From Actinomycetes bacterium (GTDB taxonomy: Bacteria; Actinomycetota; Acidimicrobiia; Acidimicrobiales; Ilumatobacteraceae): a DNA stretch of 64,000 nucleotides. Location of the stretch: positions 1 through 64,000 of the forward strand of contig JANYDH010000083.1 in assembly GCA_025359865.1 (NCBI GenBank), in the 5' to 3' direction. Made by a program: the position numbers and the translations under genes. Of the stretch, positions 1 through 64,000 are shown in pieces. The notes under the pieces were generated by a model, which worked only from the letters and a program-made list of their open reading frames with translations, was not told the origin of the DNA and searched no databases. Numbering within the stretch: the first letter of the stretch is position 1; each line of letters begins with the position of its first letter.

Positions 1-56
1 CGGCATTGTGCGACAGCCTGAATAACGAAAGGTAGATACGAGGGTAGAGTTCTTCC

Positions 57-311
57 ATGAGTATCAATCTCAAGAGCGAACGCGCTGATCGACTCGCCCG
101 CGAACTCGCCGCGACGACTGGTGAAAGCCTCACCGACGCGATCACGATCGCGATCGCTGAACGCCTGGATCGTGAGCGCGGACGCAGGGCCCAATCCGCT
201 CGGCTCGCCGAGATTCTTCGTCTCGCGGACGAGTTCCAGCGGCTGCCTGTGCTCGATGATCGCACTCCCGACGAGATCCTTGGCTATGACCTGAATGGAC
301 TACCGACGTGA
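57..311 (+). CDS. VapB-type antitoxin
   Basis: This 84-residue protein looks like the antitoxin of a type II toxin-antitoxin pair, which binds the operator DNA and neutralises the partner nuclease. The first 45 residues (SINLKSERADRLARELA, then TGESLTDAI) resemble the short VapB fold with a conserved T-GES-T-A pattern seen in Rv0623-like antitoxins. The rest is charged and ends in DEILGYDLNGLP, the usual toxin-wrapping tail. It overlaps the PIN-domain gene downstream, which is the classic order. The family call comes from the motif and the neighbour; the cognate operator was not identified. Confidence 0.85.
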   Translation: MSINLKSERADRLARELAATTGESLTDAITIAIAERLDRERGRRAQSARLAEILRLADEFQRLPVLDDRTPDEILGYDLNGLPT

Positions 312-697
312 TGGTCGTCGACTCGTCCGCGCTCGCAGCGCTGCTTTTCGGCGAGCACAGCGCGCTCGATGTCGCCGCCCGGCTCGCCGAAGGCGCAGTG
401 GTGCTCGGGGCACCGACCCGTGTCGAAATCGGAATGGTGATCGAGGCTCGGAGCGGTTCTGATGGGGTACGCAAACTCGAGTCACTGCTGCGGTCGGCGG
501 CGATCGAGATCATCGGGTTCACGCCAGATCATGCGGCGGTCGCTCTCGAAGCGTTCAGACGGTACGGCAAAGGTCGACATCGCGCGGCATTGAACTTCGG
601 GGATTGCATGAGCTATGCGCTTGCGAAGTCGATGAACCTGCCGCTGCTGTTCGTGGGTGACGATTTCATCCACACCGACATCAACAGCGCGTTGTGA
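311..697 (+). CDS. VapC-type PIN-domain ribonuclease toxin
   Basis: This is a PIN-domain toxin of 128 residues, expected to cleave RNA (often tRNA) when freed from its antitoxin. The acidic residues of the PIN site are visible: Asp in MVVDSSAL at the N-terminus, Glu in TRVEIGMV near residue 40, Asp in NFGDCMSYALAK near residue 98, and Asp in FVGDDF near residue 115. The ATG start makes a TGATG junction with the antitoxin stop; a GTG one codon earlier (308) is an alternative. Length and order are typical of VapBC modules, so translation is probably coupled. The target RNA cannot be read from the sequence. Confidence 0.88.
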   Translation: MVVDSSALAALLFGEHSALDVAARLAEGAVVLGAPTRVEIGMVIEARSGSDGVRKLESLLRSAAIEIIGFTPDHAAVALEAFRRYGKGRHRAALNFGDCMSYALAKSMNLPLLFVGDDFIHTDINSAL

Positions 698-755
698 CGG
701 GGATCAAGCCGCTCGCGGCCAGGCGGAACGAGCTGAGGACACCGGCGGCGATGAT

Positions 756-1763
756 CTACTTCCTGCGCGCCCGAGCAACTTCGTAGGTGGCCAACGCAGC
801 GGCCGCCGAAACATTCAACGATGACAACCGCCCGAGCATCGGGATGGTGACCACCAGGTCGCACCGTTCGCGCACCAACCGCGAGAGGCCGGCGCCTTCG
901 GCACCCATCACCAGACAGATCGCGTCGGCCGCCAGGTCGCCCAGATCGAACAGAGAGCGATCGGCAGCATCGTCGAGACCGACCACCCAGATTCCGGCGT
1001 CCTTCATCTGGGCGAGCGCGGCGGGAATGCCGCCGACCATCGCCATCGGCACATACTCGACCGCACCCGCAGCCGCCTTTGCCACCGTTGGTGTGACGTG
1101 TACGGCGCGATGGCGCGGCAGTACGACGCCCTGCACACCGGCGCCCTCGCATGACCGCAGCAGTGCACCCAAGTTGCCGGGGTCGGTAACACCGTCGACG
1201 GCCACCAGAAACGGCACCTTGCCGGGGATTCGCCGGATCAATTCGGCAAGTTCCATCTCGGGGATGCCGTTGGCATACGCGATGATGCCCTGTGGTGATT
1301 CGCTGCGCGCTGCGGCCTCGAGTCGCCGACGGGCCACGTACTGCACCGGCACTCGCTCGTGCTTGGCGATCTCGATGATGTCACTGACCGTCTCACTCTC
1401 ATCGAGGTCGCTCGCGACCCAGATCTCACGGGCCCGGCGGGTACCGGCGACAAGCAACTCACGCACTGCCTGACGTCCTTCGACCTGCTCTCCGCCGAGC
1501 GTCTTTTCGGGCTTGCGTGGCGGAGCACCGGTTGGGTTGACACGGCCCGTGCGGCCGGCACCGTGCGACGAGAATTGCCGACTACCCGATGATCCATCGC
1601 GACCCTCGCGACCCTCACGGCCCCCGCGACCGCCGGAACCGCCGGAACCGCGGCTGCCGCTCGATCCGCCAGCGCTGCCTGACCCACCCGCGCTGCGCGA
1701 ACCGGGGGCCGTGGCCCGCTTCTTGGCACGTCCTGTGCCACCTGTACTGCGTCCGGGTTTCAC
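756..1763 (-). CDS. rlmB: 23S rRNA 2'-O-methyltransferase, RlmB/TrmH (SpoU) family
   Basis: This SPOUT-class RNA methyltransferase is expected to methylate a ribose 2'-O of 23S rRNA (G2251 in the E. coli enzyme). The substrate-binding domain begins near residue 90 (GEQVEGRQAVRELL). The C-terminal knot carries the three SpoU motifs: GNLGALLRSCEGAGV, LVMGAEGAGL, and IPMLGRLSSLNVSAA. The first ~85 residues are an unusual disordered Gly/Ser/Arg tract (GGSGSAGGSSGSRGSGG type), longer than in E. coli RlmB. The gene follows ispDF on the same strand. In Mycobacterium the order is ispD-ispF-cysS-rlmB, and here cysS is absent from the interval. Confidence 0.9.
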   Translation of the reverse strand: MKPGRSTGGTGRAKKRATAPGSRSAGGSGSAGGSSGSRGSGGSGGRGGREGREGRDGSSGSRQFSSHGAGRTGRVNPTGAPPRKPEKTLGGEQVEGRQAVRELLVAGTRRAREIWVASDLDESETVSDIIEIAKHERVPVQYVARRRLEAAARSESPQGIIAYANGIPEMELAELIRRIPGKVPFLVAVDGVTDPGNLGALLRSCEGAGVQGVVLPRHRAVHVTPTVAKAAAGAVEYVPMAMVGGIPAALAQMKDAGIWVVGLDDAADRSLFDLGDLAADAICLVMGAEGAGLSRLVRERCDLVVTIPMLGRLSSLNVSAAAALATYEVARARRK

Positions 1764-1794
1764 CCTGTTGTCTCCTAGCGTTCAGCTTCAGCGT

Positions 1795-2955
1795 TCAGCG
1801 TTCGGCGATCACTGCTACCGCCCAGCAGGCGATACCTTCGCGGCGACCGAGTGCACCCAGTCCTTCGGCACGACGCCCCTTCACTGTGACGGGGGCACCG
1901 GCGGCATCGCTGAGGTGCCCTTGCATCTCATTGCGGCGGGGAGCCAGTTTCGGCGCCTCGCATACAACAGAACAGTCGACGTTACCCACCCGCCAGCCCT
2001 TAGCGGCCACAAGCGCGGCCACCTCGCGCAGTATCAACAGCGAGTCGGCACCGGCCCAACGGGCATCGTTATCGGAAAAGTGCTCGCCGATGTCGCCCAA
2101 ACCGGCTGCCCCCAGCAATGCATCGGCAACCGCATGGGCGATCACATCGGCATCGCTGTGGCCGACCAAACCGCGGGCACCCTCGAAATGCACGCCGCCA
2201 AGCACAAGACGCCGAACAGGATCGTCGCTGAATCGGTGAATGTCGAAACCCTGGCCAACGCGCACGTTCATGCTCCCCTGCCCTCGTACGGGTCCGCCTT
2301 CATCAGCGTCCACCTTGGCACGCGCCCAGACCAGATCATCGGGATGGGTGATCTTGCGATTGTCCACCTCGCCTGGTATCGCCACCACTCGCCCACCGGT
2401 GGCTTCGACCAATGCGGCATCGTCGGTACCATCACCGCCATCAGCGTGGGCGAAACGGAGCACCGAGGCCCGGAATGCCTGCGGGGTTTGCACGGCGACG
2501 AGTCGGTCCCGCTGCGGCGTGTCGACAACTACGTTGCGCTCGTCGATCAGCTTGATCGTGTCGGTGACGGGCACGCCCGGAATCGCGGCGTCGGCCCCTG
2601 CAGTCACAGCGTCGATCACGGCGACGAACAGGCCGTCGGATGCGAACGGTCTGGCAGCGTCGTGCACGCACACGATGGTGGCGGCCGCAGGCACGGCCGA
2701 CAGCCCGGCCCGTACCGATTCGCTTCGGGTGGCACCGCCGGCTACAACGACCGACCCAAGGCCTTGTTCAATGACTACGTCAGCGGCCGGCACCACGATA
2801 ACGACGCCGCTGCTATGGCGCAGCGCTGCATCGACCGACAGATCGAGCATTCGCCGACCACCGATCGCCTCATACTGTTTCGCAGTACCGAACCGACTAC
2901 CGCTGCCCCCGGCGACGACCACGGTCCACACATTCTCGTTCTTGGCCTTCGGCAC
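1795..2955 (-). CDS. ispDF: bifunctional IspD/IspF (MEP isoprenoid pathway)
   Basis: This fusion protein joins two MEP-pathway enzymes: 2-C-methyl-D-erythritol 4-phosphate cytidylyltransferase and MEcPP synthase. The IspD half shows VVVAGGSGSRFG, KQYEAIGG and VHDAARPF. The IspF half starts with MNVRVGQGFDIHRF and contains LVLGGV, GHSDADVIAHAVADALLGA and GDIGEHF, including the zinc-binding Asp-x-His and His. The reading frame extends to 3072, but that would run 87 bp into the divergent regulator gene. I therefore prefer the GTG at 2955 (VPKAKNENVW); a TTG at 2964 is also possible. IspE, which catalyses the intervening step, is not in the window. Confidence 0.93.
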   Translation of the reverse strand: MPKAKNENVWTVVVAGGSGSRFGTAKQYEAIGGRRMLDLSVDAALRHSSGVVIVVPAADVVIEQGLGSVVVAGGATRSESVRAGLSAVPAAATIVCVHDAARPFASDGLFVAVIDAVTAGADAAIPGVPVTDTIKLIDERNVVVDTPQRDRLVAVQTPQAFRASVLRFAHADGGDGTDDAALVEATGGRVVAIPGEVDNRKITHPDDLVWARAKVDADEGGPVRGQGSMNVRVGQGFDIHRFSDDPVRRLVLGGVHFEGARGLVGHSDADVIAHAVADALLGAAGLGDIGEHFSDNDARWAGADSLLILREVAALVAAKGWRVGNVDCSVVCEAPKLAPRRNEMQGHLSDAAGAPVTVKGRRAEGLGALGRREGIACWAVAVIAER

Positions 2956-2985
2956 GGAGCCCAAGGGTAGTACGGTGACCGCCGC

Positions 2986-3648
2986 ATGGCTCACGAGGAT
3001 CTTCTTGCAGCAACCGAGTTTTTTTCCGGCGCGTCGCACGAGGTGTTGTGCACGATCACCGCAGCAGGCCATGAGCGCGATCTCGTTCGCGGCGACCTGC
3101 TATTTCGTGAGGCAGACTTTGCAGACGCCCTCTACGTCGTCGCCCGTGGCCGGTTGGCGATCGCTATTGCCAACCCGATCGACAACCGCGAGACCGTGGT
3201 CTCGCTGATGGAGCCTGGCGACCTGTTCGGCGAAATGGCGATGCTCGACGGCGGCCTCCGTTCGGCCATGGCTCGCGCGCTCGAACCGTCCACCGTGTTC
3301 GAGATCCCTTACGCAGCAGTGCTCGCGGTCTTCACCGGACAGCCGGATCTGCTGTGGGGAGTCACCCGCCTGTTGGCCCAACGCCTGCGGGCGATGGACG
3401 AAACCCTGGCTGACAGTGTGTTCCTCGATGTCACCGGTCGTACTGCGAAGCGGCTCTTGGAGCTGTCCGAGGGCGCCGACGAATTCACCCTTCCGGTGAC
3501 CCAGGAGGAGTTGGCCGGCATGGTCGGCGCGTCACGCGAGCGTGTCAACAAGGCGATCGCGAGCTTTATCCGCCTCGGATGGATCGCCCAGCACGAACGC
3601 CGGTACACAATCCTCAAACGCGAAAGCCTGCGGATCAGGGCACGCTGA
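2986..3648 (+). CDS. Crp/Fnr-family transcriptional regulator
   Basis: This 220-residue cytoplasmic transcription factor has an N-terminal cyclic-nucleotide-binding-like beta barrel (about residues 10-125: LVRGDLLFREADFADALYVVARG, GDLFGEMAMLDGG). A C-terminal winged helix follows, with recognition region TQEELAGMVGASRERVNKA near residues 168-186. The FGEMAMLDGG phosphate-binding-cassette pattern with a following Arg-Ser resembles cAMP-binding Crp proteins. No cysteine cluster of the Fnr type is present. It is divergent from ispDF, with about 30 bp between the preferred starts, so the two share a promoter region. Its regulon is unknown. Confidence 0.88.
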   Translation: MAHEDLLAATEFFSGASHEVLCTITAAGHERDLVRGDLLFREADFADALYVVARGRLAIAIANPIDNRETVVSLMEPGDLFGEMAMLDGGLRSAMARALEPSTVFEIPYAAVLAVFTGQPDLLWGVTRLLAQRLRAMDETLADSVFLDVTGRTAKRLLELSEGADEFTLPVTQEELAGMVGASRERVNKAIASFIRLGWIAQHERRYTILKRESLRIRAR

Positions 3649-3671
3649 ACCATGGGTCAGTCCGAGTGGCG

Positions 3672-4424
3672 TCATGCGTCTCGCCGGTTCGTCAGGAGCG
3701 CGCCGAACACGGTGATGGCACCGGCCACAGCAAAGAAGTACAACCCTGAACCGACGCGGCCGAGCCCACCTTCAAACGAATCGGGGTTGGCCATGCTGAT
3801 ACCCGCGTTGTACGGCAGCCATTTGAAGGGCTGGTCGACCCCAGCGGCGCTGAGGATGCCACCGATGATCGACTCGACCACGAGCGGCCACAAGATGAGT
3901 ATCGCCACAGCGGTAGGTGTATTGCGGATCAACAGACCCAACCCGAATCCGAGTAAGGCCACGATGGCCGCGAACAAGATCACGCCGGCAATGGCAGGCC
4001 GGCCGCTGGGCGCATCGACGAGATCGATGCGGCGATCGCGCGATGTGAGAATTGCCGCACCGACGTTGTAACTAAGGAGCACCACCAGACCCTCGACCAC
4101 CATCGCGAGCGAGACGGTGATGATCGCCTTGCCGATGATGACCCGCATTCGCTTCGGGGTTGCCGCGAACGTGGTGCGGATGGTGCCGAACCCGAACTCG
4201 CCCGTGATGGTGGCCGCACCGATCACACCGAGCAACATCGCCGTGACGACCGACGAGATCTGGACGGCGTTGAGCAGATCACGCGCGTTCATCTCGTCGT
4301 TGTTGTTCAGCGCAGCGATCAACACCGAGACGATCAAGGGGAACGCCACCGCAATGACGACGAGCACGAGGTTCATCCGGATGGTGCGGAGCTTGATCCA
4401 CTCGCTGCGTAGCACGTTGATCAC
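3672..4424 (-). CDS. ABC-2 type transporter permease
   Basis: This integral membrane protein of 250 residues has about six hydrophobic segments and the fold pattern of ABC-2 (drug/lipid/sodium export-type) permeases. Examples are MNLVLVVIAVAFPLIVSVL near the N-terminus, VVTAMLLGVIGAATITGEF with the family's TGEF turn, and a last segment YFFAVAGAITVFGALL. Its GTG start overlaps the stop of the upstream ATPase gene (GTGA), so the two are translationally coupled. In ABC-2 systems such a permease pairs with one ATPase. The surprise is the third operon member, a ProX-like binding lipoprotein. Substrate unknown. Confidence 0.85.
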   Translation of the reverse strand: MINVLRSEWIKLRTIRMNLVLVVIAVAFPLIVSVLIAALNNNDEMNARDLLNAVQISSVVTAMLLGVIGAATITGEFGFGTIRTTFAATPKRMRVIIGKAIITVSLAMVVEGLVVLLSYNVGAAILTSRDRRIDLVDAPSGRPAIAGVILFAAIVALLGFGLGLLIRNTPTAVAILILWPLVVESIIGGILSAAGVDQPFKWLPYNAGISMANPDSFEGGLGRVGSGLYFFAVAGAITVFGALLTNRRDA

Positions 4425-5395
4425 GACGCGCCTCCTACATCTGCACGGCGGCCATCAGTGCCGTCGGTGAAGGTGGACGTCGTGGTGGTGAAGACCCCGG
4501 AGTGATACTCCTGCACCGAGGCAGTGGCCTTCAAGAACGCATCCTCGAGTGAGCCGGACTGATTGGAAAGCTCGTGGAGCACGACTCCGTACCGGCCGGC
4601 CAACTCGCCGACATCGACGGTGGTGGGACCACGCACCTCGATCGTGGTGGCATCGACCTGGGCGATGACGGCACCGCCCGCCTGGAGCGCTTCGACGAGG
4701 GTGGCGACCCGCGGGCTCTGCACGCGAACCCAGTGGTCGCCATATCGATCGACGAAATCGGCAACCGTGCACTGTTCGATCAGGTGGCCCTGGCCGATCA
4801 CCACCAGCGAAGTGGCCATGAGCGACATCTCCGACAACAGGTGACTGCTCACGAGCACGGTCTTACCCTGCTCGGCGAGATACACGAGCACGTCACGGAT
4901 CCAGCGAATGCCCTCGGGGTCGAGACCGTTGGCGGGTTCGTCGAGGATCACGGTATTCGGATCACCGAGCAGCACGCCAGCGAGCCCGAGACGTTGTTTC
5001 ATACCGAGCGAGTAGGTACGCAACCGCTTGCCCGCCGCCGCGCTGAGACCGACCGTTTCCAGCACCTCATCGGCTCGTTTCAGCGGAAGCCCGTTCGATG
5101 CTGCGACCCACCGAAGATGGTTGCGCGCTGAGCGACCCGGATGCACATACCCGGCATCGAGCAACGCGCCCACTTCGTGGAGTGGCTTGGCGAGTGACCG
5201 GTATGGCGTGCCGTCAAACAAGGTCTGGCCGGCATCGGCTCGGTCGAGTCCCAACATGCACCGCATGGTTGTGCTCTTTCCGGAACCATTCGGTCCCAAG
5301 AAACCGGTGACCATGCCGGGATGCACCTCGAAGCTGAGATCCGCGACAGCAACCTTGCGACCGAACCGCTTGGTGAGGCCGCTGACCGAGATCAT
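4421..5395 (-). CDS. ABC transporter ATP-binding protein (ABC-2 associated)
   Basis: This 324-residue ATPase has Walker A GPNGSGKST near residue 35, a signature helix reading YSLGMKQRLGLAG (the variant usual in ABC-2/NatA/DrrA-type ATPases), Walker B VILDEPANGLDP, and a switch His in VLVSSHLL. Past residue ~210 the C-terminal extension with VRVQSPRVATLVEAL and LEDAFLKAT matches the DrrA/CcmA family. It overlaps both neighbours by 4 bp, placing it in the middle of a three-gene operon. It powers the adjacent permease at the inner face of the membrane. Confidence 0.92.
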   Translation of the reverse strand: MISVSGLTKRFGRKVAVADLSFEVHPGMVTGFLGPNGSGKSTTMRCMLGLDRADAGQTLFDGTPYRSLAKPLHEVGALLDAGYVHPGRSARNHLRWVAASNGLPLKRADEVLETVGLSAAAGKRLRTYSLGMKQRLGLAGVLLGDPNTVILDEPANGLDPEGIRWIRDVLVYLAEQGKTVLVSSHLLSEMSLMATSLVVIGQGHLIEQCTVADFVDRYGDHWVRVQSPRVATLVEALQAGGAVIAQVDATTIEVRGPTTVDVGELAGRYGVVLHELSNQSGSLEDAFLKATASVQEYHSGVFTTTTSTFTDGTDGRRADVGGAS

Positions 5396-6363
5396 TGGCC
5401 GGTCGGCACCGTTGCCATGAACTGCTTGGCGACCTCGTCGGGCGTCAACTTGTCGACGGCGACTTTGACCATCAGCGCCCTCAGCACATCGGTGGTCAGC
5501 TTGTCGTCGACCTTTTTCAGCGCAGCCACGACTTCAGGTGTGGCCGAGCCGAGCGTGAGTAGCGGGATGACCACATTGTCGAGGCCGATCGCCTTGTCGT
5601 CTTTCAACGGAATGAACCCCTGGGTCACCACAGCGGCGTTGCTGGCGAGCACAGCGCCACAATCGATTGCGCCGCTCTTCAGGCTGTCTGTGACGAGTTC
5701 GGCACCGAGTGGAACAAACGCTTTAAACTCAGCCTTGTAGCTGTCCTTGAATCCAGCCAGACCGAATGGCGTCTGCTTTTCGAACTCCGCCGGTGCGCCG
5801 ATCGTGATCTTGTCGGATACCTTGGCGAGATCGGTGAGCGTCTTCAGCGAATATTGCTCGGCCGTGGCTTGTGTGCAGACGATGACCTCTCCATTTTGTG
5901 CAGTGGAAGGATCCGCGATCGTGAGCGTGGGCGGCAACGTGACCTTGAGCCGCGCCACCTGGTCGGCCGTCGCCTTCACGTCTTGCGTGGCTTTCGGGTC
6001 CTTCTGCGTGAGCAAAAACGTGAGCAGCGAGTTCGTGAACTCGGGGACGAGTTGGATCTCGTCGTTCTGCATCGCCGTGTAGTACTGCTCGCGCCCGCCG
6101 ACCGGATCCTTACGACCGACCCGCAACCCGGCGTCTTCCAATGCCTCGGCATAGATCTCCGCCACGACCCGGCTCTCGAGGGACTCGCCTGACGCCACAT
6201 TGATGGTCTGGGCGACATTGCCAGCGGCAGCCGTGCTGCTCCGGTCGGCATCGTCGCTGCACGCGGCAAGCAGCATGGCGCCGCCGACGCCGAGCGCAAT
6301 GATTGGGCGGGCAAACGCCGAGCGGGCGCCAGCTGGGCGGCGGACGGGGACGAGCCTATTCAC
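5392..6363 (-). CDS. ProX/OpuAC-type substrate-binding lipoprotein
   Basis: This secreted solute-binding lipoprotein has 323 residues and resembles glycine betaine/carnitine/choline-binding OpuC/ProX proteins. The GTG at 6363 is chosen because GGAGGAAG lies five bases upstream; longer in-frame starts run into a tandem repeat. A signal peptide ends in the lipobox LLAAC (Cys 35). The mature part shows the OpuAC pattern: INVASGESLESRVVAEIYAEALE, REQYYTAMQNDEIQLVPEFTNSL, GAPAEFEKQTPFG and ADQVARL. It is first in an operon with an ABC-2 ATPase and permease rather than an importer-type permease. The ligand is likely a quaternary amine, but that is inferred from the family only. Confidence 0.85.
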   Translation of the reverse strand: MNRLVPVRRPAGARSAFARPIIALGVGGAMLLAACSDDADRSSTAAAGNVAQTINVASGESLESRVVAEIYAEALEDAGLRVGRKDPVGGREQYYTAMQNDEIQLVPEFTNSLLTFLLTQKDPKATQDVKATADQVARLKVTLPPTLTIADPSTAQNGEVIVCTQATAEQYSLKTLTDLAKVSDKITIGAPAEFEKQTPFGLAGFKDSYKAEFKAFVPLGAELVTDSLKSGAIDCGAVLASNAAVVTQGFIPLKDDKAIGLDNVVIPLLTLGSATPEVVAALKKVDDKLTTDVLRALMVKVAVDKLTPDEVAKQFMATVPTGQ

Positions 6364-6443
6364 GACTTCCTCCAGGGGAGATGAGAGACGTGCAGCGTAG
6401 ACCGGCACGGACAAAATCAGCAGAACAGGACTCAGAGACTCTC

Positions 6444-6478
6444 CTTCCAACGACCCTTCCAACGACCCTTCCAACGAT
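6444..6478. repeat. 12-bp direct tandem repeat, about 3 units
   Basis: CTTCCAACGACC is repeated nearly three times, the last unit ending GAT. It lies between the divergent binding-protein and amine-oxidase genes, so it sits in or next to their promoters. It may be slippage-prone; no function is evident. Confidence 0.8.
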
Positions 6479-6520
6479 GAGCACCCGTCATCTGGCTACA
6501 TCCCGTGCCAGTATCGAGCC

Positions 6521-7759
6521 GTGTCGGAACGCACCCCCGTTGCATGGAGCGTTTCACACTGGTGCGACGACCCGTACAGCAACGGCGCGTGGAGCGTCGT
6601 GCTGCCGGGTGGTTCGCCAGCTGACCGCATCCAGATCGGACAGCCGATCGACGATCGATTCATCCTTGCTGGCGAGGCGACCCACGGAACCCAGGCCGCA
6701 ATGACACACGGCGCGTGGGAGACCGGCGTTGCCGCCGCGAAGTGGGCGATCACGGACGGCGCCCGCTCGGTCATCGTGGTCGGGGCAGGCTTTGCCGGAT
6801 TGGGGGCCGCACGTACCCTGCACGATGCCGGGCTCGATGTGATCGTGCTCGAAGCTCGCGAACGCATCGGCGGTCGCGCCAACACCGTCGACGTGGGAGA
6901 TGTCCGCGCCGACATGGGCGCCGCCTGGCTTCAACAGTTCCCCCGCAACGGTCTCGCGCGACGGGCTGAGCAACTCGGATTGCAACTTCACCGAACGACG
7001 TTCGATACACCGTTGACCGCCGCTCCCGACGGGCCGGCGGGCGATATCGCGGCAGCACTCGAACGCCTCCGGTCGCTGGTCGACATCTCCGACCGTCGCT
7101 CTCTGGCCTCGATCCTTTTGCCTCACGTCGATGCCTTGCCGTCGGCAGATCGGCGTACCGCGCAGTTCGCTATCGATCTCGACCTGATCCTGGAATCAGG
7201 CGTCAGACTGGAGCAGATGTCGGCTTGGGCCTTCATCGAGCCAGGGGTGGGCGCCGACGATCACTTCCTGCCGAACGGATATGTCGATCTGCTCACGGAT
7301 GCGGCACAAGGCCTGGACATTCGACTCGGCACAGCCGTGAAACGGATCTCGTGGAACGCAGACGGCGTAACCGTGGATGGCCAGCGCGCGGATCGTTGCA
7401 TTTGCACCATCCCGATTGCGGTTCTCGACAGCGTTAAGTTGCAACCCGGTCTGCCCGCCGAGCACACGGCGGCGCTCGCCCGATTGACGACCGGCCGCGT
7501 CGAGAAGGTGGCGTTGCGATTCTCGACACGCTGGTGGCCGGTCGCCCCCGGCGGCTACCTGCGCTGGTACGACACGCCGCCAGCATGGGGCGAGTGGCTG
7601 GACCTGACCGACGGCGTGGGCGCACCGGTTGTCGCCGGTCTCATTGCCGACGCGGCAATCGACCGTCATCACTTGGGCAGAACCGACGACGAGATCGCGC
7701 ATGCGGCAGCGGCGGCATTCGCACAATGGGCCGACGCCGCACGCCGCACCACCCCGTAG
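6521..7759 (+). CDS. FAD-dependent amine oxidase, apparently circularly permuted
   Basis: This 412-residue flavoprotein has the sequence blocks of the monoamine/polyamine oxidase family, but in permuted order. Ordinary members start with the Rossmann GxGxxG and end with a W-DPY-GS / FAGEAT / HGA-SG block. Here that C-terminal block comes first: W14, DPYSNGAWSVVLPG (17-30), RFILAGEATHG (46-56) and HGAWETGVAAAKWAI (63-77). After a four-residue link, the FAD-binding VIVVGAGFAGLGAARTL (85-101) and EARERIGGRA (111-120) follow. The protein then runs through the substrate domain and stops near where a normal enzyme would reach its W-DPY block. All parts are present once, so the fold could close. The GTG start has no better upstream alternative. 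Substrate unknown. Confidence 0.85.
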   Translation: MSERTPVAWSVSHWCDDPYSNGAWSVVLPGGSPADRIQIGQPIDDRFILAGEATHGTQAAMTHGAWETGVAAAKWAITDGARSVIVVGAGFAGLGAARTLHDAGLDVIVLEARERIGGRANTVDVGDVRADMGAAWLQQFPRNGLARRAEQLGLQLHRTTFDTPLTAAPDGPAGDIAAALERLRSLVDISDRRSLASILLPHVDALPSADRRTAQFAIDLDLILESGVRLEQMSAWAFIEPGVGADDHFLPNGYVDLLTDAAQGLDIRLGTAVKRISWNADGVTVDGQRADRCICTIPIAVLDSVKLQPGLPAEHTAALARLTTGRVEKVALRFSTRWWPVAPGGYLRWYDTPPAWGEWLDLTDGVGAPVVAGLIADAAIDRHHLGRTDDEIAHAAAAAFAQWADAARRTTP

Positions 7760-7792
7760 CCAACAGGCCGGGTGCCGGCGGAGGTGTACGCT

Positions 7793-9478
7793 TTGTACAC
7801 AGTGAGCTTCGTAGGGTCCGACCCCAGTTCTGCCGTCGACGCCGTCGAACCTGGTAATGCGCGGCACCTGGCGAGCGCACGGTCGGGCCTGCTCGAGGTG
7901 GGGGGTGAACCTGCGTACGACGACTTGGTCATGCTTGCCGCGCACATCTTCCGTACACCCATCGCGGTGATCAGCTTTACCGGGGCCGAGGATCAGTGGT
8001 TCACGGCACCACTCGGCCTTTATGCCGACCCGTCGCCACACGATTCATGCCTCCGCGAGCGCGCGATGCTCACCGGACAGTTCTTCACCATCGACGACGC
8101 CGCTTCGCACCCAGACTTTGCCGGGTCGCCTGAGGTTCACGGCAAACCGTTTGTACGGTTCTACGCTGGCACGCCTTTGTTCTCCGACGCTGGCATCGCA
8201 ATCGGTACCCTCTCGGTGATGGACGTAGTGCCACGCCTCATCGGCCCTGCGGAACGCGCGTTGCTCGAGGCACTCGGCCGTCAGGTCGAACAGTTGCTCT
8301 CGCTGCGAATGTCAGTACAGACGATGCTCCACGACAGTTCCATCGCCCATTCCGATCTGGTCCACAACCAGACCCGACTGCTCGATGTACTCGACACGAT
8401 CACCCAGGGTGTGGTGGTCCACGCTTCGGACGGGTCGATTCAGCAGGCGAACCCTGCCGCCGAGTGCATCCTCGGCCTGTCGGTCGACCAGATGCGGGGC
8501 CGCACCCCGATCGACCCTCGCTGGCAGACCATCCACCGCGACGGCTCACCGTTTCCGGGTAGCGAACACCCTGCTTCGATCACCTTGCGCGATGGCATCA
8601 CGGTCTCCGATGTCACGATGGGCGTGGCCCACCCGAGCGGGTGCCGCCGATGGGTGCTCGTCACTTCGACTCCCATACCGAGCGCCACTGGTCACGGCAA
8701 CGGGGTGTTGGCAACGTTCAGCGACGTGACCGAGATGACTGTGCTCAATGATCAGATGACCGAGTCGCTGTGCAAACTGACCGAAGCGGCGCAAGAACGG
8801 GCCGCCCTGCTGTCGTCGGTTTCGCACGACATTCGCGCACCACTCGCCTCGATCCGGATGATGACCGAGATCCTCGAAGACAGAGCCGACGCGATCACCG
8901 GTGAGCAGCGCTTCGAACTCATTCATCGAATCCGCGTCGAGGCACGCCGCACCGAGGGCGTGCTCGCCGATCTCGTGTCGGCCAACCGGGTCGGTATCGG
9001 CCTTGGTACGCCCCGCCGCCAGCGGGTCGACCTCGACGAACTCTTGACCGTGGCCGTGCGCGAGTTCGCCAACGACGACCACGTGGTCTGTCTTGGAGAG
9101 CTGAGCGGCGACCTGTGGTTGTGGGCCGACCGAGCCCAGCTCGAACGGATCCTCGACAACCTCATCAGCAACGCCATCCGCCACACCCCAGCCGGATCCA
9201 CGGTCGTGATCGGTGCGGTCGAATACGATGACGCCGTCGAACTGTCGGTCGAAGACAACGGCCCCGGCATAGCCGACAATGAAAAAACGACCGCGTTCGA
9301 CCCATACGTGCGTGGTGCCAGATCTGCTGATCGACCAGGCACCGGGCTTGGGCTCTACCTGGTCCAGCAGTTCGCACAGTTTCACGGCGGTCGGGCATGG
9401 TGCGAAGATGCACCCGGTGGCGGTGCCCGTGTTGTCGTTCGGTTGCCGCTGCGCTCCGACGCCCAACCGGGCAGGTGA
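7793..9478 (+). CDS. GAF-PAS sensor histidine kinase
   Basis: This is a soluble-looking sensor kinase of about 560 residues. A GAF domain occupies roughly residues 30-175 (YDDLVMLAAHIF; FYAGTPLFSDAGIAIGTLSV). A PAS domain follows at about 200-310 (LLDVLDTITQGVVVHASDGS; NPAAECILG). The HisKA dimerisation helix has phospho-acceptor His in SSVSHDIRAPLAS near residue 345. The ATPase domain shows DNLISNAIRHTP, VEDNGPGI and PGTGLGLYLVQQF. No membrane segment is visible. Start: GGAGG at 7780-7784 lies eight bases before a TTG at 7793; in-frame GTGs at 7772 and 7802 are alternatives. The convergent response-regulator gene downstream is a possible partner, but pairing is unproven. Confidence 0.9.
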   Translation: MYTVSFVGSDPSSAVDAVEPGNARHLASARSGLLEVGGEPAYDDLVMLAAHIFRTPIAVISFTGAEDQWFTAPLGLYADPSPHDSCLRERAMLTGQFFTIDDAASHPDFAGSPEVHGKPFVRFYAGTPLFSDAGIAIGTLSVMDVVPRLIGPAERALLEALGRQVEQLLSLRMSVQTMLHDSSIAHSDLVHNQTRLLDVLDTITQGVVVHASDGSIQQANPAAECILGLSVDQMRGRTPIDPRWQTIHRDGSPFPGSEHPASITLRDGITVSDVTMGVAHPSGCRRWVLVTSTPIPSATGHGNGVLATFSDVTEMTVLNDQMTESLCKLTEAAQERAALLSSVSHDIRAPLASIRMMTEILEDRADAITGEQRFELIHRIRVEARRTEGVLADLVSANRVGIGLGTPRRQRVDLDELLTVAVREFANDDHVVCLGELSGDLWLWADRAQLERILDNLISNAIRHTPAGSTVVIGAVEYDDAVELSVEDNGPGIADNEKTTAFDPYVRGARSADRPGTGLGLYLVQQFAQFHGGRAWCEDAPGGGARVVVRLPLRSDAQPGR

Positions 9479-9495
9479 TCAGTCGGGCTCGTGCA

Positions 9496-10128
9496 TCAGT
9501 CGGGCTGGGGCATCAGCCCGCCGCGACGAGCGATGGCGACGGCTTCGAGCTGCGAATGTGCGCCGAGCTTGCGCAACACTTCCTTGACGTAGCCACGCAC
9601 AGTGTGGATGCTCAGAAACAGCAAATTAGCGATTGCTGGAGTGTCTCGTCCCTTGGCCAGTAAGTACAGCACCTCGGCCTCACGTGGAGTCAGGCGCGGT
9701 CGCGGGGTATCAGGCTCGTCGTCGTCGTCCAAGTCGATCATCGATTCACCGGCCGCTGCACTGCGAACGCAACGAACGACCTCGGCGAGCGAGCTTTCCT
9801 TCGGCAGCACAGCCGAGGCGCCGGCCATGGCAGCCAAGCGCCGAAGACCACGATTGTGGTGGCCGGTGATCATCACGAGGCGCACCCGGGGATCGGCAAC
9901 CCGGATACGCCGGATACCCTCGATGCCGTCCACATTGGGGAGTTGCCAATCGATCACTACCACGTCGGGCTGATCAGCGAGCACCATTCTGACGCCCGAC
10001 TCGACATCGGGCGCATGACCAATGGTGTCGATGCCTTGTTCGAGCGACATTGCGAGACAAAGCGCTTCGGCGAACGAGCGGTGGTCGTCGATCACGAGAA
10101 CCCGTAGCGAATCAGTCAACGTTGTCAC
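9496..10128 (-). CDS. NarL/FixJ-family response regulator (REC + LuxR HTH)
   Basis: This 210-residue two-component regulator has an N-terminal receiver domain with the acidic pocket in LVIDDHRS and phospho-acceptor Asp60 in DVVVIDWQLPNVDG. A LuxR-type HTH is at the C-terminus (LTPREAEVLYLLAKG, then LFLSIHTVRGYVKEVLRKLGAHSQ). The GTG start at 10128 is favoured because GGAGG lies four bases upstream; the open frame continues to 10248 without such a signal. It is convergent with the GAF-PAS kinase, 17 bp away. The targets are unknown. Confidence 0.93.
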   Translation of the reverse strand: MTTLTDSLRVLVIDDHRSFAEALCLAMSLEQGIDTIGHAPDVESGVRMVLADQPDVVVIDWQLPNVDGIEGIRRIRVADPRVRLVMITGHHNRGLRRLAAMAGASAVLPKESSLAEVVRCVRSAAAGESMIDLDDDDEPDTPRPRLTPREAEVLYLLAKGRDTPAIANLLFLSIHTVRGYVKEVLRKLGAHSQLEAVAIARRGGLMPQPD

Positions 10129-10202
10129 GATACCTCCAGACCAAGTTTGGTCACCTGTCTGATGGTACATGTCCGAAGGGCTACACCGCGACGTCAGCCG
10201 CC

Positions 10203-13200
10203 TCAACTGCGGGGGAATTGATCGAGCGCAACCTGAAGGAGTCGGCACTCGCCATCTTCGACAGCGTGAGCCAGACCGGGCCGTGCAGGTACCACGATCC
10301 GCCGGGGCAGCACCACACCGAGCAGATCACCGTCAGTCTCGTGCGCCCCCGACATGATCAGCCCTCGCCTGCTGCGCCGCACGATTGACGTCCAGTGACC
10401 ATAGGCCGACCGCAGCGCTTCGGGTCGTGCGGCGATCGCCACGAGTAGGCCGGGGCGCGGCGTTGCGAGCACACCCGCCAAACGTCCTGCGGCGTCATCA
10501 ACGAGTTCGGCATCGTCGATCAACACCAGAGCCGGCCCCGCGCACGGAAGGCGGTCGAGTAACTCATCGACCGCAAGCACGTGGGCATCAACCGAGTGGG
10601 CGTGGGCAGCCAATGCAGATCGGCGCGGCGTGAGCATTCCACACCAGCGCGCTCCGGTCGACTGAACACGGGGGGCGTCGTGCCAGGCATGCAGTAACCG
10701 GGCCAAGCAGCTACTGCGGCCGCTGCGGGCCGGGCCGAGCACACACAGATGCTCACCATCGGGCACCTCGCTGCGCTGCTGCTCGGTGGTATCGAACCAC
10801 CGGCCCAGTGTCATTTCAATGCCAAACTCCGTCCATTCGATGGGAACCAGTTCGATGGCGTCGATCACCGCCGGCATCTCGGAGATCCGCGTGACGATTC
10901 GTCGGCTACCGAACGTCGTGAGATCGGCTGATGCCGTCAACGGGGAGGAGATGAGCGGTGCGGGGGCCACCAGCTGACCTTCGGCACCGGCCAATTCGAT
11001 GTCGGTTTCGTCGATCACCCGCATGCGACCTGGGACCGCCGGCGGAACGACGCTTGCGGATACGCCCAACATCGCCGCCTCGGCAGGGTCATGGAGGTGC
11101 AGCAACCATCGATGAGCGCACGTCGTGACCATCCATGTGGGGACCGATGCAACATCGGCGGCTCCGATCAACGCTGTCACGTCGCGCGTGCCGGTCGTCA
11201 TGATCCGGTGGAAGAGCCCGGCCTCGGCCGTCATGTCAGGCCGCTCGAGTTCGATCCGCAACGCACCCACCCCATCCACAACCAACACCGTTGGCGTACC
11301 GAGGGCACCACTCGGTGCCGCCCGGCCACGTGTGACCGATTCGTTGGTAAGTTCACCGAACAGCCGCATCAAGCGTTCTCGCTCGTGTAGTCGCACCACG
11401 CCAGCACAACCCGGATGCTCGGCGAACGAGTCCCAGACGTTGTCTCCCGCGGCATCGATCACGTACACGACGGTGCCGGCACGCAGCGCCTGAGCTGACA
11501 ATGTCGCCAACGTCGATGTCACCCCGCTTCCCTTGGCTCCGATGACCGCCAGGTTGCCGTCCCCTACCTGCCACACCAGGGGCCGACGTTGTTGCGAATC
11601 GGGTAGATCCACCACACCGACCGCTCCGTCGGCGACGGTGTCGGCATCGAGCACCGCCGGCAATGGATCGGTCCACGGCCGCCGGGGCGCGACGAGTCCA
11701 TTGATCCGCGCTGCCTGCACGATGTGCTCGGCGAGCACTGTCGCCTCGGTACGGTCGCCCTTGATGAGCCGACCGGTATGCGCCGTCTGGAACGTGAGGT
11801 ACTCACCCGCACCCAGGCGCATGACCGCCCGGCCAGGAGTCCGCCGGGAGAGCAACGCCGGCGCCGGGTCGCCGACCACATCCATCGCCTCGCCAATGTC
11901 TTGTACTCGTAGAGCGATCCGCAGGTTCGTGTTGGCCCGGATGTCTTCGCTGATCACACCGCCGGGCCTCTGGGTGGCGAGCACGAGATGCACCCCGAGG
12001 CTGCGGCCGCGCTGGGCGATGCCAACGAGCGCGTGAAGAAACTCGGCCTGCTCAACGGCGAGCGCAGCGAACTCATCGACGACGACCACGAGCCGGGCGA
12101 GCACGGGTTCGCCGCACAGTCGCCGCAACCCGACCAGATCGGCCGCACCATGACGGCGAAGCACGCGCTCGCGGTGATGCAACTCGGCCGACAAGCTGCG
12201 CAGCGCTCGCTCGGCCAGATTGTCGTCGAGGTCGGTCACCACGCCGACCACGTGGGGCAGGTCGCTACAGACGTCGAACGTCGCGCCGCCCTTGTAGTCG
12301 ACCAGCACGAAGTTGAGATGGTCGGGGCTCGACCGCGCTGCCAGACCGAGCACGAGCGCACGCAACAACTCGCTCTTGCCCGCCCCGGTCGTGCCCGCCA
12401 GCAAGGCATGCGGACCATCACGAACCAGGTCGATATCGACCACACCATCGGCAGCGCAGCCGATCGGCGTGGAAGGTGGCGCGTCTGGGGACAAGCCCGA
12501 CCACGCAGCTGCGATAGCTTCGGCGTCGAGGGGCCGGCCGGCCGCGCCGCTGAGCAGATCGACCAGCGACACCGTGTTCACCAGTTCGCCCGCGCCCGCC
12601 AGAAGGTCTTCTGGATCGCGCAGCCCCGCCAGAATCCGTACCGCCCACGCGGCACGGGCCACAGTCATCCCGGCGATCCGCACGCTCTGAGGTACATCCT
12701 CTTCGGTCACATCGGGCCTCCACCGCGCCGACCCCTCGCCAACGCATTCCAGACGGGCCGTGCAGATCGCCGGTGCCAGATCATTCGGGCCCGTGATCAC
12801 CACCAACGCCGGCGACAAGTGACCGGCCACCAGCCGACGCAGCGGGCTGGTCCGCATCGCCAGCGCGTCGACCAGATCGGTGACGATCACGAGGTGTGTG
12901 CCCTCCAGTCCGCTTGTGTCACGCAGCAGCACCGCGGCCGCCTGCTCGTCGAACAGGCGCGGCTGCCCCGAACCGTCGTCGAGATGCGGCAACCCGGTTG
13001 TCCACGACCACCGGTCCGCTGAATCGGTCACGACGATCAACCGCCAATCCGCCGGACCGGCGTTGACCGCCAGTTGCACGACGAGTGACCGCACGACACC
13101 AGCACCCCCTTGTCCTGCGACGGCCAAGCACGTACCCGGGCCGAGATCGACCGCTACCGGGGCATCGGGCAGGCAACCGGACAGTTCGAGCGCCGCCCAG

Positions 13201-14075
13201 CACGATGCCGGCACCTCATGCCCGGATTCGAGCACCGGGTCCCAGGCAACATCACCGACGCCCAACGCCAAGCGGAATGCGTCCGGATGGTCGGCGCGCC
13301 GCTCCCACAGGCGCGTTCCAAGGCCATCGAGCGTGCCGACCGCCCTGCCGAGCGATCCGGCAACCACTCGCTGGTGGTCAAATCGATCAGCACGCTGCGC
13401 GACGAGGGCACGCTCAAATCGCTGTAGTGCTGTGCCCTCGGCCATTCCGGTACGGCGACGCTTGGTTCGCATCGATCGCCACTGCACGAGCCAGCTGGCA
13501 CCGGCCGCCAAAGCCCCGACGAACCCGAACACGAAGAACAGCGGTTGGTGGAGCAGCACCGCCATCAGCCCAGCACCGCCGAGCGCCACCGCTGCCGGCA
13601 CCAGTCCACCGGGACGTTCGATGCGATCGGATTCCGACGTGGGCACCGGAATCGGGGTGGGCCGCCAGACGGGAAGCGTACGGACCGCTCGCGTGACGGT
13701 GCGGCGAGCGGTGCGATGACCGCCCGAGTTGGTGTCGTAGTCGGCGTAGCGTAGGACGAGTCGGCTGTGACCCAGATCGACCACGTGCGAGTCTCCGTCG
13801 GGCCGAAAGCTCAGCGCTGCTTCGACCTCGTTCGGCAGAACGGTCCAAGCCTGCCATGACCCGTCAATCACCACCGGCAGCCGACCAGCGAGTTGGACGA
13901 GTTCCAGCGTCTCATCGACGCCGACCACCACTCGCAGGTGGAAGGCCTCGATCCCACGATCGTCGATGGTGATGTCAGCCAATCGGTGACGGCCGACGGT
14001 GAAGGCACCAGGCCCCAGACAGATCGTTGCCCCGGCATCAGGGCCGGCTTCGCAGCAGGCGGTCCACGTGTACAT
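10203..14075 (-). CDS. FHA-FtsK/SpoIIIE type VII secretion ATPase (EssC-like)
   Basis: This large membrane ATPase of about 1290 residues is predicted to drive export of WXG100 proteins. An FHA-like domain is N-terminal (GAFTVGRHRLADITIDDRGIEAFHLRV, about residues 22-110). Two hydrophobic segments follow near residues 160-205. Three FtsK-type ATPase domains come next. The first is intact, with Walker A GTTGAGKSELL near residue 560 and Walker B VVVVDEFAAL. The second (GAKGSGVTS, ~843) and third (GPARSGRSS, ~1112) lack the Walker Lys. N-terminal FHA plus FtsK is the Firmicutes EssC layout; mycobacterial EccC lacks FHA. ATG 14075 is chosen because the extension to 14258 is low-complexity and collides with the next gene. 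No other secretion components are adjacent. Confidence 0.85.
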   Translation of the reverse strand: MYTWTACCEAGPDAGATICLGPGAFTVGRHRLADITIDDRGIEAFHLRVVVGVDETLELVQLAGRLPVVIDGSWQAWTVLPNEVEAALSFRPDGDSHVVDLGHSRLVLRYADYDTNSGGHRTARRTVTRAVRTLPVWRPTPIPVPTSESDRIERPGGLVPAAVALGGAGLMAVLLHQPLFFVFGFVGALAAGASWLVQWRSMRTKRRRTGMAEGTALQRFERALVAQRADRFDHQRVVAGSLGRAVGTLDGLGTRLWERRADHPDAFRLALGVGDVAWDPVLESGHEVPASCWAALELSGCLPDAPVAVDLGPGTCLAVAGQGGAGVVRSLVVQLAVNAGPADWRLIVVTDSADRWSWTTGLPHLDDGSGQPRLFDEQAAAVLLRDTSGLEGTHLVIVTDLVDALAMRTSPLRRLVAGHLSPALVVITGPNDLAPAICTARLECVGEGSARWRPDVTEEDVPQSVRIAGMTVARAAWAVRILAGLRDPEDLLAGAGELVNTVSLVDLLSGAAGRPLDAEAIAAAWSGLSPDAPPSTPIGCAADGVVDIDLVRDGPHALLAGTTGAGKSELLRALVLGLAARSSPDHLNFVLVDYKGGATFDVCSDLPHVVGVVTDLDDNLAERALRSLSAELHHRERVLRRHGAADLVGLRRLCGEPVLARLVVVVDEFAALAVEQAEFLHALVGIAQRGRSLGVHLVLATQRPGGVISEDIRANTNLRIALRVQDIGEAMDVVGDPAPALLSRRTPGRAVMRLGAGEYLTFQTAHTGRLIKGDRTEATVLAEHIVQAARINGLVAPRRPWTDPLPAVLDADTVADGAVGVVDLPDSQQRRPLVWQVGDGNLAVIGAKGSGVTSTLATLSAQALRAGTVVYVIDAAGDNVWDSFAEHPGCAGVVRLHERERLMRLFGELTNESVTRGRAAPSGALGTPTVLVVDGVGALRIELERPDMTAEAGLFHRIMTTGTRDVTALIGAADVASVPTWMVTTCAHRWLLHLHDPAEAAMLGVSASVVPPAVPGRMRVIDETDIELAGAEGQLVAPAPLISSPLTASADLTTFGSRRIVTRISEMPAVIDAIELVPIEWTEFGIEMTLGRWFDTTEQQRSEVPDGEHLCVLGPARSGRSSCLARLLHAWHDAPRVQSTGARWCGMLTPRRSALAAHAHSVDAHVLAVDELLDRLPCAGPALVLIDDAELVDDAAGRLAGVLATPRPGLLVAIAARPEALRSAYGHWTSIVRRSRRGLIMSGAHETDGDLLGVVLPRRIVVPARPGLAHAVEDGECRLLQVALDQFPRS

Positions 14076-14256
14076 GCATCGATGAGGGACGGTGGAGCGG
14101 GCGCATCGGAAGCACAATCCATGACAGCACAGCCCATGACAGCACAGCCAAAAACGCGCAATTTCGCCCCCAAATGTCTCCAATCTTGCGCGGTGAGGGT
14201 CGCTGTGACGGTGCCAGTGAGGGTTCCGGAGAGAGGGTGAGCAGACGCTGGCGACC
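14076..14256. promoter_or_regulatory. divergent intergenic region with direct and inverted repeats
   Basis: This spacer between the FHA-FtsK gene and the divergent HTH gene should hold both promoters. It contains a 15-bp-spaced direct repeat of CATGACAGCACAGC (about 14119-14147). It also contains a spaced inverted repeat, GCGCAA at 14156-14161 with TTGCGC at 14186-14191. Either could bind a regulator, possibly the HTH protein next door. This is an inference only. Confidence 0.4.
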
Positions 14257-15093
14257 ATGACATCGCCTCACCGCCAGCACCAGCACCCGCACCTCTACGC
14301 CCGCCTCCATTGCGAATGGGGTCGATTGGCCCACGCTCGGTCGGCGCTTGCGGTGGCTCGGTCGTGGCGACTCGCGGGCGAGCCGAACTTCGAATCGCTC
14401 GACGACCTCTTGCGGCTCGCTGGGTACGGGGCGATCGGCGACCCGACCGGCGGCGACGACGTGCTCCGGCAGCTGATCTCTCTCGCCCATTCCGACGCCT
14501 TGGCCGCTCGCGTGGTTCTACAACGACTGCTACCCGGGCTGATCGGAGTCGGCCGCCGTAGGGGTGTCGCGGATACCACGGGCATTGGCGCAGTCCGCGA
14601 TTCGGACGACCTGCTTGCAACTGCGTGGACCGTGATCCGTACCTACCCGATCGCTCACCGACCCAACTATGTGGCCGCCGGATTGCTCCGCGAAATCGAC
14701 TATGTCGCCTATCGGTTGCCATACCGGCGACTCGCCCGGTTCGTCCCCACGCCAGCCACCACCTTCGAGCAACGAACCGCGGCCAACATTTCGGCCGGCC
14801 GCAACCCGTTCAACGACTCGAGCAACGCCGATTCGAGTTGCGTCGATTTTGTCGTCACCGACTCGTTCGCTGCCGACGCGTTCGATGACACATCGCTGAC
14901 GTTGCAGCAGGTGTTCGAACATGCTCGACGAACCGGAATCGACGGAAACCAGATCGAGCTGCTGCAACGGTTGGCCGATGGTGCAAGCACTGCCGACCTA
15001 GCGGGAGAACGCCACGTCACGGCACGCACGATCCGCAACCACCGCGATGCGACCGTGCGGGCCCTTCGGGAACTGGCCCTCGCAGATGGGTAG
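14257..15093 (+). CDS. HTH protein with sigma-region-4/LuxR-like C-terminus
   Basis: This is a 278-residue protein of unknown function. The last ~55 residues look like a helix-turn-helix of the sigma-70 region 4 or LuxR class: IDGNQIELLQRLADGASTAD followed by LAGERHVTARTIRNHRDATVRAL. The middle part is helical and carries a conserved-looking DLLATAWTVIRTYP segment that recalls sigma-factor-like proteins of actinobacteria. No receiver, membrane or signal sequence is seen. It is transcribed away from the FHA-FtsK gene, and the intergenic repeats make it a candidate local regulator. The exact family was not recognised. Confidence 0.7.
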   Translation: MTSPHRQHQHPHLYARLHCEWGRLAHARSALAVARSWRLAGEPNFESLDDLLRLAGYGAIGDPTGGDDVLRQLISLAHSDALAARVVLQRLLPGLIGVGRRRGVADTTGIGAVRDSDDLLATAWTVIRTYPIAHRPNYVAAGLLREIDYVAYRLPYRRLARFVPTPATTFEQRTAANISAGRNPFNDSSNADSSCVDFVVTDSFAADAFDDTSLTLQQVFEHARRTGIDGNQIELLQRLADGASTADLAGERHVTARTIRNHRDATVRALRELALADG

Positions 15094-15113
15094 CGGCGAA
15101 AACGGCGTAACGG

Positions 15114-15893
15114 CTACAGCCGTTCCGTGAAGTTGGGGTGGCGCTTGCCCAGGAATGCAGCGATTCCCTCTTGGGCATCGGCGGTCGTGGCCGATGCGGC
15201 CATCACCTCGACCGCATAGGCGTATGCCTTGGATTGGTCGAGGTCGATTTGGGCGTAGAACCCGCGCTTGCCGGTCGCTTTCGACGACACGCTGCCGCGG
15301 GTGGCGCGCCTGATGAGATCGTTGACGGCGTCGTCCAACTGGTCGTCGGCGACCGCCCGGTTGATAAGGCCCCACTCGGCAGCAGTCGTCGCGGAAACGG
15401 GATCACCGGTGAGTGCCATCTCGAGTGCCCTCTTCCGTCCGACATTGCGTGCGACGGCCACGAGCGGCGTATGGCAGAACAGGCCTCCTTTGCCCCCAGG
15501 GATCGCGAACGAGGCCGACTCAGCTGCAATCGCCAGATCGCACGTGGCGACGAGTTGACAACCGGCGGCGGTGGCGAGCGCATGTACCCGCGCGATCACC
15601 GGCTGCGCAATGGCCTGTACCGCGTCCATCATTTCGGTGCATACGCTGAACAACCGCCGAGTCTCAGCGAGCGAGGCCCCTGCCATGTCACCGAAGTTGT
15701 GCCCAGCCGAGAACACCGGCCCGTTAGCCGCAAGGATCACACCGAGCGCGTCACCAGCGCCCACCTCGCGCAGTACGGCGGTTAGTTCGATCATTACGTC
15801 GAGCGCCAACGCGTTGCGCTTCTCGGGTCGGTCAAGGGTGATGGTGGTAATCGGGCCATCTGCACTGACGAGGACGTGTTGGTAGGTGCTCAC
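15114..15893 (-). CDS. enoyl-CoA hydratase/isomerase family protein (ECHDC3-like)
   Basis: This 259-residue crotonase-fold protein contains ITTITLDRPEKRNALALDVM, the oxyanion-hole segment GPVFSAGHNFGDMAG, and FAIPGGKGGLFCHTP. The second catalytic Glu of true enoyl-CoA hydratases is replaced by Gly in that last block, which resembles ECHDC3-type proteins whose activity is uncertain. GTG 15893 is preferred; the open frame runs upstream through 11-bp tandem repeats to 16145 but that part is not protein-like (repeated NEPSTNHQRTI). It probably acts on an acyl-CoA. Confidence 0.88.
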   Translation of the reverse strand: MSTYQHVLVSADGPITTITLDRPEKRNALALDVMIELTAVLREVGAGDALGVILAANGPVFSAGHNFGDMAGASLAETRRLFSVCTEMMDAVQAIAQPVIARVHALATAAGCQLVATCDLAIAAESASFAIPGGKGGLFCHTPLVAVARNVGRKRALEMALTGDPVSATTAAEWGLINRAVADDQLDDAVNDLIRRATRGSVSSKATGKRGFYAQIDLDQSKAYAYAVEVMAASATTADAQEGIAAFLGKRHPNFTERL

Positions 15894-15985
15894 CCCACCG
15901 CATCGTACATCTAGTAACGGGCAGTGTTGCCGAGTCTCGTAGCAGAAGTCGTGGCAGGGCCCGATCGAGGTGACTGACCAACGGT

Positions 15986-16010
15986 CCTCGCCTCGCCTCG
16001 CCTCGCCTCG
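15986..16010. repeat. CCTCG pentamer, 5 tandem copies
   Basis: Five perfect head-to-tail CCTCG units lie directly beside the 11-bp repeat array, upstream of the ECHDC3-like gene. This is a simple-sequence tract. Confidence 0.9.
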
Positions 16011-16014
16011 CCGA

Positions 16015-16102
16015 GGTTCGTTGATGGTTCGTTGATGGTTCGTTGATGGTTCGTTGATGGTTCGTTGATGGTTCGTTGATGGTTCGTTGATGGTTCGTTG
16101 AT
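16015..16102. repeat. 11-bp tandem array GGTTCGTTGAT x 8
   Basis: Eight perfect, contiguous copies of GGTTCGTTGAT cover 88 bp. There are no spacers, so this is not a CRISPR. The perfect identity suggests recent expansion. The array lies about 120 bp upstream of the preferred start of the ECHDC3-like gene and might change its promoter spacing. Confidence 0.95.
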
Positions 16103-16189
16103 CGTTGGTCGATCGGCAACTCGAGCGTCTTCCATGCCACTCCACCCCAGCTGCGCACTCGTGGAGTCATTCTCGACGTTGTCGAGCGT

Positions 16190-16377
16190 ATGACGCTGGA
16201 ACGTGACGACATCCTCGCAGGGCTCGGCGAGCTGCCGGCGAGTTGAACTCTGCCGGGTTGGAACTGACGATTCGTGTAGTCGGCGGCGCTGCAATTGCAT
16301 TGGAGTACAACACCAATCGCAAAGCGATCAGCGACATCGACGCTGGGTCAACGCCGGACCGGTGGTCCCGATGTTGA
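16190..16377 (+). pseudogene. frameshifted nucleotidyltransferase-like fragment (DUF6036/AbiEii type)
   Basis: Two adjoining reading frames together spell the N-terminus of a small nucleotidyltransferase-like protein. Frame one starts at ATG 16190 (MTLERDDILAGLGELPA, stop at 16246). Frame two, from about 16252, reads LELTIRVVGGAAIALEY then NRKAISDIDAGSTPD before a stop at 16377. The GGAAIAL and R-x-S-DIDA blocks are the sugar-nucleotidyltransferase signature typical of DUF6036 proteins, many of which occur in toxin-antitoxin or defence islands. The remainder of the gene is missing. Conclusion: a decayed gene remnant with at least one frameshift and a 3' truncation. Confidence 0.55.
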
Positions 16378-16558
16378 GACAACTTCTGCGGCGCAGCACT
16401 ACAGGCAGAATCTTGTGACGTTTGGCGTTTGGCTGTCATTGGCAGGCTGTCGCACAATGCTGTTTGGTGGTGCGGCGAGTGAGGTTGGCCGTCTGGTCGT
16501 GTTCTCGGCAACGGTGTCATGGTTGTTGCTGAACTCGTGGTTGTGCCGCACAAGTCAG

Positions 16559-16767
16559 CTCAACATCGGCGACTAACAGCCCGCCCGCCGGGCCTACCGG
16601 CTGTTGCGGTGCCAAGTCGCGTCGAACTATCGGCGCTGGCGACATGAAAGTCGACGCGATCCTGCCCGCACAGCCGTCGCGGGAGGAGTCGCGTCGAACT
16701 ATCGGCGCTGGCGACATGAAAGTCGACGCGATCCTGCCCGCACAGCCGGGACCGGGTACCGCCAACC
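16559..16767 (+). repeat. dispersed hairpin repeat element, copy A (two 72-bp units)
   Basis: Copy A of an element found three times in the window. It has a conserved left flank (16559-16615, containing the inverted repeat GCCCG/CGGGC), then two 45-bp hairpin units at 16616-16660 and 16688-16732, spaced exactly 72 bp apart. Each unit has arms GTCGCGTCGA and TCGACGCGAT. A short right flank (ACCGGGTACCGCCAACC) is shared with the other copies. The left flank aligns with copy C (34461-34517) without gaps. From 16378 to 16558 and from 16768 to 16932 I see no gene. Confidence 0.85.
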
Positions 16768-16932
16768 GCTGACGGGGAGGACGATCGCTTCGTTGACCGG
16801 GTCGGTCAGCCAGCCTGGACGTAGTCCTCACCTTGGCCGTGTCGAGCTGCAGCTCCGTCGTCGCGAGGAAGCTGCACGATCAGCTCCCACACACCGTGAC
16901 GTCGCTCTCGCTCTGAACTGGATGTTCGTCGG

Positions 16933-17005
16933 TGCCCCCCCTGGGGCTCGAACCCAGAACCAACGGATTAAAAGTCCGGTGCTCTAACCATTGAGCTAGA
17001 GGGGC
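16933..17005 (-). tRNA. tRNA-Lys (anticodon TTT)
   Basis: On the minus strand a 73-base cloverleaf starts with GCCCCTC and ends GGGGGGC plus discriminator A. The D-arm is TAGCTCAATGGTTAGAGC, the anticodon loop CTTTTAA gives TTT (Lys), and the T-arm has GGTTCGAGCC. One G-U pair is present in the acceptor stem. The CCA end is not fully encoded (CCG follows the discriminator), so the tail must be added. Confidence 0.95.
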
Positions 17006-17103
17006 GGGCGCGCAAGAGAACTCACCCGAATACCCGCCAGGATAGGCCTTGGTGGGCCGCGTCGGTGCCAACCAATACGATCACGCGCCTCAGAGAGGAA
17101 CTC

Positions 17104-18330
17104 ATGGCTCGTCGTGGATCGGTCACCCAGGTAGTGTTGCTGTCGGGGTTGCTCGCAACGGTCGGTGCCGCCTGCTCCGACAGATCGGCTCCGACGGCTG
17201 CGGACGCCTCCGCCGGCACGGGCACTGCTGTCTCTGCGACATCGTCTACGTCTACGTCTACGTCTACAACCACGACAACCACGACAACCACGACAACCAC
17301 GACAACCACGACAACCACGACAACCACGACAACGACACCCACCACCACCACAACCACGACACCAGCGACTACTTCCACGACAGCACCGACCCCTGGGTTC
17401 TCCCTTCCCCTACCCAATGGGCCGTTTGCCGTCGGGGTGGTCGACGTGCCGCTGGCGAACACCGTCGCCTACTTCCCGGCCCGACCAGATAGCGGAGTGG
17501 GGCACCGTCCCTACATCGATGCGGTGACGGCTGCCGGATTTGGGCTGTCACCGGAGGTGTTGAACCAGATCGAGACAACTGCGCTGGTGGGTGCGGCTCC
17601 GGCATCATCCACCGAGCGACGCCCCGTCGTCGTGCTCACGCCCGGGTTTCGTTCGGTGATCGCCCTGTCGACGTCGCTCGCTGAACAACTCGCCAGCCAC
17701 GGCTTCGTCGTGATCGCCGCTCAGACTGACGTGGTCACGGAAACCTCCCACCAACGAGCGACCGACGACGACCGATCGAAACGGTTCGCCCAACTCGCGG
17801 ACATTCTCGACGGACTCGACGATCCTGTGCTGGCCGCACTCGTCGGCCCGCTCGATCTGGCTAGCGTCGCGGTGGGCGGGCATTCGTGGGCTGGCTCGAT
17901 CGCCTTCAACACGAGTCTGAACGACACCCGCATCGCGGCCGTGTTCGACCTCGACGGCAGCCTGTTCGGCGCGGCGGGAACAACACCCCCAGAGGTGCCT
18001 GCACTGTTGCTGGTGACACTCGGCGGGCCCGGTCCGGATGCTGTGCTCAGAGCGTTGACGCCGCGCTCTCCCCGCATGGTCGCTGTCGGGTTGGTCGGCG
18101 CGCTCCATTTCGATGTAACCGATGCCGCGTCCATCGCGCCATTGCTCGGCGCTTCTCCCGCATCTATCGGACTCGGGTCGATCGGACCGGAAGGAACGAC
18201 CGACACATCGACCATCGTGTTGCGATTCCTCGAGGCTGCGCTCAGCTCGTCACCGCGCCTCGCCACCGGCGCCGAGCTGGTCGCCGGGCTACCGGCTGCG
18301 ACGGCAGATCCTTTCGCCAACGCAACCTGA
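17104..18330 (+). CDS. Thr-rich lipoprotein with alpha/beta-hydrolase domain
   Basis: This exported protein of 408 residues has a signal peptide ending in the lipobox VGAAC (Cys 24), then a linker dominated by threonine. The linker is encoded by a 9-bp tandem repeat (ACAACCACG) around 17264-17330. Residues ~110-400 look like an alpha/beta hydrolase of the chlorophyllase/PAF-acetylhydrolase/dienelactone-hydrolase type. VVVLTPGFRS forms the oxyanion strand, GGHSWAGSIAF contains the nucleophile Ser 261, an Asp lies in FDLDGS, and a likely His in LHFDVTDA. The ATG at 17104 is chosen over 17065 because GAGAGGAA precedes it. Substrate unknown; an ester or amide at the cell surface is plausible. Confidence 0.82.
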   Translation: MARRGSVTQVVLLSGLLATVGAACSDRSAPTAADASAGTGTAVSATSSTSTSTSTTTTTTTTTTTTTTTTTTTTTTTTPTTTTTTTPATTSTTAPTPGFSLPLPNGPFAVGVVDVPLANTVAYFPARPDSGVGHRPYIDAVTAAGFGLSPEVLNQIETTALVGAAPASSTERRPVVVLTPGFRSVIALSTSLAEQLASHGFVVIAAQTDVVTETSHQRATDDDRSKRFAQLADILDGLDDPVLAALVGPLDLASVAVGGHSWAGSIAFNTSLNDTRIAAVFDLDGSLFGAAGTTPPEVPALLLVTLGGPGPDAVLRALTPRSPRMVAVGLVGALHFDVTDAASIAPLLGASPASIGLGSIGPEGTTDTSTIVLRFLEAALSSSPRLATGAELVAGLPAATADPFANAT

Positions 18331-18436
18331 TCCCGACGACATTCCTGATCCAACGTCGAACTGCTGCTCAACTGAGACGCAGTTCGGGACCAAGGTCTAT
18401 TGCCCCTGCACCGAATGTGGTGCATCGTTGACCGTG

Positions 18437-19561
18437 ATGGAGCAACCTCCTGCTGGTTTTCCAACTACTGCTTTTCCAACTCGGTGGTGGACCACGTTGG
18501 CCGATGGGCGGGTGCAGTGCGACGTATGTCCGCGCCGATGCAAGTTGCACGAGGGCCAGCACGGGCTGTGTTTCGTCCGAGCCCGCCAACACGACGAGAT
18601 CGTGCTCACCACCTATGGACGGTCCAGTGGGTTCTGTGTCGACCCGATCGAAAAGAAGCCGCTCAATCACTTCCTCCCCGGAACCTCGGTTCTGTCGTTC
18701 GGTACCGCCGGTTGCAACCTTGCCTGCCGGTTCTGCCAGAACTGGGACATCTCCAAGAGTCGAGAGATCGACACCTTGGCCGACGCGGCAAGCCCCGAGA
18801 AGATTGCACGGTCGGCAGCCGAGCACGGTTGCGACAGCGTCGCGTTCACCTACAACGATCCGGTGATCTTTGTGGAATATGCCGCAGATGTCGCCGATGC
18901 CTGCCATTCTGCCGGCATCCGCACCGTCGCTGTCAGCGCTGGCTACGTGTGCGACGGGCCGCGTGAGGAGCTGTTTTCGCGGGTGGATGCGGCCAACATC
19001 GATCTCAAAGCGTTCACGGAGGACTTCTACCAGCGTGTGTGCGGGGGGCATCTGCAACCCGTTCTCGACACACTCGAGTGGCTGGTCGCGCATCACGTCT
19101 GGCTCGAAGTGACCACATTGCTCATCCCCGGCCTGAACGACTCGGATGCCGAACTCGATGTGATGTCGTCCTGGCTCGTCGGACACCTCGGGCCGGACGT
19201 TCCGCTGCACTTCACCGCCTTTCATCCCGACTTCAAGATGCTCGATGTACCGGCCACCCCATCGGCCACGCTCACCCATGCTCGACGAATCGCGATGGGC
19301 AATGGACTGAAGTACGTGTACACCGGCAACGTCCACGACATCGGAGGTGGCACGACCTGGTGTCCGGATTGTGGCGCAGCAGCGGTGGAACGTGACTGGT
19401 ACAACATCATCAGCTATCGACTCAGTGGCGACGGACATTGCCGTGCATGTGGGGCCCAGATCGTCGGCGTATTCGACGGGCCCCCCGGCGAATGGGGTCG
19501 GCGGCGCGTTCCGCTGCACCTCGCCTCGGGCGAGGGCGAGGACAAGGACGGCTCGACGTGA
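18437..19561 (+). CDS. amrS: AmmeMemoRadiSam system radical SAM enzyme
   Basis: This radical SAM enzyme has 374 residues. The cluster-binding motif is CNLACRFCQNW (Cx3Cx2C) near residue 95. An N-terminal metal-like cysteine set (CDVCPRRCKLHEGQHGLC) resembles activating-enzyme families. A C-terminal Cys pair set (CPDCG ... CRACG) suggests a zinc ribbon. The NIDLKAF and YTYNDPVIFVEYA-like blocks are typical of the PflA-related AmrS family. ATG 18437 (or GTG 18434) is chosen because the upstream open frame lies inside the previous gene. Its stop overlaps the MEMO1-like gene (GTGA). The system's biochemical role is not established. Confidence 0.92.
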   Translation: MEQPPAGFPTTAFPTRWWTTLADGRVQCDVCPRRCKLHEGQHGLCFVRARQHDEIVLTTYGRSSGFCVDPIEKKPLNHFLPGTSVLSFGTAGCNLACRFCQNWDISKSREIDTLADAASPEKIARSAAEHGCDSVAFTYNDPVIFVEYAADVADACHSAGIRTVAVSAGYVCDGPREELFSRVDAANIDLKAFTEDFYQRVCGGHLQPVLDTLEWLVAHHVWLEVTTLLIPGLNDSDAELDVMSSWLVGHLGPDVPLHFTAFHPDFKMLDVPATPSATLTHARRIAMGNGLKYVYTGNVHDIGGGTTWCPDCGAAAVERDWYNIISYRLSGDGHCRACGAQIVGVFDGPPGEWGRRRVPLHLASGEGEDKDGST

Positions 19562-20406
19562 ACACCGTTCGGCGCCCTGCCGTGTCCGGGCTGTTCTACC
19601 CGGGCGATCCGGCTGAACTCGCCGCCACCATCGACGACATGCTCCGCGCCGTTCCGGCTACCGACGAGACCGCTCCACCCCTTGCGCTGATCGCTCCTCA
19701 TGCTGGCTACCTCTACTCCGGTCCGGTAGCGGCCACCGCCTACGCTCGTCTGCGAGGTTGGGCCGATGCGGTCACACGAGTCGTCGTGGTCGGGCCCGCC
19801 CATCGTGTGCCGGTGAGCGGTCTCGCCCTGTCATCGGCCACGGGATTCGCGACACCCCTCGGAGTAATCCCACTCGACGGGTGCGCGGCGACGACCCTAC
19901 TCGAGCGACCAGGGGTGTACATCGACGACCGCGCTCATGCGCCGGAACACAGCATCGAAGTGCACCTTCCGTTCCTCCAACGGGTGCTCGGTGAAGGTTG
20001 GACACTCGTACCGGTGATTGCCGGAGCAGGAGCCGGGCCCGCTGGAGCCGGGCCCACTGGACCCGCTGGAGCGCCTGGTCCGGAAACCACGGCGCTGCTC
20101 GCCGACGCCCTCGACACACTCTGGGGCACGGCGGGCACGCTCTTCGTGATCTCGACCGACCTCAGCCACTATCACGACGCACTCACTGCTCGCCGTCTCG
20201 ACCGAGCTACCGCGCATACCATCGTGGCCGGCGAATGGGAGCGACTCGACAGCGACGACGCGTGCGGTGCCGTGCCGGTTCGGTGCGCACTGGAACTGGC
20301 CCGTCGCCACGATGCCCACGTCAAGCTCTTGGATCTCCGCACATCTGGCGATACCGCGGGCCCTCCCGACCGAGTGGTCGGCTACGGAAGCTTCGTCGTC
20401 CGATGA
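19558..20406 (+). CDS. amrB: AmmeMemoRadiSam system protein B (MEMO1 family)
   Basis: This MEMO-like protein of 282 residues opens with RRPAVSGLFYPGDPAEL. It contains the family's metal-like site residues in LIAPHAGYLYSGPVAATAY, AEHSIEVHLPFLQ-type EHSIEVHLPF, and FVISTDLSHYHDAL. The family resembles class III extradiol dioxygenases. A short Gly/Pro-rich insertion near residue 160 is encoded by imperfect repeats (GGAGCCGGGCCC type). The GTG start overlaps the radical SAM stop and its own stop overlaps the AMMECR1 gene (ATGA), so the trio is one transcription unit. Confidence 0.92.
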   Translation: MNTVRRPAVSGLFYPGDPAELAATIDDMLRAVPATDETAPPLALIAPHAGYLYSGPVAATAYARLRGWADAVTRVVVVGPAHRVPVSGLALSSATGFATPLGVIPLDGCAATTLLERPGVYIDDRAHAPEHSIEVHLPFLQRVLGEGWTLVPVIAGAGAGPAGAGPTGPAGAPGPETTALLADALDTLWGTAGTLFVISTDLSHYHDALTARRLDRATAHTIVAGEWERLDSDDACGAVPVRCALELARRHDAHVKLLDLRTSGDTAGPPDRVVGYGSFVVR

Positions 20407-20984
20407 GCCACAACCAGTTGAGCCACGACCAGTTGAGTACCGGCGAGCTACAGCTGCTCGTCGACGTGGCCGAACAATCCATCCGGCTCGCCGTCATCGA
20501 GCACAAAGTCCGGGTCCCCGAGCCCGCCGCCTACCCCCTCGCACTTCGTGAACCTGGCGCCGCGTTCGTCACCTTGCGCCAAGCGGGTCGGCTGATGGGA
20601 TGCATCGGCACGTTTGCTGCGACAAGTCCGCTCGTTATCACGGTGGCCGACCGGGCCAGGGCAGCGGCACTCGCCGATCCCCGCTTCGTCAACATTCGGC
20701 CCGACGATGTTGCTGACCTCGATGTCTCGATATCGGTTCTGTCGGCGATGGTGCCCCTCGAGGTGGCCGGGTATGAGGAACTGCTTGCCTGCGTCCGACC
20801 CGGCGTCGATGGACTGTTGGTCGAAGCCGGCCGACTCGGTGCGACATTTCTCCCGTCGGTGTGGGATGAACTGACGGAGCCAGCTGTGTTCGTCGAAGCC
20901 TTGTGGCGTAAGGCGCGACTCGTCCCGAGGGCGTGGCCCGCAGGCACACGCGTGTCGCGTTACACCGCGCAACACCGAGGGTGA
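20403..20984 (+). CDS. amrA: AmmeMemoRadiSam system protein A (AMMECR1 domain)
   Basis: This 193-residue AMMECR1-domain protein contains the diagnostic LMGCIGTF (canonical LRGCIG), followed by DPRFVNIRPDDVADLDVSISVLS and a C-terminal TFLPSVWDEL. The ATG at 20403 overlaps the upstream stop. It is the third gene of the AmmeMemoRadiSam set. AMMECR1 domains lack a demonstrated bacterial activity, so the substrate of this set is open. Confidence 0.92.
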   Translation: MSHNQLSHDQLSTGELQLLVDVAEQSIRLAVIEHKVRVPEPAAYPLALREPGAAFVTLRQAGRLMGCIGTFAATSPLVITVADRARAAALADPRFVNIRPDDVADLDVSISVLSAMVPLEVAGYEELLACVRPGVDGLLVEAGRLGATFLPSVWDELTEPAVFVEALWRKARLVPRAWPAGTRVSRYTAQHRG

Positions 20985-21033
20985 GCGATCAACGCTGCGG
21001 AATGCGAACCGTCCGCCAGGGGTTATACAGCGT

Positions 21034-21411
21034 ATGTCAGTGGAAGATCTCACCCGTGCCGGATTCAGTGCGTTGAACCGGGTGATCGCCCCTTTGGTCA
21101 AGCATGGCTTCGGGTCGCCGTTTCCAGTAGGTCTCGGTGCTGTCGTGCTCGAAACCACGGGGCGGCGCAGCGGCGCGCAGCGCGAGGTGCCGTTGCTCGC
21201 TGGACGAGTCGGCGACACGGTGATCGTCACCACGGTCCGCCAGCGGTCATCGTGGGTGCGCAATCTTGAGGCATCTCCGCTGGCGGCGGTGTGGATGAAC
21301 GGAACGAGTCGCTCGGCAACGGCCCAGTTGAGTAAGTTGCCAGGTCTGCATGTGGCCGTGTTGAAGCTCTCGGAGACCACAGCGCCAACCGAGGCTGCTC
21401 CCGGCGCATAG
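21034..21411 (+). CDS. Ddn-like deazaflavin (F420)-dependent nitroreductase family protein
   Basis: This small (125-residue) split-barrel protein of the Ddn/Rv3547 family uses coenzyme F420H2 to reduce quinones or nitro compounds. The signature VLETTGRRSGAQREVPLLAG and SSWVRNLEASPLAAVW (canonical W-xNL-A-P) is clear. The C-terminus is slightly shorter than in M. tuberculosis Ddn and lacks a long acidic tail. It stands alone between the AmmeMemoRadiSam operon and a sensor kinase. F420 synthesis genes are not in the window. The substrate is unknown. Confidence 0.88.
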   Translation: MSVEDLTRAGFSALNRVIAPLVKHGFGSPFPVGLGAVVLETTGRRSGAQREVPLLAGRVGDTVIVTTVRQRSSWVRNLEASPLAAVWMNGTSRSATAQLSKLPGLHVAVLKLSETTAPTEAAPGA

Positions 21412-21440
21412 AGTGCTCGCGGCAGCGCTACTGCTCAGCA

Positions 21441-23627
21441 ATGAGAAAGGTGATCGTGATCCGAATCGAGCGCGAGGTGCTGCTGCAGCTGGCTGAGGTA
21501 TTCGCGTCCGCGAGTTCGAACGACAGCATCGCTCGCGTGATCGACGTGTACGACACGTTGCATCAGACCGTCGGCGCGTCGACCGATGATTCCTCCTCGC
21601 TACTCGAGTTGGTCGAGGCGCTCGTGTCGAACCTACTGGAGCTGCAACTCGGTGTCGATGAGGTCAGAGCAGGTGCAACTGTCACCTCCTCAGCACTCGC
21701 TACCGAACAGCGTCGACTGAAGTCACTGCTCGACACCGCTCCGTACGGCATCATCGCGTTCGATCGCAACAAGTCGGTCATTTTCGCCAACGATGCCGCC
21801 TTTCGTCTGTCCCGAAGGTTCACCCCAGACTGGACGGAGGATGACCCGTCAGCATCGATCGGCATAGTCGACCAGGAAGATCACGCGTTACCGCGTTGGA
21901 GTGCTGCGCTGGACGAGTCAGCCGAAACCGGGCGGTCCGTGCACGGACGACTCACCGGAGTGGAACTGCCAGACGGGCGCACATCGTGGATTCGCGCCAG
22001 CTCATCGCCGCTGCGCGACGAGCATGGTCAGCTCAGCGGCGCGGTCGCCACGTTCGACGACGTCACCGAGCAAGTCGAGCTACAGACAAGAATGGCCCAG
22101 AGCGCCGACCTGCTCCGCGCTTCCGAGCGAGTCTCCGGTATCGGTAGTTGGGAACTCGACGAGGACTCGCTCGTGATCGCCTGGAGCGACGGCGTCTACC
22201 GCTTGATCGGTGTCACCCTGGGCGAAACTTTGGACCCGGATGCGTACTCCCGACACGTCCACCCGGACGACCGCGACCGAGTCTTCGCCGCCGTGGCCCA
22301 AGGCATCTCCACCCGCTCTGCAGTGTCGATCCGCCACCGGTTGATCCGACAAGACGGCACGCCTCTGGTCGTGGCGCTCATGGGCGAGCCACCGGACGAC
22401 GCGACGCTTCGGACAAAGCTGATCGGCACCGTGCGCGACATCACCGCCGAGGTCGACGAACAACATCGGTTGCAGCGCGTACAGCAATTGGACAGCATCG
22501 GGCGGCTGGCCGGCGGCATCGCTCATGATCTGAACAACCTACTCACGGTACTCCGCGGACACTCGGAGATATTGTCAGACATCGTCACCGGTGCTGGCCG
22601 TGACAACATCGCTGCAATTCGTCGCGCCACCGACAGCGCTGCGACGTTGACCCGTCAACTACTCGACGTTGGTCGGCGCCAGGTTCTGCAGCCGACTGGG
22701 ATCGACATCAACTCCATGGTCGAATCCCATCGATCTACATGCCGACGGCTGCTACCCGATGCTGTTACCTTCACCATTGAATTGGCAGATGACCTTCCTA
22801 TGGTGAGGATGGATGCTGGCAAGCTCGATCAGGTAATGCTCAACGTGATGCTCAGCGCCGCCGATGCGGTCGGGGCAAGCGGCTCGGTCATCATTCGGAC
22901 TGCGCTCATCACCGTCACAGACGAGGCGACACAACGCACTCTGCACGACCCCGCGCTGTTGGCCGGTCAGCACGTGTGCGTGAGCATCAATGACGACGGG
23001 GCCGGCATTCCACCCGATGTGCTCGAGCGCGTGTTCGAACCGTTCTTCACCACCAAGCCGCATGGCCAGGGAACCGGACTCGGCCTGTCCACCTCGTACG
23101 GAATCATGCAACAATCCGGTGGTCATCTGGCGTTGTCCAGCCAGGTCGGAGTCGGCACCACGGTCCAGATCTACCTTCCGGCGACCGACGAGGCACCTCG
23201 GGCAACCGCTGAGTCGACCACCGCTCACCGAGTAGCCGCCTCACCCCAGTGCGCGAACGTGCTGGTGGTGGAGGACACCGCAGCCGTTCGTGAGCTCACC
23301 GTTGCAGCGCTGGAACAATCCGGTTACCGGGTCTTCGCAGCTGTGGATGGCATCAACGGCGTAGCTGTGGCCGCAGCCTGCCCGGAACATCTCGACCTGC
23401 TGATCACCGACGTGTCGATGCCTGGATTCGGCGGCCACGAGTTGGCCACCGCTCTGACGACAACACGCCCCGGGATCCGGGTCCTGTACATGTCGGGCTA
23501 CACGGAGGACTCAGTGGTGTTGCAAGGCATCGCTCAGGCCGGAATCAGCTTCCTCGCCAAGCCCTTCACCGTAAGCGAACTGATCGCCAAAGTGGTCGAG
23601 GTGCTCGCCGATCAGCCCGCCGGCTGA
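21441..23627 (+). CDS. hybrid PAS sensor histidine kinase with C-terminal receiver
   Basis: This 728-residue cytosolic hybrid kinase contains a short N-terminal helical region, then a PAS domain (LKSLLDTAPYGIIAFDRNKS, ~95-215) and a second PAS fold (ERVSGIGSWELDEDS, ~225-340). HisKA follows with phospho-acceptor His in RLAGGIAHDLNNLLTVLRGH near residue 360. Then come an ATPase domain with DDGAGIPPDVLERVFEPFFTT and GTGLGLSTSYGI, and a receiver domain (LVVEDTAAVREL; Asp in LLITDVSMPG near residue 655). The NtrB-like GGIAHDLNN box is typical of hybrid kinases. No separate DNA-binding partner is adjacent. Confidence 0.93.
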   Translation: MRKVIVIRIEREVLLQLAEVFASASSNDSIARVIDVYDTLHQTVGASTDDSSSLLELVEALVSNLLELQLGVDEVRAGATVTSSALATEQRRLKSLLDTAPYGIIAFDRNKSVIFANDAAFRLSRRFTPDWTEDDPSASIGIVDQEDHALPRWSAALDESAETGRSVHGRLTGVELPDGRTSWIRASSSPLRDEHGQLSGAVATFDDVTEQVELQTRMAQSADLLRASERVSGIGSWELDEDSLVIAWSDGVYRLIGVTLGETLDPDAYSRHVHPDDRDRVFAAVAQGISTRSAVSIRHRLIRQDGTPLVVALMGEPPDDATLRTKLIGTVRDITAEVDEQHRLQRVQQLDSIGRLAGGIAHDLNNLLTVLRGHSEILSDIVTGAGRDNIAAIRRATDSAATLTRQLLDVGRRQVLQPTGIDINSMVESHRSTCRRLLPDAVTFTIELADDLPMVRMDAGKLDQVMLNVMLSAADAVGASGSVIIRTALITVTDEATQRTLHDPALLAGQHVCVSINDDGAGIPPDVLERVFEPFFTTKPHGQGTGLGLSTSYGIMQQSGGHLALSSQVGVGTTVQIYLPATDEAPRATAESTTAHRVAASPQCANVLVVEDTAAVRELTVAALEQSGYRVFAAVDGINGVAVAAACPEHLDLLITDVSMPGFGGHELATALTTTRPGIRVLYMSGYTEDSVVLQGIAQAGISFLAKPFTVSELIAKVVEVLADQPAG

Positions 23628-23630
23628 CAC

Positions 23631-24890
23631 TCAGCCTGGCCGCGGTACACGGTGCGAGAGCACGCCACGCTCATCGAGAGCAGCGATGTGCGCCTCGTCA
23701 AGACCGAGCAATTCGCGCAGTACCTCGTGGTTGTCCTCGCCGCGGTATCGCGGCTCGCCGCGCACACCCACCTCCGCGCCGGCGAACCGCCACGGCGCAT
23801 TGGGGATCCGCACATGCCCGCCGCCGCGGTCACTCACCGAGACCACCACATCGCGGGCCTCGGCCCATTCGGTGTCGCAGATCTCGCGGACAGTGCGCAA
23901 CATCCCGGTAGCCAGACCATGAGCGGCAAGCACCTCCTCGAACGTGACCGGATCGGTCACCGTGGCCGCCCATTCCTGCATCACATCGATCAACGCGGGA
24001 AGGTTGGCAAGCCTGCTCGGAACATCAACGAACCGCGGATCCGAAGCCAACTCGGGTTTGCCTATCGCGGCGATGTAGCGATCGAAGGTACCCCGCTCGG
24101 CCGGATGGCCACTGACGACAACGGTCTCACCGTTGGCCACGGTCAACACCGGGTAGTCGCCGGGCTGAAAGCTGCGGATCCAGTCAGCTTCGAGCGGCCC
24201 GTCCCACAGGTGATCGTGGACGTGCTCGTTCACGTAGAGCATCGTTTGTGCCATGGAGATATCGATCCAGTCGCCTCGCCCCGTGCGCTCGCGTTTGAAC
24301 AGCGCCGCCAGAATCCCGCTTGCGCATTCGAGTGAGGTGTAAACGTCGGCATGACTGTGCGGATCGTTCGCGTAGTGGGTGATACCCGTAGACCTCGCCC
24401 TGGCATCACCCTGAGCTTTGGTGACACCAGTCTCGGCACCCACCACCGGCGCATAGGCCCGGCGGTGCACCCACGGGCCGGTCTGCCCATACCCACTGAT
24501 TGACGCGTAGACGATCCGGGGATGAATGGCTGAAACCGCCTCATAGCCAAGGCCCATCCGCTCCATCACGCCAGGCCGGAAGTTCTCGACCAACACATCG
24601 CACTGCTCAGCGAGTTGCAGCAGTACCTGCCTTCCTTCTGGCTTGGCCATGTCCAGGCTGACGTTGCGTTTTCCGGTGTTCTGCTGGATGAAATAGCTCG
24701 CCAAACTGTTCACCCGCGGATTCGCGAACCTGGTCATGTCGCCATCGGGCGGCTCGACCTTGATCACGTCGGCACCGAGGTCGCACAACATCCGCGTGCA
24801 ATGCGGCCCGCTGAGCACTCGTGTCAGATCGAGCACCCGGATGCCATCCAACGGGCGTGGGCGGCGGGCGGCGGACGGTTCCGAATCCAT
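23631..24890 (-). CDS. CaiB/BaiF-family CoA transferase (class III)
   Basis: This is a class III (family III) acyl-CoA transferase of 419 residues. It opens RPRPLDGIRVLDLTRVLSG-like, followed by GPHCTRMLCDLGADVIKVEPP, KRNVSLDMAKPEGR, LVENFRPGVMERMGLGYEA and SGYGQTGPW, then GRGDWIDISMAQTML. All are family hallmarks. ATG 24890 gives the usual length. The longer open frame to 25139 would translate through a dispersed repeat and is rejected. A perfect palindrome lies about 50 bp upstream (24940-24956). The acyl substrate and CoA donor are unknown. Confidence 0.92.
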   Translation of the reverse strand: MDSEPSAARRPRPLDGIRVLDLTRVLSGPHCTRMLCDLGADVIKVEPPDGDMTRFANPRVNSLASYFIQQNTGKRNVSLDMAKPEGRQVLLQLAEQCDVLVENFRPGVMERMGLGYEAVSAIHPRIVYASISGYGQTGPWVHRRAYAPVVGAETGVTKAQGDARARSTGITHYANDPHSHADVYTSLECASGILAALFKRERTGRGDWIDISMAQTMLYVNEHVHDHLWDGPLEADWIRSFQPGDYPVLTVANGETVVVSGHPAERGTFDRYIAAIGKPELASDPRFVDVPSRLANLPALIDVMQEWAATVTDPVTFEEVLAAHGLATGMLRTVREICDTEWAEARDVVVSVSDRGGGHVRIPNAPWRFAGAEVGVRGEPRYRGEDNHEVLRELLGLDEAHIAALDERGVLSHRVPRPG

Positions 24891-24939
24891 CGACGCACGG
24901 TACTTCGCCGTCGTCGCCGCAGACCCACCCACGCGCTTT

Positions 24940-24956
24940 CCGTACGTGCCGTACGG
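24940..24956. promoter_or_regulatory. perfect palindrome, candidate operator
   Basis: CCGTACG-TGC-CGTACGG is a perfect 7-bp inverted repeat with a 3-bp centre, about 50 bp upstream of the CoA-transferase start. The size and symmetry suit a TetR- or MarR-type operator. No regulator gene is adjacent, so this is a candidate only. The rest of 24891-25016 shows nothing else. Confidence 0.35.
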
Positions 24957-25016
24957 CGAGCGGCTGACACCTGGTGCGTCCAGGCAGAAGTTCCCTGATG
25001 GTGGAGTGCGTTTGGT

Positions 25017-25180
25017 GGTGGGTTGTTGTGAGCAGGCTGTCACGAAATGTGGGTGGGGTTGGCGGCACCGGGCTGTGCGGGGAGGATCGCGTCGACTTTC
25101 ATGTCGCCAGCCCCGATAACTCGACGCGACTCCTCCCACGACGGCTAGGTCCGGCGGGCGGACTGCCAGACGTCAGTCGT
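25017..25180 (-). repeat. dispersed hairpin repeat element, copy B (one unit, inverted)
   Basis: Copy B of the element is in inverse orientation. It has one 45-bp hairpin (25086-25130: ATCGCGTCGA ... TCGACGCGAC on the plus strand). On the minus strand it is preceded by a divergent left flank (CCGCCCGCCGGACCTAG) and followed by the right flank CGCCAACCCCACC, with a GTTGTTGTGAGCAGGCTGTC block that matches copy C at 34820-34863. The boundaries are approximate. Confidence 0.75.
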
Positions 25181-25261
25181 TCAGCGCGCGGTCTCGGCCC
25201 CTTCCATGGGGGGTCTTCAAGATTTCCTTGCTGATCTTGCCGGGTCGGTCAGCTGCGTGAG

Positions 25262-25575
25262 ACCCCAGCATGGGCCGACTTGTTGAAATTGGAACGCTTC
25301 GCTAGTCGCCGCCAACGACTCTTCACCGGCCCGCTACGCGACGCCGTGATGATGGCCAACACATGGTGCATCTGGCCCGGCTGCCCACGACCCGCCGGAC
25401 ACTGCCAAGCAGACCACCTACTCCCATCGGGACACACCGCGCGAACCAAAACCGGCAAGGGCGGACTAGCGGCAACCCAGGTGACCAACCGCTACAAGCG
25501 GTGTGAAGCGCCAACGACTGAGACACACGCGAACCACCTGGCACTCGCCTCGCGAACTGTCGACCCCGACATTGA
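25262..25575 (+). pseudogene. frameshifted C-terminal piece of a DUF222/HNH endonuclease
   Basis: The first frame reads LFTGPLRDAVMMANTWCIWP then GCPRPAGHCQADHLLPSGHT. This is the HNH core of DUF222/13E12-type endonucleases (C-x-WPGC, then C-x-x-DH), but the N-terminal DUF222 part is missing. The sequence continues to RYKRCEAP, after which the family's tail (TRTTWHSPRELSTPTL) is found in a different frame from GTG 25503. So the gene is truncated at the 5' end and frameshifted near 25500. These elements are often multi-copy in actinobacteria. Confidence 0.6.
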
Positions 25576-25610
25576 ACCTACTTCTGCGGCTGACACCTAG
25601 TGTCACGGAG

Positions 25611-28600
25611 ATGCATGACGACCGGATGCTGGTGGAGAAGCGAATCGAGCGAGAGCTGTGGCAACGGGTGCTGCCCCACCTGTACTCGCAGTCGCAACCA
25701 CTGACCGCCGAGGCATGGGAAGTACCGGGTGAACCGGTGTCGTTCGACGAGGCGAAACGTCAGGACTACACGCCATTCTCCCTGGGCGGGGCATGGGGGC
25801 GACCATGGGGAACGACGTGGTTCCGGTTGCGTGGCGATGTGCCACCCGAGTGGGCGGGCCGACGGATAGAAGCTGTGATCGACCTGGGGACCGGGATGAA
25901 GGCCGCAGGCTTCCAGGCCGAGGGGCTGGTCTGGACCGATGATGGCCCGTTGCAGGGCATCCATCCCCGGCGCACTGCGGTGATGCTGCCCGCTCAGCGA
26001 CCGGGACCGTTCACGTTGGTGGTCGAGGCTGCCGCGAACCCGATGTTGCCGATCCGGTTTCAGCCAACGCCGTTGGGCTCGCTGCGCACCGCTGGCGATC
26101 ATCCGCTGTATCGATTGACCCGCGCGGAGGTGGCCGTGCGCGACGATGAAGTGTTCGCCTTGCTGGTCGACATCGAGGTGTTGTTCGAGCTGATGAAGGC
26201 ACTACCGCTCACAGACCCACGTCGAGCGCGACTACTGCGCACCTTGGAGGACGCCTTCGACTCGATCGACGTACGGCATGTGTCGGCAACCGCGTCCTCG
26301 GCGCGTGCAGTACTCCGACCTGCGCTCGATGTGCCAGCCCGGGCGAGTTCGATGCACGTGATCGCCGTGGGGCACGCGCACATCGACTCGGCATGGCTGT
26401 GGCCGATCCGCGAGACGGTACGCAAGTGCGCCCGCACGTTTGCCTCGGCTGTTCGGGCGATGGACGAATACCCGGACTACCGGTTCGTCTGCTCGCAGGC
26501 CGCGCAGTACGACTGGATCGAACGGCAGTATCCAGCGCTGTTCCAACGGATCCGCGACAAGGTCGCAAACGGACAGTTCGTGCCGGTCGGTGGGATGTGG
26601 GTCGAAGCCGACATGAACCTGCCGAGCGGCGAGAGCCTCATTCGCCAGATGGTTCACGGCCAGCGGTACTTTGAGACCAGGTTCGGCATCCGCTGCAACG
26701 AGGTCTGGATCCCCGACGTGTTCGGCTATCCAGCCTCGCTCCCGCAGATTTTTGCTGCGGGCGGGTGCCGGCGGTTCATTACCCAGAAGCTGAGCTGGAA
26801 CAAGCAGAACCGGTTCCCGCACAACACGTTCTGGTGGGAGGGGCTCGATGGCACAAGGGTGCTGACCCACTTTCCGCCGGTCGACACCTACAACGCGGAG
26901 GTGGTGTCGGGCGAGATGGTGTTCAGCGAGCACAACTTCCGTGAGCACGGTTGGAGCGACTGGGCGCTGATGCCGTACGGCTACGGCAACGGTGGCGGAG
27001 GACCAACGATCGAGATGATCGAGCGGGGCCGCCGGATGCGCAACCTGGACGGCGTGCCGCGCCTGCAATTGGGCACCACCGACGAGTTCTTCGACCATCT
27101 CGAGCATGAGGTGGTACAAGGCGCACCGGTCCCCGTGTGGCGCGGTGAGTTGTACTTCGAGATGCACCGCGGCACCCTCACCAGCCAGATCGAAACCAAG
27201 GTCGGCAACCGACGATGCGAGCGGTTGCTGCGAGAGGTCGAACTGTGGTGGGCCGCCGGCGGTGTACTACCGGCGGAGGTGGTGGACGAACTGGTCGAGC
27301 TGTGGAACGAGGTACTGCTGCAGCAGTTCCACGACATCATCCCCGGTTCTTCGATCGCATGGGTCCATGCCGATGCAGAGGCGGCACACGCGAGAGTCGC
27401 AGCGCGACTGGAAGAGTTGATCGATGCCGCTGTCGAGCGGCTACCTGTGCATGGTTGGGTCGTCGCCAACGCAGCTAGCCACCGACGGCGTGAACTTGTT
27501 GCATCTGCACATACTCCAAGTGGCGACGGCCCGACCCAACTGCTATCCACGGGCAAGACCCTCGCCTACGTCGAAGTACCCGGATCTGCGCTCGCCGCAC
27601 TCGCCGCCCGGCCTATCGACGACCGCGTGGTCACCACCGAGCACACGATCACGAACGGTCACATCTGCGTGCGGTGGGATCTGGAGGGCACGATCACCTC
27701 GATCATCGACGTGGTCCGCGGACGAGAGTTGCTACCGGCCGGGCGACCCATCACGCTCGAAATCGCACCCGATCACCCTGTGGAGTACGACGCGTGGGAC
27801 CTCGAATCGTGGACCCCGGGCCTCGGCGCACCGGTCGGCGGCGTCAGTTCGGTGACGTTCGTGGAGCGAGGCCCGTTGATGGCCCAGGTGCGCGTCGAGC
27901 GCACATTCGGGTCGTCAATGTCCACCACGACCTACACGGTGCGAGCCGGCAGCGCGCGACTGGACATCGGGTTCGACATCGACTGGCACGAGGACGAGCA
28001 ATTGCTCTCGCTCATGGTGCCGCTCGATGTTCGTTCCGAGACGGCTGCATGCGACATCCAGTTCGGCCACGTGATGCGACCTACGCATGGCAGCAGTCCG
28101 TGGGACGCCGCCAAGTTCGAGGTGTGTGCGCATCGCTACGTCGATCTCTCCGAGCCCGGTTTCGGGGTGGCCGTCTTGAATGACGGCCGCTTTGGGCACC
28201 GACTGTTCGATGGTGGAGTGCGAGTTTCTCTGCTGCGCGCCGCCAAGTTTCCCGATCCGGATGCCGACATCGGCCGACACCAGGTGACCATTGCCATATT
28301 GCCCCACGGCGCAGGGCTCCACGAGGTGTTGCATGAAGCCGAGTCGTTGAACCTCCCGTTGCGCGTCATCGAGACCACATCCGTCGGTACTGCGTCCATC
28401 CCCGCCCCAGTGGTCACGATCGATCACGCCGGTGTGCAACTCAGCGCGGTGAAGCGCGCCGATGACGGCAGCGGCGATCTCATCGTGCGCCTGCACGAAG
28501 CATGCGGCGACCGCTCGTCGCTCACCATCGCAGCATCGAGTCGCCTTGTCGCCGCCCTGCGTTGCAACGCCTTAGAGGAGCCGGGCGACGCCCTCGACGT

Positions 28601-28670
28601 AGCCGATGGAATCGTGGCGCTGGTACTGCGGCCGTTCGAACTGGTCACGTTGCGCCTCAGAACTGCCTGA
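25611..28670 (+). CDS. alpha-mannosidase, glycoside hydrolase family 38
   Basis: This large GH38 glycosidase has about 1019 residues and is predicted to hydrolyse alpha-mannosides in the cytosol; no signal peptide is seen. An N-terminal domain (~1-235) leads into the catalytic domain, whose zinc site begins HVIAVGHAHIDSAWLWP near residue 250. The nucleophile Asp is in WIPDVFGYPASLPQI near residue 366, and a further zinc His occurs in LQQFHDIIPGSS. The mid and C-terminal beta domains follow. ATG 25611 is chosen because the longer frame to 25503 is the tail of the HNH pseudogene. No sugar transporter or regulator is adjacent. Confidence 0.92.
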   Translation: MHDDRMLVEKRIERELWQRVLPHLYSQSQPLTAEAWEVPGEPVSFDEAKRQDYTPFSLGGAWGRPWGTTWFRLRGDVPPEWAGRRIEAVIDLGTGMKAAGFQAEGLVWTDDGPLQGIHPRRTAVMLPAQRPGPFTLVVEAAANPMLPIRFQPTPLGSLRTAGDHPLYRLTRAEVAVRDDEVFALLVDIEVLFELMKALPLTDPRRARLLRTLEDAFDSIDVRHVSATASSARAVLRPALDVPARASSMHVIAVGHAHIDSAWLWPIRETVRKCARTFASAVRAMDEYPDYRFVCSQAAQYDWIERQYPALFQRIRDKVANGQFVPVGGMWVEADMNLPSGESLIRQMVHGQRYFETRFGIRCNEVWIPDVFGYPASLPQIFAAGGCRRFITQKLSWNKQNRFPHNTFWWEGLDGTRVLTHFPPVDTYNAEVVSGEMVFSEHNFREHGWSDWALMPYGYGNGGGGPTIEMIERGRRMRNLDGVPRLQLGTTDEFFDHLEHEVVQGAPVPVWRGELYFEMHRGTLTSQIETKVGNRRCERLLREVELWWAAGGVLPAEVVDELVELWNEVLLQQFHDIIPGSSIAWVHADAEAAHARVAARLEELIDAAVERLPVHGWVVANAASHRRRELVASAHTPSGDGPTQLLSTGKTLAYVEVPGSALAALAARPIDDRVVTTEHTITNGHICVRWDLEGTITSIIDVVRGRELLPAGRPITLEIAPDHPVEYDAWDLESWTPGLGAPVGGVSSVTFVERGPLMAQVRVERTFGSSMSTTTYTVRAGSARLDIGFDIDWHEDEQLLSLMVPLDVRSETAACDIQFGHVMRPTHGSSPWDAAKFEVCAHRYVDLSEPGFGVAVLNDGRFGHRLFDGGVRVSLLRAAKFPDPDADIGRHQVTIAILPHGAGLHEVLHEAESLNLPLRVIETTSVGTASIPAPVVTIDHAGVQLSAVKRADDGSGDLIVRLHEACGDRSSLTIAASSRLVAALRCNALEEPGDALDVADGIVALVLRPFELVTLRLRTA

Positions 28671-28703
28671 CCCGATAACCCCTGCAGCCGCGTACCAGCC
28701 CGG

Positions 28704-29924
28704 CTACTGCAGGCCGAGGTGGCGCATCGCTACCGCTGTGTAGATGGCGGTGCCATCCACCATCGCCGACTCGTCGAAGAACACGCGGTTCGAGTGATTC
28801 GGCGCGGCAGTGGCTGCGTTGCGATCGAGCGGGGTGGCACCCAGAAACATCATCGTGCCGGGCACGGCCTCGATGACGTAGCTGAAGTCCTCGGCACCCA
28901 TCACCGGATTGGGGAGCCTGATCATCTTGTCGGCACCCACCAGATCACGCGCCACCCCCATGCTGAACTCGGTGAAGGCGGCGCTGTTGACCGTGACGGG
29001 GTAGCCGAGCGCAACGTTCACCTCGACCGTGGCATCGTGGGCCGCTGCCACTCCCTCTGCAACCCGGCGGATGCCATCGTGCACCTTGCGGCGAGTGGAT
29101 TCACTGACGGCCCGAATGGTTCCTTGGATCTCAGCAGTTTCGGGAATCACGTTCGTGGTGGTGCCCGCGATGATCCGCGCCACGGTGACGATGGTGGGAT
29201 TGAAGACGTCGATAGTTCGGGTGACCATGGTCTGCAACGCCTGAACAATCTCGCACGCGACGGGGATCGGATCGAGAGCGCGATGCGGTTCGCTGGCATG
29301 GCCCCCGCGGCCCGTGACCACGATTGACATCGTATCGCTCGAGGCCATGCACGGTCCAGGTCGAGTGCTGACGAACCCGACCGGCGCGGCCGACGAGATG
29401 TGCATCGCGAACGCGCCGGTAACTGGCGAGGGGCTGCCGTCGAGCGCGTGCGGGCCCACGTTGAGGATGCCCTCCTCGAGCATGTACCGCGCACCGGCAT
29501 ACCCCTCCTCTCCCGGTTGGAACATGAACAACACCCGGCCGGAGAGGTCGGCGGCGCGCGTCGATAACAGCCGAGCCGCGCCGACCAGCATGGCCGTATG
29601 CGTGTCGTGACCGCAGGCGTGCATGGTGCCCTCGTTGCGCGACGAGAAATCGAGGCCGGTGTCTTCGGGCATCGGCAGCGCGTCCATGTCGCCGCGCAAC
29701 AAGATCGTGGGTCCCGGTTTACCGCCCGTGAGCATCGCTGCGATGCCACTCGTGGTCTCGTGCAGGGTGAGGTCGAGGGGGAGTCCTTCCAGGGCCCCCA
29801 ACACGGTCTCACGTGTGACGGGTAGGTGGTTCCCCAGCTCAGGCCACTGGTGAAGCGTGCGTCGTAGCTCGACAAGATCATCCAGCAGATCCCGTGCCTC
29901 TTCGCGCAATGTCTCGGTGGTCAT
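28704..29924 (-). CDS. M20-family amidohydrolase (hippurate/IAA-amino acid hydrolase type)
   Basis: This di-metal peptidase-fold amidohydrolase has 406 residues and cleaves N-acyl amino acids. Metal ligands are visible in MHACGHDTHTAMLVGAARLL (residues ~100-120), the acidic FMFQPGEEGYAGA (~130-145), and the C-terminal PNHSNRVFFDESAM. The dimerisation domain follows the VVTGRGGHASEPHRALDP segment. ATG 29924 fits the family N-terminus; the frame upstream to 30089 is not protein-like. It is divergent from the Nudix gene with only 22 bp between the starts, which suggests short or leaderless transcripts. Confidence 0.92.
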   Translation of the reverse strand: MTTETLREEARDLLDDLVELRRTLHQWPELGNHLPVTRETVLGALEGLPLDLTLHETTSGIAAMLTGGKPGPTILLRGDMDALPMPEDTGLDFSSRNEGTMHACGHDTHTAMLVGAARLLSTRAADLSGRVLFMFQPGEEGYAGARYMLEEGILNVGPHALDGSPSPVTGAFAMHISSAAPVGFVSTRPGPCMASSDTMSIVVTGRGGHASEPHRALDPIPVACEIVQALQTMVTRTIDVFNPTIVTVARIIAGTTTNVIPETAEIQGTIRAVSESTRRKVHDGIRRVAEGVAAAHDATVEVNVALGYPVTVNSAAFTEFSMGVARDLVGADKMIRLPNPVMGAEDFSYVIEAVPGTMMFLGATPLDRNAATAAPNHSNRVFFDESAMVDGTAIYTAVAMRHLGLQ

Positions 29925-29946
29925 TGCCGGATGATAGTCAGCACGG

Positions 29947-30477
29947 GTGACCACCTCGCACCGCCGACCGATGCACCACGAACCCGGACTCGAATTGGTC
30001 GATGTCGTCGATGACACCGACACCGTGACGCACACTGTATCGCGAGCCGAGATGCGCGCTGGCCGACTGCGGCATCGCGCCGTATTCATCGGAGTCGTAC
30101 ACCCCGATGGGCGGGTGCTTGTACATCAGCGGAGCCATGCAAAGGACCTGTGGCCAGGAATGTGGGATCTTGCCGTCGGGGGTGTCGTCGGCGCCGGCGA
30201 GCGGTACGACGAAGCCGCCACGCGTGAACTCGCGGAGGAGATCGGCATTGCCGATGCACAACCGCTGTTGATCGGCGGCGGAGCGTTCAGTGATGAGTCC
30301 GTGGATCTGATCGGGCGGTGTTACACGGTGGTCACACCGGGGCCCTTTCACTTTGCCGACGGCGAAGTGATCCAGGCCGAGTGGGTTCCCCTGTCCGCTC
30401 TCGCAACCATGATCTGCGAGCGCGAGTTTCTCCCCGACTCGGTTGCGTTGTTGCTCGCGCTGCTGTTGAACGGGTGA
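29947..30477 (+). CDS. Nudix hydrolase
   Basis: This 176-residue Nudix protein has the box GGVVGAGERYDEAATRELAEEIGI at about residues 78-101. It matches Gx5Ex7REUxEEXGU with all key acids. The sequence MHHEPGLELVDVVDD, then HRAVFIGVVHPDGRVLVHQRS, resembles the isopentenyl-diphosphate isomerase/YfcD subgroup rather than MutT. It probably hydrolyses a nucleoside diphosphate-X compound or a related phosphate. The GTG start sits 22 bp from the divergent amidohydrolase start. Confidence 0.9.
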   Translation: MTTSHRRPMHHEPGLELVDVVDDTDTVTHTVSRAEMRAGRLRHRAVFIGVVHPDGRVLVHQRSHAKDLWPGMWDLAVGGVVGAGERYDEAATRELAEEIGIADAQPLLIGGGAFSDESVDLIGRCYTVVTPGPFHFADGEVIQAEWVPLSALATMICEREFLPDSVALLLALLLNG

Positions 30478-30558
30478 CCTTTCCCCGGTCCGTTGTGCAC
30501 TGTCCCACATGATGTCGTGGCCGGCGCGGAAGTCCGGCTCGAACAACGAGGAGACACC

Positions 30559-30828
30559 ATGCTGACGTACGGAGCAAACCCAGAACAGCTCACCAGTCTT
30601 GGCCGGAACATGAAGCAGCAGATCGAGGCAATCAACGGCGTCATCAGCGCCGTAGGGGGTGCGCTCGGTGGCACCACGTGGACCGGTCCGGCCCGCGACC
30701 AGTTCGAATCGGAGTGGAACACTCAGTTCCGCACTGCGCTCAGCCGGCTCACCGAAGCGTTCGACGCTGCCGGCCAGGACTGCATCAATCGGTCGACCGA
30801 CCTCCAACGGGTGATGGGGCCACGCTGA
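30559..30828 (+). CDS. WXG100-family protein (ESAT-6-like)
   Basis: This is a typical WXG100 protein of 89 residues: two helices flanking a central W-T-G turn (GGTTWTGPARDQFESEW). It has the leading MLTYGANPEQLTSLG and a helical C-terminus. The ATG has an excellent Shine-Dalgarno sequence, GAGGAG seven bases upstream. WXG100 proteins are exported by type VII systems and act as dimers. The nearest likely motor is the FHA-FtsK gene 16.5 kb away; no EccB, EccD, MycP or partner WXG gene is adjacent, so it may be a solitary substrate. Confidence 0.93.
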   Translation: MLTYGANPEQLTSLGRNMKQQIEAINGVISAVGGALGGTTWTGPARDQFESEWNTQFRTALSRLTEAFDAAGQDCINRSTDLQRVMGPR

Positions 30829-30840
30829 ACGGATGCGGTC

Positions 30841-31125
30841 ATGCCGGATACGATGCTGGGCGTGCTGATCGTCGAGTTCACCATCGAGCCATTCGTCGAG
30901 GGTCATCCGGGCCCCCACGTACTCTCGGCGATCGCGGCCGCCGAGACACTTGGTGCCATTGTCGAGTTCGGTCCATTCGGGTCCAGCATCCGTATACCTG
31001 CGGCCAGCGTGGGCGAGGTCAGCGGTGCGGTACTCGACGCAGCGTTCGCCAACGGGGCCACCCATGTCACGCTGCATGCGGCCCACTTGCATGACACCCC
31101 CGTCGAACCCCAGGGGCGCTCATGA
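30841..31125 (+). CDS. YkoF/thiamine-binding-like small protein
   Basis: This is a 94-residue single-domain protein with the beta-alpha-beta pattern of YkoF/MTH1187 (DUF77/thiamine-binding) proteins. The key segment VEFTIEPFVEGHPGP, then TLGAIVEFGPFGSSIRIP, aligns with the family's P-G and VE-GP-ST block. Ligand binding by these proteins (thiamine or HMP) is known in other species; here it is only inferred. Its stop overlaps the start of the HTH gene downstream (ATGA), so the two are coupled. Confidence 0.6.
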   Translation: MPDTMLGVLIVEFTIEPFVEGHPGPHVLSAIAAAETLGAIVEFGPFGSSIRIPAASVGEVSGAVLDAAFANGATHVTLHAAHLHDTPVEPQGRS

Positions 31126-31496
31126 ACTCGCGACTGCCGCATCACCCGCTTGTGGCAGCAGTGAAACCGATCATCGAGTCACTCGGCGCTCAGGTGTTGG
31201 CACTTGCCGACCGTCTGCCCGGCGACCTACCGCTCACCTGGGAAGGTGCTGAGGTTGCAGTCGTTCGCAGCGCGGCGCTGCACGGCGCACTCGACCGTCT
31301 GATCGACGGAGTCGAGCGCGAGTTGGGCGACCAACTCCCGCACCTGTCACGTGAGTACAAACAACGCGCGATCCGACTGCTCGATGAACGCGGTGCGTTC
31401 ACCCTTCGCCGCGCGGTGGAAGACGTCGCCGACGCGATGGGTGTCAGCCGCATCACTGTGTACAACTACCTCAACGCGCTGCATCGCACGCCCTGA
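31122..31496 (+). CDS. HTH_22 (YheO/DauR-like) DNA-binding protein
   Basis: This is a 124-residue regulator. The C-terminal helix-turn-helix FTLRRAVEDVADAMGVSR, then ITVYNYLNAL, matches the HTH_22 domain of YheO/DauR. The N-terminal half (AVKPIIESLGAQVLALADRL) is helical and lacks the PAS-like domain of full-length YheO. Coupling to the YkoF-like gene suggests a thiamine- or precursor-responsive regulator, but that is speculative. Confidence 0.7.
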   Translation: MNSRLPHHPLVAAVKPIIESLGAQVLALADRLPGDLPLTWEGAEVAVVRSAALHGALDRLIDGVERELGDQLPHLSREYKQRAIRLLDERGAFTLRRAVEDVADAMGVSRITVYNYLNALHRTP

Positions 31497-31501
31497 GCGC
31501 G

Positions 31502-32218
31502 GTGCACGACCTGATGGGCCAGCGCCGCTACGAACAGTTCGATGTCATCGGATTCGATGCTGATGACACGCTGTGGCAGAGCGAGGACGGATTCCGATCC
31601 AACGAATTGCGGTTCGTCGAGCTGATCTCGCCCTACACCGCGATGGGGATCGACATCAGGGCCGCGCTCACGGCCACCGAACGAAAGAACCTCGGCACCT
31701 TCGGGTACGGCGTCAAATCGTTCGCCATCTCGATGGTCGAGGCGGCGATCACCATCTCGGCCGGTGCTGTACCTGTCGAAGTGATCTCGCAACTCGTCAA
31801 CATGACGCGTGATCAACTCGAAGCACCGGTGCACCTGCTGCCCTTCGTACCCGAGGTCTTGGAGCAGGTTGGTTCTGCCACCAAGCTGGTACTCATCACC
31901 AAAGGTGACCTGGTCCACCAGACGCACAAGATCCAAACAAGCGGTCTTGCACACCATTTCGACCACCTCGAGATCGTGCTCGAGAAAGACGTCGAAACGT
32001 ATGCGGGCCTGTTGCACAGGTTCGGTGTAGCCCCAGACCGGTTCCTGATGGTCGGCAACAGCGTGCGCAGCGACATCCTGCCAGTGATGGCACTCGGTGG
32101 GCACGGCGTTCATGTGCCCTACCACATGTTGTGGGAGCTCGAACACGTCGACCACAACGAGCTCATCGTCGAACTGGCTTCGCTCGCCGAACTCCCCGCG
32201 TGGTTGGGATACGACTGA
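31502..32218 (+). CDS. HAD-superfamily hydrolase
   Basis: This haloacid-dehalogenase-type phosphatase has 238 residues. Motif I is GFDADDTLW (residues ~15-23), motif II LVLITKGD (~122-129), motif III Lys in LEKDVETY (~159-166), and motif IV MVGNSVRSDI (~181-190). A helical cap follows motif I. The first aspartate is the nucleophile. It sits just downstream of the HTH_22 gene and upstream of convergent coaA. The substrate cannot be read from the sequence. Confidence 0.9.
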   Translation: MHDLMGQRRYEQFDVIGFDADDTLWQSEDGFRSNELRFVELISPYTAMGIDIRAALTATERKNLGTFGYGVKSFAISMVEAAITISAGAVPVEVISQLVNMTRDQLEAPVHLLPFVPEVLEQVGSATKLVLITKGDLVHQTHKIQTSGLAHHFDHLEIVLEKDVETYAGLLHRFGVAPDRFLMVGNSVRSDILPVMALGGHGVHVPYHMLWELEHVDHNELIVELASLAELPAWLGYD

Positions 32219-32227
32219 ACAACGGAG

Positions 32228-33169
32228 TCAGAGGCGGCGCAACGACACGTTCGTCACGCGGTGATCGGCACCCTTGCGCACGATCAGGCTGGCGCGAGCC
32301 TTCGTGGGCTCGATGTTCTCGCGCAAGTTCTTGCCATTGATCTCGCGCCAGATGTTGCGCGCCGTCTCGATGGCCTCATCGATGCTCAGCTGCGCGAAGT
32401 GTTGAAAGAAGCTGTCCGGGTTCTGGAACACCGTGTCGCGCAGTTTGAGGAACCGTTGCACGTACCACTCCTCGATGTGGGACTCGTCGGCGTCGAGAAA
32501 GATGCTGAAGTCGAAGTAGTCACTGACGAACTCGGCGGTGTCTGCGTCGGCTCCACGAGTGCCTACTTGCAGCACGTTGAGCCCCTCGACGATCACGATG
32601 TCGGGTCGGCGAACCACCACCTCGTCGCCGTCGACGATGTCGTAAACGACGTGGCTGTAGACGGGCGCCGTGGCCTCCTCTGCTCCACTCTTGAGCTGAC
32701 GCAGGAACTCGATCAGCCTGCGCGTGTCGTAACTCTCCGGAAACCCCTTGCGATTCATGATCCCACGCTCGGTGAGCACCCGGTTCGGGTACAGGAACCC
32801 GTCGGTCGTGATGAGGTCGACCTGCGGATGGTCGGGCCACCTGGCGAGCAACGCCTGCAGAATGCGGGCGAACGTGCTCTTGCCGACAGCGACGCTGCCC
32901 GCCACACCGATGATGTACGGCACCTTCGGTGACAACGTGCCCAGAAACGCAGCCGACACCTTGTGCAGGTTCTGCGTTGCTGCCACATACAGATTCAACA
33001 ACCGAGTGAGCGGCAAGTACACCGCTGCCACTTCGTCGAGATCGATCCGGTCGTTGATTCCACGCAGGCCGATGAGGTCCTTCTCGCGCAACGTGAGCGG
33101 CGTGGCGGCCCTGAGGTCTGCCCACTCATCGCGATCGAAGGTGAGATACCGGGCAGCGGCTTCGGTCAC
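32228..33169 (-). CDS. coaA: pantothenate kinase type I
   Basis: CoaA phosphorylates pantothenate, the first step of coenzyme A synthesis. The Walker A motif is [12 protein letters not shown] near residue 100. [40 protein letters not shown] and KGADHRVT are clear family blocks. GTG 33169 gives 313 residues, as in M. tuberculosis CoaA. Longer frames reach 33559 but overlap the divergent methyltransferase gene at 33194. Feedback inhibition by CoA is known for the family. Confidence 0.95.
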
Positions 33170-33193
33170 GGGGCGAAACCCTACGCTGGTCGG

Positions 33194-34456
33194 ATGGCAC
33201 GATCGCAACCCGTCGAGGGAAATCATCCCGGCGGGCCGAAGCAGCGCAAGGCCCTCGGTCAGTGGTTCACGCCCGCGGCGCTCGTCGATCATGTCGTCGA
33301 TCTGGCGCTCGGCGGCGCAAGATCGCCGATTCGAACCGTGCTCGACCCTGCGTGCGGCGACGGTCGATTTCTCGAAGCGATCGCCCGCCGACTCGGCCCG
33401 TGCGTACGTCTGACGGGCGTCGACATCGATGAACATGCCGTAGCGGCAGCACGGGCCAACGTGCCCCACGCCGACATTCGACATGACGATTCGCTCGCCC
33501 GCGACTGGGCGGACGAGCAGTTCGATCTCGTCATCGGCAACCCGCCGTTCTTGAACCAACTCGCTACGGCAACCACCCGCGGCGGACCATCGCGGTTCGG
33601 TGGCGGCTCATACGCCAATTCGGCCGCAGAGTTCCTCGCGCTCGCCAGCCTGCTGGCTCGCGACCACGGCGGCCGTGTGGCGTTGGTGCTGCCGCAGTCG
33701 GTTTTGACCACACGTGATGCCGGTCCAATTCGCGCCGCCGTCCAGACGCGAATGACGATCATGCACGCCTGGTGGTCGATCGCGACCGTGTTCGAAGCAG
33801 CCGTCCACACCTGCGTGCTCGTACTCGAGACCGGGCTCGGGAACAGGCCCGTCACCCGCACCTACGGGCGCGATTTCGGCATTCGAGAACCGGTGATCCC
33901 CGGCGATGCATGGGGCCGTCTACTGATCGAAGCGCCGTCCCCGCTGCCGGCTACGGCACGATCGAACGGACCCGTTCTCGGCGACATCGCCGAGTTCACC
34001 GCCGACTTCCGTGATCAGTACTACGGGCTGATCGGCGCTGTCGGCGATGAGATGGCCGGTCCCCCGCTGATCACGAGCGGCCTGATCGACCCGGGCGTAT
34101 GCCGGTGGGGTGAGCGGCCTGTCCGGTTTGCCAAGCGCACGTTTGAGGCTCCACGGGTCGATCTGGATCGCCTCAGCCCGAAGCTGCAGCGCTGGGCGTC
34201 ACAGCGACTGGTCCCGAAGATCCTGATCGCCAATCAGACCCGGCTGATCGAGGCTGTGGTCGATCGCGACGGCGCCTGGTTGCCGAGCGTGCCGGTCATC
34301 ACCTGTACCACGCGACAACTCGACCAGGTCTGGCACGTGCTGTCATCTCCAGTGGCTACCGCCTGGGCACACGAACACGCAGCCGGAAGCGGGCTATCAC
34401 CTACGTCGGTTCGGCTGACCGCCACGCTGCTGGCCGGCATCCCGCTGCCGGATTAG
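33194..34456 (+). CDS. solitary N6-adenine DNA methyltransferase
   Basis: This 420-residue SAM-dependent DNA methyltransferase has a quality start ([17 protein letters not shown], the usual N-6 MTase opening). SAM-binding motif I is [17 protein letters not shown] near residue 50, and the catalytic motif IV is IGNPPFLNQ near residue 115 (NPPF). A C-terminal TRD-like domain of about 200 residues follows. No restriction endonuclease or specificity subunit is nearby, so it may be an orphan. The dispersed repeat copy C begins 5 bp after its stop. The target sequence is unknown. Confidence 0.88.
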
Positions 34457-34460
34457 CCAA

Positions 34461-34863
34461 CTCAACGTCGGCGACTGACAGCCCGCCCGCCGGGCCTACC
34501 CGCTGTTGCGGTGCCAAGTCGCGTCGAGTTATCGGCGCTGGCGACATGAAAGTCGACGCGATACTCCCCGCTACGCCTTTCTGGCAGGAGTCGCGTCGAG
34601 TTATCGGGGCTGGCGACATGAAAGTCGACGCGATACTCCCCGCTACGCCTTTCTGGCAGGAGTCGCGTCGAGTTATCGGGGCTGGCGACATGAAAGTCGA
34701 CGCGATCCTGCCCGCACAGCCGTCGTGGTCGCTGATCCAGACTTCCACCACGCCCGCCTGTCATACAACGAACGTTCACGCTCCAGCGCGACCGCACGGC
34801 CGGGATCGGGACCGGGTACCGCCAACCCCACCAGCATTTTGCGACAACCTGTTGACAACAACC
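34461..34863 (+). repeat. dispersed hairpin repeat element, copy C (three 72-bp units)
   Basis: This is the longest copy. The left flank (34461-34517) aligns with copy A without gaps. Three hairpin units start at 34518, 34590 and 34662, exactly 72 bp apart, each 45 bp with arms GTCGCGTCGA and TCGACGCGAT. About 90 bp of unmatched sequence follows, then the right flank, including GGTACCGCCAACCCCACC and the block ending GACAACCTGTTGACAACAACC shared with copy B. From 34864 to 35112 I see no gene, only a short unsupported frame near 35021. Confidence 0.85.
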
Positions 34864-35112
34864 CAACGCCAAAGCTCAGCCCTGATGCCCGTCCCGGGCC
34901 ATAGTTGAACTCGCTCCGCTCCGAGCGATCTGACTGCAACGGCCGGGTGGGGTGAGTTGAGTTGGGGAGAAGCAAGCACATTTCCGAGATTCGTCAACCC
35001 AGTTTGACAACCATGGCAAGTGAACATGACGCCGTTGCCGAGTTGATCACCTGGCGTCGCTAGCGCAGGGTTTGCATTCAATCAACTAATGCTGGGATGC
35101 ACTAGTACAGGG

Positions 35113-36096
35113 TCAGCGCGACCAGGGGGCGCTGGGCGACACTGCGCCATCGCCACCCGTGAGCACATCGACGCCATCGTCGGTGACCAACAGCGTGTGC
35201 TCGAACTGCGCCGTGCGCTTGCCATCGGTGGTGACCGCCGTCCAGTCGTCGTCCCACATCCGGTGTTGCCATGCGCCGACAGTGATCATCGGCTCGATCG
35301 TGAACGTCATGCCCGGCCGCATGATGGTGGTCGAGCGCGGGTCGTAATAGTGCAACACCTGAATGTCGGTATGGAACTGCTCGCCGATGCCATGTCCGAT
35401 GAATGCCTTCACTACGCCATACCGATGTTTCTTGGCGTGGGCCTCGATCGCACGGCCGATGTCGCTGAGCGGCCGGCCTGGCCGTACCGCCTCGATGCCG
35501 TGCCACATGCACTCCTCGGTCACCTTGACCAACTCGTGGCTGGCGGGGTCGACCTCGCCGACGAAGAACGTGGCGTTGGTATCGCCATGAACCCCGCCGA
35601 TGTAGGTGGTGACATCGAGATTGACGATGTCGCCGTCTTGCAATACCCGAGAGTCGGGGATGCCGTGACAGATGACCTCGTTGACACTGGTGCACACACT
35701 CTTCGGGTAGGCGCTGTAGTTGAGCGGGCTGGGATACGCGTCGCGTTCGATACACAGGTCGTGCACGTATACGTCGATCGCATCGGTGGTGATGCCGGGC
35801 CGCACAAACTCACCGGCGAGGCGCAACACGTCCGAAGCCATTGTGCATGCATGACGCATGCGGTGGATGATCTCGGTCGACTTGACCCGATCTTCTGCCC
35901 ACCGTGTGACGATGCCGCTGTCTGCATACGCAGGGCGAGGGATGTGAGCTGGCACCGTTCGCATCGGCGAGATCGTGCCTTGCAACACCCTGCCCTCGAG
36001 TGGCTTGTGGCAGCGCTTGTACTTGCGACCGCTGCCGCACCAGCAGGCGTCGTTGGCTTGCGGTAGGAAAGCAGGAGGTTGAGCGGGCTGCAACAC
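35113..36096 (-). CDS. map: methionine aminopeptidase type I with N-terminal SEC-C motif
   Basis: This 327-residue cytosolic metallo-aminopeptidase removes initiator methionine. The N-terminal SEC-C zinc motif CWCGSGRKYKRCH (residues ~18-30) is an added domain seen in a subset of bacterial MetAPs. The catalytic domain has the metal ligands in VNLDVTTYIGGVHGDTNATF, FIGHGIGEQFHTDIQ, FTIEPMITVG and AQFEHTLLV. ATG 36096 keeps the whole SEC-C motif. The gene is divergent from the Tad operon. Confidence 0.93.
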   Translation of the reverse strand: MLQPAQPPAFLPQANDACWCGSGRKYKRCHKPLEGRVLQGTISPMRTVPAHIPRPAYADSGIVTRWAEDRVKSTEIIHRMRHACTMASDVLRLAGEFVRPGITTDAIDVYVHDLCIERDAYPSPLNYSAYPKSVCTSVNEVICHGIPDSRVLQDGDIVNLDVTTYIGGVHGDTNATFFVGEVDPASHELVKVTEECMWHGIEAVRPGRPLSDIGRAIEAHAKKHRYGVVKAFIGHGIGEQFHTDIQVLHYYDPRSTTIMRPGMTFTIEPMITVGAWQHRMWDDDWTAVTTDGKRTAQFEHTLLVTDDGVDVLTGGDGAVSPSAPWSR

Positions 36097-36279
36097 GATC
36101 AGCAGGTTATCGCTCTCATTTCCACGGCGCTTTCCGCGGCGACAATCTCACTGTCCGACATAGACCGTATGCATTCCTCACGTTCTCCTCAAGAACCCGC
36201 TACCTGCCGACTCCGTAGCGCTCAGCGAATCTACGGTCTGCGAGCCAACAGGGGGACCGAGAAACTCGGGGGAGCAGAC
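36097..36279. promoter_or_regulatory. divergent promoter region, map / Tad operon
   Basis: This 183-bp spacer lies between the map start and the prepilin peptidase start, and must hold the Tad operon promoter. The strong GGGGGAG just upstream of 36280 is the operon's first ribosome-binding site. I see no clear inverted repeat. Confidence 0.4.
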
Positions 36280-36954
36280 ATGCTTGGGCAATCGAACAGT
36301 TCGGCAGGGGCGACAGCGATCATTGCGCCGCGTTCACGGATGTGGTCGGGCACCACTACCCGTGACCGCCCGTTCATCAAGCGGGTTGCGGTTCCTCGAC
36401 CGACTGCATCGACGTGGTCCGTGGTGCCTGGCGCGGCCAAGCTGGTAGCTGGCCTCGCGTGCGTTGTGCACCTGGCCGTCATGGTTCGCCTTTGGGGCCC
36501 ACACCAACTGGTCGAGGTGATGGCGGTCGGCATTGTCAGCATGTTGCTCGCCGCTGCGGCGCTGATCGATCATGCGGCACAACGAATCCCCAACGACTTG
36601 TTGTCGTGGGGCGCGATCGCATTGTTGGTGGCGGCAGCGCTGGGTGGCAGTGCCACACTCGATCACATCGCTGTGGGGGTTGCGCTCGCCGCCCTACCAA
36701 TGCTGATCGTCTTGCTCACCCGCGGGATCGGCATCGGCGACGTCAAGATGGCCGCAGTAGTCGGCGGGGCAGCCGGCATCGTGCATCCGTTGGCGGCCAT
36801 CGGGGCAGTGTTCGCGATGGCGCTCGCAAGTGGCCTGTACGGCATGGCCACGGGCCGCCACCGGGTCGCCCTCGGACCTTGGCTGTGGGGCGGCCTACTG
36901 GCGAGCACCACTGCGACAACGGTGACACTGCACCTTCTGGGGGACGCGAGGTGA
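36280..36954 (+). CDS. prepilin peptidase, A24 family (TadV/CpaA-like)
   Basis: This membrane aspartic protease of 224 residues processes Tad prepilins. The first catalytic Asp is in ALIDHAAQRIPNDLL. The second is in GIGIGDVKMAAVVGG, the GxGDxK motif. Six or so hydrophobic segments are visible (for example SMLLAAAALID and LVAALGG-type stretches). ATG 36280 has GGGGGAG six bases upstream; the frame further upstream is not convincing. It begins a compact Tad operon and its stop overlaps the next gene (GTGA). Confidence 0.9.
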   Translation: MLGQSNSSAGATAIIAPRSRMWSGTTTRDRPFIKRVAVPRPTASTWSVVPGAAKLVAGLACVVHLAVMVRLWGPHQLVEVMAVGIVSMLLAAAALIDHAAQRIPNDLLSWGAIALLVAAALGGSATLDHIAVGVALAALPMLIVLLTRGIGIGDVKMAAVVGGAAGIVHPLAAIGAVFAMALASGLYGMATGRHRVALGPWLWGGLLASTTATTVTLHLLGDAR

Positions 36955-37706
36955 GCGCTCCTACCGTCGCCAAACCCACACGGCGCGCACATGAGCCAGC
37001 CGTAGTGAAACCGGGGCAGAGCACCAAAGCACGCACCAGGGTGAGGGTGCAGTGGTTGGCACTCGGTGCGGCTCTCACCGTGCTCGCAGGCACGCTCGTG
37101 GCATGGTCGCTGACCCGTGCTGCCGACCGAGTGCAAGTTGTCAGCGTCGCCAGACCGGTCGCCGCAGGCGACATCATCGAAGCGGGTGACCTCACCACAG
37201 CAGCCGTGGCATTCGACGGCGTCGTCCAAGGTCTGGTACCGGCGGCGTCGATCGCCCGAGTGGTTGGGCAAGTCGCCACGATCGATCTAGGCGCCGGAGT
37301 GCTCCTGAGCATCGGCATGTGGGCCCATGACGGCGACATCGCACCCGATGAGCGCACCGTGGGCGCCGTGCTCCGCGCCGGGAGATTCCCCAACGGTCTG
37401 GCCCATGGATCGACCGCGTTAGCGATCGGCGTGGCAACACCGACGGCGACCGCGGACCCCAATGATCAGGGCACAGCGGTGCGGGTGCTCGACGTTGACG
37501 TTGCCGAGGATGGGTCGCTCCACGTCACGCTCGCGGTGCCAGCCGACCATGCCGCCGCAGTAGCGAGCCTGTCTGCGACCCTCGAGTTGGTGCTGGTCGG
37601 TGTGCCATCTGTGACCGCTGAGACCACACCGGCATCTACACCGGCATCCACACCGGCATCCACACCGGCATCCGCAGCATCCACCGAGATCGGCGCTGGA
37701 TCGTGA
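36951..37706 (+). CDS. SAF-domain protein (CpaB/RcpC-like)
   Basis: This 251-residue membrane-anchored protein has an N-terminal helix (VQWLALGAALTVLAGTLVAW). An SAF domain follows (VSVARPVAAGDIIEAGDLTT, then VGQVATIDLGAGVLLS) as in CpaB/RcpC pilus assembly proteins. The C-terminus is Thr-Pro-Ala-Ser-rich, encoded by a 12-bp repeat (ACACCGGCATCC) around 37630-37676. It likely acts at the envelope in pilus assembly. GTG overlaps the previous stop. Confidence 0.82.
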   Translation: MSAPTVAKPTRRAHEPAVVKPGQSTKARTRVRVQWLALGAALTVLAGTLVAWSLTRAADRVQVVSVARPVAAGDIIEAGDLTTAAVAFDGVVQGLVPAASIARVVGQVATIDLGAGVLLSIGMWAHDGDIAPDERTVGAVLRAGRFPNGLAHGSTALAIGVATPTATADPNDQGTAVRVLDVDVAEDGSLHVTLAVPADHAAAVASLSATLELVLVGVPSVTAETTPASTPASTPASTPASAASTEIGAGS

Positions 37707-38464
37707 TCGTCGGCGTAGGTACCTGGCGAGGAACTGGGGCGACCACCACCGCCTTGCTCGTTGCGCGGATGCTGTCGGCACAAGGCGAGCGTCCATGGCT
37801 GATCGAAGCAGACCCCGCCGGCGGCACGCTTGCCGGTCGCCTCCCCTTAGTACCCGACCATGCGGGAGGGCTCGAACGGATCGCGTTTCCGGCCGGTCGC
37901 CTTACGATGACCGAGCGCTTCGAGACCGTCGCTGGTGACGTCTACGGAGTGCGGCTCATTACCGCGCCCGGTGACCCATTTCGTGGATGGGCCTGCCACA
38001 CGCCGCGACTGGCATGGGCACCGTCGCTTCGCGAGTTGGATGGCCCGGTCGTGATCGACCTCGGTCGCCAGCACGGTGGAGCACCCACGTCGGCGGTTCT
38101 GGAACAACTCGACGTGCTGCTGCTGACCACGACCCCCGACCCGGTCTCGGTGGTATCCACGCTCGAGTGGGCCCGGTTGCTCGGCCGAGTATCGCCGGCC
38201 GATGCTGGGCTTCCACTCGACCTGGTACGTCTCGCAGTCGTCGATCTTCCGATCGGCCATGAGCGCGTTCCCCGCGCTCACGCCGAGGACGAACTCGGCG
38301 ACCGTTTCGCCGGGTGGCTGCCATGGTCGCCCGATGTCGTCGATCTGATTCTTCGAGGTGCCGACCCCACTGACCGACGCCTTCGCCGGCAGCCGTTGAT
38401 CCAAGCGACCGAGCAGTTGTGCGATCGTCTTCGCACCTGGGCACCGACCGAGTCGCTGCCATGA
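37703..38464 (+). CDS. TadZ/CpaE-like MinD/ParA ATPase
   Basis: This 253-residue protein opens MIVGVGTWRGTGATTTALLVARML, a deviant Walker A (G-xx-GTGATTT) with the MinD/ParA fold. EADPAGG follows, as in ParA/MinD switch I. Later segments (LDVLLLTTTPDPVSVV) fit a partner-binding region. In Tad systems TadZ/CpaE localises the machinery at the pole. The lysine typical of Walker A is missing after the second Gly, as in some TadZ proteins, so ATP hydrolysis is uncertain. Confidence 0.8.
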   Translation: MIVGVGTWRGTGATTTALLVARMLSAQGERPWLIEADPAGGTLAGRLPLVPDHAGGLERIAFPAGRLTMTERFETVAGDVYGVRLITAPGDPFRGWACHTPRLAWAPSLRELDGPVVIDLGRQHGGAPTSAVLEQLDVLLLTTTPDPVSVVSTLEWARLLGRVSPADAGLPLDLVRLAVVDLPIGHERVPRAHAEDELGDRFAGWLPWSPDVVDLILRGADPTDRRLRRQPLIQATEQLCDRLRTWAPTESLP

Positions 38465-39777
38465 TGAGCGACGACGAACTCGACGTGCTCGCGGCCGATG
38501 TGCGCCGCTCATACGGAGACCGATTCCCCGTACCGCGTCGCGACGAGACCGCCGCTGACCGTGAGTTACGTGAGGAGATCACCCGCGACGTCATCGAGAC
38601 AACCGTGCTGATCGAGGTCGAGGCGCAGCGACTGGCGAACCGTCAGGCACCGCTCAACGAACTCGAACAGTCCACACTGGTCGAACGGATCGTGTCCGAG
38701 ATGTTCGGACTACCCAAACTGCTGTCGGTTCTTCGCGATCCCGATGTGACCGACGTCTTGGTCTTCGGAGCCGATCCGGTGCGCGTCGAATACGCGGACG
38801 GCACACGACGATCGTTACCGGGACTGGTCCGCCGGGATCGCGACCTCGAGCGGATCATCTATGACACCGCCACCGCTCGGCGCAGACCCTTCAATCGTGA
38901 GAACCCCTTCGTCGACCTCGAACTGGAGTCGGGTGTTCGCTTCCATGGCGAGGGATTCGACGTGGTCGGCCGCCCACTCATCACCATCCGGCGCGCCTCG
39001 GTGTTCGGCTCCACGCTGGAACACCTGGCCGACCGTGGGATGCTGCACGAGGGCGCGGTCAGTCTGCTCCGCGCCGCTATCGCCGCCGACATGTCGATCG
39101 TCGTGGCCGGGCGAATGGGCTCCGGAAAGACGACCTTGCTGCGCGCGCTGGTGGGCGAGGTCGACAGCAACGACGTGATCATCACCGTCGAAACCGACTT
39201 CGAGCTGAACCTCGGGCAACTCGGTACCCATCCCTTCGTTCACGCGTACCAGTCGAGGATCCCGTCCACCAGCGACGGTGTGGGGATCACCTGCGCCGAC
39301 ATGATGGTGCCGGCAGTGCGCACCAGGGCCGACTGGATCATCGTCGGCGAAGTGCGAGGTGGTGAAGGCGCCGCCATGGTGCAGGCCATGTCGATCGGGC
39401 AGGGTGCGATGGCGACTGTTCATGGCGGGTCGGCCAAGGACGGGTTGGAACGGTTGGCCGAGCTGATTGCACATCATCACGGCACCGATCTGCACATGGC
39501 GAGATGGCAGGTGTACCGCAGCGTCGATCTGGTGGTTCACACCCACGGCAACAACGTGACCGGCAGAGTGGTGACCGAGATCGTGGCCCCGTCCGTCGAG
39601 GAAGACGGTGCACGATTCATCATCCACCCTCTACTCGCGCGCAGGTCCGGGGCGGCGAGCCGGATGGGGGTGCCGGCGCGAGAACCACAGCGGTTGATGC
39701 TCGAACGCCTTATCGAGGCCGATCCGGACTTCGATCCCTCACGCTGGCACCTCGACGTCGCGGGTGCGGGTCGGTGA
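38461..39777 (+). CDS. cpaF: Tad secretion ATPase TadA/CpaF
   Basis: This 438-residue hexameric secretion ATPase powers pilus assembly. Walker A is GRMGSGKTTLL near residue 218, the Asp box is ITVETDFELNL, and Walker B lies in DWIIVGEVRGGEGAAMVQAM. A His box is in MATVHGGSAKDGLERL. ATG 38461 overlaps the previous stop (ATGA). The N-terminal part (~1-200) matches the CpaF docking domain. It should interact with the two platform proteins downstream. Confidence 0.94.
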   Translation: MMSDDELDVLAADVRRSYGDRFPVPRRDETAADRELREEITRDVIETTVLIEVEAQRLANRQAPLNELEQSTLVERIVSEMFGLPKLLSVLRDPDVTDVLVFGADPVRVEYADGTRRSLPGLVRRDRDLERIIYDTATARRRPFNRENPFVDLELESGVRFHGEGFDVVGRPLITIRRASVFGSTLEHLADRGMLHEGAVSLLRAAIAADMSIVVAGRMGSGKTTLLRALVGEVDSNDVIITVETDFELNLGQLGTHPFVHAYQSRIPSTSDGVGITCADMMVPAVRTRADWIIVGEVRGGEGAAMVQAMSIGQGAMATVHGGSAKDGLERLAELIAHHHGTDLHMARWQVYRSVDLVVHTHGNNVTGRVVTEIVAPSVEEDGARFIIHPLLARRSGAASRMGVPAREPQRLMLERLIEADPDFDPSRWHLDVAGAGR

Positions 39778-39780
39778 CCG

Positions 39781-40761
39781 ATGTTTGCGTCTGGACTACC
39801 CACCTCGTCGGCCGTGCTGGGAACCGTGGTGCTGGTGGCGGCGGCGCTCGTGTGCATGCAGCGCGCCTTCTCGTCACCAGGGTCTCCACGCCCTACCTCA
39901 CCTGCAACCTCACCTGCTGCTTCCCAGATCTCGTCCGGTACAGCACGCGAGCAGCCTGACCAAGCGAGCCTTTTCCGCAATGTCGGCCGACAGCGAATCG
40001 CGGTCGGCCTTGCCGCTGGATTCGTGGTCCTGCTCCTCACCAGATGGCTGGCGCTCGGCGTGTCGGCGGCCGTGCTGGTAGTGATCTGGGGACGACTCGT
40101 CCGCGATCATCGCGCCGACGACGAGCGCCGACGCATCGAAGCCATCGCGAAGTGGCTCGAAGACCTGCGCGACACACTGCGCGGCTCATCGGTGGGCGCC
40201 GAGGAGGCGCTCGAACAGGTCGCCCAGCGACCGCCCGAGGCAATCCGTGAGGCACTTTCCACATTCGTGTTTCGCCGCCGTCAGGGAATGCGAACCGAAG
40301 ACGCTCTTGCTGATCTCGCCGAATCGTTGCACCACCCCACAGCGGATGCAGCCATAGCCGCCATCCGCCTCGTGGTCAGCGGTGCGGCCGGGGCGGGTCG
40401 CCTGTACCCGACGGTCGATGCGTTGGCTGCCGCAGCCCGCGATGAGGTGAGCGCACGTGAGCGGGTCGACCGCACACGCACCGTGTACCAATCGTCGATG
40501 AAGCGGCTGATCGTCATCGGCATCGTGTTGATCGCCTATCTACGACTGGCCGCCGGTGACCTGCTCAACGCGTACAACTCCCCCGCCGGACAGATGTTCT
40601 TGTTGCTGCCGCTGTCGATGTGGGCGGGGTGCATCGTCTGGCTTCGCAGCCTGTGCCGCTACGACGAACCGAATCGTTACCGAATCGTTACCGCCGACGA
40701 CGAACCATCCACCCCAACCGCCTCAGCTGCACCAGCCGAACGATCGCAGGCACCGAAATGA
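39781..40761 (+). CDS. Tad platform protein TadB-like (T2SS-F domain)
   Basis: This 326-residue integral membrane protein has a T2SSF domain (~120-290: WLEDLRDTLRGSSVGAEEAL, and VSARERVDRTRTVYQSSMK). N-terminal hydrophobic segments occur near 1-25 and 75-95, and C-terminal ones near 240-285. A proline-rich tail follows. It is the inner-membrane platform that docks with CpaF. The stop overlaps the TadC gene (ATGA). Confidence 0.88.
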   Translation: MFASGLPTSSAVLGTVVLVAAALVCMQRAFSSPGSPRPTSPATSPAASQISSGTAREQPDQASLFRNVGRQRIAVGLAAGFVVLLLTRWLALGVSAAVLVVIWGRLVRDHRADDERRRIEAIAKWLEDLRDTLRGSSVGAEEALEQVAQRPPEAIREALSTFVFRRRQGMRTEDALADLAESLHHPTADAAIAAIRLVVSGAAGAGRLYPTVDALAAAARDEVSARERVDRTRTVYQSSMKRLIVIGIVLIAYLRLAAGDLLNAYNSPAGQMFLLLPLSMWAGCIVWLRSLCRYDEPNRYRIVTADDEPSTPTASAAPAERSQAPK

Positions 40762-41666
40762 ACGCAATTCGTGTTGCCGGAATCGTCGCCGTGCTCGCCG
40801 CTGCAGCATTGGCCGCGGTGGTGCGCGCGATCGTGCCGCCACGACGGTCGATGGCGCAGGTTCGCGCCGCTCTCTACAGCCCCGGCAAGTTCGCTGCAAA
40901 CGCTGCAACCGGCACCGCCGGCTCAGGCGACCGCTGGCCGGTCGGGCCGATTGCGAACGGGGCGATCGGTCTGCGCATCACAGCGCGATGGGGCAACGGG
41001 TTGGAGTTGGCCGAACTGACTGTTGTCGACGTGACCACCCGGGTATTGGTCGCACTCGCTGCCGGAACAGGGATCGTGTTGCTTTCCGCTTCGGCGCTCG
41101 CCGCCCTCGGCGTAGCACCGCCGTCGCCGCTGTGGGTCGTCGCTGCGCTCGTCGTCGGAGCAGCATTCGGTCTCGTCATGTGGAGCGACACCGGCAGTAA
41201 AGTCGAACGACGACGACGAGAGTTCGGGCGTGCCGTTAACGATTTCGTGCAACTCGTCGCCGTCGGTCTGACCACCGATCAGAGCGTCGACCAGGCGATC
41301 CAATTTGCCCTGTCGGTAGGCGATAGCGCGATGTTCGGTCGTTTGCGCCATGAGTTGGCAACCGCTCCACTGCGAGGCGTACCTATCTGGGAGGCCCTCG
41401 AACAACTCGGCGACCGCTACGACCAACGCGAGTTGCGTGATCTTGGTAGTTCGATCGAGCGACAGGGCACCCAGGGAGTCTCGATCACCACCACGGTTTC
41501 GACGATGGCTGCGGCGATGCGGGCGCGTTCGTTGGACGCGCTGGAGCGCGATGCCGACCAGGCCAACGCGAACCTTTCCGGGCCCACCGTGTGCTTCGTG
41601 GTCACCACCGTCGTGTTTCTTGCCTACCCACTCGCACTACGGATCGGCGAGGCGTTCGGCGGCTGA
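40758..41666 (+). CDS. Tad platform protein TadC-like (T2SS-F domain)
   Basis: This second platform protein has 302 residues. N-terminal segment IVAVLAAAALAAVVRAIVP and two further hydrophobic segments near residues 90-140 precede the T2SSF domain (~150-270: VNDFVQLVAVGLTTDQSVDQ, LRDLGSSIERQGTQGVSITT). A last membrane helix follows (VCFVVTTVVFLAYPLAL). ATG 40758 is chosen for the 4-bp overlap with TadB; the longer frame to 40620 lies inside it. Confidence 0.88.
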   Translation: MNAIRVAGIVAVLAAAALAAVVRAIVPPRRSMAQVRAALYSPGKFAANAATGTAGSGDRWPVGPIANGAIGLRITARWGNGLELAELTVVDVTTRVLVALAAGTGIVLLSASALAALGVAPPSPLWVVAALVVGAAFGLVMWSDTGSKVERRRREFGRAVNDFVQLVAVGLTTDQSVDQAIQFALSVGDSAMFGRLRHELATAPLRGVPIWEALEQLGDRYDQRELRDLGSSIERQGTQGVSITTTVSTMAAAMRARSLDALERDADQANANLSGPTVCFVVTTVVFLAYPLALRIGEAFGG

Positions 41667-41740
41667 GTTCTCCACTCGTGATCAACCGGTCACGAGCCCG
41701 ACCCCGGCCGACGGCCGGATCCCAGAAAGGCAAGACAACT

Positions 41741-41980
41741 ATGGATAGTTACCTACTCCCACTCGGCGTATGGGCCCAACTCATGATCGGCGACCTGCGA
41801 GCCCGCGCGACAGATGCGTGGCATCGTCGCAACGACGAGACAGGCGTCGACGAGGCGGTCACCAAGATGATCTGGCTCGCCGTAGGCATCGGTGTCGCCG
41901 TTGTCGCGACAGCGTTCTTCATCAGCATCTTCAACACCGCCAAGTCCAGCGTGCCGGACCCGATACCGCCGACGCCGTGA
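41741..41980 (+). CDS. Flp-type pilin-like small protein
   Basis: This is a 79-residue protein with one hydrophobic helix (VTKMIWLAVGIGVAVVATAFFISIF) preceded by polar sequence containing a Glu-rich stretch (RRNDETGVDE) and ending in a Pro-rich tail. The position after TadC and before TadE-like genes is that of the major pilin. The classic G/x-E-Y Flp cleavage motif is not clear, so the assignment is by position and shape. A start at 41591 is possible but adds non-protein-like sequence. Confidence 0.65.
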   Translation: MDSYLLPLGVWAQLMIGDLRARATDAWHRRNDETGVDEAVTKMIWLAVGIGVAVVATAFFISIFNTAKSSVPDPIPPTP

Positions 41981-42360
41981 CGTCGCTGCCTCGCCAGGAA
42001 CGCGACCGAGGCGCGGTAGACGTCTCGATCGAGATGCTGTTCGGGTTGTGCCTTGCGCTGCTTGTGCTGCTTTCCGTGTTCGAGGCTGTGGCGTTCTGGC
42101 ATGCGCGCAACATTTACGACGACGCTGCCGCCGAAGGTGCTCGCGTCGCAGCGGCCTACGACGGCACCTGCGCCGACGGCATCGCCGCGGCGCGCCGTGA
42201 TGTGGCGCTCCACGCGGCGAACTGGGCACGCGACGTCATCGTGTCATGCGTCGAGGGCCCGATGATCGAAGTGACCGTCACCGGCCGAACACCCGGCGTG
42301 ATCGGCGGCCCACTGGGCTTCACCGCCCACGCCACCGAGACCGCTCCGAAGGAACGCTGA
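41977..42360 (+). CDS. TadE-like pseudopilin (first copy)
   Basis: This 127-residue membrane protein has an N-terminal polar region, then RGAVDVSIEMLFGLCLALLVL, which is the TadE-like helix (G-V-x-E before a hydrophobic stretch). The periplasmic part includes GARVAAAYDGTCADG with Cys residues. The GTG start overlaps the previous stop, and its own stop is in TGATG with the next gene. Confidence 0.8.
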   Translation: MTSLPRQERDRGAVDVSIEMLFGLCLALLVLLSVFEAVAFWHARNIYDDAAAEGARVAAAYDGTCADGIAAARRDVALHAANWARDVIVSCVEGPMIEVTVTGRTPGVIGGPLGFTAHATETAPKER

Positions 42361-42803
42361 TGCGCGAAAACCACGACCACGACCACGACCACGGGCGCGA
42401 TGCGGGTGTCATCACCGCGATCGAGATGATGTACCTCCTGGTATTTTGCCTCGTCGCGTTGCTTTTCATCGGATACGTCGGACGTCTCCACGCCGCCGGA
42501 GTCAACGTCGCCAACACGTCTCAAGCCGCGGCGCGAGCCGCATCGCTAGCTGGTTCGGGTGCTGCCGCAGCGACGGCCGCCGAACAAGCCGTGGCGAACT
42601 CCGACCTGATCAGTCGATGCCAAGGCGGCCCGTCGGCCGAGGTCTCGTGGTCGGCATCGCCGTCAGGTACCTGGCAGGGGGGCTCAGTGACGGTGACCGT
42701 GTCGTGCACCGTCGACAACGGATCGCTTACGGGCATCTGGGCACCGGGGTCGCGCACCATCCGGATGAGCGACACCCAGCCAGTGGACCGGTACCAACGA
42801 TGA
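42360..42803 (+). CDS. TadE-like pseudopilin (second copy)
   Basis: This 147-residue relative of the first TadE protein has a His/Asp-rich N-terminal stretch (ENHDHDHDHGRDAG), then VITAIEMMYLLVFCLVALLF as the membrane helix. Ala-rich helical segments and a Cys-containing C-terminal domain (CQGGPSAEVSW; VSCTVDNGSL) complete it. The ATG overlaps the upstream stop (TGATG). The His-Asp run could bind metal but may be only a low-complexity stretch. Confidence 0.78.
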   Translation: MRENHDHDHDHGRDAGVITAIEMMYLLVFCLVALLFIGYVGRLHAAGVNVANTSQAAARAASLAGSGAAAATAAEQAVANSDLISRCQGGPSAEVSWSASPSGTWQGGSVTVTVSCTVDNGSLTGIWAPGSRTIRMSDTQPVDRYQR

Positions 42804-43216
42804 GCCCGACGCCAGCGTGCGATCGCGACCGTGGCGTGTTGACGATCATCACCTTGTTGTTGGTGGTAGTCACCTTGGCAGGTGCCGGACTGGTCGTCGA
42901 CGGGGGACGAGCGCTGACCGCCCGACGCCATGCAGCCAACACCGCTGAGGGGGCGGCCCGGTTCGCGGTGTCGTCACAGAGCCCGCTGACCGAACTCGAC
43001 GATGCACATGCTGTCGGAGATGCGACCTCGTTCGCCACCCGCTCAGGCATCGAACCGACCGATATTGCGGTCATGGTTCGCCATACCGCTGACGGAACCG
43101 CCGAGGTCGTCGTCACCATTACCGAGCACCCGACCGCCGTCTTTCTTGCCCTGGGGGGCATCACGACGATGTCGGTACACGCAACCGGAATCGCCCGATT
43201 CCTCTACTCGATCTGA
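42800..43216 (+). CDS. TadG-like pilus assembly protein
   Basis: This 138-residue protein has an N-terminal membrane helix: RDRGVLTIITLLLVVVTLAG, then AGLVVDGGRALTARRHAANTAEGAARFA. The latter matches the TadG N-terminal motif (G-x-VDxGR...Q/NTADAAA). The C-terminal von Willebrand-like domain of long TadG proteins is absent. ATG overlaps the previous gene's stop. Confidence 0.78.
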   Translation: MSPTPACDRDRGVLTIITLLLVVVTLAGAGLVVDGGRALTARRHAANTAEGAARFAVSSQSPLTELDDAHAVGDATSFATRSGIEPTDIAVMVRHTADGTAEVVVTITEHPTAVFLALGGITTMSVHATGIARFLYSI

Positions 43217-43231
43217 CCCACAGGAGCCGCC

Positions 43232-46200
43232 GTGACCCGTCCCTCGCACCTCGATGTCAAACACCGCTCACGTACTGGCAGCGCGATTCGGCGGCGCAGC
43301 ATCGCGCTCGCACGTCGCAGCATTGCTCTCGCCGTGCTGGTCGCGTTGCTCTGCGGCCTGCCGTTGATGATGGCTCGCGTCATCGGCACGCCATATCCAT
43401 CGGTGGCCCAACTTCGCGACCTGTGGCGCACCGGCCGGCTGGGTGACGACACGCTCGTGCGAATCGGGGGCGGGCTGTTCATGGTGTTGTGGATCTGGTT
43501 CAGCGCCACGGCGATGGGCGAAATGCTGCGCGTGCTGCGGTGGCGGACCACGCCCGGGTCGGCCCCGCTTCCGCCTCCGAATGCCTCGCCGAGCGGATGG
43601 ATCAGACGCCTGGTTCGTGTGGCACTCATTTCGGCCACGGCACTCACGATGTCGGGGTTCGGACCGGTGATCTCGAGTGGTTCGACATCATTCGCCAGCA
43701 CGACTGCGTGGTCGCTGCCCCGAGCGGCGGCCGTGCAACAGCCCACGTCACTGCTGACGGAAGTCGATACCTCGACCGGACCGGCCGATGGTCGGACCGA
43801 AGTCGTCTCCCGCGGGCGTGACACGCCCTACTCGATTGCCAGCCGACTCGGCGACCCACTGTTGCGGGACCGAATCATCGAGATGAACCGTGGCGCGACG
43901 ACGCCGAACGGAGCAACGTGGAATGGCGGTGTGTTCCCCGCAGGAATGAACGTCACGATTCCGGCAGTGAGTCCAGCAGCGCCGCTACCGGTGTGGTCGA
44001 CGCATGTAGTTCGCGATGGCGACTCGGTGTTCGGCATCGCCGCCGAACTGACCGACGGCGATCGGCGCAGCATCGGCTCGGTGGCCGACCAGATCATCGA
44101 ACGCAACCTCGGCCACCGGATGAATGACGGCCACGTCTTCGACGATCCATCTCTCATCCGCAGTGGCTGGATACTGGATGTGCCAGACCGAAGCACGCCC
44201 GCCGACTCGACGGCCCCTGACTCGACGACCCCTGACTCGACAACCCCTGACTCGACGACCCCTGACTCGACGATGACCACACACGTTGTGGTGCCTGGCG
44301 ATTCGTACTGGCGGATCGCTGAGCAACACCTCCGTGCTTCGTCACCGGAGGGGGTCACCCCAGCGGCCGTTGCCGAGGCCACCGCAGATCTCGTCGATCT
44401 GAATGCTCTGCGGCTCGGCCATCGCAACCCCACCCTTTTGGTCCCCGGCGAGATCGTGCGTTGGGCCGACACTCCTCAGGAGTCACCGCCGCCTAAGCCA
44501 GTCGCTGTGCCGCTGCCGGCCGTCACCCCGCCAGTCGCTGTGCCACTACCAGCCGTCACCCTGCCTGTTCTCACTCTGCCAGCCGTCACCCTGCCAGTTC
44601 ATACTCTGCCAGCCGTCACCCTGCCAGCGTCCACCTCCACACCACCTCGACCGGCCCCGGCTCCGGGTCCGGCTTCGACGCCAGCGCCAGCTCCGACGCC
44701 GGTGCCGGTGCCGGTCGAGGTGGTGGCAGATAACGCTGAGACGTCCACCACCCCGAGAAATGTTGGCATCGGGGCTGCGCTGTTGCTGTGCGCTGGCGCA
44801 TTGGGCCTGCTCGAAACCCGTCGTCGGGAACAACTGCGTGGTGCGTCGGTCTCCAGCCGGCTCCCCGTTCCACCGGAGCGCGAAGTGCGCGCCGAACGAG
44901 TGCTGCGGAGTCTGAACGCCACCGATCGGGTACTGCGAATCGACCTTGCGCTCCGAGCAGCAGCGGTCCACCTGATTGGCGAGGGTCGGCATGTTCTCGG
45001 GGTACTCCTCGGCGACACCGGTGAATTGACCCTCTTGCTCGATGGGCCCGCACCACTTCCCCCGCCACCGTGGAAGTCCCTGGCCGGTGGCGCGCGGTGG
45101 AGACTGGCCGCCACGGTCGACAACACCGAGCTAGCGCGTGATGCCCGGCGTTCCGGGGCACCGTGTCCGGCCTTGGTGCACCTCGGTCCGGCTCTCGAGC
45201 GGGGTGTCCCGGTAGGAGCACTATTCATCGATCTCGAGGCCCTTGGGCTGTTGTGTGTCGTCGGCCCGCCGGGTCAGCAGCGCCGGATGCTCAACGCCCT
45301 GGTCGCCACACTCAGCACCACACCCTTGTCGGAGACACTGCATGTGATCACGTCGGGCATCGACGAAGTGACACATCTAGGGAACCCGAATGCAGAGTCA
45401 GCAGAATCGCTCGATGCGGCGATCGACGCTGCTGCCGCGACCTTGGGTTCGATGCCGACGCTCGTCGGTCTACACCGGACGTTCGCCCTGCGAGTCGCAG
45501 CGAACGAAACCAACACCGAGGCGTGGGAACCTGCGGTCGTAGTCGTGACGGCCGCTGACATCTCGGACGAGTTGGCCAGCGATGTGGTGCAACTCACCGG
45601 TGGAGGCGGGCGCGGTCTGGCGGTCGTCGTCGATCGGCTCCTTCCCGGAGCACGCTGGACGCTCACCCAAACGGGTGAAAGCGGGTTGTGGCACTTCGCG
45701 CCACTGGGACTCGACGTTGAGCCGGTTGGGCTCACCGACGAGGAGATGACCGATGTCAGCGACCTGCTCGAGGCGGCGCAGCAACCACTGACCGTCCACC
45801 CTGTACCGGAGCCGGCCGATCAACCGTTCACAGAACAACCGTTCACAGAACAACCGTGGGCTCTGATGATTCGAGTGCTCGGCGGCGTCAGTGTGGTCGA
45901 TCGGTCCGGTGCCGCAGTCGAGTTCGGCAGGTCGAAGGCGCTCGAGCTGGCAATCTGGCTGGGCCTGCACCGGGAACGGTCGACTCGAACCGCAGCGCGC
46001 ACGGCGCTCTGGGACCTCGACGTTCGACCACCCACGTTCGCCAACGTGGTCAGCGACGCGCGTCGTACCATGGCAAGGCTGGTAGCACCGCCCGAAGGTG
46101 AGGAGTGGATCGAACGCACACTCACCGAGCAACTTCCGCTTCACTGCGCTGTGGTCACCGACGCAGAGTTGCTGCAGGCACGGTTGGAACATGCCCGGAG

Positions 46201-46603
46201 GCTCTCACCCGCCGAGGCCATCGACGTGGTGAGACCCGGGCTCGAGCTGGTCACCGATCTGCCATTTGCCGGAACGAGCTACCTGTGGCCGGACGCAGAG
46301 GGGATCACCTCGTCGCTCACCCTGCTCGCCACTGGTGCAGCAGCCGAACTTGCCCGCTACTACCAGGCGACTGGCGACATCGACGGCGTATTCTGGGCCA
46401 CCGGTCAAGGGCTGAAGGTACTGTCGGGTCACGAGGAATTGATCGCATTACGGATGCGCGCTCATGCGCACCGTGGTGATCTTGCCGGCGTACGCAGCGA
46501 GTGGGAGGTGTACGAACGTGCGCTCCACGCCGACCCGTGGAGCAGCGCCGAGCCTTCACCGAAGCTCGTGGCGGTTCGCCGCGAGCTGTTGTCGACAAGC
46601 TGA
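43232..46603 (+). CDS. LysM / BTAD multidomain membrane protein of the Tad locus
   Basis: This is a very large (1123-residue) protein. Near the N-terminus lie two hydrophobic segments (ALAVLVALLCGLPLMMARVI; GGLFMVLWIWFSATAMGEML). Three LysM-like repeats occupy ~185-415 (GRDTPYSIASRLGDP; GDSVFGIAAELTDGD; GDSYWRIAEQHLRAS). A DSTTP repeat (15-bp unit, 44215-44275) lies between the second and third, and a Pro-Val-Thr-Leu repeat follows them. A further helix (NVGIGAALLLCAGALGLLE) leads to a cytoplasmic half. The C-terminus (~870-1123) matches a bacterial transcriptional activator domain (MIRVLGGVSVVDRSG ... VSDARRTMARL, then TPR-like RALHADPWS). The GTG has AGGAG six bases upstream. It could sense the wall and signal to transcription; this is inference. 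Confidence 0.82.
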   Translation: MTRPSHLDVKHRSRTGSAIRRRSIALARRSIALAVLVALLCGLPLMMARVIGTPYPSVAQLRDLWRTGRLGDDTLVRIGGGLFMVLWIWFSATAMGEMLRVLRWRTTPGSAPLPPPNASPSGWIRRLVRVALISATALTMSGFGPVISSGSTSFASTTAWSLPRAAAVQQPTSLLTEVDTSTGPADGRTEVVSRGRDTPYSIASRLGDPLLRDRIIEMNRGATTPNGATWNGGVFPAGMNVTIPAVSPAAPLPVWSTHVVRDGDSVFGIAAELTDGDRRSIGSVADQIIERNLGHRMNDGHVFDDPSLIRSGWILDVPDRSTPADSTAPDSTTPDSTTPDSTTPDSTMTTHVVVPGDSYWRIAEQHLRASSPEGVTPAAVAEATADLVDLNALRLGHRNPTLLVPGEIVRWADTPQESPPPKPVAVPLPAVTPPVAVPLPAVTLPVLTLPAVTLPVHTLPAVTLPASTSTPPRPAPAPGPASTPAPAPTPVPVPVEVVADNAETSTTPRNVGIGAALLLCAGALGLLETRRREQLRGASVSSRLPVPPEREVRAERVLRSLNATDRVLRIDLALRAAAVHLIGEGRHVLGVLLGDTGELTLLLDGPAPLPPPPWKSLAGGARWRLAATVDNTELARDARRSGAPCPALVHLGPALERGVPVGALFIDLEALGLLCVVGPPGQQRRMLNALVATLSTTPLSETLHVITSGIDEVTHLGNPNAESAESLDAAIDAAAATLGSMPTLVGLHRTFALRVAANETNTEAWEPAVVVVTAADISDELASDVVQLTGGGGRGLAVVVDRLLPGARWTLTQTGESGLWHFAPLGLDVEPVGLTDEEMTDVSDLLEAAQQPLTVHPVPEPADQPFTEQPFTEQPWALMIRVLGGVSVVDRSGAAVEFGRSKALELAIWLGLHRERSTRTAARTALWDLDVRPPTFANVVSDARRTMARLVAPPEGEEWIERTLTEQLPLHCAVVTDAELLQARLEHARRLSPAEAIDVVRPGLELVTDLPFAGTSYLWPDAEGITSSLTLLATGAAAELARYYQATGDIDGVFWATGQGLKVLSGHEELIALRMRAHAHRGDLAGVRSEWEVYERALHADPWSSAEPSPKLVAVRRELLSTS

Positions 46604-47283
46604 GCCGCGCCTGCTGTGGGGTCGGGGATGCGGTCCGGCACCATCGATGGCGGCTCGACCGGTTGCTCGGGGCCTGCAGCTGCGCTGACTGCGCACGTGA
46701 CCGTGCTGACACCTTGGCCGTCCAGGCTGAACGTTGTGACGCTGTCGGCGCCAAGGGTGCGCACGAAGTCTGCGAGCGAGGTCGATTCGGTTCCGCACAC
46801 CCGCTTGACCACTGCGGCGCGGCGGACGAGCCAACCGTTGCTGAGCAGTACCTGGGAGTCGTCGTGCAGCTCGATGACCGGCGGCAAACTGACTGCGTTC
46901 TTCGGTTCGGCCGGAAGGAACGAGAACCACAGCACGGCCTCGCCGAGCAGGTCGACAGCCACCACGCACTTCGCCAACTGGTCGAGCTGGGCACACCGAT
47001 TCTCTCCCGCTGTTCCGGGAGCGATGTTCATGTACCGAAAGCCGTCGATGCGCACTTGGACGCGGCCCGTCGTGAACCCATCGGTGATCTGCGTACCTGG
47101 ATCGGCCTGCGCCAGAAAGACCGGCGCGATCAGGTCGATCTGGTGCTGTTGCTGTGGCACACCGAGCGCGTCCGGATGCAACGACGAGACCGGCGCACCA
47201 CCAGTGAACTGTCCAACGGCGAGCCAGAGCCCGCCCAGCACCAACAACGACAGCCACAACTGCCAGGTGGTGAAGGTGCGCAT
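46462..47283 (-). CDS. secreted/membrane-anchored hypothetical protein
   Basis: This 273-residue protein was not assigned to a family. It begins with a hydrophobic anchor (TWQLWLSLLVLGGLWLAVGQ) and has Cys residues within the exported part (ENRCAQLDQLAKCVV; VCGTESTSL; VTCAVSAAAG). Later stretches are charged or Ala/Pro-rich. ATG 47283 is chosen at the anchor; the longer frame is not protein-like. Its 3' end overlaps the end of the LysM/BTAD gene by 142 bp on the opposite strand. This is more than usual, so the C-terminal part is uncertain. Confidence 0.6.
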   Translation of the reverse strand: MRTFTTWQLWLSLLVLGGLWLAVGQFTGGAPVSSLHPDALGVPQQQHQIDLIAPVFLAQADPGTQITDGFTTGRVQVRIDGFRYMNIAPGTAGENRCAQLDQLAKCVVAVDLLGEAVLWFSFLPAEPKNAVSLPPVIELHDDSQVLLSNGWLVRRAAVVKRVCGTESTSLADFVRTLGADSVTTFSLDGQGVSTVTCAVSAAAGPEQPVEPPSMVPDRIPDPTAGAAQLVDNSSRRTATSFGEGSALLHGSAWSARSYTSHSLRTPARSPRCA

Positions 47284-47323
47284 AGTTGTGACAACGTTAC
47301 GCGAGCACCAGGACCCGACAGGT

Positions 47324-48628
47324 TCAGGCGGCCAATGTCGCCACTGTGGCCAGTGCCGCAGCCGACGCGGCGACTCCGATGGCATCGAGCACATCGTCGG
47401 TATGGCCCAGCCCGACGAACAGCGCCTCGTACGCCCCGGGGGCGAGAGCGACCCCTTCGCGCAACATCGCGTGGAAGAACGCTGCATACACACGCTCGTC
47501 GGTGGTCTTGGCTTGCTCGAAGTTGGTGGGATTAGGGCCGTCACCGAAGTACATGCCGACGAGCGTGCCGACCACGGGGAACGAGGCGCTCAGTCCGGCC
47601 GCCGAGCAGGCGTCGCCGAGCAGGCCCGCCAACCGAGTTGCACGCCGTGCAAGCGTGGCGTACGCATCGTCGCTGAGATGGTGCAATACGGCGCGGCCCG
47701 CTGCTGTGGCGAGTGGATTGCCCGCGAGCGTGCCCGCATGAAAGACCTTCCCGAGCGGTGTGAGGGTCTCCATCACATCACGGCGACCGCCGACCGCGCC
47801 GATCGGCAATCCGCCGCCGATGACCTTACCGAACGTGGTGATATCAGCCCGAACGAGGTACTTGGCTTGGGCACCACCGCGTTGGAGACGGAAACCGGTG
47901 ATGACCTCGTCGAACACCAGGAGTGCGCCGACGCGGTCACATTCGGCGCGCAGGCCGGCGAGGAACCCCGGTGCCGGGGCGACCACGCCCATGTTGGCGG
48001 CGACCGGTTCGACGAACACCGCAGCGACTTGATCGTCGAGCCGGGGGACCTCGTTGTACGGCACAACCAGCGTATTGGCGACGGCACTGGCGGGAACTCC
48101 AGCGGTGCCTGGCAGCCCGAGCGTGGCCACCCCGCTGCCACCCGCTGCCAGCAGCGCATCGGTTGCGCCATGGAAGTTGCCGTGAAAGATGACGAGGCGG
48201 TCACGGCCCGTGAACCCGCGCGAAAGGCGAACCGCCGTGCTGGTGGCCTCGGTTCCACTGTTCATCAGGCGCACCCGCTCGCAGCTGGGCACCCGCTCAC
48301 GAATCTGTTCGGCCAGCAACATCTCGCCCGGTGTCGGCGCGCCATACGATGTGCCCAAGGCGGCGGCTGAGCTGATCGCCGCGGTGATGTCGGGATGGGC
48401 GTGACCAAGAATGATTGCGCCGTAGCTCTGCACCAGATCGATGTACCGGGTACCTTCGACATCCCAAACGTACGGGCCCTCAGCACGAGCGACGAGATAG
48501 GGAGTACCGCCCACAGCTTTGAACGCACGGATGCTGGAGTTGACGCCACCGGGGATCACCTCACACGAACGGGCAAACAGTTGCGCGTTCGTGTGCCCGT
48601 TGGTCACACCATCGCCGGGGGCGCTCAT
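47324..48628 (-). CDS. hemL: glutamate-1-semialdehyde 2,1-aminomutase
   Basis: HemL isomerises glutamate-1-semialdehyde to 5-aminolevulinate, using PLP. The catalytic Lys is in TTFGKVIGGGLPIGAVGG, and earlier blocks (VIPGGVNSSIRAF, DLVQSYGAIILGHAHP, RLMNSGTEATSTAVRL, FHGNFHGATDALL, LLVFDEVITGFR) are typical. There are 434 residues from ATG 48628. The start overlaps the stop of hemB upstream (ATGA), so hemB-hemL are coupled. This supplies 5-aminolevulinate for the adjacent hemB product. Confidence 0.96.
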   Translation of the reverse strand: MSAPGDGVTNGHTNAQLFARSCEVIPGGVNSSIRAFKAVGGTPYLVARAEGPYVWDVEGTRYIDLVQSYGAIILGHAHPDITAAISSAAALGTSYGAPTPGEMLLAEQIRERVPSCERVRLMNSGTEATSTAVRLSRGFTGRDRLVIFHGNFHGATDALLAAGGSGVATLGLPGTAGVPASAVANTLVVPYNEVPRLDDQVAAVFVEPVAANMGVVAPAPGFLAGLRAECDRVGALLVFDEVITGFRLQRGGAQAKYLVRADITTFGKVIGGGLPIGAVGGRRDVMETLTPLGKVFHAGTLAGNPLATAAGRAVLHHLSDDAYATLARRATRLAGLLGDACSAAGLSASFPVVGTLVGMYFGDGPNPTNFEQAKTTDERVYAAFFHAMLREGVALAPGAYEALFVGLGHTDDVLDAIGVAASAAALATVATLAA

Positions 48629-49632
48629 GATGCCACCTGCTCGGCAAACCAGCGGGCGAAGTACGTGAGGATGATGTCGGCCCCGGCGCGTTTGATCGCC
48701 GTGAGGTGCTCCATCGCCACCACGTCGTGATCGATCCAGCCGTTGGCCGCTGCCGCTTTGATCATCGCGTACTCTCCACTGACGTGGTAGGCGGCAACAG
48801 GCACGTCGACCTCGGCGCGCACGGCGGCGATGACATCGAGATACGCGAGCGCAGGTTTGACCATCACCATGTCGGCACCTTGGGCAATATCGGCGCGCAC
48901 CTCGATGAGGGCCTCGCGGGCATTGCGCCAGTCTTGCTGATACCCCTTGCGGTTGCCGCCGTCGGCGATCTCGACGTCGACGGCTTCGCGGAACGGACCG
49001 TACAGGCCGCTCGCATATTTTGCCGAGTAGGCAAGAATTGCGGTGGAGGTGAAACCCTCTGCATCGAGCGCAGCACGGATGACACCCACTTGGCCGTCCA
49101 TCATCCCACTCGGTGCCACCACCTGGGCACCGGCGCGCGCCTGGGCCACAGCGATCTTGGCGTACACCGCGAGCGTTGCATCGTTGTCGACCGATCCGCG
49201 CCCATCCAGGATGCCGCAATGACCGTGTTCGGTGTATTCGTCCACACAGAGATCAGCCATCACGACGACGCGCTCACCCACCGCGCCCGCCAAGTCGGTC
49301 AGTGCCTGTTGTACGATGCCCTCAGGGTGGAATGCTTGTGAGCCGATGGAATCTTTGGTCGAAGGGATACCGAACACGATGATGGCGCCCACCCCCAAGT
49401 CTGCGAGATGTTTGGCCTCGCTCACGAGCGACGATCTGGTGTGTTGCACTACTCCTGGAAGCGACGTGATGGGATGAGGCTCATCAATGCCTTCACGTAC
49501 GAACAACGGTGCCACGAACGACCGCGGATGGAGCCGTGTCTCGGCCACCAGCTCTCGCATTGCCGACCCGTTTCGCAGTCGGCGCGGGCGGGCGATGGGA
49601 AACTGCGGGGGGCTCGATGTCTGACCGGTCAC
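48625..49632 (-). CDS. hemB: delta-aminolevulinic acid dehydratase (porphobilinogen synthase)
   Basis: HemB condenses two 5-aminolevulinates to porphobilinogen. Conserved blocks are FPIARPRRLR, LVAETRLHPRSFVAPLFV, SAKYASGLYGPFREA (first Lys), and GADMVMVKPALAYLD (second catalytic Lys). The metal loop reads ADLCVDEYTEHGHCG. It keeps two of the three Zn-type Cys with Asp in the middle, so it is neither classical Zn nor Mg type. GTG 49632 is chosen to include the RPRRLR region. It is coupled to hemL downstream. Confidence 0.95.
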   Translation of the reverse strand: MTGQTSSPPQFPIARPRRLRNGSAMRELVAETRLHPRSFVAPLFVREGIDEPHPITSLPGVVQHTRSSLVSEAKHLADLGVGAIIVFGIPSTKDSIGSQAFHPEGIVQQALTDLAGAVGERVVVMADLCVDEYTEHGHCGILDGRGSVDNDATLAVYAKIAVAQARAGAQVVAPSGMMDGQVGVIRAALDAEGFTSTAILAYSAKYASGLYGPFREAVDVEIADGGNRKGYQQDWRNAREALIEVRADIAQGADMVMVKPALAYLDVIAAVRAEVDVPVAAYHVSGEYAMIKAAAANGWIDHDVVAMEHLTAIKRAGADIILTYFARWFAEQVAS

Positions 49633-51194
49633 GGTCAGGCATCGTAGGCGCTCGGTCGCTACAGGCCACGATGTCGGACGAACTGGTACGCGATTCACGT
49701 GCGTTAAGCGAACAAGCGCTCACCTCGCGCACCCACGGCGAGTTCAACGAGGCGGCAATCCTGTACGCATCTGCGGCACGGCTGGCCGATGATCCTCAAC
49801 AAAAGCTGTTCCTGATGATGCGCGGCGCCCATTGCCTGTGGGCGACCGACCTGTTCGACGAGGCGGTGCAGGTGGCCACCAACGTTGCCGACCAGGCACG
49901 GACCGAGATGCACTTCCCCGAATTGGCCGATGCTGTCGGAATGCTCGTCGACCATGCGATGCTGGTTCGGCAATTCACAACCGCCACGGAGTTGCTCGGC
50001 GAAGCGATGTACGTGATGGAGCGTGTGCCGAACGAGCCGGCCAACTATCACGCAGTGCACAACATGGGGGTCACCTACCAGCGGGCCGACTTCCCGGTAC
50101 CGGCACTCGAATTGTTCGACCGCGCGCTGCGGTTGGTCGATGACGAAAACGACCGCACGTACACGTATGCCAACATGGCGTCCGCATACCACTTGGCATA
50201 CCTCTTGGAAGACGACCGGGCGGTTGCCGAGCAGCACCTGCGCAACGGCATCTATGCTGCCAATGCCGTGCTCGACCCTCAGGCCGACGCCGAGGTGCTG
50301 TCGGTCGCCACCGCCCGCAGCCACCGCGCAATGCTGTACAACTACGACGGCAACTACGACGCTGCGCTCGTCGACGCAGAGATCGCAATCAGTCTCACAC
50401 AACAGCACTCACTGTCTGAGGAGCTGGCCGTCGGCATGCTGGCACGCGCCTACGTCCACTGGCGAAGGGACCAGAACCCCGCGGCACTCGACGAGATCAT
50501 TTCGGCGTGGACCATCGCCCGCGAGTTCGGCATCGAGATCTACCTCCGCTCTGGCGGACCGATCGCCGTCGAGATCCTGTGGGCACAAGGCCGCTATGAC
50601 GAGGCGCGAGCCGCGTTGGAGGGCCAGCTCGAGTTGGTCCGGCGAGGCCTTCGACACGAGCAACTGGCCCGATGGGAGCACGTCAAGCTCGGCGTGTCGC
50701 ACCGTACGACCGAGGCGATCAGCGAATCCGATCCGCTCACCGGCCTGGCCAACCGACGGTACCTCGGCCGATGGCTGCCCGACGTGCTCGACCAGCACGT
50801 TCCCGTATGCGTCGCCGTGCTCGATCTGGATGGTTTCAAACAGGTCAACGACGACTACTCCTACGCACACGGTGATCGCGTGTTGCAAGAGCTGGCTGGA
50901 ATCCTTCAGCGCGTGTGTCGGCGCGGCGATGCTGTGGTTCGCCTTGGTGGCGACGAGTTCGTCATCGTCTTGCGTGACACCTCGCCTGGCGATGCGCGAG
51001 CGGTGCTGGAACGGGTGCGTCAACTCATTGCCGTGCGCACGTGGGAGGGTCTGCCATCAACTGTCACGCTCACTGCCTCCGTCGGCGTGGCAGTAGGGGT
51101 CGGAGCAGTGAACGCACCGCTGCTGCTCAGCTCGGCCAGCGCCGCGATGCAGAGTGCAAAACGCGGGGGCCGCGACCGAATCGTGTTCTGCTGA
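49617..51194 (+). CDS. TPR-GGDEF diguanylate cyclase
   Basis: This 525-residue protein carries TPR-like helical repeats (~30-330: LSEQALTSRTHGEFNEAAILYA, NYHAVHNMGVTYQRADFP). A GGDEF domain follows: SDPLTGLANRRYLGRW (~375-390) and the active site RLGGDEFVIVLRDT near residue 443. It should make cyclic di-GMP. No RxxD inhibitory site is obvious in the segment before GGDEF. ATG 49617 has GGGGGG upstream, but overlaps the hemB start by 16 bp; an ATG at 49671 would avoid this. No phosphodiesterase domain is fused. Confidence 0.92.
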   Translation: MSDRSRSGIVGARSLQATMSDELVRDSRALSEQALTSRTHGEFNEAAILYASAARLADDPQQKLFLMMRGAHCLWATDLFDEAVQVATNVADQARTEMHFPELADAVGMLVDHAMLVRQFTTATELLGEAMYVMERVPNEPANYHAVHNMGVTYQRADFPVPALELFDRALRLVDDENDRTYTYANMASAYHLAYLLEDDRAVAEQHLRNGIYAANAVLDPQADAEVLSVATARSHRAMLYNYDGNYDAALVDAEIAISLTQQHSLSEELAVGMLARAYVHWRRDQNPAALDEIISAWTIAREFGIEIYLRSGGPIAVEILWAQGRYDEARAALEGQLELVRRGLRHEQLARWEHVKLGVSHRTTEAISESDPLTGLANRRYLGRWLPDVLDQHVPVCVAVLDLDGFKQVNDDYSYAHGDRVLQELAGILQRVCRRGDAVVRLGGDEFVIVLRDTSPGDARAVLERVRQLIAVRTWEGLPSTVTLTASVGVAVGVGAVNAPLLLSSASAAMQSAKRGGRDRIVFC

Positions 51195-51232
51195 CCCGAC
51201 CCAGGCACAGTCGACCACTAGCGTGACAACCC

Positions 51233-52516
51233 GTGACCGTGCAGGCTTGGTTCTCCAGTAACGACATCGATGTCACGCCTGGTGAGACCGCCGTGATCGC
51301 GCTCACCGTCAGCAATCTTGGATCATCGACCGAAAGCTTCGTGCTGAGCCCCGCGGGGCTCGCTGCAGGCTGGACCACGATCCGACCTGCCTACGTCACG
51401 CTGTTCGGCGGGAGCGAAGAAACTGTCGATGTCGAGGTACGGCCACCACGGTTGCCCAGTACCACCGCAGGCCCGAACGCGCTGGGCATCCGGATCGTGC
51501 CGCACAGCGATCCCGACGCAGTCGAGATGTCGGAAACAACCTTGCACATCACGCCGACGTACGACCGCACGATCAACATGTTGCAGCCGGCGCTTCGCAG
51601 CCGTCGACGCGCCGTGTACGAATTGATGCTCGAAAATCAGGGCAACACTCAGGCCAGTTGTCGCTTGCATCTCATCGACCCGTCGCGACGACTCGACGGC
51701 GACTTCGATCCACCGGCCGTTGGGGTGGAGCCTGGCGGCAGCACGCTCGTCCGGCTGAAAATCAAGGCCGTACGCCGGCAGTGGGAGCGGCGTTCCCGGT
51801 CAATTCCGTTCCGGATCGAGGCCGACCAGCAGGGCACCCCGACCGTCACAGGCCAAGCCAGCTTTGTGCAAGCACCGGTGATTCCCGAACGAATCGGATG
51901 GCGACTACTCTTGGTCGTACTGCTCATTGGTGCACTCGGCGGAGCCTGGCTCGGGCTGGTCCGCCCCGAGATTCGCCGAGCTGCCGACAAGGCAGTCGCC
52001 CAACGCGTGGTACCGGTTGTCATCTCGTCGGTTCCTGCGGTGACCATCCCCGCTGTCACGGTGCCCGGTCAGGCTGTGGTGGTGACCGTCGCTGCATCGA
52101 CCACCACCGTCGTCGCCGCGCCTGATCGACCTGCGTCCGAGCCAGTCGGCGAACCGATCGCCATTCCGCTGCCGACCGGTGCCGCAGTCGGCGAGAAGGA
52201 CACCCAGGTGTACACGGTACCGGGCGACCGGAATCTCGATGTCACCGACATTCTGATCCAGAACACGTTCGGAGACGACGGCGTTGTCGCCCTGCGGATC
52301 GGCGACAAGTTGCTGCAATGGAGCCTGGCCAGTTTCGACGGCATCGATGTCAACCAGCGATTCGTCACCCCGTTACGGTTGTCACCCGGACAAACGATCA
52401 CGCTCGATGTCACGTGTGCTCAGGTCGGCCAGCAAGGGGCGTCAACCTGTTCGCCGAACGTGCTGATCAGCGGTCGGCTCGTACCACTTGCGGTGTCAGC
52501 TACCCCAGACGGGTGA
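51233..52516 (+). CDS. membrane-anchored beta-domain protein (COG1470-like)
   Basis: This 427-residue protein has no signal peptide at its start. The N-terminal part (~1-215) contains Ig-like beta segments: GETAVIALTVSNLGSSTESF, and TYDRTINMLQPALR with YELMLENQGNTQA, as in COG1470/NPCBM-associated domains. A single membrane helix lies near 223-243 (WRLLLVVLLIGALGGAWLGL), followed by a linker rich in Val/Thr/Pro and a C-terminal beta domain (PGDRNLDVTDILIQNTFGDD) with a Cys pair. The N-terminal domain would therefore be cytoplasmic unless the start is wrong. It converges with the next gene (21-bp overlap). Confidence 0.65.
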   Translation: MTVQAWFSSNDIDVTPGETAVIALTVSNLGSSTESFVLSPAGLAAGWTTIRPAYVTLFGGSEETVDVEVRPPRLPSTTAGPNALGIRIVPHSDPDAVEMSETTLHITPTYDRTINMLQPALRSRRRAVYELMLENQGNTQASCRLHLIDPSRRLDGDFDPPAVGVEPGGSTLVRLKIKAVRRQWERRSRSIPFRIEADQQGTPTVTGQASFVQAPVIPERIGWRLLLVVLLIGALGGAWLGLVRPEIRRAADKAVAQRVVPVVISSVPAVTIPAVTVPGQAVVVTVAASTTTVVAAPDRPASEPVGEPIAIPLPTGAAVGEKDTQVYTVPGDRNLDVTDILIQNTFGDDGVVALRIGDKLLQWSLASFDGIDVNQRFVTPLRLSPGQTITLDVTCAQVGQQGASTCSPNVLISGRLVPLAVSATPDG

Positions 52517-54964
52517 ACCGAGGCCATCGTCGGCCACCCGGCGGACCACTCGCACCGAAGCAGTCAACGTAGCCGCAGAACCCTGCACCACGATCTGGCG
52601 ATCGCCGGTACGTTCGAGACGCTTCGTCGGGAAGGCCTCCAGGAACATGCCGAGCGAGTCGGTGGTGACGGTAGCAGTGAGTCCAGAGCCGTCGGCCCAC
52701 GCAATGGTCACCTCCGAGCGGGGCTCGAACCCTGAACCGCCGATTCCGATCTCTTGGCCGGCCTGAACAACATCATCGGCGACCGCGATCTTGGGTACGA
52801 ACGATCCAACGCCGTTGACGAGCACACTGGTGTACTGCCCCGTGTCGGTGGTGATGAGGACCGTCGCTGTACGGTAACCGGCCGCTTTGGGGGTGAAGGC
52901 CACCACCACAGCGCAACCCGCACCCGGGATCATCGCCTGCCCCAGGCAGCTGCTTTCCTTGACCTTGAAATCGGTGGGATCGGCGCCGGCCATCTCGATC
53001 GACGCAATCGTGCCGATTGCAAACCCGACATTGTTGATATCGAACGACACCGTCGGGCTCTGCGCCCCGACAACTGCCGGTGCAAAGTCGGCGCCGGCCG
53101 GGCTGGGTGCAAGCAACGGCTCGCCACCCTGTCCGGAAAGCGCGGCAGTAACCGTGACCGGGTGCAAACCAGTGCCGACGACCGTGAGCGTTCCCGTGAT
53201 GGGGCCTTCCACACTGGGGGTGAGCACGATGTTGATCTTGCAGAAATCGCCGGGGACGAGCGGCAGACCATAGCCACACGTACCACCGGTCACCGCGAAA
53301 TCGGGGTTCGACGACGTGATCGACTGCGTGGTGAATGTGGATGGCCCAAGGTTCTTCACGCCGATCCACCATTCGGGACCGGGGAAGGTGACCACGACAG
53401 TGCCGACATCGAGGTCGGGCACCACGACGTGCGCCGGACGGCTGACCGAGGTGACACGACGGCCGGGTTCGGTGGACCCGTTAATTGCGTTGGCCGACAG
53501 CGTGTCGAACACCACTGCGTCGCCATCTGCCGACAACACCGGCCACGAACTCGTTGCAGGTGCCGGCGTGCTATCGGGACGCACGGAAATTCGCTGCAAG
53601 CTACCCAGGTCGACATTGGCGACCACGATGTCGCCATCGTCGACACCTGTGCCGGCCTCGGACTGGACGGGGAAGAAATTGGTGGCCTTGGTGGCGAAAC
53701 CGACCTGAGTACCATCGCTGGTGATGGACGCCTGCCACGCACCGAGGTCGGCCGCTATCGGGGCGCCGCCGGCGGGGTCCGGCTGCGCGCTGACGAGTCG
53801 CAGCGAATGGTCGGATTGGTCGTAACGGTAGATCTGCAGCGGGCACTGCTGTGCGCAGCGCGGCATCACTGCATCGCCGGCGAGGTTTGTCGCCCGCGAC
53901 TGGAACACGACGAACCGGCCGTTGCCAGAGATGGTTGCAACCTCAGCGCCAGCGTCGGCAGGTGCGCGTTTCGGTACTGTGGTCACTGCGGTCGGAGCGG
54001 TCGGATCGGTCGGGACCACTGCGGAGGCGCCAGACACCAAGGTAACTGCGGCGGATTGATCAGGAGCGGCCCGGTCCCAAACGTACACCTGCGTAGTGGC
54101 AAATTCGCCGCCGACGGGCCCCTCGCCCCACACCGAACCGGGCTGGTCGGAGTAAGCGTCGGACGTGAAGGCGACGAACCGTCCGTCTGACGACAGTGAG
54201 GGCTGGCGTTGTCCGAGATACCGGAACGTGGTGTTGGGCACCTCGGGCGGTGTACCGGCCACCGTGTGCTCTCGACCCAGGTCGCCGACGGCAACCGTGA
54301 GGTCGACCACCGTGACCGAAGTGAGCGGGTCCTTACCCTCTCGCGCCTGCTGTGTGAACGCCACTACCGAACCGGATTGCGAAACAGCCGGACGATCCGT
54401 GGGGCTGGCCCTGTCGAGCGCGCTGGTCTCGGTTCCGGTGACGTTCTGGGTGGAGACGAGTTCCCAGTCATCGGGCTGGCCACCACACTGGGGCAACACC
54501 AATCGGTAGACATCCCAACGATCGCCCTGGTCGTCGTCGCGGAACATGTCGTAGGCGATCTCGGTGGTGGCAACGACCGTGCACCCGTCGCCGCTGATTG
54601 CCGGCAGCACGCTGTCGCCCAAGCGGATGCCCGGCACGGGCAGGGTGAGCTCGACCACCTCGTCGGAGGCAAGACCGGAATCCGATGCGACTGCGTCGTG
54701 CGCGAAGGTGTCGCGGAGGTACACCGTGCTGGTGCGGTCACCAGCCTCGGCAGGGGGGCCGGCAAAAACCACCCATCGACCGTCTTGCGACACCGACGGA
54801 CGTGAGGCGTAGACAACAGCAGAATCGGCGGGTGCGGTACTGTCGGTTGTCGCTGGGAGCGGACGCGACGAAGCAGCAATGGCGGGGGGACCCCCGATGC
54901 CTGCTCCAATTGCCAGCGCACCTACACCGAGGAGCCAGCGTCGTGTCGTTTCGTGTGATCCCAT
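52496..54964 (-). CDS. secreted beta-propeller / choice-of-anchor D protein
   Basis: This 822-residue exported protein begins ETTRRWLLGVGALAIGAG, a twin-arginine-like signal (RRW), then an AIAAS cleavage region. Residues ~45-520 contain repeated TolB-like beta-propeller blades (SVSQDGRWVVFAG, PAISGDGCTVVATT, SLSSDGRFVAFTSDA, TISGNGRFVVFQSRA). Two choice-of-anchor D/ASH-type domains follow (NLGPSTFTTQSITSSNPDFA, NNVGFAIGTIASIEMAGADP), and a C-terminal IPT-like stretch (GIGGSGFEPRSEVTIAWADG). It may be a surface or secreted protein. The ligand is unknown. Confidence 0.82.
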   Translation of the reverse strand: MGSHETTRRWLLGVGALAIGAGIGGPPAIAASSRPLPATTDSTAPADSAVVYASRPSVSQDGRWVVFAGPPAEAGDRTSTVYLRDTFAHDAVASDSGLASDEVVELTLPVPGIRLGDSVLPAISGDGCTVVATTEIAYDMFRDDDQGDRWDVYRLVLPQCGGQPDDWELVSTQNVTGTETSALDRASPTDRPAVSQSGSVVAFTQQAREGKDPLTSVTVVDLTVAVGDLGREHTVAGTPPEVPNTTFRYLGQRQPSLSSDGRFVAFTSDAYSDQPGSVWGEGPVGGEFATTQVYVWDRAAPDQSAAVTLVSGASAVVPTDPTAPTAVTTVPKRAPADAGAEVATISGNGRFVVFQSRATNLAGDAVMPRCAQQCPLQIYRYDQSDHSLRLVSAQPDPAGGAPIAADLGAWQASITSDGTQVGFATKATNFFPVQSEAGTGVDDGDIVVANVDLGSLQRISVRPDSTPAPATSSWPVLSADGDAVVFDTLSANAINGSTEPGRRVTSVSRPAHVVVPDLDVGTVVVTFPGPEWWIGVKNLGPSTFTTQSITSSNPDFAVTGGTCGYGLPLVPGDFCKINIVLTPSVEGPITGTLTVVGTGLHPVTVTAALSGQGGEPLLAPSPAGADFAPAVVGAQSPTVSFDINNVGFAIGTIASIEMAGADPTDFKVKESSCLGQAMIPGAGCAVVVAFTPKAAGYRTATVLITTDTGQYTSVLVNGVGSFVPKIAVADDVVQAGQEIGIGGSGFEPRSEVTIAWADGSGLTATVTTDSLGMFLEAFPTKRLERTGDRQIVVQGSAATLTASVRVVRRVADDGLGSPVWGS

Positions 54965-54995
54965 TTCCGTCTTTCAAACTCGCTAGCACCATAGC

Positions 54996-55757
54996 TCAAC
55001 GGGCGAAGAACCCGACCAGCGCATCCACCGATCCTGCAAGTGAGTGATCGGCGGCGACAACGCTGACCTTGAGACCCGCCGCCTCACTCTCGGCCGCGGT
55101 TTGCGGGCCGATCACCGCTACCACCGCCGGCGCTGTCGTGCCGAACACTTCGACCCATGCCCTGGCCTGCGATCCGCTGGTGAACAGCACGGCGTGAGCA
55201 CGCAACGCCTGCAGCTGATCCGCCGACGTGGGCACGAGCGGAACGGCCTCGTGCGTATCGATCCGCTCGACCACCCAGCCGAGTCGACCGAGACCGTCGA
55301 CCAGCGTGGGTGCGCCGCCGGATGCCTGAACGACCACCACCGCACCGGTACCGGCTGCGTACGGACGCGGAAATACCTCGACCAGGCCGTGCGCGCTCTG
55401 GCGTTGGGCGGTGAGATCGACTCGGGGTAGCACAGCAGCGGTGGAGGCGCCCACCGCTGCGATCTGAGCGGGGCAGTCGTGCAACATCGGCGCCACCCGG
55501 CTTGCAGCGTTGGGGGACGCCACAACTACCCAGTCGGCCGCACCGAGTTGGCCGAGTGCCGAGCGAAGGGCGTTGTCGACATCGTGATCGATGATCCGGA
55601 TGAGTGGCATCACAACCGTACTAGCGCCTCGGGCCTGGAGCAGGTCGACGAGCGCCACAGCCTGGTCGGCCGGACGCGTGATCAGCACGGTCACTCCCTG
55701 GAGCGGGCCAGATGCCTGCACATGGCCGGGTTTCGACCGGGCCTCAGAGGTGTTCAC
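54996..55757 (-). CDS. hemD: uroporphyrinogen III synthase
   Basis: HemD closes the hydroxymethylbilane ring. The 253-residue protein opens PLQGVTVLITRPADQA and has VVVASPNAASR, LTAQRQSAHGL and HAVLFTSGSQARAW, the diffuse motifs of the family. GTG 55757 is chosen 4 bp after the hemC stop; the long frame to 56135 lies inside hemC. HemD proteins are poorly conserved, but position settles the identity. It is the last gene of rex-hemA-hemC-hemD. Confidence 0.92.
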   Translation of the reverse strand: MNTSEARSKPGHVQASGPLQGVTVLITRPADQAVALVDLLQARGASTVVMPLIRIIDHDVDNALRSALGQLGAADWVVVASPNAASRVAPMLHDCPAQIAAVGASTAAVLPRVDLTAQRQSAHGLVEVFPRPYAAGTGAVVVVQASGGAPTLVDGLGRLGWVVERIDTHEAVPLVPTSADQLQALRAHAVLFTSGSQARAWVEVFGTTAPAVVAVIGPQTAAESEAAGLKVSVVAADHSLAGSVDALVGFFAR

Positions 55758-55761
55758 CGGC

Positions 55762-56676
55762 TCACAGCCCGGCGAGCTCGTCGCGCATCGCGCCAGCCAA
55801 CCGTTGGGCATCGACGACTGGATCGGCACCTGCGATCGGCAGCGTTCGCCGCAAGGCAACGCCTCGCTCGGGATCAGCCAGGAACGCCCGCAACACCGTG
55901 CCACGACCATCATCAGTCCGAGCGCGCGAGTCGACGTGTGCGCCGACCGGCAACGAGCACCCCGAACCGAGCATGGCGAGAAATGCCCGCTCGACTTCGA
56001 CGGCGCAGCGGGTCGCAACATGATCGACCGCCTCCACCAATCGACGGGTTTCAACATCGTCGGATCCGCACTCGACCGCAACACAACCCTGCCCGACGGC
56101 GGGGACGAACGACTCGACCGAAAGGACTTCGGCAACGTGATCCGTCAGACCGAGGATCTCGAGGGCGGCCACGGCCATGAGGATCGATCCACCCGCCGGG
56201 ATTTTGGACAACCGGGTCTGGATGTTGCCGCGCAGTTCGACTACCTGGAGATCGGGCCGCAGCGAAGCAAGCTGGGCCCGACGCCGTACTGACCCGGTTG
56301 CCACCGTGGCACCCTCGTCGAGTTGATCGAGCGCGCGACCGACCAGCGCGTCGTTGGCACTGCGACGCTCGCAGAACGCAGCAATCACGAGTCCGTCGCC
56401 AGGAGTGGACGGCAAGTCTTTCGCCGAATGAGCGGCCAGATCGGCGCGGCCTTCCAGTACCGCCCGTTGGACCTCCTTGACGAAGACCCCTTGTCCGCCG
56501 ATCTCGTGGAGTGGGACATCTTGGCGCTGGTCGCCAATGGTGTCGACGAAGACGAGCTCGACGGTGAGACCAGGGTGCGCCGAACGGAGTGCGCCGGCCA
56601 CCGATTCTGCCTGCGTACGGGCCTGTGCGCTGGAGCGGGTGGCGATCCGCAACACATCCGAGCGAGACGCGGTCAC
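55762..56676 (-). CDS. hemC: porphobilinogen deaminase (hydroxymethylbilane synthase)
   Basis: HemC polymerises four porphobilinogens to hydroxymethylbilane. There are 304 residues from the GTG at 56676. RIATRSSAQARTQAESVA, the flexible loop HSAKDLPSTP, RRRAQLASLRPDL, and the dipyrromethane-binding Cys in LGSGCSLPVGAH are visible. It overlaps the hemA stop (GTGA). Confidence 0.96.
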   Translation of the reverse strand: MTASRSDVLRIATRSSAQARTQAESVAGALRSAHPGLTVELVFVDTIGDQRQDVPLHEIGGQGVFVKEVQRAVLEGRADLAAHSAKDLPSTPGDGLVIAAFCERRSANDALVGRALDQLDEGATVATGSVRRRAQLASLRPDLQVVELRGNIQTRLSKIPAGGSILMAVAALEILGLTDHVAEVLSVESFVPAVGQGCVAVECGSDDVETRRLVEAVDHVATRCAVEVERAFLAMLGSGCSLPVGAHVDSRARTDDGRGTVLRAFLADPERGVALRRTLPIAGADPVVDAQRLAGAMRDELAGL

Positions 56677-57932
56677 GACAGATCGAACAGGTCGCGCATC
56701 GCCGCTGCGTTGCGCTCGCCCTGCGATGTACCGGCGCCTTCTTTCAGTTGCACCGACGGTCGATGCAGCAACTTCGCGACGATCCCCTTGGTGAGCGCCT
56801 CGACTGCGGCACGCTGCGCCTCGTCGAGTGCACCGAGCTTGGAAGCGAACCGGAGCGTCTCGGCCTGGCGCACGATCTCGGCGCGCTCGTGCAACATCGA
56901 GACCAACGGCGCCGCTTGGCGCGAGGTGACGTCGACGAAGAACCGCTCGACCTCTTCTTGAACGATGGCACGGACGTGCACAGCTTCATGGGCGCGGTGT
57001 TCGATGCCTTTGGCCGCCCAGTCGCGGAGGTCGTCGAGATCGAGCAAGGTGACGCCCAGGCAGGTCGCAACCCCTGGTGAGACATTGCGGGGGACCGCGA
57101 TATCGATGATCAGTAATGGCGACGTGACGTTCTCGCGTGCCCGCTCGAGTAGTTCCGCATCGACGACGACCGTGTCGGCCCGACTGCAGGTGACCAACAC
57201 CTCAGCGCGGCCGAGCGCGTCGGCGAGGTTGCCGTAGGGCTCCACCGAACCATGCACTCGCTGCGCCAACGTGACCGCACGCTCGTGTGTGCGATTGGTG
57301 ACGACGATGTCGGTAACGCCTGCACCGGACAGCGCAACGGCGACACCTTCGCCCATCTCGCCGGCACCGACGACGAGCACTCGCCGGTCGATGAGTGAAC
57401 CCAACCGTTCGGCCGCCATTTCAACCGCAGCGTGGCTGACCGATGTCGTAGAACGGCTGATCGCGGTCTCGGTGCGCGCCCGCTTACCAGTCTCGAGTGC
57501 GTGCCGGAAGAGCAGGTTCAACGTGGCTTTGGCTCCACCTTCGGCCTGGGCGGACTCCCACGCGTTGCGGACCTGGCCGAGTATCTCGGTTTCGCCGAGT
57601 ACGGCAGAGTCGAGCCCGGAAGCCACCTCGAACAGGTGCGTGACCGCTGCAGCATCGTGCTGGCTGTACAGATGAGGGTGGAGTTCCTCTGGATCGATTC
57701 CGCCGAGTTCGCAAAAGAAGTCACGAATGTCGGCGTAGGCACCGTGGAAGAGTTCTGCGACTGCGTACACCTCGGTGCGGTTACATGTGCTGACCACAAC
57801 GGCCTCGCGCACGTTGGCCCGCGAGACCAGCCCGGTAATGGCTTTGGCCAGGTCTTTTGGCGATACGGACACGCGCTCGAGTAGCGATAGAGGCCCTGTG
57901 CGTTGGTTGACACCGATCACCACAATGGACAT
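56673..57932 (-). CDS. hemA: glutamyl-tRNA reductase
   Basis: HemA reduces glutamyl-tRNA to glutamate-1-semialdehyde, the first committed step of the C5 pathway. The catalytic Cys is in VVSTCNRTEVYAV near residue 50, with GLDSAVLGETEILGQVRNAW downstream. The NADPH site is VLVVGAGEMGEGVAVAL. The dimerisation domain is at the C-terminus. 419 residues from ATG 57932. It is 12 bp downstream of the rex stop. Confidence 0.97.
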   Translation of the reverse strand: MSIVVIGVNQRTGPLSLLERVSVSPKDLAKAITGLVSRANVREAVVVSTCNRTEVYAVAELFHGAYADIRDFFCELGGIDPEELHPHLYSQHDAAAVTHLFEVASGLDSAVLGETEILGQVRNAWESAQAEGGAKATLNLLFRHALETGKRARTETAISRSTTSVSHAAVEMAAERLGSLIDRRVLVVGAGEMGEGVAVALSGAGVTDIVVTNRTHERAVTLAQRVHGSVEPYGNLADALGRAEVLVTCSRADTVVVDAELLERARENVTSPLLIIDIAVPRNVSPGVATCLGVTLLDLDDLRDWAAKGIEHRAHEAVHVRAIVQEEVERFFVDVTSRQAAPLVSMLHERAEIVRQAETLRFASKLGALDEAQRAAVEALTKGIVAKLLHRPSVQLKEGAGTSQGERNAAAMRDLFDLS

Positions 57933-57944
57933 ACGCCACCTACC

Positions 57945-58697
57945 CTAAGCGTTCGCGCTGCGACGTGCCACACCGTTGTCGGTAGCGAGACCAACGACCG
58001 TGGCGGAGTGGGAGCTGCCCTGGCCGTGAGCCGCAAGGGATCGACGATGTTCGTAGTAGCTGAGAATCTGCAATTCGGCCGCAAGATCGACCTTGCGAAC
58101 CTCGACAGAGCGCGGAACCGAGAGCACGACCGGCGCGAAATTGAGGATGCTCGTGACACCCGCTCTGACCAGCCGTTCGGCGGCATCTTGGGCACCAGAG
58201 GCTGATGTGGCCACTACACCGATGTTGATCTGCTTGGACTGCACGATCTCAGATAGTTCGTCGATGTGGCGCACAAGCACGCCACCTAGGACAGAACCCA
58301 CCTTTTCCGGATCGACGTCGACAACCGCTGCAACAGGAAAACCCCGCTGGGAGAACCCTCCATGACCGGCAAGGGCGTGACCGAGATTGCCGGCACCGAC
58401 GATGACCACCGGCCAGTCGTGAGTGAGGCCCAACTCACGCCGAACCTGATACACGAGGTACGCCACCACGTACCCAACACCACGCGTGCCATAGCTACCC
58501 AGAAAGCTGAGATCTTTGCGAACCTTCGCAGCATTGACCCCGGCCAAGTCGGCCAGCCCATCGGACGAAATGCTCTCCACCTCGTCGTCCGCGAGTTCGC
58601 CGAGTATCCGCAGGTACACCGGCAGTCGGGCGACCGTGGCTTCTGGGATTCGTCGACGGGTGCGTTCGGACGGCATGACAACAACCACGTTATGCAT
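57945..58697 (-). CDS. rex: redox-sensing transcriptional repressor Rex
   Basis: Rex senses the NADH/NAD+ ratio and represses respiration and haem genes. The winged helix is at the N-terminus (IPEATVARLPVYLRILGEL and VNAAKVRKDLSFLGSYGTRG). The NAD-binding Rossmann motif is VIVGAGNLGHALAGH near residue 95. ATG 58697 is used; an ATG at 58676 is an alternative. In Streptomyces, rex heads rex-hemACD and is autoregulated. A matching candidate operator lies just upstream (58699-58714). Confidence 0.95.
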   Translation of the reverse strand: MHNVVVVMPSERTRRRIPEATVARLPVYLRILGELADDEVESISSDGLADLAGVNAAKVRKDLSFLGSYGTRGVGYVVAYLVYQVRRELGLTHDWPVVIVGAGNLGHALAGHGGFSQRGFPVAAVVDVDPEKVGSVLGGVLVRHIDELSEIVQSKQINIGVVATSASGAQDAAERLVRAGVTSILNFAPVVLSVPRSVEVRKVDLAAELQILSYYEHRRSLAAHGQGSSHSATVVGLATDNGVARRSANA

Positions 58698-58715
58698 TCG
58701 TGCGCGCGTTCACAA
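58698..58715 (-). promoter_or_regulatory. candidate Rex operator (ROP-like half-palindrome)
   Basis: On the minus strand the sequence TGTGAACGCGCGCACG lies immediately upstream of the rex start. Compared with the Streptomyces ROP consensus (TGTGAAC-N3-TTCACA), the left arm is perfect and the right arm matches 3 of 6. The site would sit in the rex-hem promoter. This match was made by eye. Confidence 0.4.
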
Positions 58716-58748
58716 AGCGCGGCAACGAGATCGCTACCCTCGCGGCCG

Positions 58749-59471
58749 ATGAACACCGCGCTCGCTGCCGCCGCCACTCTCGTGGCCCTTGCGTTCGCGC
58801 TCACCACGCTCGACCGCTGGCTTCGACGGAGGCGACCGCACGATCTGGCTTGGTCCATCTCACTGATGCTCTTCACGGTGGGCGCTGGCGCACTGTGGTG
58901 GGCCGAAGGACAGGGCTGGACACTCGCCACGTTTCGCGTCTTCTATCTTGCCGGAGCCGTGCTCGATGTGCCCTGGCTCGCGCTCGGCACGATCTACTTG
59001 CTGGCCGGATCACGAGCAGGCCGAGCCACACAGCGCTGGCTGGTGGCGCTGAGTTGGTTCAGTGTTGGCGTCGTGGCGTTTTCGGAAACCAGAGCCGAGG
59101 TCAGCGGAGGCGAATTGCCCACCGGCAAAGACGTGTTCGGCATCGCGCCTCGGGTGTTGGCCGCGGTGGGCTCCGGGCTATCCGCCACGGTGATCGTTGT
59201 GGGGGCGCTCTGGAGCGCGTGGCGACTAGCGCGCCATCGCGCTCCGTCACTCGACGGCAGTCGCGCTACTTCAGCGCCCGGAAGGCTTGTCGTCGGCAAC
59301 GTGCTCATCGCCGTCGGCACTCTGGTGCTGTCGGCGAGCGGGACGCTGGCCGGTCGTCTCGGAAAGGATCAAGCGTTCATCGTCACCTTGCTCGTGGGCA
59401 TCGTGGTGTTGTACGCCGGTTTCCTCGTGGCGTCGGCCGGACCCAGCACACGGCCGCACCGTGTTAGATGA
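58749..59471 (+). CDS. seven-helix membrane protein of unknown function
   Basis: This 240-residue integral membrane protein has about seven hydrophobic segments (for example AAAATLVALAFALTTL, WSISLMLFTVGAGALWWAE, LVAGIVVLYAGFLVA-like near the C-terminus). No domain was recognised. It is divergent from rex (51 bp), so it could be another Rex-regulated gene. It ends 8 bp inside the convergent acyl-CoA ligase gene. Confidence 0.75.
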   Translation: MNTALAAAATLVALAFALTTLDRWLRRRRPHDLAWSISLMLFTVGAGALWWAEGQGWTLATFRVFYLAGAVLDVPWLALGTIYLLAGSRAGRATQRWLVALSWFSVGVVAFSETRAEVSGGELPTGKDVFGIAPRVLAAVGSGLSATVIVVGALWSAWRLARHRAPSLDGSRATSAPGRLVVGNVLIAVGTLVLSASGTLAGRLGKDQAFIVTLLVGIVVLYAGFLVASAGPSTRPHRVR

Positions 59472-60978
59472 GTGAACGACGCAGCAGTTTGCCGCTGACG
59501 TTGCGCGGTAACTCTGGCACGAAGATGATCTTGGTGGGGCACTTGTAACGAGCCAGATGGTCGAGGCACCAGTGGATCAACTGCTCTTCGTCGAGATCGG
59601 CTCCAGCACCGGGAACCACGAAGGCCTTGACGGCCTCACCCGTATGCGGATGGGGTACGCCGACCACACCGACCTCAGCCACCCCCGGATGCTCGGTCAG
59701 TATCTCTTCGACCTCGGCGGGGTACACGTTGAAACCACTGACGATGATGAGGTCTTTGGCTCGGTCGACCAGATACAGGTAGCCATCCGCGTCGACAGTC
59801 GCGATGTCACCGGTGCGCAGCCAACCGTCGGCCGTCAGCACCTTGGCAGTCTGCTCGGGATCGTGCAGATAGCCCTGGAACACGTTGGGACCCTTCACCC
59901 AGATCTCACCAGCGTCGCCCTCGAGTGCGTCATCGCCGCTTTCGTCGACAAGGCGGACATCGACACCGTCGAGCACCTTGCCGACAGATCCGATCTTGGT
60001 GGGCAAACCGGCGGAGCTGGTGACGACCGGCGACGCCTCGGTGAGCCCGTAACCCTCGGACAACTCCAGACCGAACCGGTCACGGAGACGGCGCATAGCC
60101 TCCTCCGGCATTTTGGCTGCACCAGTGAGCGCCAGACGTACGGTGGCAAAACTGTCGGCGGGCGCCTCGTCGAAATGCGAAAATGCCAGCCACATCGGAG
60201 GTGCACCAGGAACGACGGTGACTCCGCGCTCACGGATGGTCTCGAGCGCTGTCGATGGGTCGAACCGTTGAACGAGCACGATCGTGGCCCCACGAGCCAG
60301 GGTGAGCCCGAGCACGACATTCAAGCCGAAGATGTGAAACATCGGCAGCACCCCGAAGACGACATCGCTGTGCTCGATACCGACCTGCGCCGAGCGACCC
60401 TGGTCGAGGTTGGCTTGCAGGTTGCCATGGCTGAGCATTGCGGCGCGGGGCGAACCAGCAGTGCCACTGGTGAACATGAGCACCGCCAGCGTGTCGGGCT
60501 CGACCTCGACGACAGGAACTGGGTCACTGAGCAAGAGTTCGGTAAGTTCGATCGAGCCGGGCATCGGGCCACCGCCTGTGATACGCGAGACGGTGTGTTC
60601 GGTTGCGACAACAGCAACCACCGATGGCACCGCTGCACGGTCGACACCGGCCCACGCTGCCGCAGCGGTGGGCTCGACCACCACCACCTTGGCCGACACT
60701 GCAGCGAGTTCGCGCTCGATCTCGGGGGCCGGGCTGGTGGGATTGAGCGGTACAGCCACTGCGCCAAGACCGAGCGTGGCGAGATACGTGATGACGAAGT
60801 GGCGGCCATTGCCGCACAGCATCGCTACACGGTCGCCCGACTGCACACCGATCCCGGCAAGGCCACCGCGCAGGTGGGCAACCTGGTCGCGTAGCTCGCC
60901 GTAGGTGGTGTCGCGGCCGCGACTGATGAGGGCCACGCCCTGCGCATCATGGGCGTCGATCAGATGTGCAAGATTCAC
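59464..60978 (-). CDS. AMP-dependent acyl-CoA synthetase (long-chain fatty-acid type)
   Basis: This 504-residue ANL-superfamily ligase activates a carboxylic acid to acyl-CoA through an acyl-AMP. The ATP-binding loop is LMFTSGTAGSPRAAMLSHG, the A5 motif is GYGLTEASPV, and the A7/A8 hinge reads TGDIATVDADGYLYLVDRAKD. IVSGFNVYPAEVEEIL follows, and the C-terminal catalytic Lys is in NVSGKLLRR. Length and motifs fit medium/long-chain FadD proteins. Substrate not determinable. Confidence 0.93.
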   Translation of the reverse strand: MNLAHLIDAHDAQGVALISRGRDTTYGELRDQVAHLRGGLAGIGVQSGDRVAMLCGNGRHFVITYLATLGLGAVAVPLNPTSPAPEIERELAAVSAKVVVVEPTAAAAWAGVDRAAVPSVVAVVATEHTVSRITGGGPMPGSIELTELLLSDPVPVVEVEPDTLAVLMFTSGTAGSPRAAMLSHGNLQANLDQGRSAQVGIEHSDVVFGVLPMFHIFGLNVVLGLTLARGATIVLVQRFDPSTALETIRERGVTVVPGAPPMWLAFSHFDEAPADSFATVRLALTGAAKMPEEAMRRLRDRFGLELSEGYGLTEASPVVTSSAGLPTKIGSVGKVLDGVDVRLVDESGDDALEGDAGEIWVKGPNVFQGYLHDPEQTAKVLTADGWLRTGDIATVDADGYLYLVDRAKDLIIVSGFNVYPAEVEEILTEHPGVAEVGVVGVPHPHTGEAVKAFVVPGAGADLDEEQLIHWCLDHLARYKCPTKIIFVPELPRNVSGKLLRRSLI

Positions 60979-61055
60979 AGCGTCACCATTCCCCGACGAG
61001 TTACCCCGCCACCAACTCCGAGCATGCTAGTGCCGCCAGCGCGGGGCAACGCGGT

Positions 61056-61139
61056 TCAGAGGCGGAGCAGCGAGATGATTCCGGCAGCCAGGATGGCGAC
61101 GAGGAGCAGGCCGAGGGTGAGTGTGGTGGCTGGGCGCAT
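61056..61139 (-). CDS. 27-residue single-helix membrane peptide
   Basis: A short reading frame encodes MRPATTLTLGLLLVAILAAG followed by IISLLRL: a positively charged start, one hydrophobic helix, and an Arg near the end. The ATG follows GGGGGTG by a few bases, and the gene begins 12 bp after the SAM-hydrolase stop on the same strand. It is too short for routine gene calling. Coding status is unproven. Confidence 0.45.
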   Translation of the reverse strand: MRPATTLTLGLLLVAILAAGIISLLRL

Positions 61140-61151
61140 GGCACCCCCAGG

Positions 61152-62024
61152 CTACCGAGTAGGACGCAACGTAACCGGACTGGTGACACCGAGTACCTCG
61201 CCACCGTCTAGAGCACCCAAGATCACCATCTCGCCCGCCGCAATTCCGAGTTCCTCGGCAGCGGATCGTCGAGCCAACGCCAGGGTCAGTAGACCTGCAC
61301 CATCGACGATCAGGCCTATGGCTCCGATGCGGACACCATCGAAATGGGTGGCCATCGTGGCCGTACGGCGCACCGGAGCATCCGGAGCGTGCACCGTGAT
61401 CGACATGTGTCCTCCCCATTGCTCGACCTCGTCGGGGCCGACGTTGAGCTGGCAGTTACCGAATCGGTCGACCCACAGCACCTCACAGAGCAAGGAGCCA
61501 GCGTCCTCACGCGGTAACGGCACCACGCCGGGGACAAGCAGGTCGGGGTCGATCGGCGTGCCGACTTCGTAGAGGTCGACGCCGTTGCAGAGATGGCCGG
61601 CCACCGGGGCGAACACGTCACGTGCGGCGAACGTTGCGCCAGGCGCCGGCAAATGCAGGTCCGACAGGTCGAGCACCACCGACCGCCCAGCCCCCCCGGC
61701 GAGAGCGACAGCAGGGGCCAGCACCCCATTGTCGGGCCCGATGATCACACCATCACCGCCTGCGACTTCGATAGCCACGGCACGACGCGACGACCCGACA
61801 CCAGGGTCGACGGTCGCCATCACCACCCCGTCGGGGACATAGGCGATACACCGCGCGAGCGCAAGGCTGCCGGCACGGATGTCGAACGGTGCGATGCCAT
61901 GGGTGAGGTCGATCACCACGACGTGCGGCGCGATATCTCGGATGACGGCCTTGACCACACCGACGAACTCATCCTTGGTGCCCAGATCGGACAAGAACGA
62001 GACGGTGTCGTAGCGGCGGCCCAT
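61152..62024 (-). CDS. SAM hydroxide adenosyltransferase (DUF62 family)
   Basis: This enzyme family hydrolyses S-adenosylmethionine to adenosine and methionine, and is related to chlorinase/fluorinase. The 290-residue protein has FLSDLGTKDEFVGVVKAVI (start Asp), VIDLTHGIAPFDIRAG, VDPGVGSSRRAVAI, IGPDNGVL and the later D-R-F-GN block (WVDRFGNCQLNV). Halogenase-specific loops are not evident. ATG 62024 is preferred; a GTG at 62033 is an alternative. A terminator-bearing structured leader lies directly upstream. Confidence 0.9.
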   Translation of the reverse strand: MGRRYDTVSFLSDLGTKDEFVGVVKAVIRDIAPHVVVIDLTHGIAPFDIRAGSLALARCIAYVPDGVVMATVDPGVGSSRRAVAIEVAGGDGVIIGPDNGVLAPAVALAGGAGRSVVLDLSDLHLPAPGATFAARDVFAPVAGHLCNGVDLYEVGTPIDPDLLVPGVVPLPREDAGSLLCEVLWVDRFGNCQLNVGPDEVEQWGGHMSITVHAPDAPVRRTATMATHFDGVRIGAIGLIVDGAGLLTLALARRSAAEELGIAAGEMVILGALDGGEVLGVTSPVTLRPTR

Positions 62025-62061
62025 GATGGGCACGCTACGGGAGAACCGGCGGACCCAACCG

Positions 62062-62108
62062 GAAAAAGCGAAAGGGCCGGTGCCAACCCCCCGATGGCAC
62101 CAGCCCTT
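62062..62108 (-). terminator. intrinsic terminator upstream of the SAM hydrolase gene
   Basis: On the minus strand two 13-base arms (AAGGGCTGGTGCC and GGCACCGGCCCTT) enclose an 11-base loop, and TCGCTTTTTCC follows. The single mismatch on the plus strand becomes a G-U pair in minus-strand RNA, so the stem points to minus-strand transcription. It ends about 40 bases before the SAM-hydrolase start codon, so it could end the proC transcript or be a leader attenuator. Confidence 0.8.
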
Positions 62109-62111
62109 CCG

Positions 62112-62307
62112 GCGCAGCCCTTGCGGGCGCGATCCCGGTTGAAGATCAACCGCAGGTCGTACTGACCGGGGCGAAGGATAGGCACATCTACACCGGTGAG
62201 AAAAGAGTCACGTACCAAAAAGATACGAAATCTTGTACGACGTGCGTCAGACCAGAGCGAGTACAGACGACTAGCGGCGGAATAAACGCTGGGGGTGGTC
62301 AACGAGC
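62112..62307 (-). ncRNA. candidate structured leader RNA or 3' UTR
   Basis: Upstream of the terminator (in minus-strand order) are two further inverted repeats: GGTTGATCTTCAACC (62137-62151) and GCGCCCGCAAGGGCTGCGC (62112-62130). A long AT-richer stretch (about 62190-62250) could hold a promoter. The block lies between proC and the SAM hydrolase gene and contains no supported protein gene. It may be a riboswitch-like leader. Confidence 0.35.
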
Positions 62308-63096
62308 TCAGGCCCCGAGTGCCCTACTCCGTTCGGTCGCGGCCATGACCGCTTCGAGGAACGCTGACCGGACACCGAGCTGCTCGAGCACACGCAGCCC
62401 CGCGGCGGTCGTGCCGCCCGGAGATGTGACGTTGGCCCGCAGTCGGGCCGGATCGCCGCGACCCGCCAACAACTTGGCCGATCCGACCAAGAGTTGAATG
62501 ACCAACGCTTCAGCGATGGGGCGGGCCAGACCGGCGAGCACTCCGGCGTCGATCAACGCCTCGGCAACGAGGAACACGTACGCCGGACCCGACCCGGCCA
62601 AACCGGTGACCGCGTCGAGTTGATACTCGGGCACCCGCACCACGGTGCCGACCGCACCCAAGACGCCCTCGGCCCACTCCAGATCGACGTCGGTAGCGGT
62701 AGGGCCGCCGGAGATGGCCGCCGCTCCGGCACCAACGAGCGCCGGCGTGTTCGGCATCGCCCGGATCACGACGGCCTCGTTACCCGCAGCTTCCTGCAAC
62801 GTACCGATCGAGACGCCAGCGGCGATCGACAAGATGCGCTGCGCCCCAGCCGCCACTGCGGCGGCGACAGCGGCCGGCGCGTCCGGCGGCTTCACCGCGA
62901 TGACAACTGCGACAGCCGGAGCAATGCGGTCCAGCACCGCGACACCGGGAAACTCGACCTGCAACTGCGTTCGCCGTTCAGGAAGTACCTCGACCACGCA
63001 CAGCTGACCGGGTGATGCCCATCCACTGGCGAGCAGCCCGCCGAGCAGCGCTGCTCCCATGTTGCCGCCGCCCACCACCGCGAGTTCAAACGTCAT
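62308..63096 (-). CDS. proC: pyrroline-5-carboxylate reductase
   Basis: ProC makes proline from pyrroline-5-carboxylate. The 262-residue protein has the NAD(P) motif LAVVGGGNMGAALLGGLL at the start, VIAVKPPDAPAAVA, RAMPNTPALVGAG, and the family signature LDAVTGLAGSGPAYVFLVAEAL. LRANVTSPGGTTAAGLRVLE follows near the C-terminus. Confidence 0.96.
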   Translation of the reverse strand: MTFELAVVGGGNMGAALLGGLLASGWASPGQLCVVEVLPERRTQLQVEFPGVAVLDRIAPAVAVVIAVKPPDAPAAVAAAVAAGAQRILSIAAGVSIGTLQEAAGNEAVVIRAMPNTPALVGAGAAAISGGPTATDVDLEWAEGVLGAVGTVVRVPEYQLDAVTGLAGSGPAYVFLVAEALIDAGVLAGLARPIAEALVIQLLVGSAKLLAGRGDPARLRANVTSPGGTTAAGLRVLEQLGVRSAFLEAVMAATERSRALGA

Positions 63097-63220
63097 CTCC
63101 CGAGACTACGTGCGAGCAGCACCGGACGGGTGGAGTCGTCTTCCCCGAGTCGGCCACCCGTCCAGCAACACCATGAGGGACAGCAGGTCGACGCCGGCGG
63201 AAAGCGGGCGGCGGCCAAAC

Positions 63221-63262
63221 GTCAACGGTCGAATGTCAACGGTCGAATGTCAACGGTCGAAG
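63221..63262. repeat. 14-bp direct tandem repeat, 3 units
   Basis: GTCAACGGTCGAAT is repeated three times (the last ends GAAG). The third unit covers the stop codon of the YbjN gene, so the repeat sits at that gene's 3' end. Confidence 0.9.
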
Positions 63263-63720
63263 TGGTGGGCGTAGCCGAGGCGGATCAGCGCCGGAAAGCT
63301 CTGCTCGACGTACGCGTACATCGAACCGACCACTCGGTCGATCTCTGTCTCGGTCACCATCGCCAACGGCAACTCGCCACGTAAGAACAGGGCATCTTCT
63401 GCACCGATCGAAAAATGGGCACCGACCATCCGCTCGTTACGACGTAATGCCGCCTCATAGACCTGAGCGATGTTGTCGGCCGGGGCAGGCATGACGTAGG
63501 TCTCGTAGCGCAACGTTCGCTGGCCAAGGGTGAGCCACACCGTGGTGAACTCTTTCTGTTCGCCGCGCAGTCGCACGAACCAGCGCAGAGGGTCACGATC
63601 GCTGCGGTCTCCACGATCGATTGCCTCGATAGCTGGGTTATCGGCCTGCAGCGCCGCCAGCCACTGGTCGATCTGGCTCTCGAGCCCAGCCAGATCGGCG
63701 GGGCTGAACACATCGCTCAT
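63250..63720 (-). CDS. YbjN-domain protein
   Basis: This 156-residue protein resembles the YbjN/type III chaperone-like domain found in actinobacteria (Rv0487-like): LRGEQKEFTTVWLTLGQRTL, ALRRNERMVGAHFSIGAEDALFLRGELPL, and MYAYVEQSFPALIRLGY. Function is not established. Its ATG overlaps the upstream gene's stop; in Mycobacterium the same order, mshA then YbjN, is found. Confidence 0.85.
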   Translation of the reverse strand: MSDVFSPADLAGLESQIDQWLAALQADNPAIEAIDRGDRSDRDPLRWFVRLRGEQKEFTTVWLTLGQRTLRYETYVMPAPADNIAQVYEAALRRNERMVGAHFSIGAEDALFLRGELPLAMVTETEIDRVVGSMYAYVEQSFPALIRLGYAHHFDR

Positions 63721-64000
63721 CCGCAGGCGACCAGGTCGCGCACCGCAAGATCGGCGTATGTACGGCGCAACCTGGCCGCAGCGAGGCTCCACGTGTAGCG
63801 CCGCGAACGCACCGCCCCCCTGTGGCCCATCAACGCCGCCCGATCGGGATGGGCAAGCAGTTCAGCGACGTGAGCGGCGAACTGATCGGGGTCGCGATCA
63901 GGCACCAAAAACCCCGATTCGCCGTGATCGACCAGGGTGAGCAGACCGCCAACCCCGCTGGCCACCACAGGAACACCACATGCCGATGCCTCGAGCGCCA
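63717..64000 (-). CDS. mshA: glycosyltransferase family 4, MshA-like (partial, 5' end beyond window)
   Basis: Only the C-terminal ~94 residues are in the window. They read ALEASACGVPVVASGVGG, then GESGFLVPDRDPDQFAAHVAELL, the nucleotide-sugar-binding end of a GT4 enzyme. In mycobacteria, MshA (D-inositol-3-phosphate glycosyltransferase, first step of mycothiol synthesis) precedes a YbjN gene in the same way. The identification rests on this synteny plus the generic GT4 motif. Confidence 0.7.
   Translation of the reverse strand, partial: ALEASACGVPVVASGVGGLLTLVDHGESGFLVPDRDPDQFAAHVAELLAHPDRAALMGHRGAVRSRRYTWSLAAARLRRTYADLAVRDLVACG

What the first reader, a model, noticed from the sequence alone, without database searches (positions are those of the whole stretch)
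10203..14075. EssC-like (FHA) type VII ATPase without other ESX components
FHA followed by FtsK repeats is the Firmicutes EssC layout, unusual in an actinobacterium where EccC has no FHA. Walker A is intact only in the first of three ATPase domains. No EccB, EccD, EccE or mycosin gene occurs in the window; the only WXG100 gene is 16.5 kb away.
Basis: partly seen in the sequence, partly recalled or inferred. Interest (0 to 1): 0.6.

Follow-up and report, generated by a model that had tools for sequence, protein, structure and literature searches.

The report
Split type VII secretion ATPase–WXG100 pair
The gene is a real, conserved type VII secretion ATPase of an actinobacterial branch that normally carries an FHA domain, and it is probably not an orphan: the small WXG100 protein 16.5 kb away is present in every near-complete relative that has the ATPase, so the two look like the separated halves of one very small secretion system.

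Summary
The gene is real: window 10203-14075, on the minus strand. It encodes FHA, two TM segments, D0 and three FtsK-type domains. D1 has intact Walker A and B motifs. D2 has lost its Walker lysine (GSGVTS). D3 has arginine instead (SGRSS), as in many relatives. The family is right, but an FHA domain is not unusual here. The protein falls in a large actinobacterial branch of FHA-bearing EccC/EssC ATPases, outside Bacillota EssC and away from mycobacterial EccC. Its genome holds a second FHA-ATPase (contig C104) with its own tandem-WXG protein and kinase, resembling T7SSd. The window's clade ('type A') is distinct and occurs in many genomes without that second system. EccD/YukD and EssB are undetected in 17 genomes. 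Key result: the WXG100 gene at 30559-30828 is a conserved single-copy family. Among 78 near-complete family genomes it is present in 39/39 with type A and 4/39 without, in both genome-size classes. Some ATPase-less relatives keep only broken WXG100 copies. In a related Acidimicrobiia MAG the two genes are adjacent. Most likely this is a minimal, two-locus type VII secretion pair. Secretion itself is untested.

The parts
10203..14075 (-). type A FHA-EccC/EssC-family ATPase (1290 aa; alternative start 14258 gives 1351 aa)
   Evidence: most orthologues 35-45% identical over full length in the same family
13860..14045 (-). FHA-type N-terminal domain; GR kept, phosphothreonine-binding Ser replaced (GIEAFH)
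   Evidence: S-R-x-H is lost in all type A, kept in most type B
13488..13610 (-). two transmembrane segments
   Evidence: hydropathy
12372..12395 (-). D1 Walker A GTTGAGKS (intact)
11961..12440 (-). D1, FtsK/SpoIIIE domain, the only one with both canonical Walker motifs
11514..11540 (-). D2 P-loop position GAKGSGVTS, Walker lysine lost
   Evidence: other small residues in type A relatives, Thr in most of the sister clade
10710..10736 (-). D3 P-loop position GPARSGRSS, Lys to Arg
30559..30828 (+). WXG100 protein (89 aa), proposed partner/substrate of the ATPase
   Evidence: co-occurrence
14257..15093 (+). divergent sigma-factor-like HTH gene (F1) beside the ATPase; core gene of the family, possibly a regulator
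   Evidence: also present in genomes without the ATPase

Best explanation
The gene encodes the motor of a very small type VII secretion system whose parts lie at two loci. Inferred mechanism: the ATPase sits in the membrane by its two TM segments and oligomerises, and D1 alone hydrolyses ATP. D2 and D3 act as non-catalytic docking domains that bind the C-terminal end of the WXG100 protein encoded at 30559-30828. That protein is exported, probably as a homodimer, perhaps with unidentified cargo. The FHA domain has lost its phosphothreonine-binding serine and would be a protein-docking module rather than a phospho-sensor. Shown: domain anatomy, clade, conservation and tight co-occurrence of ATPase and WXG100. 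Inferred: interaction, oligomerisation, export, cargo.
For: The protein aligns to solved EccC, EssC and YukB sequences over D1 and beyond. The tree puts it in the T7SS ATPase family, in an actinobacterial FHA branch. D1 catalytic motifs are invariant across orthologues. The WXG100 family is single-copy and co-occurs with type A: 39 both, 0 ATPase only, 4 WXG100 only, 35 neither among 78 near-complete genomes, separately in small and large genomes. The type B partner family shows no such link (p 0.72). WXG100 copies are damaged in 4 of 16 ATPase-less genomes against 1 of 68 with the ATPase. The WXG100 model is a helical hairpin whose best PDB matches are all Esx/WXG100 proteins. In Acidimicrobiia MAG L184, in the sister clade, a WXG100 gene sits 27 bp upstream of the ATPase gene. 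WXG100 genes sit beside other FHA-ATPases in Luteimicrobium, Cellulosimicrobium and Propionibacterium.
Against: No secretion data. The genes are not linked in most genomes, so the pairing rests on co-occurrence, and the genomes share ancestry, so the p-values overstate independence. Intact WXG100 remains in several genomes where no type A ATPase was found (G003, G010, G036, G149, G157, G163), though these also lack the neighbouring F1 gene, so either an assembly gap or recent loss of the locus is possible. The window's WXG100 scores below the curated Pfam and NCBIfam cut-offs. No membrane partner is known.
Confidence: 0.6

Rival explanations
1. The ATPase is a T7SS motor paired with this WXG100, but it works with further unlinked membrane components not recognised here, so the system is a dispersed T7SSd-like machine rather than a minimal pair. 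(This overlaps with the best explanation on the pairing and differs on completeness.)
For: All studied T7SS need extra membrane proteins. The sister clade in Arthrobacter, Curtobacterium and Rothia has two conserved envelope proteins (about 930 and 450 aa) and a kinase near the ATPase. Type A genomes could not be downloaded whole to look for genes with the same distribution.
Against: No conserved T7SS-like gene next to either locus in about 20 type A genomes. YukD/EccD and EssB absent in 17 genomes, with B. subtilis as positive control.
Confidence: 0.45
2. The ATPase is a second motor that shares the components of the C104 (type B) T7SS in the same cell.
For: G000 encodes both; a few other genomes (G011, G012, G015, G052) also do.
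Against: Most genomes with type A have no type B partner protein (found in only 13 of 200). Type-B-only genomes lack the type A WXG100. The two WXG families do not track each other.
Confidence: 0.08
3. It is not a secretion motor: a membrane FtsK/HerA-type ATPase adopted for another task (DNA handling, envelope, signalling), with the WXG100 as a non-secreted partner.
For: No cluster; loss of D2 lysine and of the FHA phospho-binding serine; a sigma-like gene beside it.
Against: Clade membership, D1 similarity to EccC/EssC and co-occurrence with a WXG100; related clades sit next to WXG100 genes.
Confidence: 0.12
4. The co-occurrence is a side effect of shared ancestry and genome streamlining; the two genes have unrelated roles.
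For: Both are missing from the small-genome genera; genomes are phylogenetically dependent.
Against: The association holds within both genome-size classes. Broken WXG100 copies occur in genomes lacking the ATPase in otherwise positive genera g13 and g14.
Confidence: 0.12

Closest known systems
T7SSd (TsdC, Actinomycetota; Garrett et al. 2024, PMC11217815)
   Same: Actinobacterial FHA-bearing EssC/EccC ATPase, WXG100 protein, no ubiquitin-like YukD protein
   Different: No kinase, TsdH or TsdI recognised beside it; ATPase and WXG100 unlinked; FHA lacks the phosphothreonine-binding serine said to be conserved in TsdC
T7SSb EssC (Bacillota)
   Same: FHA, two TM, D0-D3 layout
   Different: Falls outside the Bacillota EssC clade; no EssB or EsaB; scores 278 bits against the EssC cut-off 778; D2 lysine lost
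T7SSa EccC (mycobacterial ESX)
   Same: Three FtsK-type ATPase domains, two TM, D1 similarity
   Different: EccC lacks FHA; no EccD-type domain found; below EccCa cut-off; EsxA/EsxB pair replaced by one lone WXG100
Type B locus of the same genome (C104; L015)
   Same: FHA-ATPase of the same broad actinobacterial branch
   Different: FHA serine kept, D2 lysine kept, linked tandem-WXG protein and kinase; in relatives also a PP2C phosphatase and RHS-repeat proteins

Membership tests
EccC/EssC T7SS ATPase family | two TM + D0 + FtsK-type D1-D3, D1 homologous to EccC/EssC | tested here: met
T7SSb (EssC equivalog) | score over the TIGR03928 cut-off and placement with Bacillota EssC | tested here: not met
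   277.6 against 778.4 bits; outside the Bacillota clade
T7SSb (EssC equivalog) | EssB and EsaB present in the genome | tested here: not met
   PF10140 and PF08817 none in 17 genomes; control B. subtilis positive
T7SSa (ESX) | EccC without FHA, over TIGR03924 cut-off | tested here: not met
   260 against 509 bits; FHA present
T7SSa (ESX) | EccB present | tested here: inconclusive
   PF05108 none in 17 genomes, but no control genome rang
T7SSa (ESX) | EccD (YukD-like domain) present | tested here: not met
   PF08817 none in 17 genomes; the control that rang was B. subtilis YukD, not an EccD
T7SSa (ESX) | EccE and mycosin present | not tested
T7SSd | FHA ATPase in an actinobacterium with WXG100, no YukD | tested here: met
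   WXG100 unlinked
T7SSd | kinase TsdD, TsdH and TsdI encoded at the ATPase locus | tested here: not met
   no conserved neighbour of that kind in about 20 loci; TsdH/TsdI profiles were not available
T7SSd | phosphothreonine-binding FHA residues conserved | tested here: not met
   S-R-x-H replaced in type A
T7SSd | clusters with TsdC of Olsenella/Bifidobacterium in a tree | tested here: inconclusive
   only one Bifidobacteriaceae sequence on a long branch; Olsenella not included
WXG100 superfamily (30559-30828) | about 90-100 aa helical hairpin with W-x-G at the turn | tested here: met
   profile scores below curated cut-offs
T7SS (functional) | ATPase-dependent export of the WXG100 | not testable with these tools
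   needs experiment

The most novel reading that the evidence does not exclude
A two-gene type VII secretion system: one FHA-ATPase plus one lone WXG100 at separate loci, with no other dedicated component, widespread in a family of Acidimicrobiia.
Probability: 0.22. Interest if true: 0.75.

Novelty: new variant of a known kind. Interest (0 to 1): 0.5.

Why it matters
The minimal parts list of a type VII secretion system is open: ATPase and WXG100 are the only parts shared by nearly all subtypes. A lineage that keeps just these two conserved together, unlinked and without the known membrane partners, would be a natural minimal system and could test what the ATPase can do alone. Single unlinked WXG100 genes in an actinobacterium also run against the 2014 statement that actinobacterial WXG100 genes are always bicistronic pairs (PMC3935865). 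No paper in the searched library joins type VII secretion with Acidimicrobiia or Ilumatobacter.

Tried and rejected
1) F1 (14257-15093), adjacent and divergent in most type A loci, first looked like a dedicated regulator; it is a core gene in 169/200 family genomes, also where no ATPase exists, so adjacency is weak evidence. 2) The antisense ORF 29938-31092, which gene scoring preferred, was rejected: plus-strand genes there (NUDIX, WXG100, a 94-aa ORF) have homologues or conserved synteny. 3) Pseudogene or decaying ATPase: rejected, the motif pattern is clade-wide. 4) Copper-handling, betaine-transport and enoyl-CoA hydratase neighbours: local synteny without T7SS meaning. 5) EccB search had no positive control. 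7) Profile A6 of the sister clade's 930-aa envelope protein was built but not searched, because the last genome search went to EssB. 8) Mirror-tree analysis was not done.

Full report
What is there. The gene runs 10203-14075 on the minus strand (1290 aa; ATG at 14258 would give 1351 aa). Pfam finds FtsK_SpoIIIE (1.8e-36) and a weak FHA-like hit (PF16697, 3.6e-6); NCBIfam finds EssC, EccCa and EccCb models, all far below their cut-offs. By sequence the nearest solved structures are an FtsK/SpoIIIE-type chain of the EccC kind (4nh0), Bacillus YukB and EccC5. Hydropathy gives two adjacent TM segments.

Motifs. In an alignment with type A relatives, D1 keeps GTTG[SA]GKS and the Walker B D-E in every full-length sequence. 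The D2 lysine is replaced, mostly by V, A, T or G; the D3 lysine is mostly R; and the FHA S-R-x-H loses its serine. The state is therefore inherited and not decay. Related actinobacterial clades show D2 Thr or Arg and D3 Lys or Arg. In S. aureus EssC, D2 Walker mutations abolish association with EsaA, EssA and EssB, and FHA2 recruits EssB (PMC9436818); no EssB was found here.

Family placement. A scan of genome contigs returned relatives from many actinobacteria, many with FHA-type N-termini. A FastTree tree of 126-128 sequences separates four plasmid-borne T7SSa EccC, a Bacillota EssC clade (support 1.0) and the actinobacterial sequences. The window protein sits in a type A plus C clade (0.989) next to Acidimicrobiia, Actinoplanes, Winkia, Rothia, Curtobacterium and Arthrobacter sequences (0.989 in the full-length tree; the D1 tree is less resolved). 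Neighbour genes shared at high identity with MAGs named Ilumatobacteraceae suggest that family for the window.

Second system in the same genome. Contig C104 holds another FHA-ATPase (36% identical), followed by a 194-aa tandem-WXG protein at the contig end and flanked by a Ser/Thr kinase gene. Its relatives carry RHS-repeat proteins, a PP2C phosphatase and an FHA-like protein, as in T7SSd-like systems (PMC11217815). The tandem-WXG profile is found in only 13 of 200 family genomes.

The WXG100. The ORF at 30559-30828 aligns with homologues in other genomes (W-x-G, 37-70% identity), is predicted to be a helical hairpin (pLDDT 89) and matches EsxA/EsxB structures best (TM about 0.8, E about 0.01). 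Its local synteny (GH38, M20 peptidase, NUDIX, WXG100, then small-protein, HTH and HAD genes) is largely conserved, without T7SS genes. Sequence scores against the general models are below curated cut-offs.

Co-occurrence. I scored the ATPase (profile A5, excluding FtsK and type B, counting four fragmentary cases) and the WXG100 (profile A4, E < 1e-20) in 200 family genomes, transcribing the lists by hand. In 78 of the 79 near-complete genomes (one could not be identified in the printed lists): both 39, ATPase only 0, WXG100 only 4, neither 35. Without the fragments the table is 37, 0, 6, 35. In all 200: 68, 7, 14, 111; the 7 ATPase-only genomes are all incomplete. The pattern holds below and above 2.45 Mb. 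Of the genomes without ATPase, G088 has an in-frame stop, G099 lacks the N-terminus, and G110 and G037 are frameshifted; among those with ATPase only G018 shows a stop (Fisher p 0.004). P-values ignore shared ancestry.

Adjacency elsewhere. In L184 (Acidimicrobiia) a WXG100 gene over the Pfam cut-off lies directly upstream of the ATPase. The A4 profile finds WXG100 genes right beside FHA-ATPases of Luteimicrobium, Cellulosimicrobium and Propionibacterium. So linkage is seen in related lineages, and the separated arrangement in this family may be derived (inference).

Missing parts. YukD/EccD and EssB were not found in 17 genomes; EccB also not, but without a working control. EccE and mycosin were not searched.

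Conclusion. The finding is real but reinterpreted: an actinobacterial FHA-ATPase with a probable unlinked WXG100 partner. Interaction, export, stoichiometry and cargo are inferred.

Noticed in passing
L015 (G000:C104) 3-7424: Second T7SS-type locus of the genome: FHA-ATPase, tandem-WXG 194-aa protein at the contig end, divergent Ser/Thr kinase.
   Followed up: partly
L118:8552-9700 and L120:8652-9764: In genus g19 the slot beside F1 holds a 370-382 aa protein with the type A FHA domain and scraps of the interdomain region but no ATPase domains: a remnant or a repurposed FHA protein.
   Followed up: partly
window:14257-15093: Sigma-factor-like HTH protein (F1), present in 169/200 family genomes, nearly always single copy, no Pfam hit in the window copy; function unknown.
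   Followed up: partly
L195:2805-3377: An ECF-type sigma factor gene directly upstream of a related ATPase in another Acidimicrobiia MAG (identified by eye).
   Followed up: no
G000:C43:5962-6244 (L002:1486-1758 -): A third WXG100-like gene in the same genome, with a protein kinase gene about 1 kb away.
   Followed up: no
window:29938-31092 minus: Long antisense ORF covering the NUDIX, WXG100 and 94-aa genes; likely a GC-rich shadow ORF that automatic callers could prefer.
   Followed up: yes
L086:14052-18749: RHS-repeat protein of 1565 aa near a type B locus, a candidate substrate.
   Followed up: no

What the first reader, a model, noticed from the sequence alone, without database searches (positions are those of the whole stretch)
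34461..34863. Dispersed hairpin element in 1, 2 and 3 tandem units of 72 bp (copies A, B, C)
The same architecture occurs at 16559-16767 (two units), 25017-25180 (one unit, inverted) and 34461-34863 (three units): a left flank with its own inverted repeat, n exact 72-bp units each holding a 45-bp hairpin (arms GTCGCGTCGA / TCGACGCGAT), and a right flank. Units are nearly identical between loci. Each locus is intergenic, next to decayed genes (A, B) or 5 bp after an orphan DNA methyltransferase (C). No transposase is linked, so this is a non-autonomous or RNA-type repeat. Variation in unit number suggests copy-number change in place.
Basis: seen in the sequence. Interest (0 to 1): 0.8.

Follow-up and report, generated by a model that had tools for sequence, protein, structure and literature searches.

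The report
Jumping hairpin elements inside other hairpins
This bacterial genome carries over a hundred copies of a short gene-less jumping DNA element, built around one to three tandem hairpins and often sitting in the loop of a second hairpin repeat; it is a new and unusually layered example of a known kind of genomic parasite.

Summary
The 45-bp hairpin occurs six times in the window, as listed, and 131 times in the 4.99-Mb genome (reversed control 0), always at a 72-bp period where tandem. It is the core of a larger element of about 300-450 bp with terminal inverted repeats CAGGCTGTCGCA...TGCGACAGCCTG. In 6 of 8 copies with unique flanks an exact 4-bp target-site duplication surrounds the element (0 of 56 cross-pairs). 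One copy splits an EamA-like gene; deleting the element plus one TCTC rejoins the frame. It is therefore a MITE-like element. At least 22 copies sit in the loop of a second palindrome (M1), which also occurs empty about 80 times. The three window copies are end-truncated relics. Unit number is 1 (49 loci), 2 (33) or 3 (copy C only); C shows a local duplication. The hairpin arms are nearly invariant (3 changes in 2,360 sites versus 141 in 2,950 loop sites). TIR amplification is unique to this genome among 150 of its family (probably Ilumatobacteraceae). No RAYT and no transposase with these ends was found. The closest analogue is the pneumococcal BOX element. New variant of a known kind.

The parts
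16417..16442 (+). copy A: left half of the target palindrome M1 (GACGTTTGGCGTTTGGCTGTCATTGG)
   Evidence: sequence; M1 family
16443..16454 (+). copy A: left terminal inverted repeat CAGGCTGTCGCA
16455..16615 (+). copy A: left arm of the element
   Evidence: alignment with other copies
16616..16660 (+). copy A: hairpin unit 1
16661..16687 (+). copy A: 27-bp inter-unit spacer, sequence unique to this locus among those read
16688..16732 (+). copy A: hairpin unit 2, identical to unit 1
16733..16767 (+). copy A: right arm, truncated (no right terminal repeat)
25009..25032 (-). copy B: half-palindrome M1 remnant next to the element's right end
25033..25044 (-). copy B: right terminal inverted repeat, degenerate (CAGGCTGTCACG on + strand)
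25045..25085 (-). copy B: right arm, internally deleted
25086..25130 (-). copy B: single hairpin unit
25131..25170 (-). copy B: left arm, truncated; adjoining the unit it carries spacer-like sequence, suggesting loss of a first unit
34461..34517 (+). copy C: left arm, truncated 5 bp after the methyltransferase stop codon
34518..34562 (+). copy C: hairpin unit 1
34563..34589 (+). copy C: spacer 1 (ACTCCCCGCTACGCCTTTCTGGCAGGA), found only in this locus among those read
34590..34634 (+). copy C: hairpin unit 2
34635..34661 (+). copy C: spacer 2, identical to spacer 1 (local tandem duplication)
34662..34706 (+). copy C: hairpin unit 3
34707..34839 (+). copy C: right arm
34840..34851 (+). copy C: right terminal inverted repeat TGCGACAACCTG
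34852..34881 (+). copy C: right half of the target palindrome M1
34882..34934 (+). copy C: third outer dispersed palindromic layer (CTGATGCCCGTCCCGGGCCATAGTTGAACTCGCTCCGCTCCGAGCGATCTGAC)
   Evidence: similar sequence, reverse-complemented, flanks other copies, e.g. L072
1..20 (-). terminal repeat of a further copy, cut by the contig start

Best explanation
The feature is the core of a non-autonomous transposable element (MITE-like) that has multiplied in this one species, probably of the Ilumatobacteraceae. Full copies have 12-bp inverted ends CAGGCTGTCGCA...TGCGACAGCCTG, two self-folding arms and a central array of one to three 45-bp hairpins at 72-bp period. SHOWN: dispersion, the shared ends, 4-bp duplication of the target, one split reading frame that rejoins when the element and one duplication copy are removed, repeated insertion at one position (the TCAA/CCAA loop) of a second dispersed palindrome (M1), existence of many empty M1 sites, unit numbers of 1, 2 or 3. 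INFERRED: a transposase supplied in trans (DDE type, from the inverted ends and fixed 4-bp duplication) moved it; palindrome apices are favoured targets; unit number changes in place by slippage or recombination between the tandem hairpins; the near-invariant hairpin arms are needed in cis for amplification, as a protein site or extruded hairpin.
For: 131 copies of the unit in the genome, 0 in reversed control. 157 TIR matches at up to 1 mismatch against 0-3 in 149 other family genomes. Exact 4-bp duplications TTTA, TGTA, TATT, TGGA, TCTC, CCCA in 6 of 8 copies with unique flanks, 0 of 56 cross-pairs, none at 3, 5 or 6 bp. Removing the L067 copy and one TCTC joins two half-frames into a 191-codon frame with an EamA profile match over positions 2-133 of 135, weak at E 6e-4 and below the curated cut-off. 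M1: 22 filled sites, 15 of them with the 4-bp duplication within 1 mismatch, and about 81 empty hits with loop TCAA/CCAA, control 0. Arms 3/2360 changed sites against 141/2950 in the loop and about 6% elsewhere. Within-locus units more alike than between loci, 1.91 vs 2.37 differences, p about 1e-4 or less in 10,000 shuffles; copy C holds a duplicated private spacer. No unit in GTDB genome contigs, IMG/VR, plasmids or phages.
Against: No autonomous partner found: no TIR pair much further apart than the MITE size in the loci read, and transposase families PF01797, PF01609, PF13546, PF13340, PF00665 gave none with these ends. Seven of 22 M1-embedded copies have mismatched duplications. For the M1 subset the exact-match rate (6/22) is little above the cross-pair rate (0.197), so those sites support targeting more than they prove duplication. 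No orthologous empty site in a relative could be shown. The three window copies each lack one end, so none of them shows a duplication itself.
Confidence: 0.82

Rival explanations
1. REP/BIME-type palindromes moved by a RAYT (Y1 tyrosine transposase) acting on single-stranded DNA.
For: High copy number, hairpins, tandem and mosaic arrangement, species-restricted amplification.
Against: No Y1 transposase in the 96.6%-complete assembly although the control genomes ring; fixed 4-bp duplication and true TIRs, which REPs are not known to have; no GTAG foot next to the hairpin.
Confidence: 0.05
2. A structured non-coding RNA or regulatory element dispersed for a cellular function (terminator, mRNA stabiliser), with mobility only historical.
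For: Very strong folding (z -5.1 for copy A) and almost invariant hairpin arms; 32 of 32 tested copies intergenic by a crude gene caller, which however also missed the split frame at L067.
Against: No covariation, 1 of 140 pairs with a two-sided change; no Rfam family; no preferred gene orientation (<< 9, >> 7, >< 7, <> 6); no unit in 4 congeners; at least one copy splits a reading frame.
Confidence: 0.1
3. M1 and the inner element are one transposon with long inverted ends; 'empty' M1 palindromes are footprints left by excision rather than target sites.
For: M1 halves flank at least one side of 29 of 37 copies with both ends; empty M1 carries exactly one TCAA or CCAA.
Against: Eight copies have no M1 and six of these show clean duplications in unique DNA; M1 also occurs as a component of unit-free elements and without target duplications of its own.
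Confidence: 0.15

Closest known systems
BOX elements of Streptococcus pneumoniae (boxA-boxBn-boxC; PMC3049150)
   Same: Left module, variable number of a tandem module, right module; TIRs and target duplications; 100+ copies; overlapping length range; largely one species or close relatives.
   Different: No sequence comparison was made, so this is analogy; here a 72-bp period and GC-rich sequence; here many copies lie in the loop of a second palindrome; no IS with similar ends found (ISSpn2 is proposed for BOX).
MITEs such as RUP, NEMIS/Correia, Nezha, ERIC (PMC2229807, PMC3733652)
   Same: Non-coding, inverted ends, target duplication, fold-back structure, mostly intergenic.
   Different: Larger than the sizes given there (<200 bp; 70-300 bp) and modular; 4-bp duplication instead of the common TA; not AT-rich; no donor IS identified.
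IS elements that target REP palindromes (IS1397, ISKpn1, IS621, ISRm22; PMC1525189)
   Same: Recurrent insertion into a dispersed palindrome.
   Different: Those encode their transposase; here the inserted element is itself non-coding and palindromic.

Membership tests
MITE (non-autonomous DNA transposon) | terminal inverted repeats at both ends | tested here: met
   CAGGCTGTCGCA...TGCGACAGCCTG in 37 copies with both ends
MITE (non-autonomous DNA transposon) | target-site duplication of fixed length | tested here: met
   4 bp in 6 of 8 unique-flank copies, 0 of 56 cross-pairs
MITE (non-autonomous DNA transposon) | no coding capacity, short | tested here: met
   244-603 bp between ends; too short for a transposase gene
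MITE (non-autonomous DNA transposon) | autonomous element with matching ends in the same host (usual, not required) | tested here: inconclusive
   five transposase families searched in the genome, none bounded by these ends; other families not searched and the assembly is incomplete
BOX element | A-Bn-C architecture with variable n | tested here: met
   n = 1 (49), 2 (33), 3 (1)
BOX element | sequence homology to pneumococcal boxA/B/C | not tested
   no BOX sequence was compared; the claim is analogy only, not membership
REP / REPIN | GTAG- or CGTC-tagged short palindrome | tested here: not met
   no such tag at a fixed place beside the 45-bp hairpin in the aligned copies
REP / REPIN | associated RAYT (Y1) gene in the genome | tested here: not met
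   PF01797 absent
structured RNA family | covariation supporting pairs | tested here: inconclusive
   covariation term positive; 1 of 140 pairs; the copies are closely similar, so the test is weak

The most novel reading that the evidence does not exclude
The element is moved by a structure-guided transposase that recognises extruded hairpins: the invariant 10-bp arms form its cis site and the 4-nt loop of another palindrome is the target, so that elements nest inside one another and build layered hairpins.
Probability: 0.12. Interest if true: 0.75.

Novelty: new variant of a known kind. Interest (0 to 1): 0.47.

Why it matters
It gives an uncultured actinobacterial lineage a BOX-like modular mobile element, with filled and empty target palindromes in the same genome, so target choice, unit-number change and the role of the invariant arms can be tested directly. 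It also explains a practical problem: 21 of 83 analysed copies lie at a contig edge, and contigs overlap by exactly 141 bp at such repeats, so these elements contribute to the fragmentation of the assembly.

Tried and rejected
RAYT/IS200 origin: no PF01797. IS1380-like pair on C116 as donor: ends do not match. IS6-like gene in L269: two weak TIR matches (2 mismatches each), one inside the transposase frame and one outside the gene, treated as chance. Other rve transposases: no TIRs nearby. IS701/IS5-type models PF13546 and PF13340: none. Orthologous empty sites in congeners: the EamA-like gene is absent from them and the region upstream of the CoA-transferase is not syntenic. Viral, plasmid and phage collections: no match. 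TSD of the M1 palindrome itself: none at any offset tested. Hybrid copies with mismatched flanks (e.g. L086) were treated as possible assembly chimeras.

Full report
Observation. The same unit occurs 131 times in the 4.99-Mb, 219-contig assembly with up to three mismatches, and never in the reversed control. Contigs overlap by exactly 141 bp at some copies, so contig-end copies are partly counted twice; the true number of units is somewhat lower, still above one hundred by estimate.

Anatomy. I read 83 loci. The hairpin is the core of a larger element. Full copies begin with CAGGCTGTCGCA and end with TGCGACAGCCTG. Between the ends are a left arm of about 170 bp, one to three hairpins at exactly 72-bp period, and a right arm of about 155 bp with a GGGATC-type microsatellite. 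Other short tandem repeats in the arms (8 bp, 11 bp, 18 bp) also vary in number between copies. The consensus of two-unit copies folds to -228 kcal/mol; copy A folds better than its shuffles with z = -5.1. About a third of the exact TIR matches lie in elements in which I saw no 45-bp unit and which carry other strong hairpins.

Window copies. A keeps the left end (16443) and lost the right. B, inverted, keeps a degenerate right end (25033) and lost the left. C keeps the right end (34851) and starts 5 bp after the methyltransferase stop. They are relics, so target duplications had to be read elsewhere.

Mobility. Eight copies have unique DNA on both sides. Six show an exact 4-bp direct repeat at the ends and a seventh differs by one base; no cross-pair of 56 matches, and no copy matches at 3, 5 or 6 bp. 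In L067 the element splits an open frame: joining the flanks and keeping one TCTC gives 191 codons with an EamA profile match over positions 2-133 of 135, E 6e-4, below the curated cut-off. I take this as one disrupted gene with moderate confidence.

Insertion into a second palindrome. Twenty-two copies with both ends lie inside palindrome M1 (TTTGGCGTTGGGTTGTTG-TCAA-TGACAGCCCAACGCCAAA), always at the loop; 15 have the 4-bp repeat within one mismatch. M1 with an undivided loop occurs 81 times, a few palindromes being counted on both strands, against 0 in the control. Within this subset the exact-match rate is only slightly above cross-pairs because the loops are alike, so what is shown is the fixed position. 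M1 itself has no target duplication.

Unit number and arms. Units per locus are 1 (49), 2 (33) or 3 (1). Two units of one locus are more alike than units of different loci (1.91 against 2.37 differences; p about 1e-4 or less in 10,000 shuffles), and copy C holds a private 27-bp spacer twice. This supports change in place on top of inherited arrays. The arms GTCGCGTCGA and TCGACGCGAT changed at 3 of 2,360 sites while the 25-bp loop changed at 141 of 2,950 and the rest of the element at about 6%. Copies were found with the unit pattern, which favours conserved units; nine units found through the TIRs instead show 2 arm changes against 22 loop changes. Much of the loop variation is shared between copies, so the contrast reflects several lineages that kept the same arms. 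There is no covariation that would speak for an RNA function, but the copies are too alike for a strong test.

Range. The TIR pattern occurs 157 times here and 0-3 times in each of 149 other genomes of the family, including four congeners; the 61-bp unit is absent from the congeners. GTDB contigs, IMG/VR, plasmid and phage collections have no match. The relatives found by a neighbouring protein (Ilumatobacter and Ilumatobacteraceae metagenome assemblies among the best) place the genome in or near Ilumatobacteraceae.

Donor. Five transposase families were sought in the genome and none is bounded by these ends. The genome is 96.6% complete and other families were not searched, so a donor may have been missed, lost, or supplied from outside.

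Comparison. Pneumococcal BOX elements have the same logic: A-Bn-C, TIRs, target duplications, 125 copies of 67-637 bp (PMC3049150). Insertion into palindromes is known for IS elements that target REPs (PMC1525189). The combination seen here, a non-coding palindromic element recurrently placed in the loop of another dispersed palindrome with a variable hairpin array, I did not find described in the papers searched; that library is partial.

Noticed in passing
L122, L124, L127, L128, L140, L049:10866-11693, L110:2142-2993: Unit-free elements with the same ends carry other long near-perfect hairpins (CGACACGTGGAGGCACGTG...; GGGCGAAGTGCAGAACGAGATGGCA...), and some composites hold the unit-bearing element as a further layer.
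   Followed up: partly
genome-wide, e.g. window:1-141, L053/L073/L096, L058/L100/L101: Contigs overlap by exactly 141 bp at element copies, the mark of a k=141 assembly broken at repeats; hybrids such as L086 may be chimeric.
   Followed up: partly
L114, L115 (contig C116): Two related transposase genes (about 76% DNA identity over 1.5 kb, IS1380-like by my reading), unrelated to the element.
   Followed up: partly
L151:17573-17769 and L154:184-380: The same small hairpin element with 99.5% identical flanks on two contigs, in opposite orientation.
   Followed up: no
window:32963-34456: N6-methyltransferase ORF ending 5 bp before truncated copy C; its left part overlaps an opposite-strand ORF with a PRK/uridine kinase domain.
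   Followed up: no
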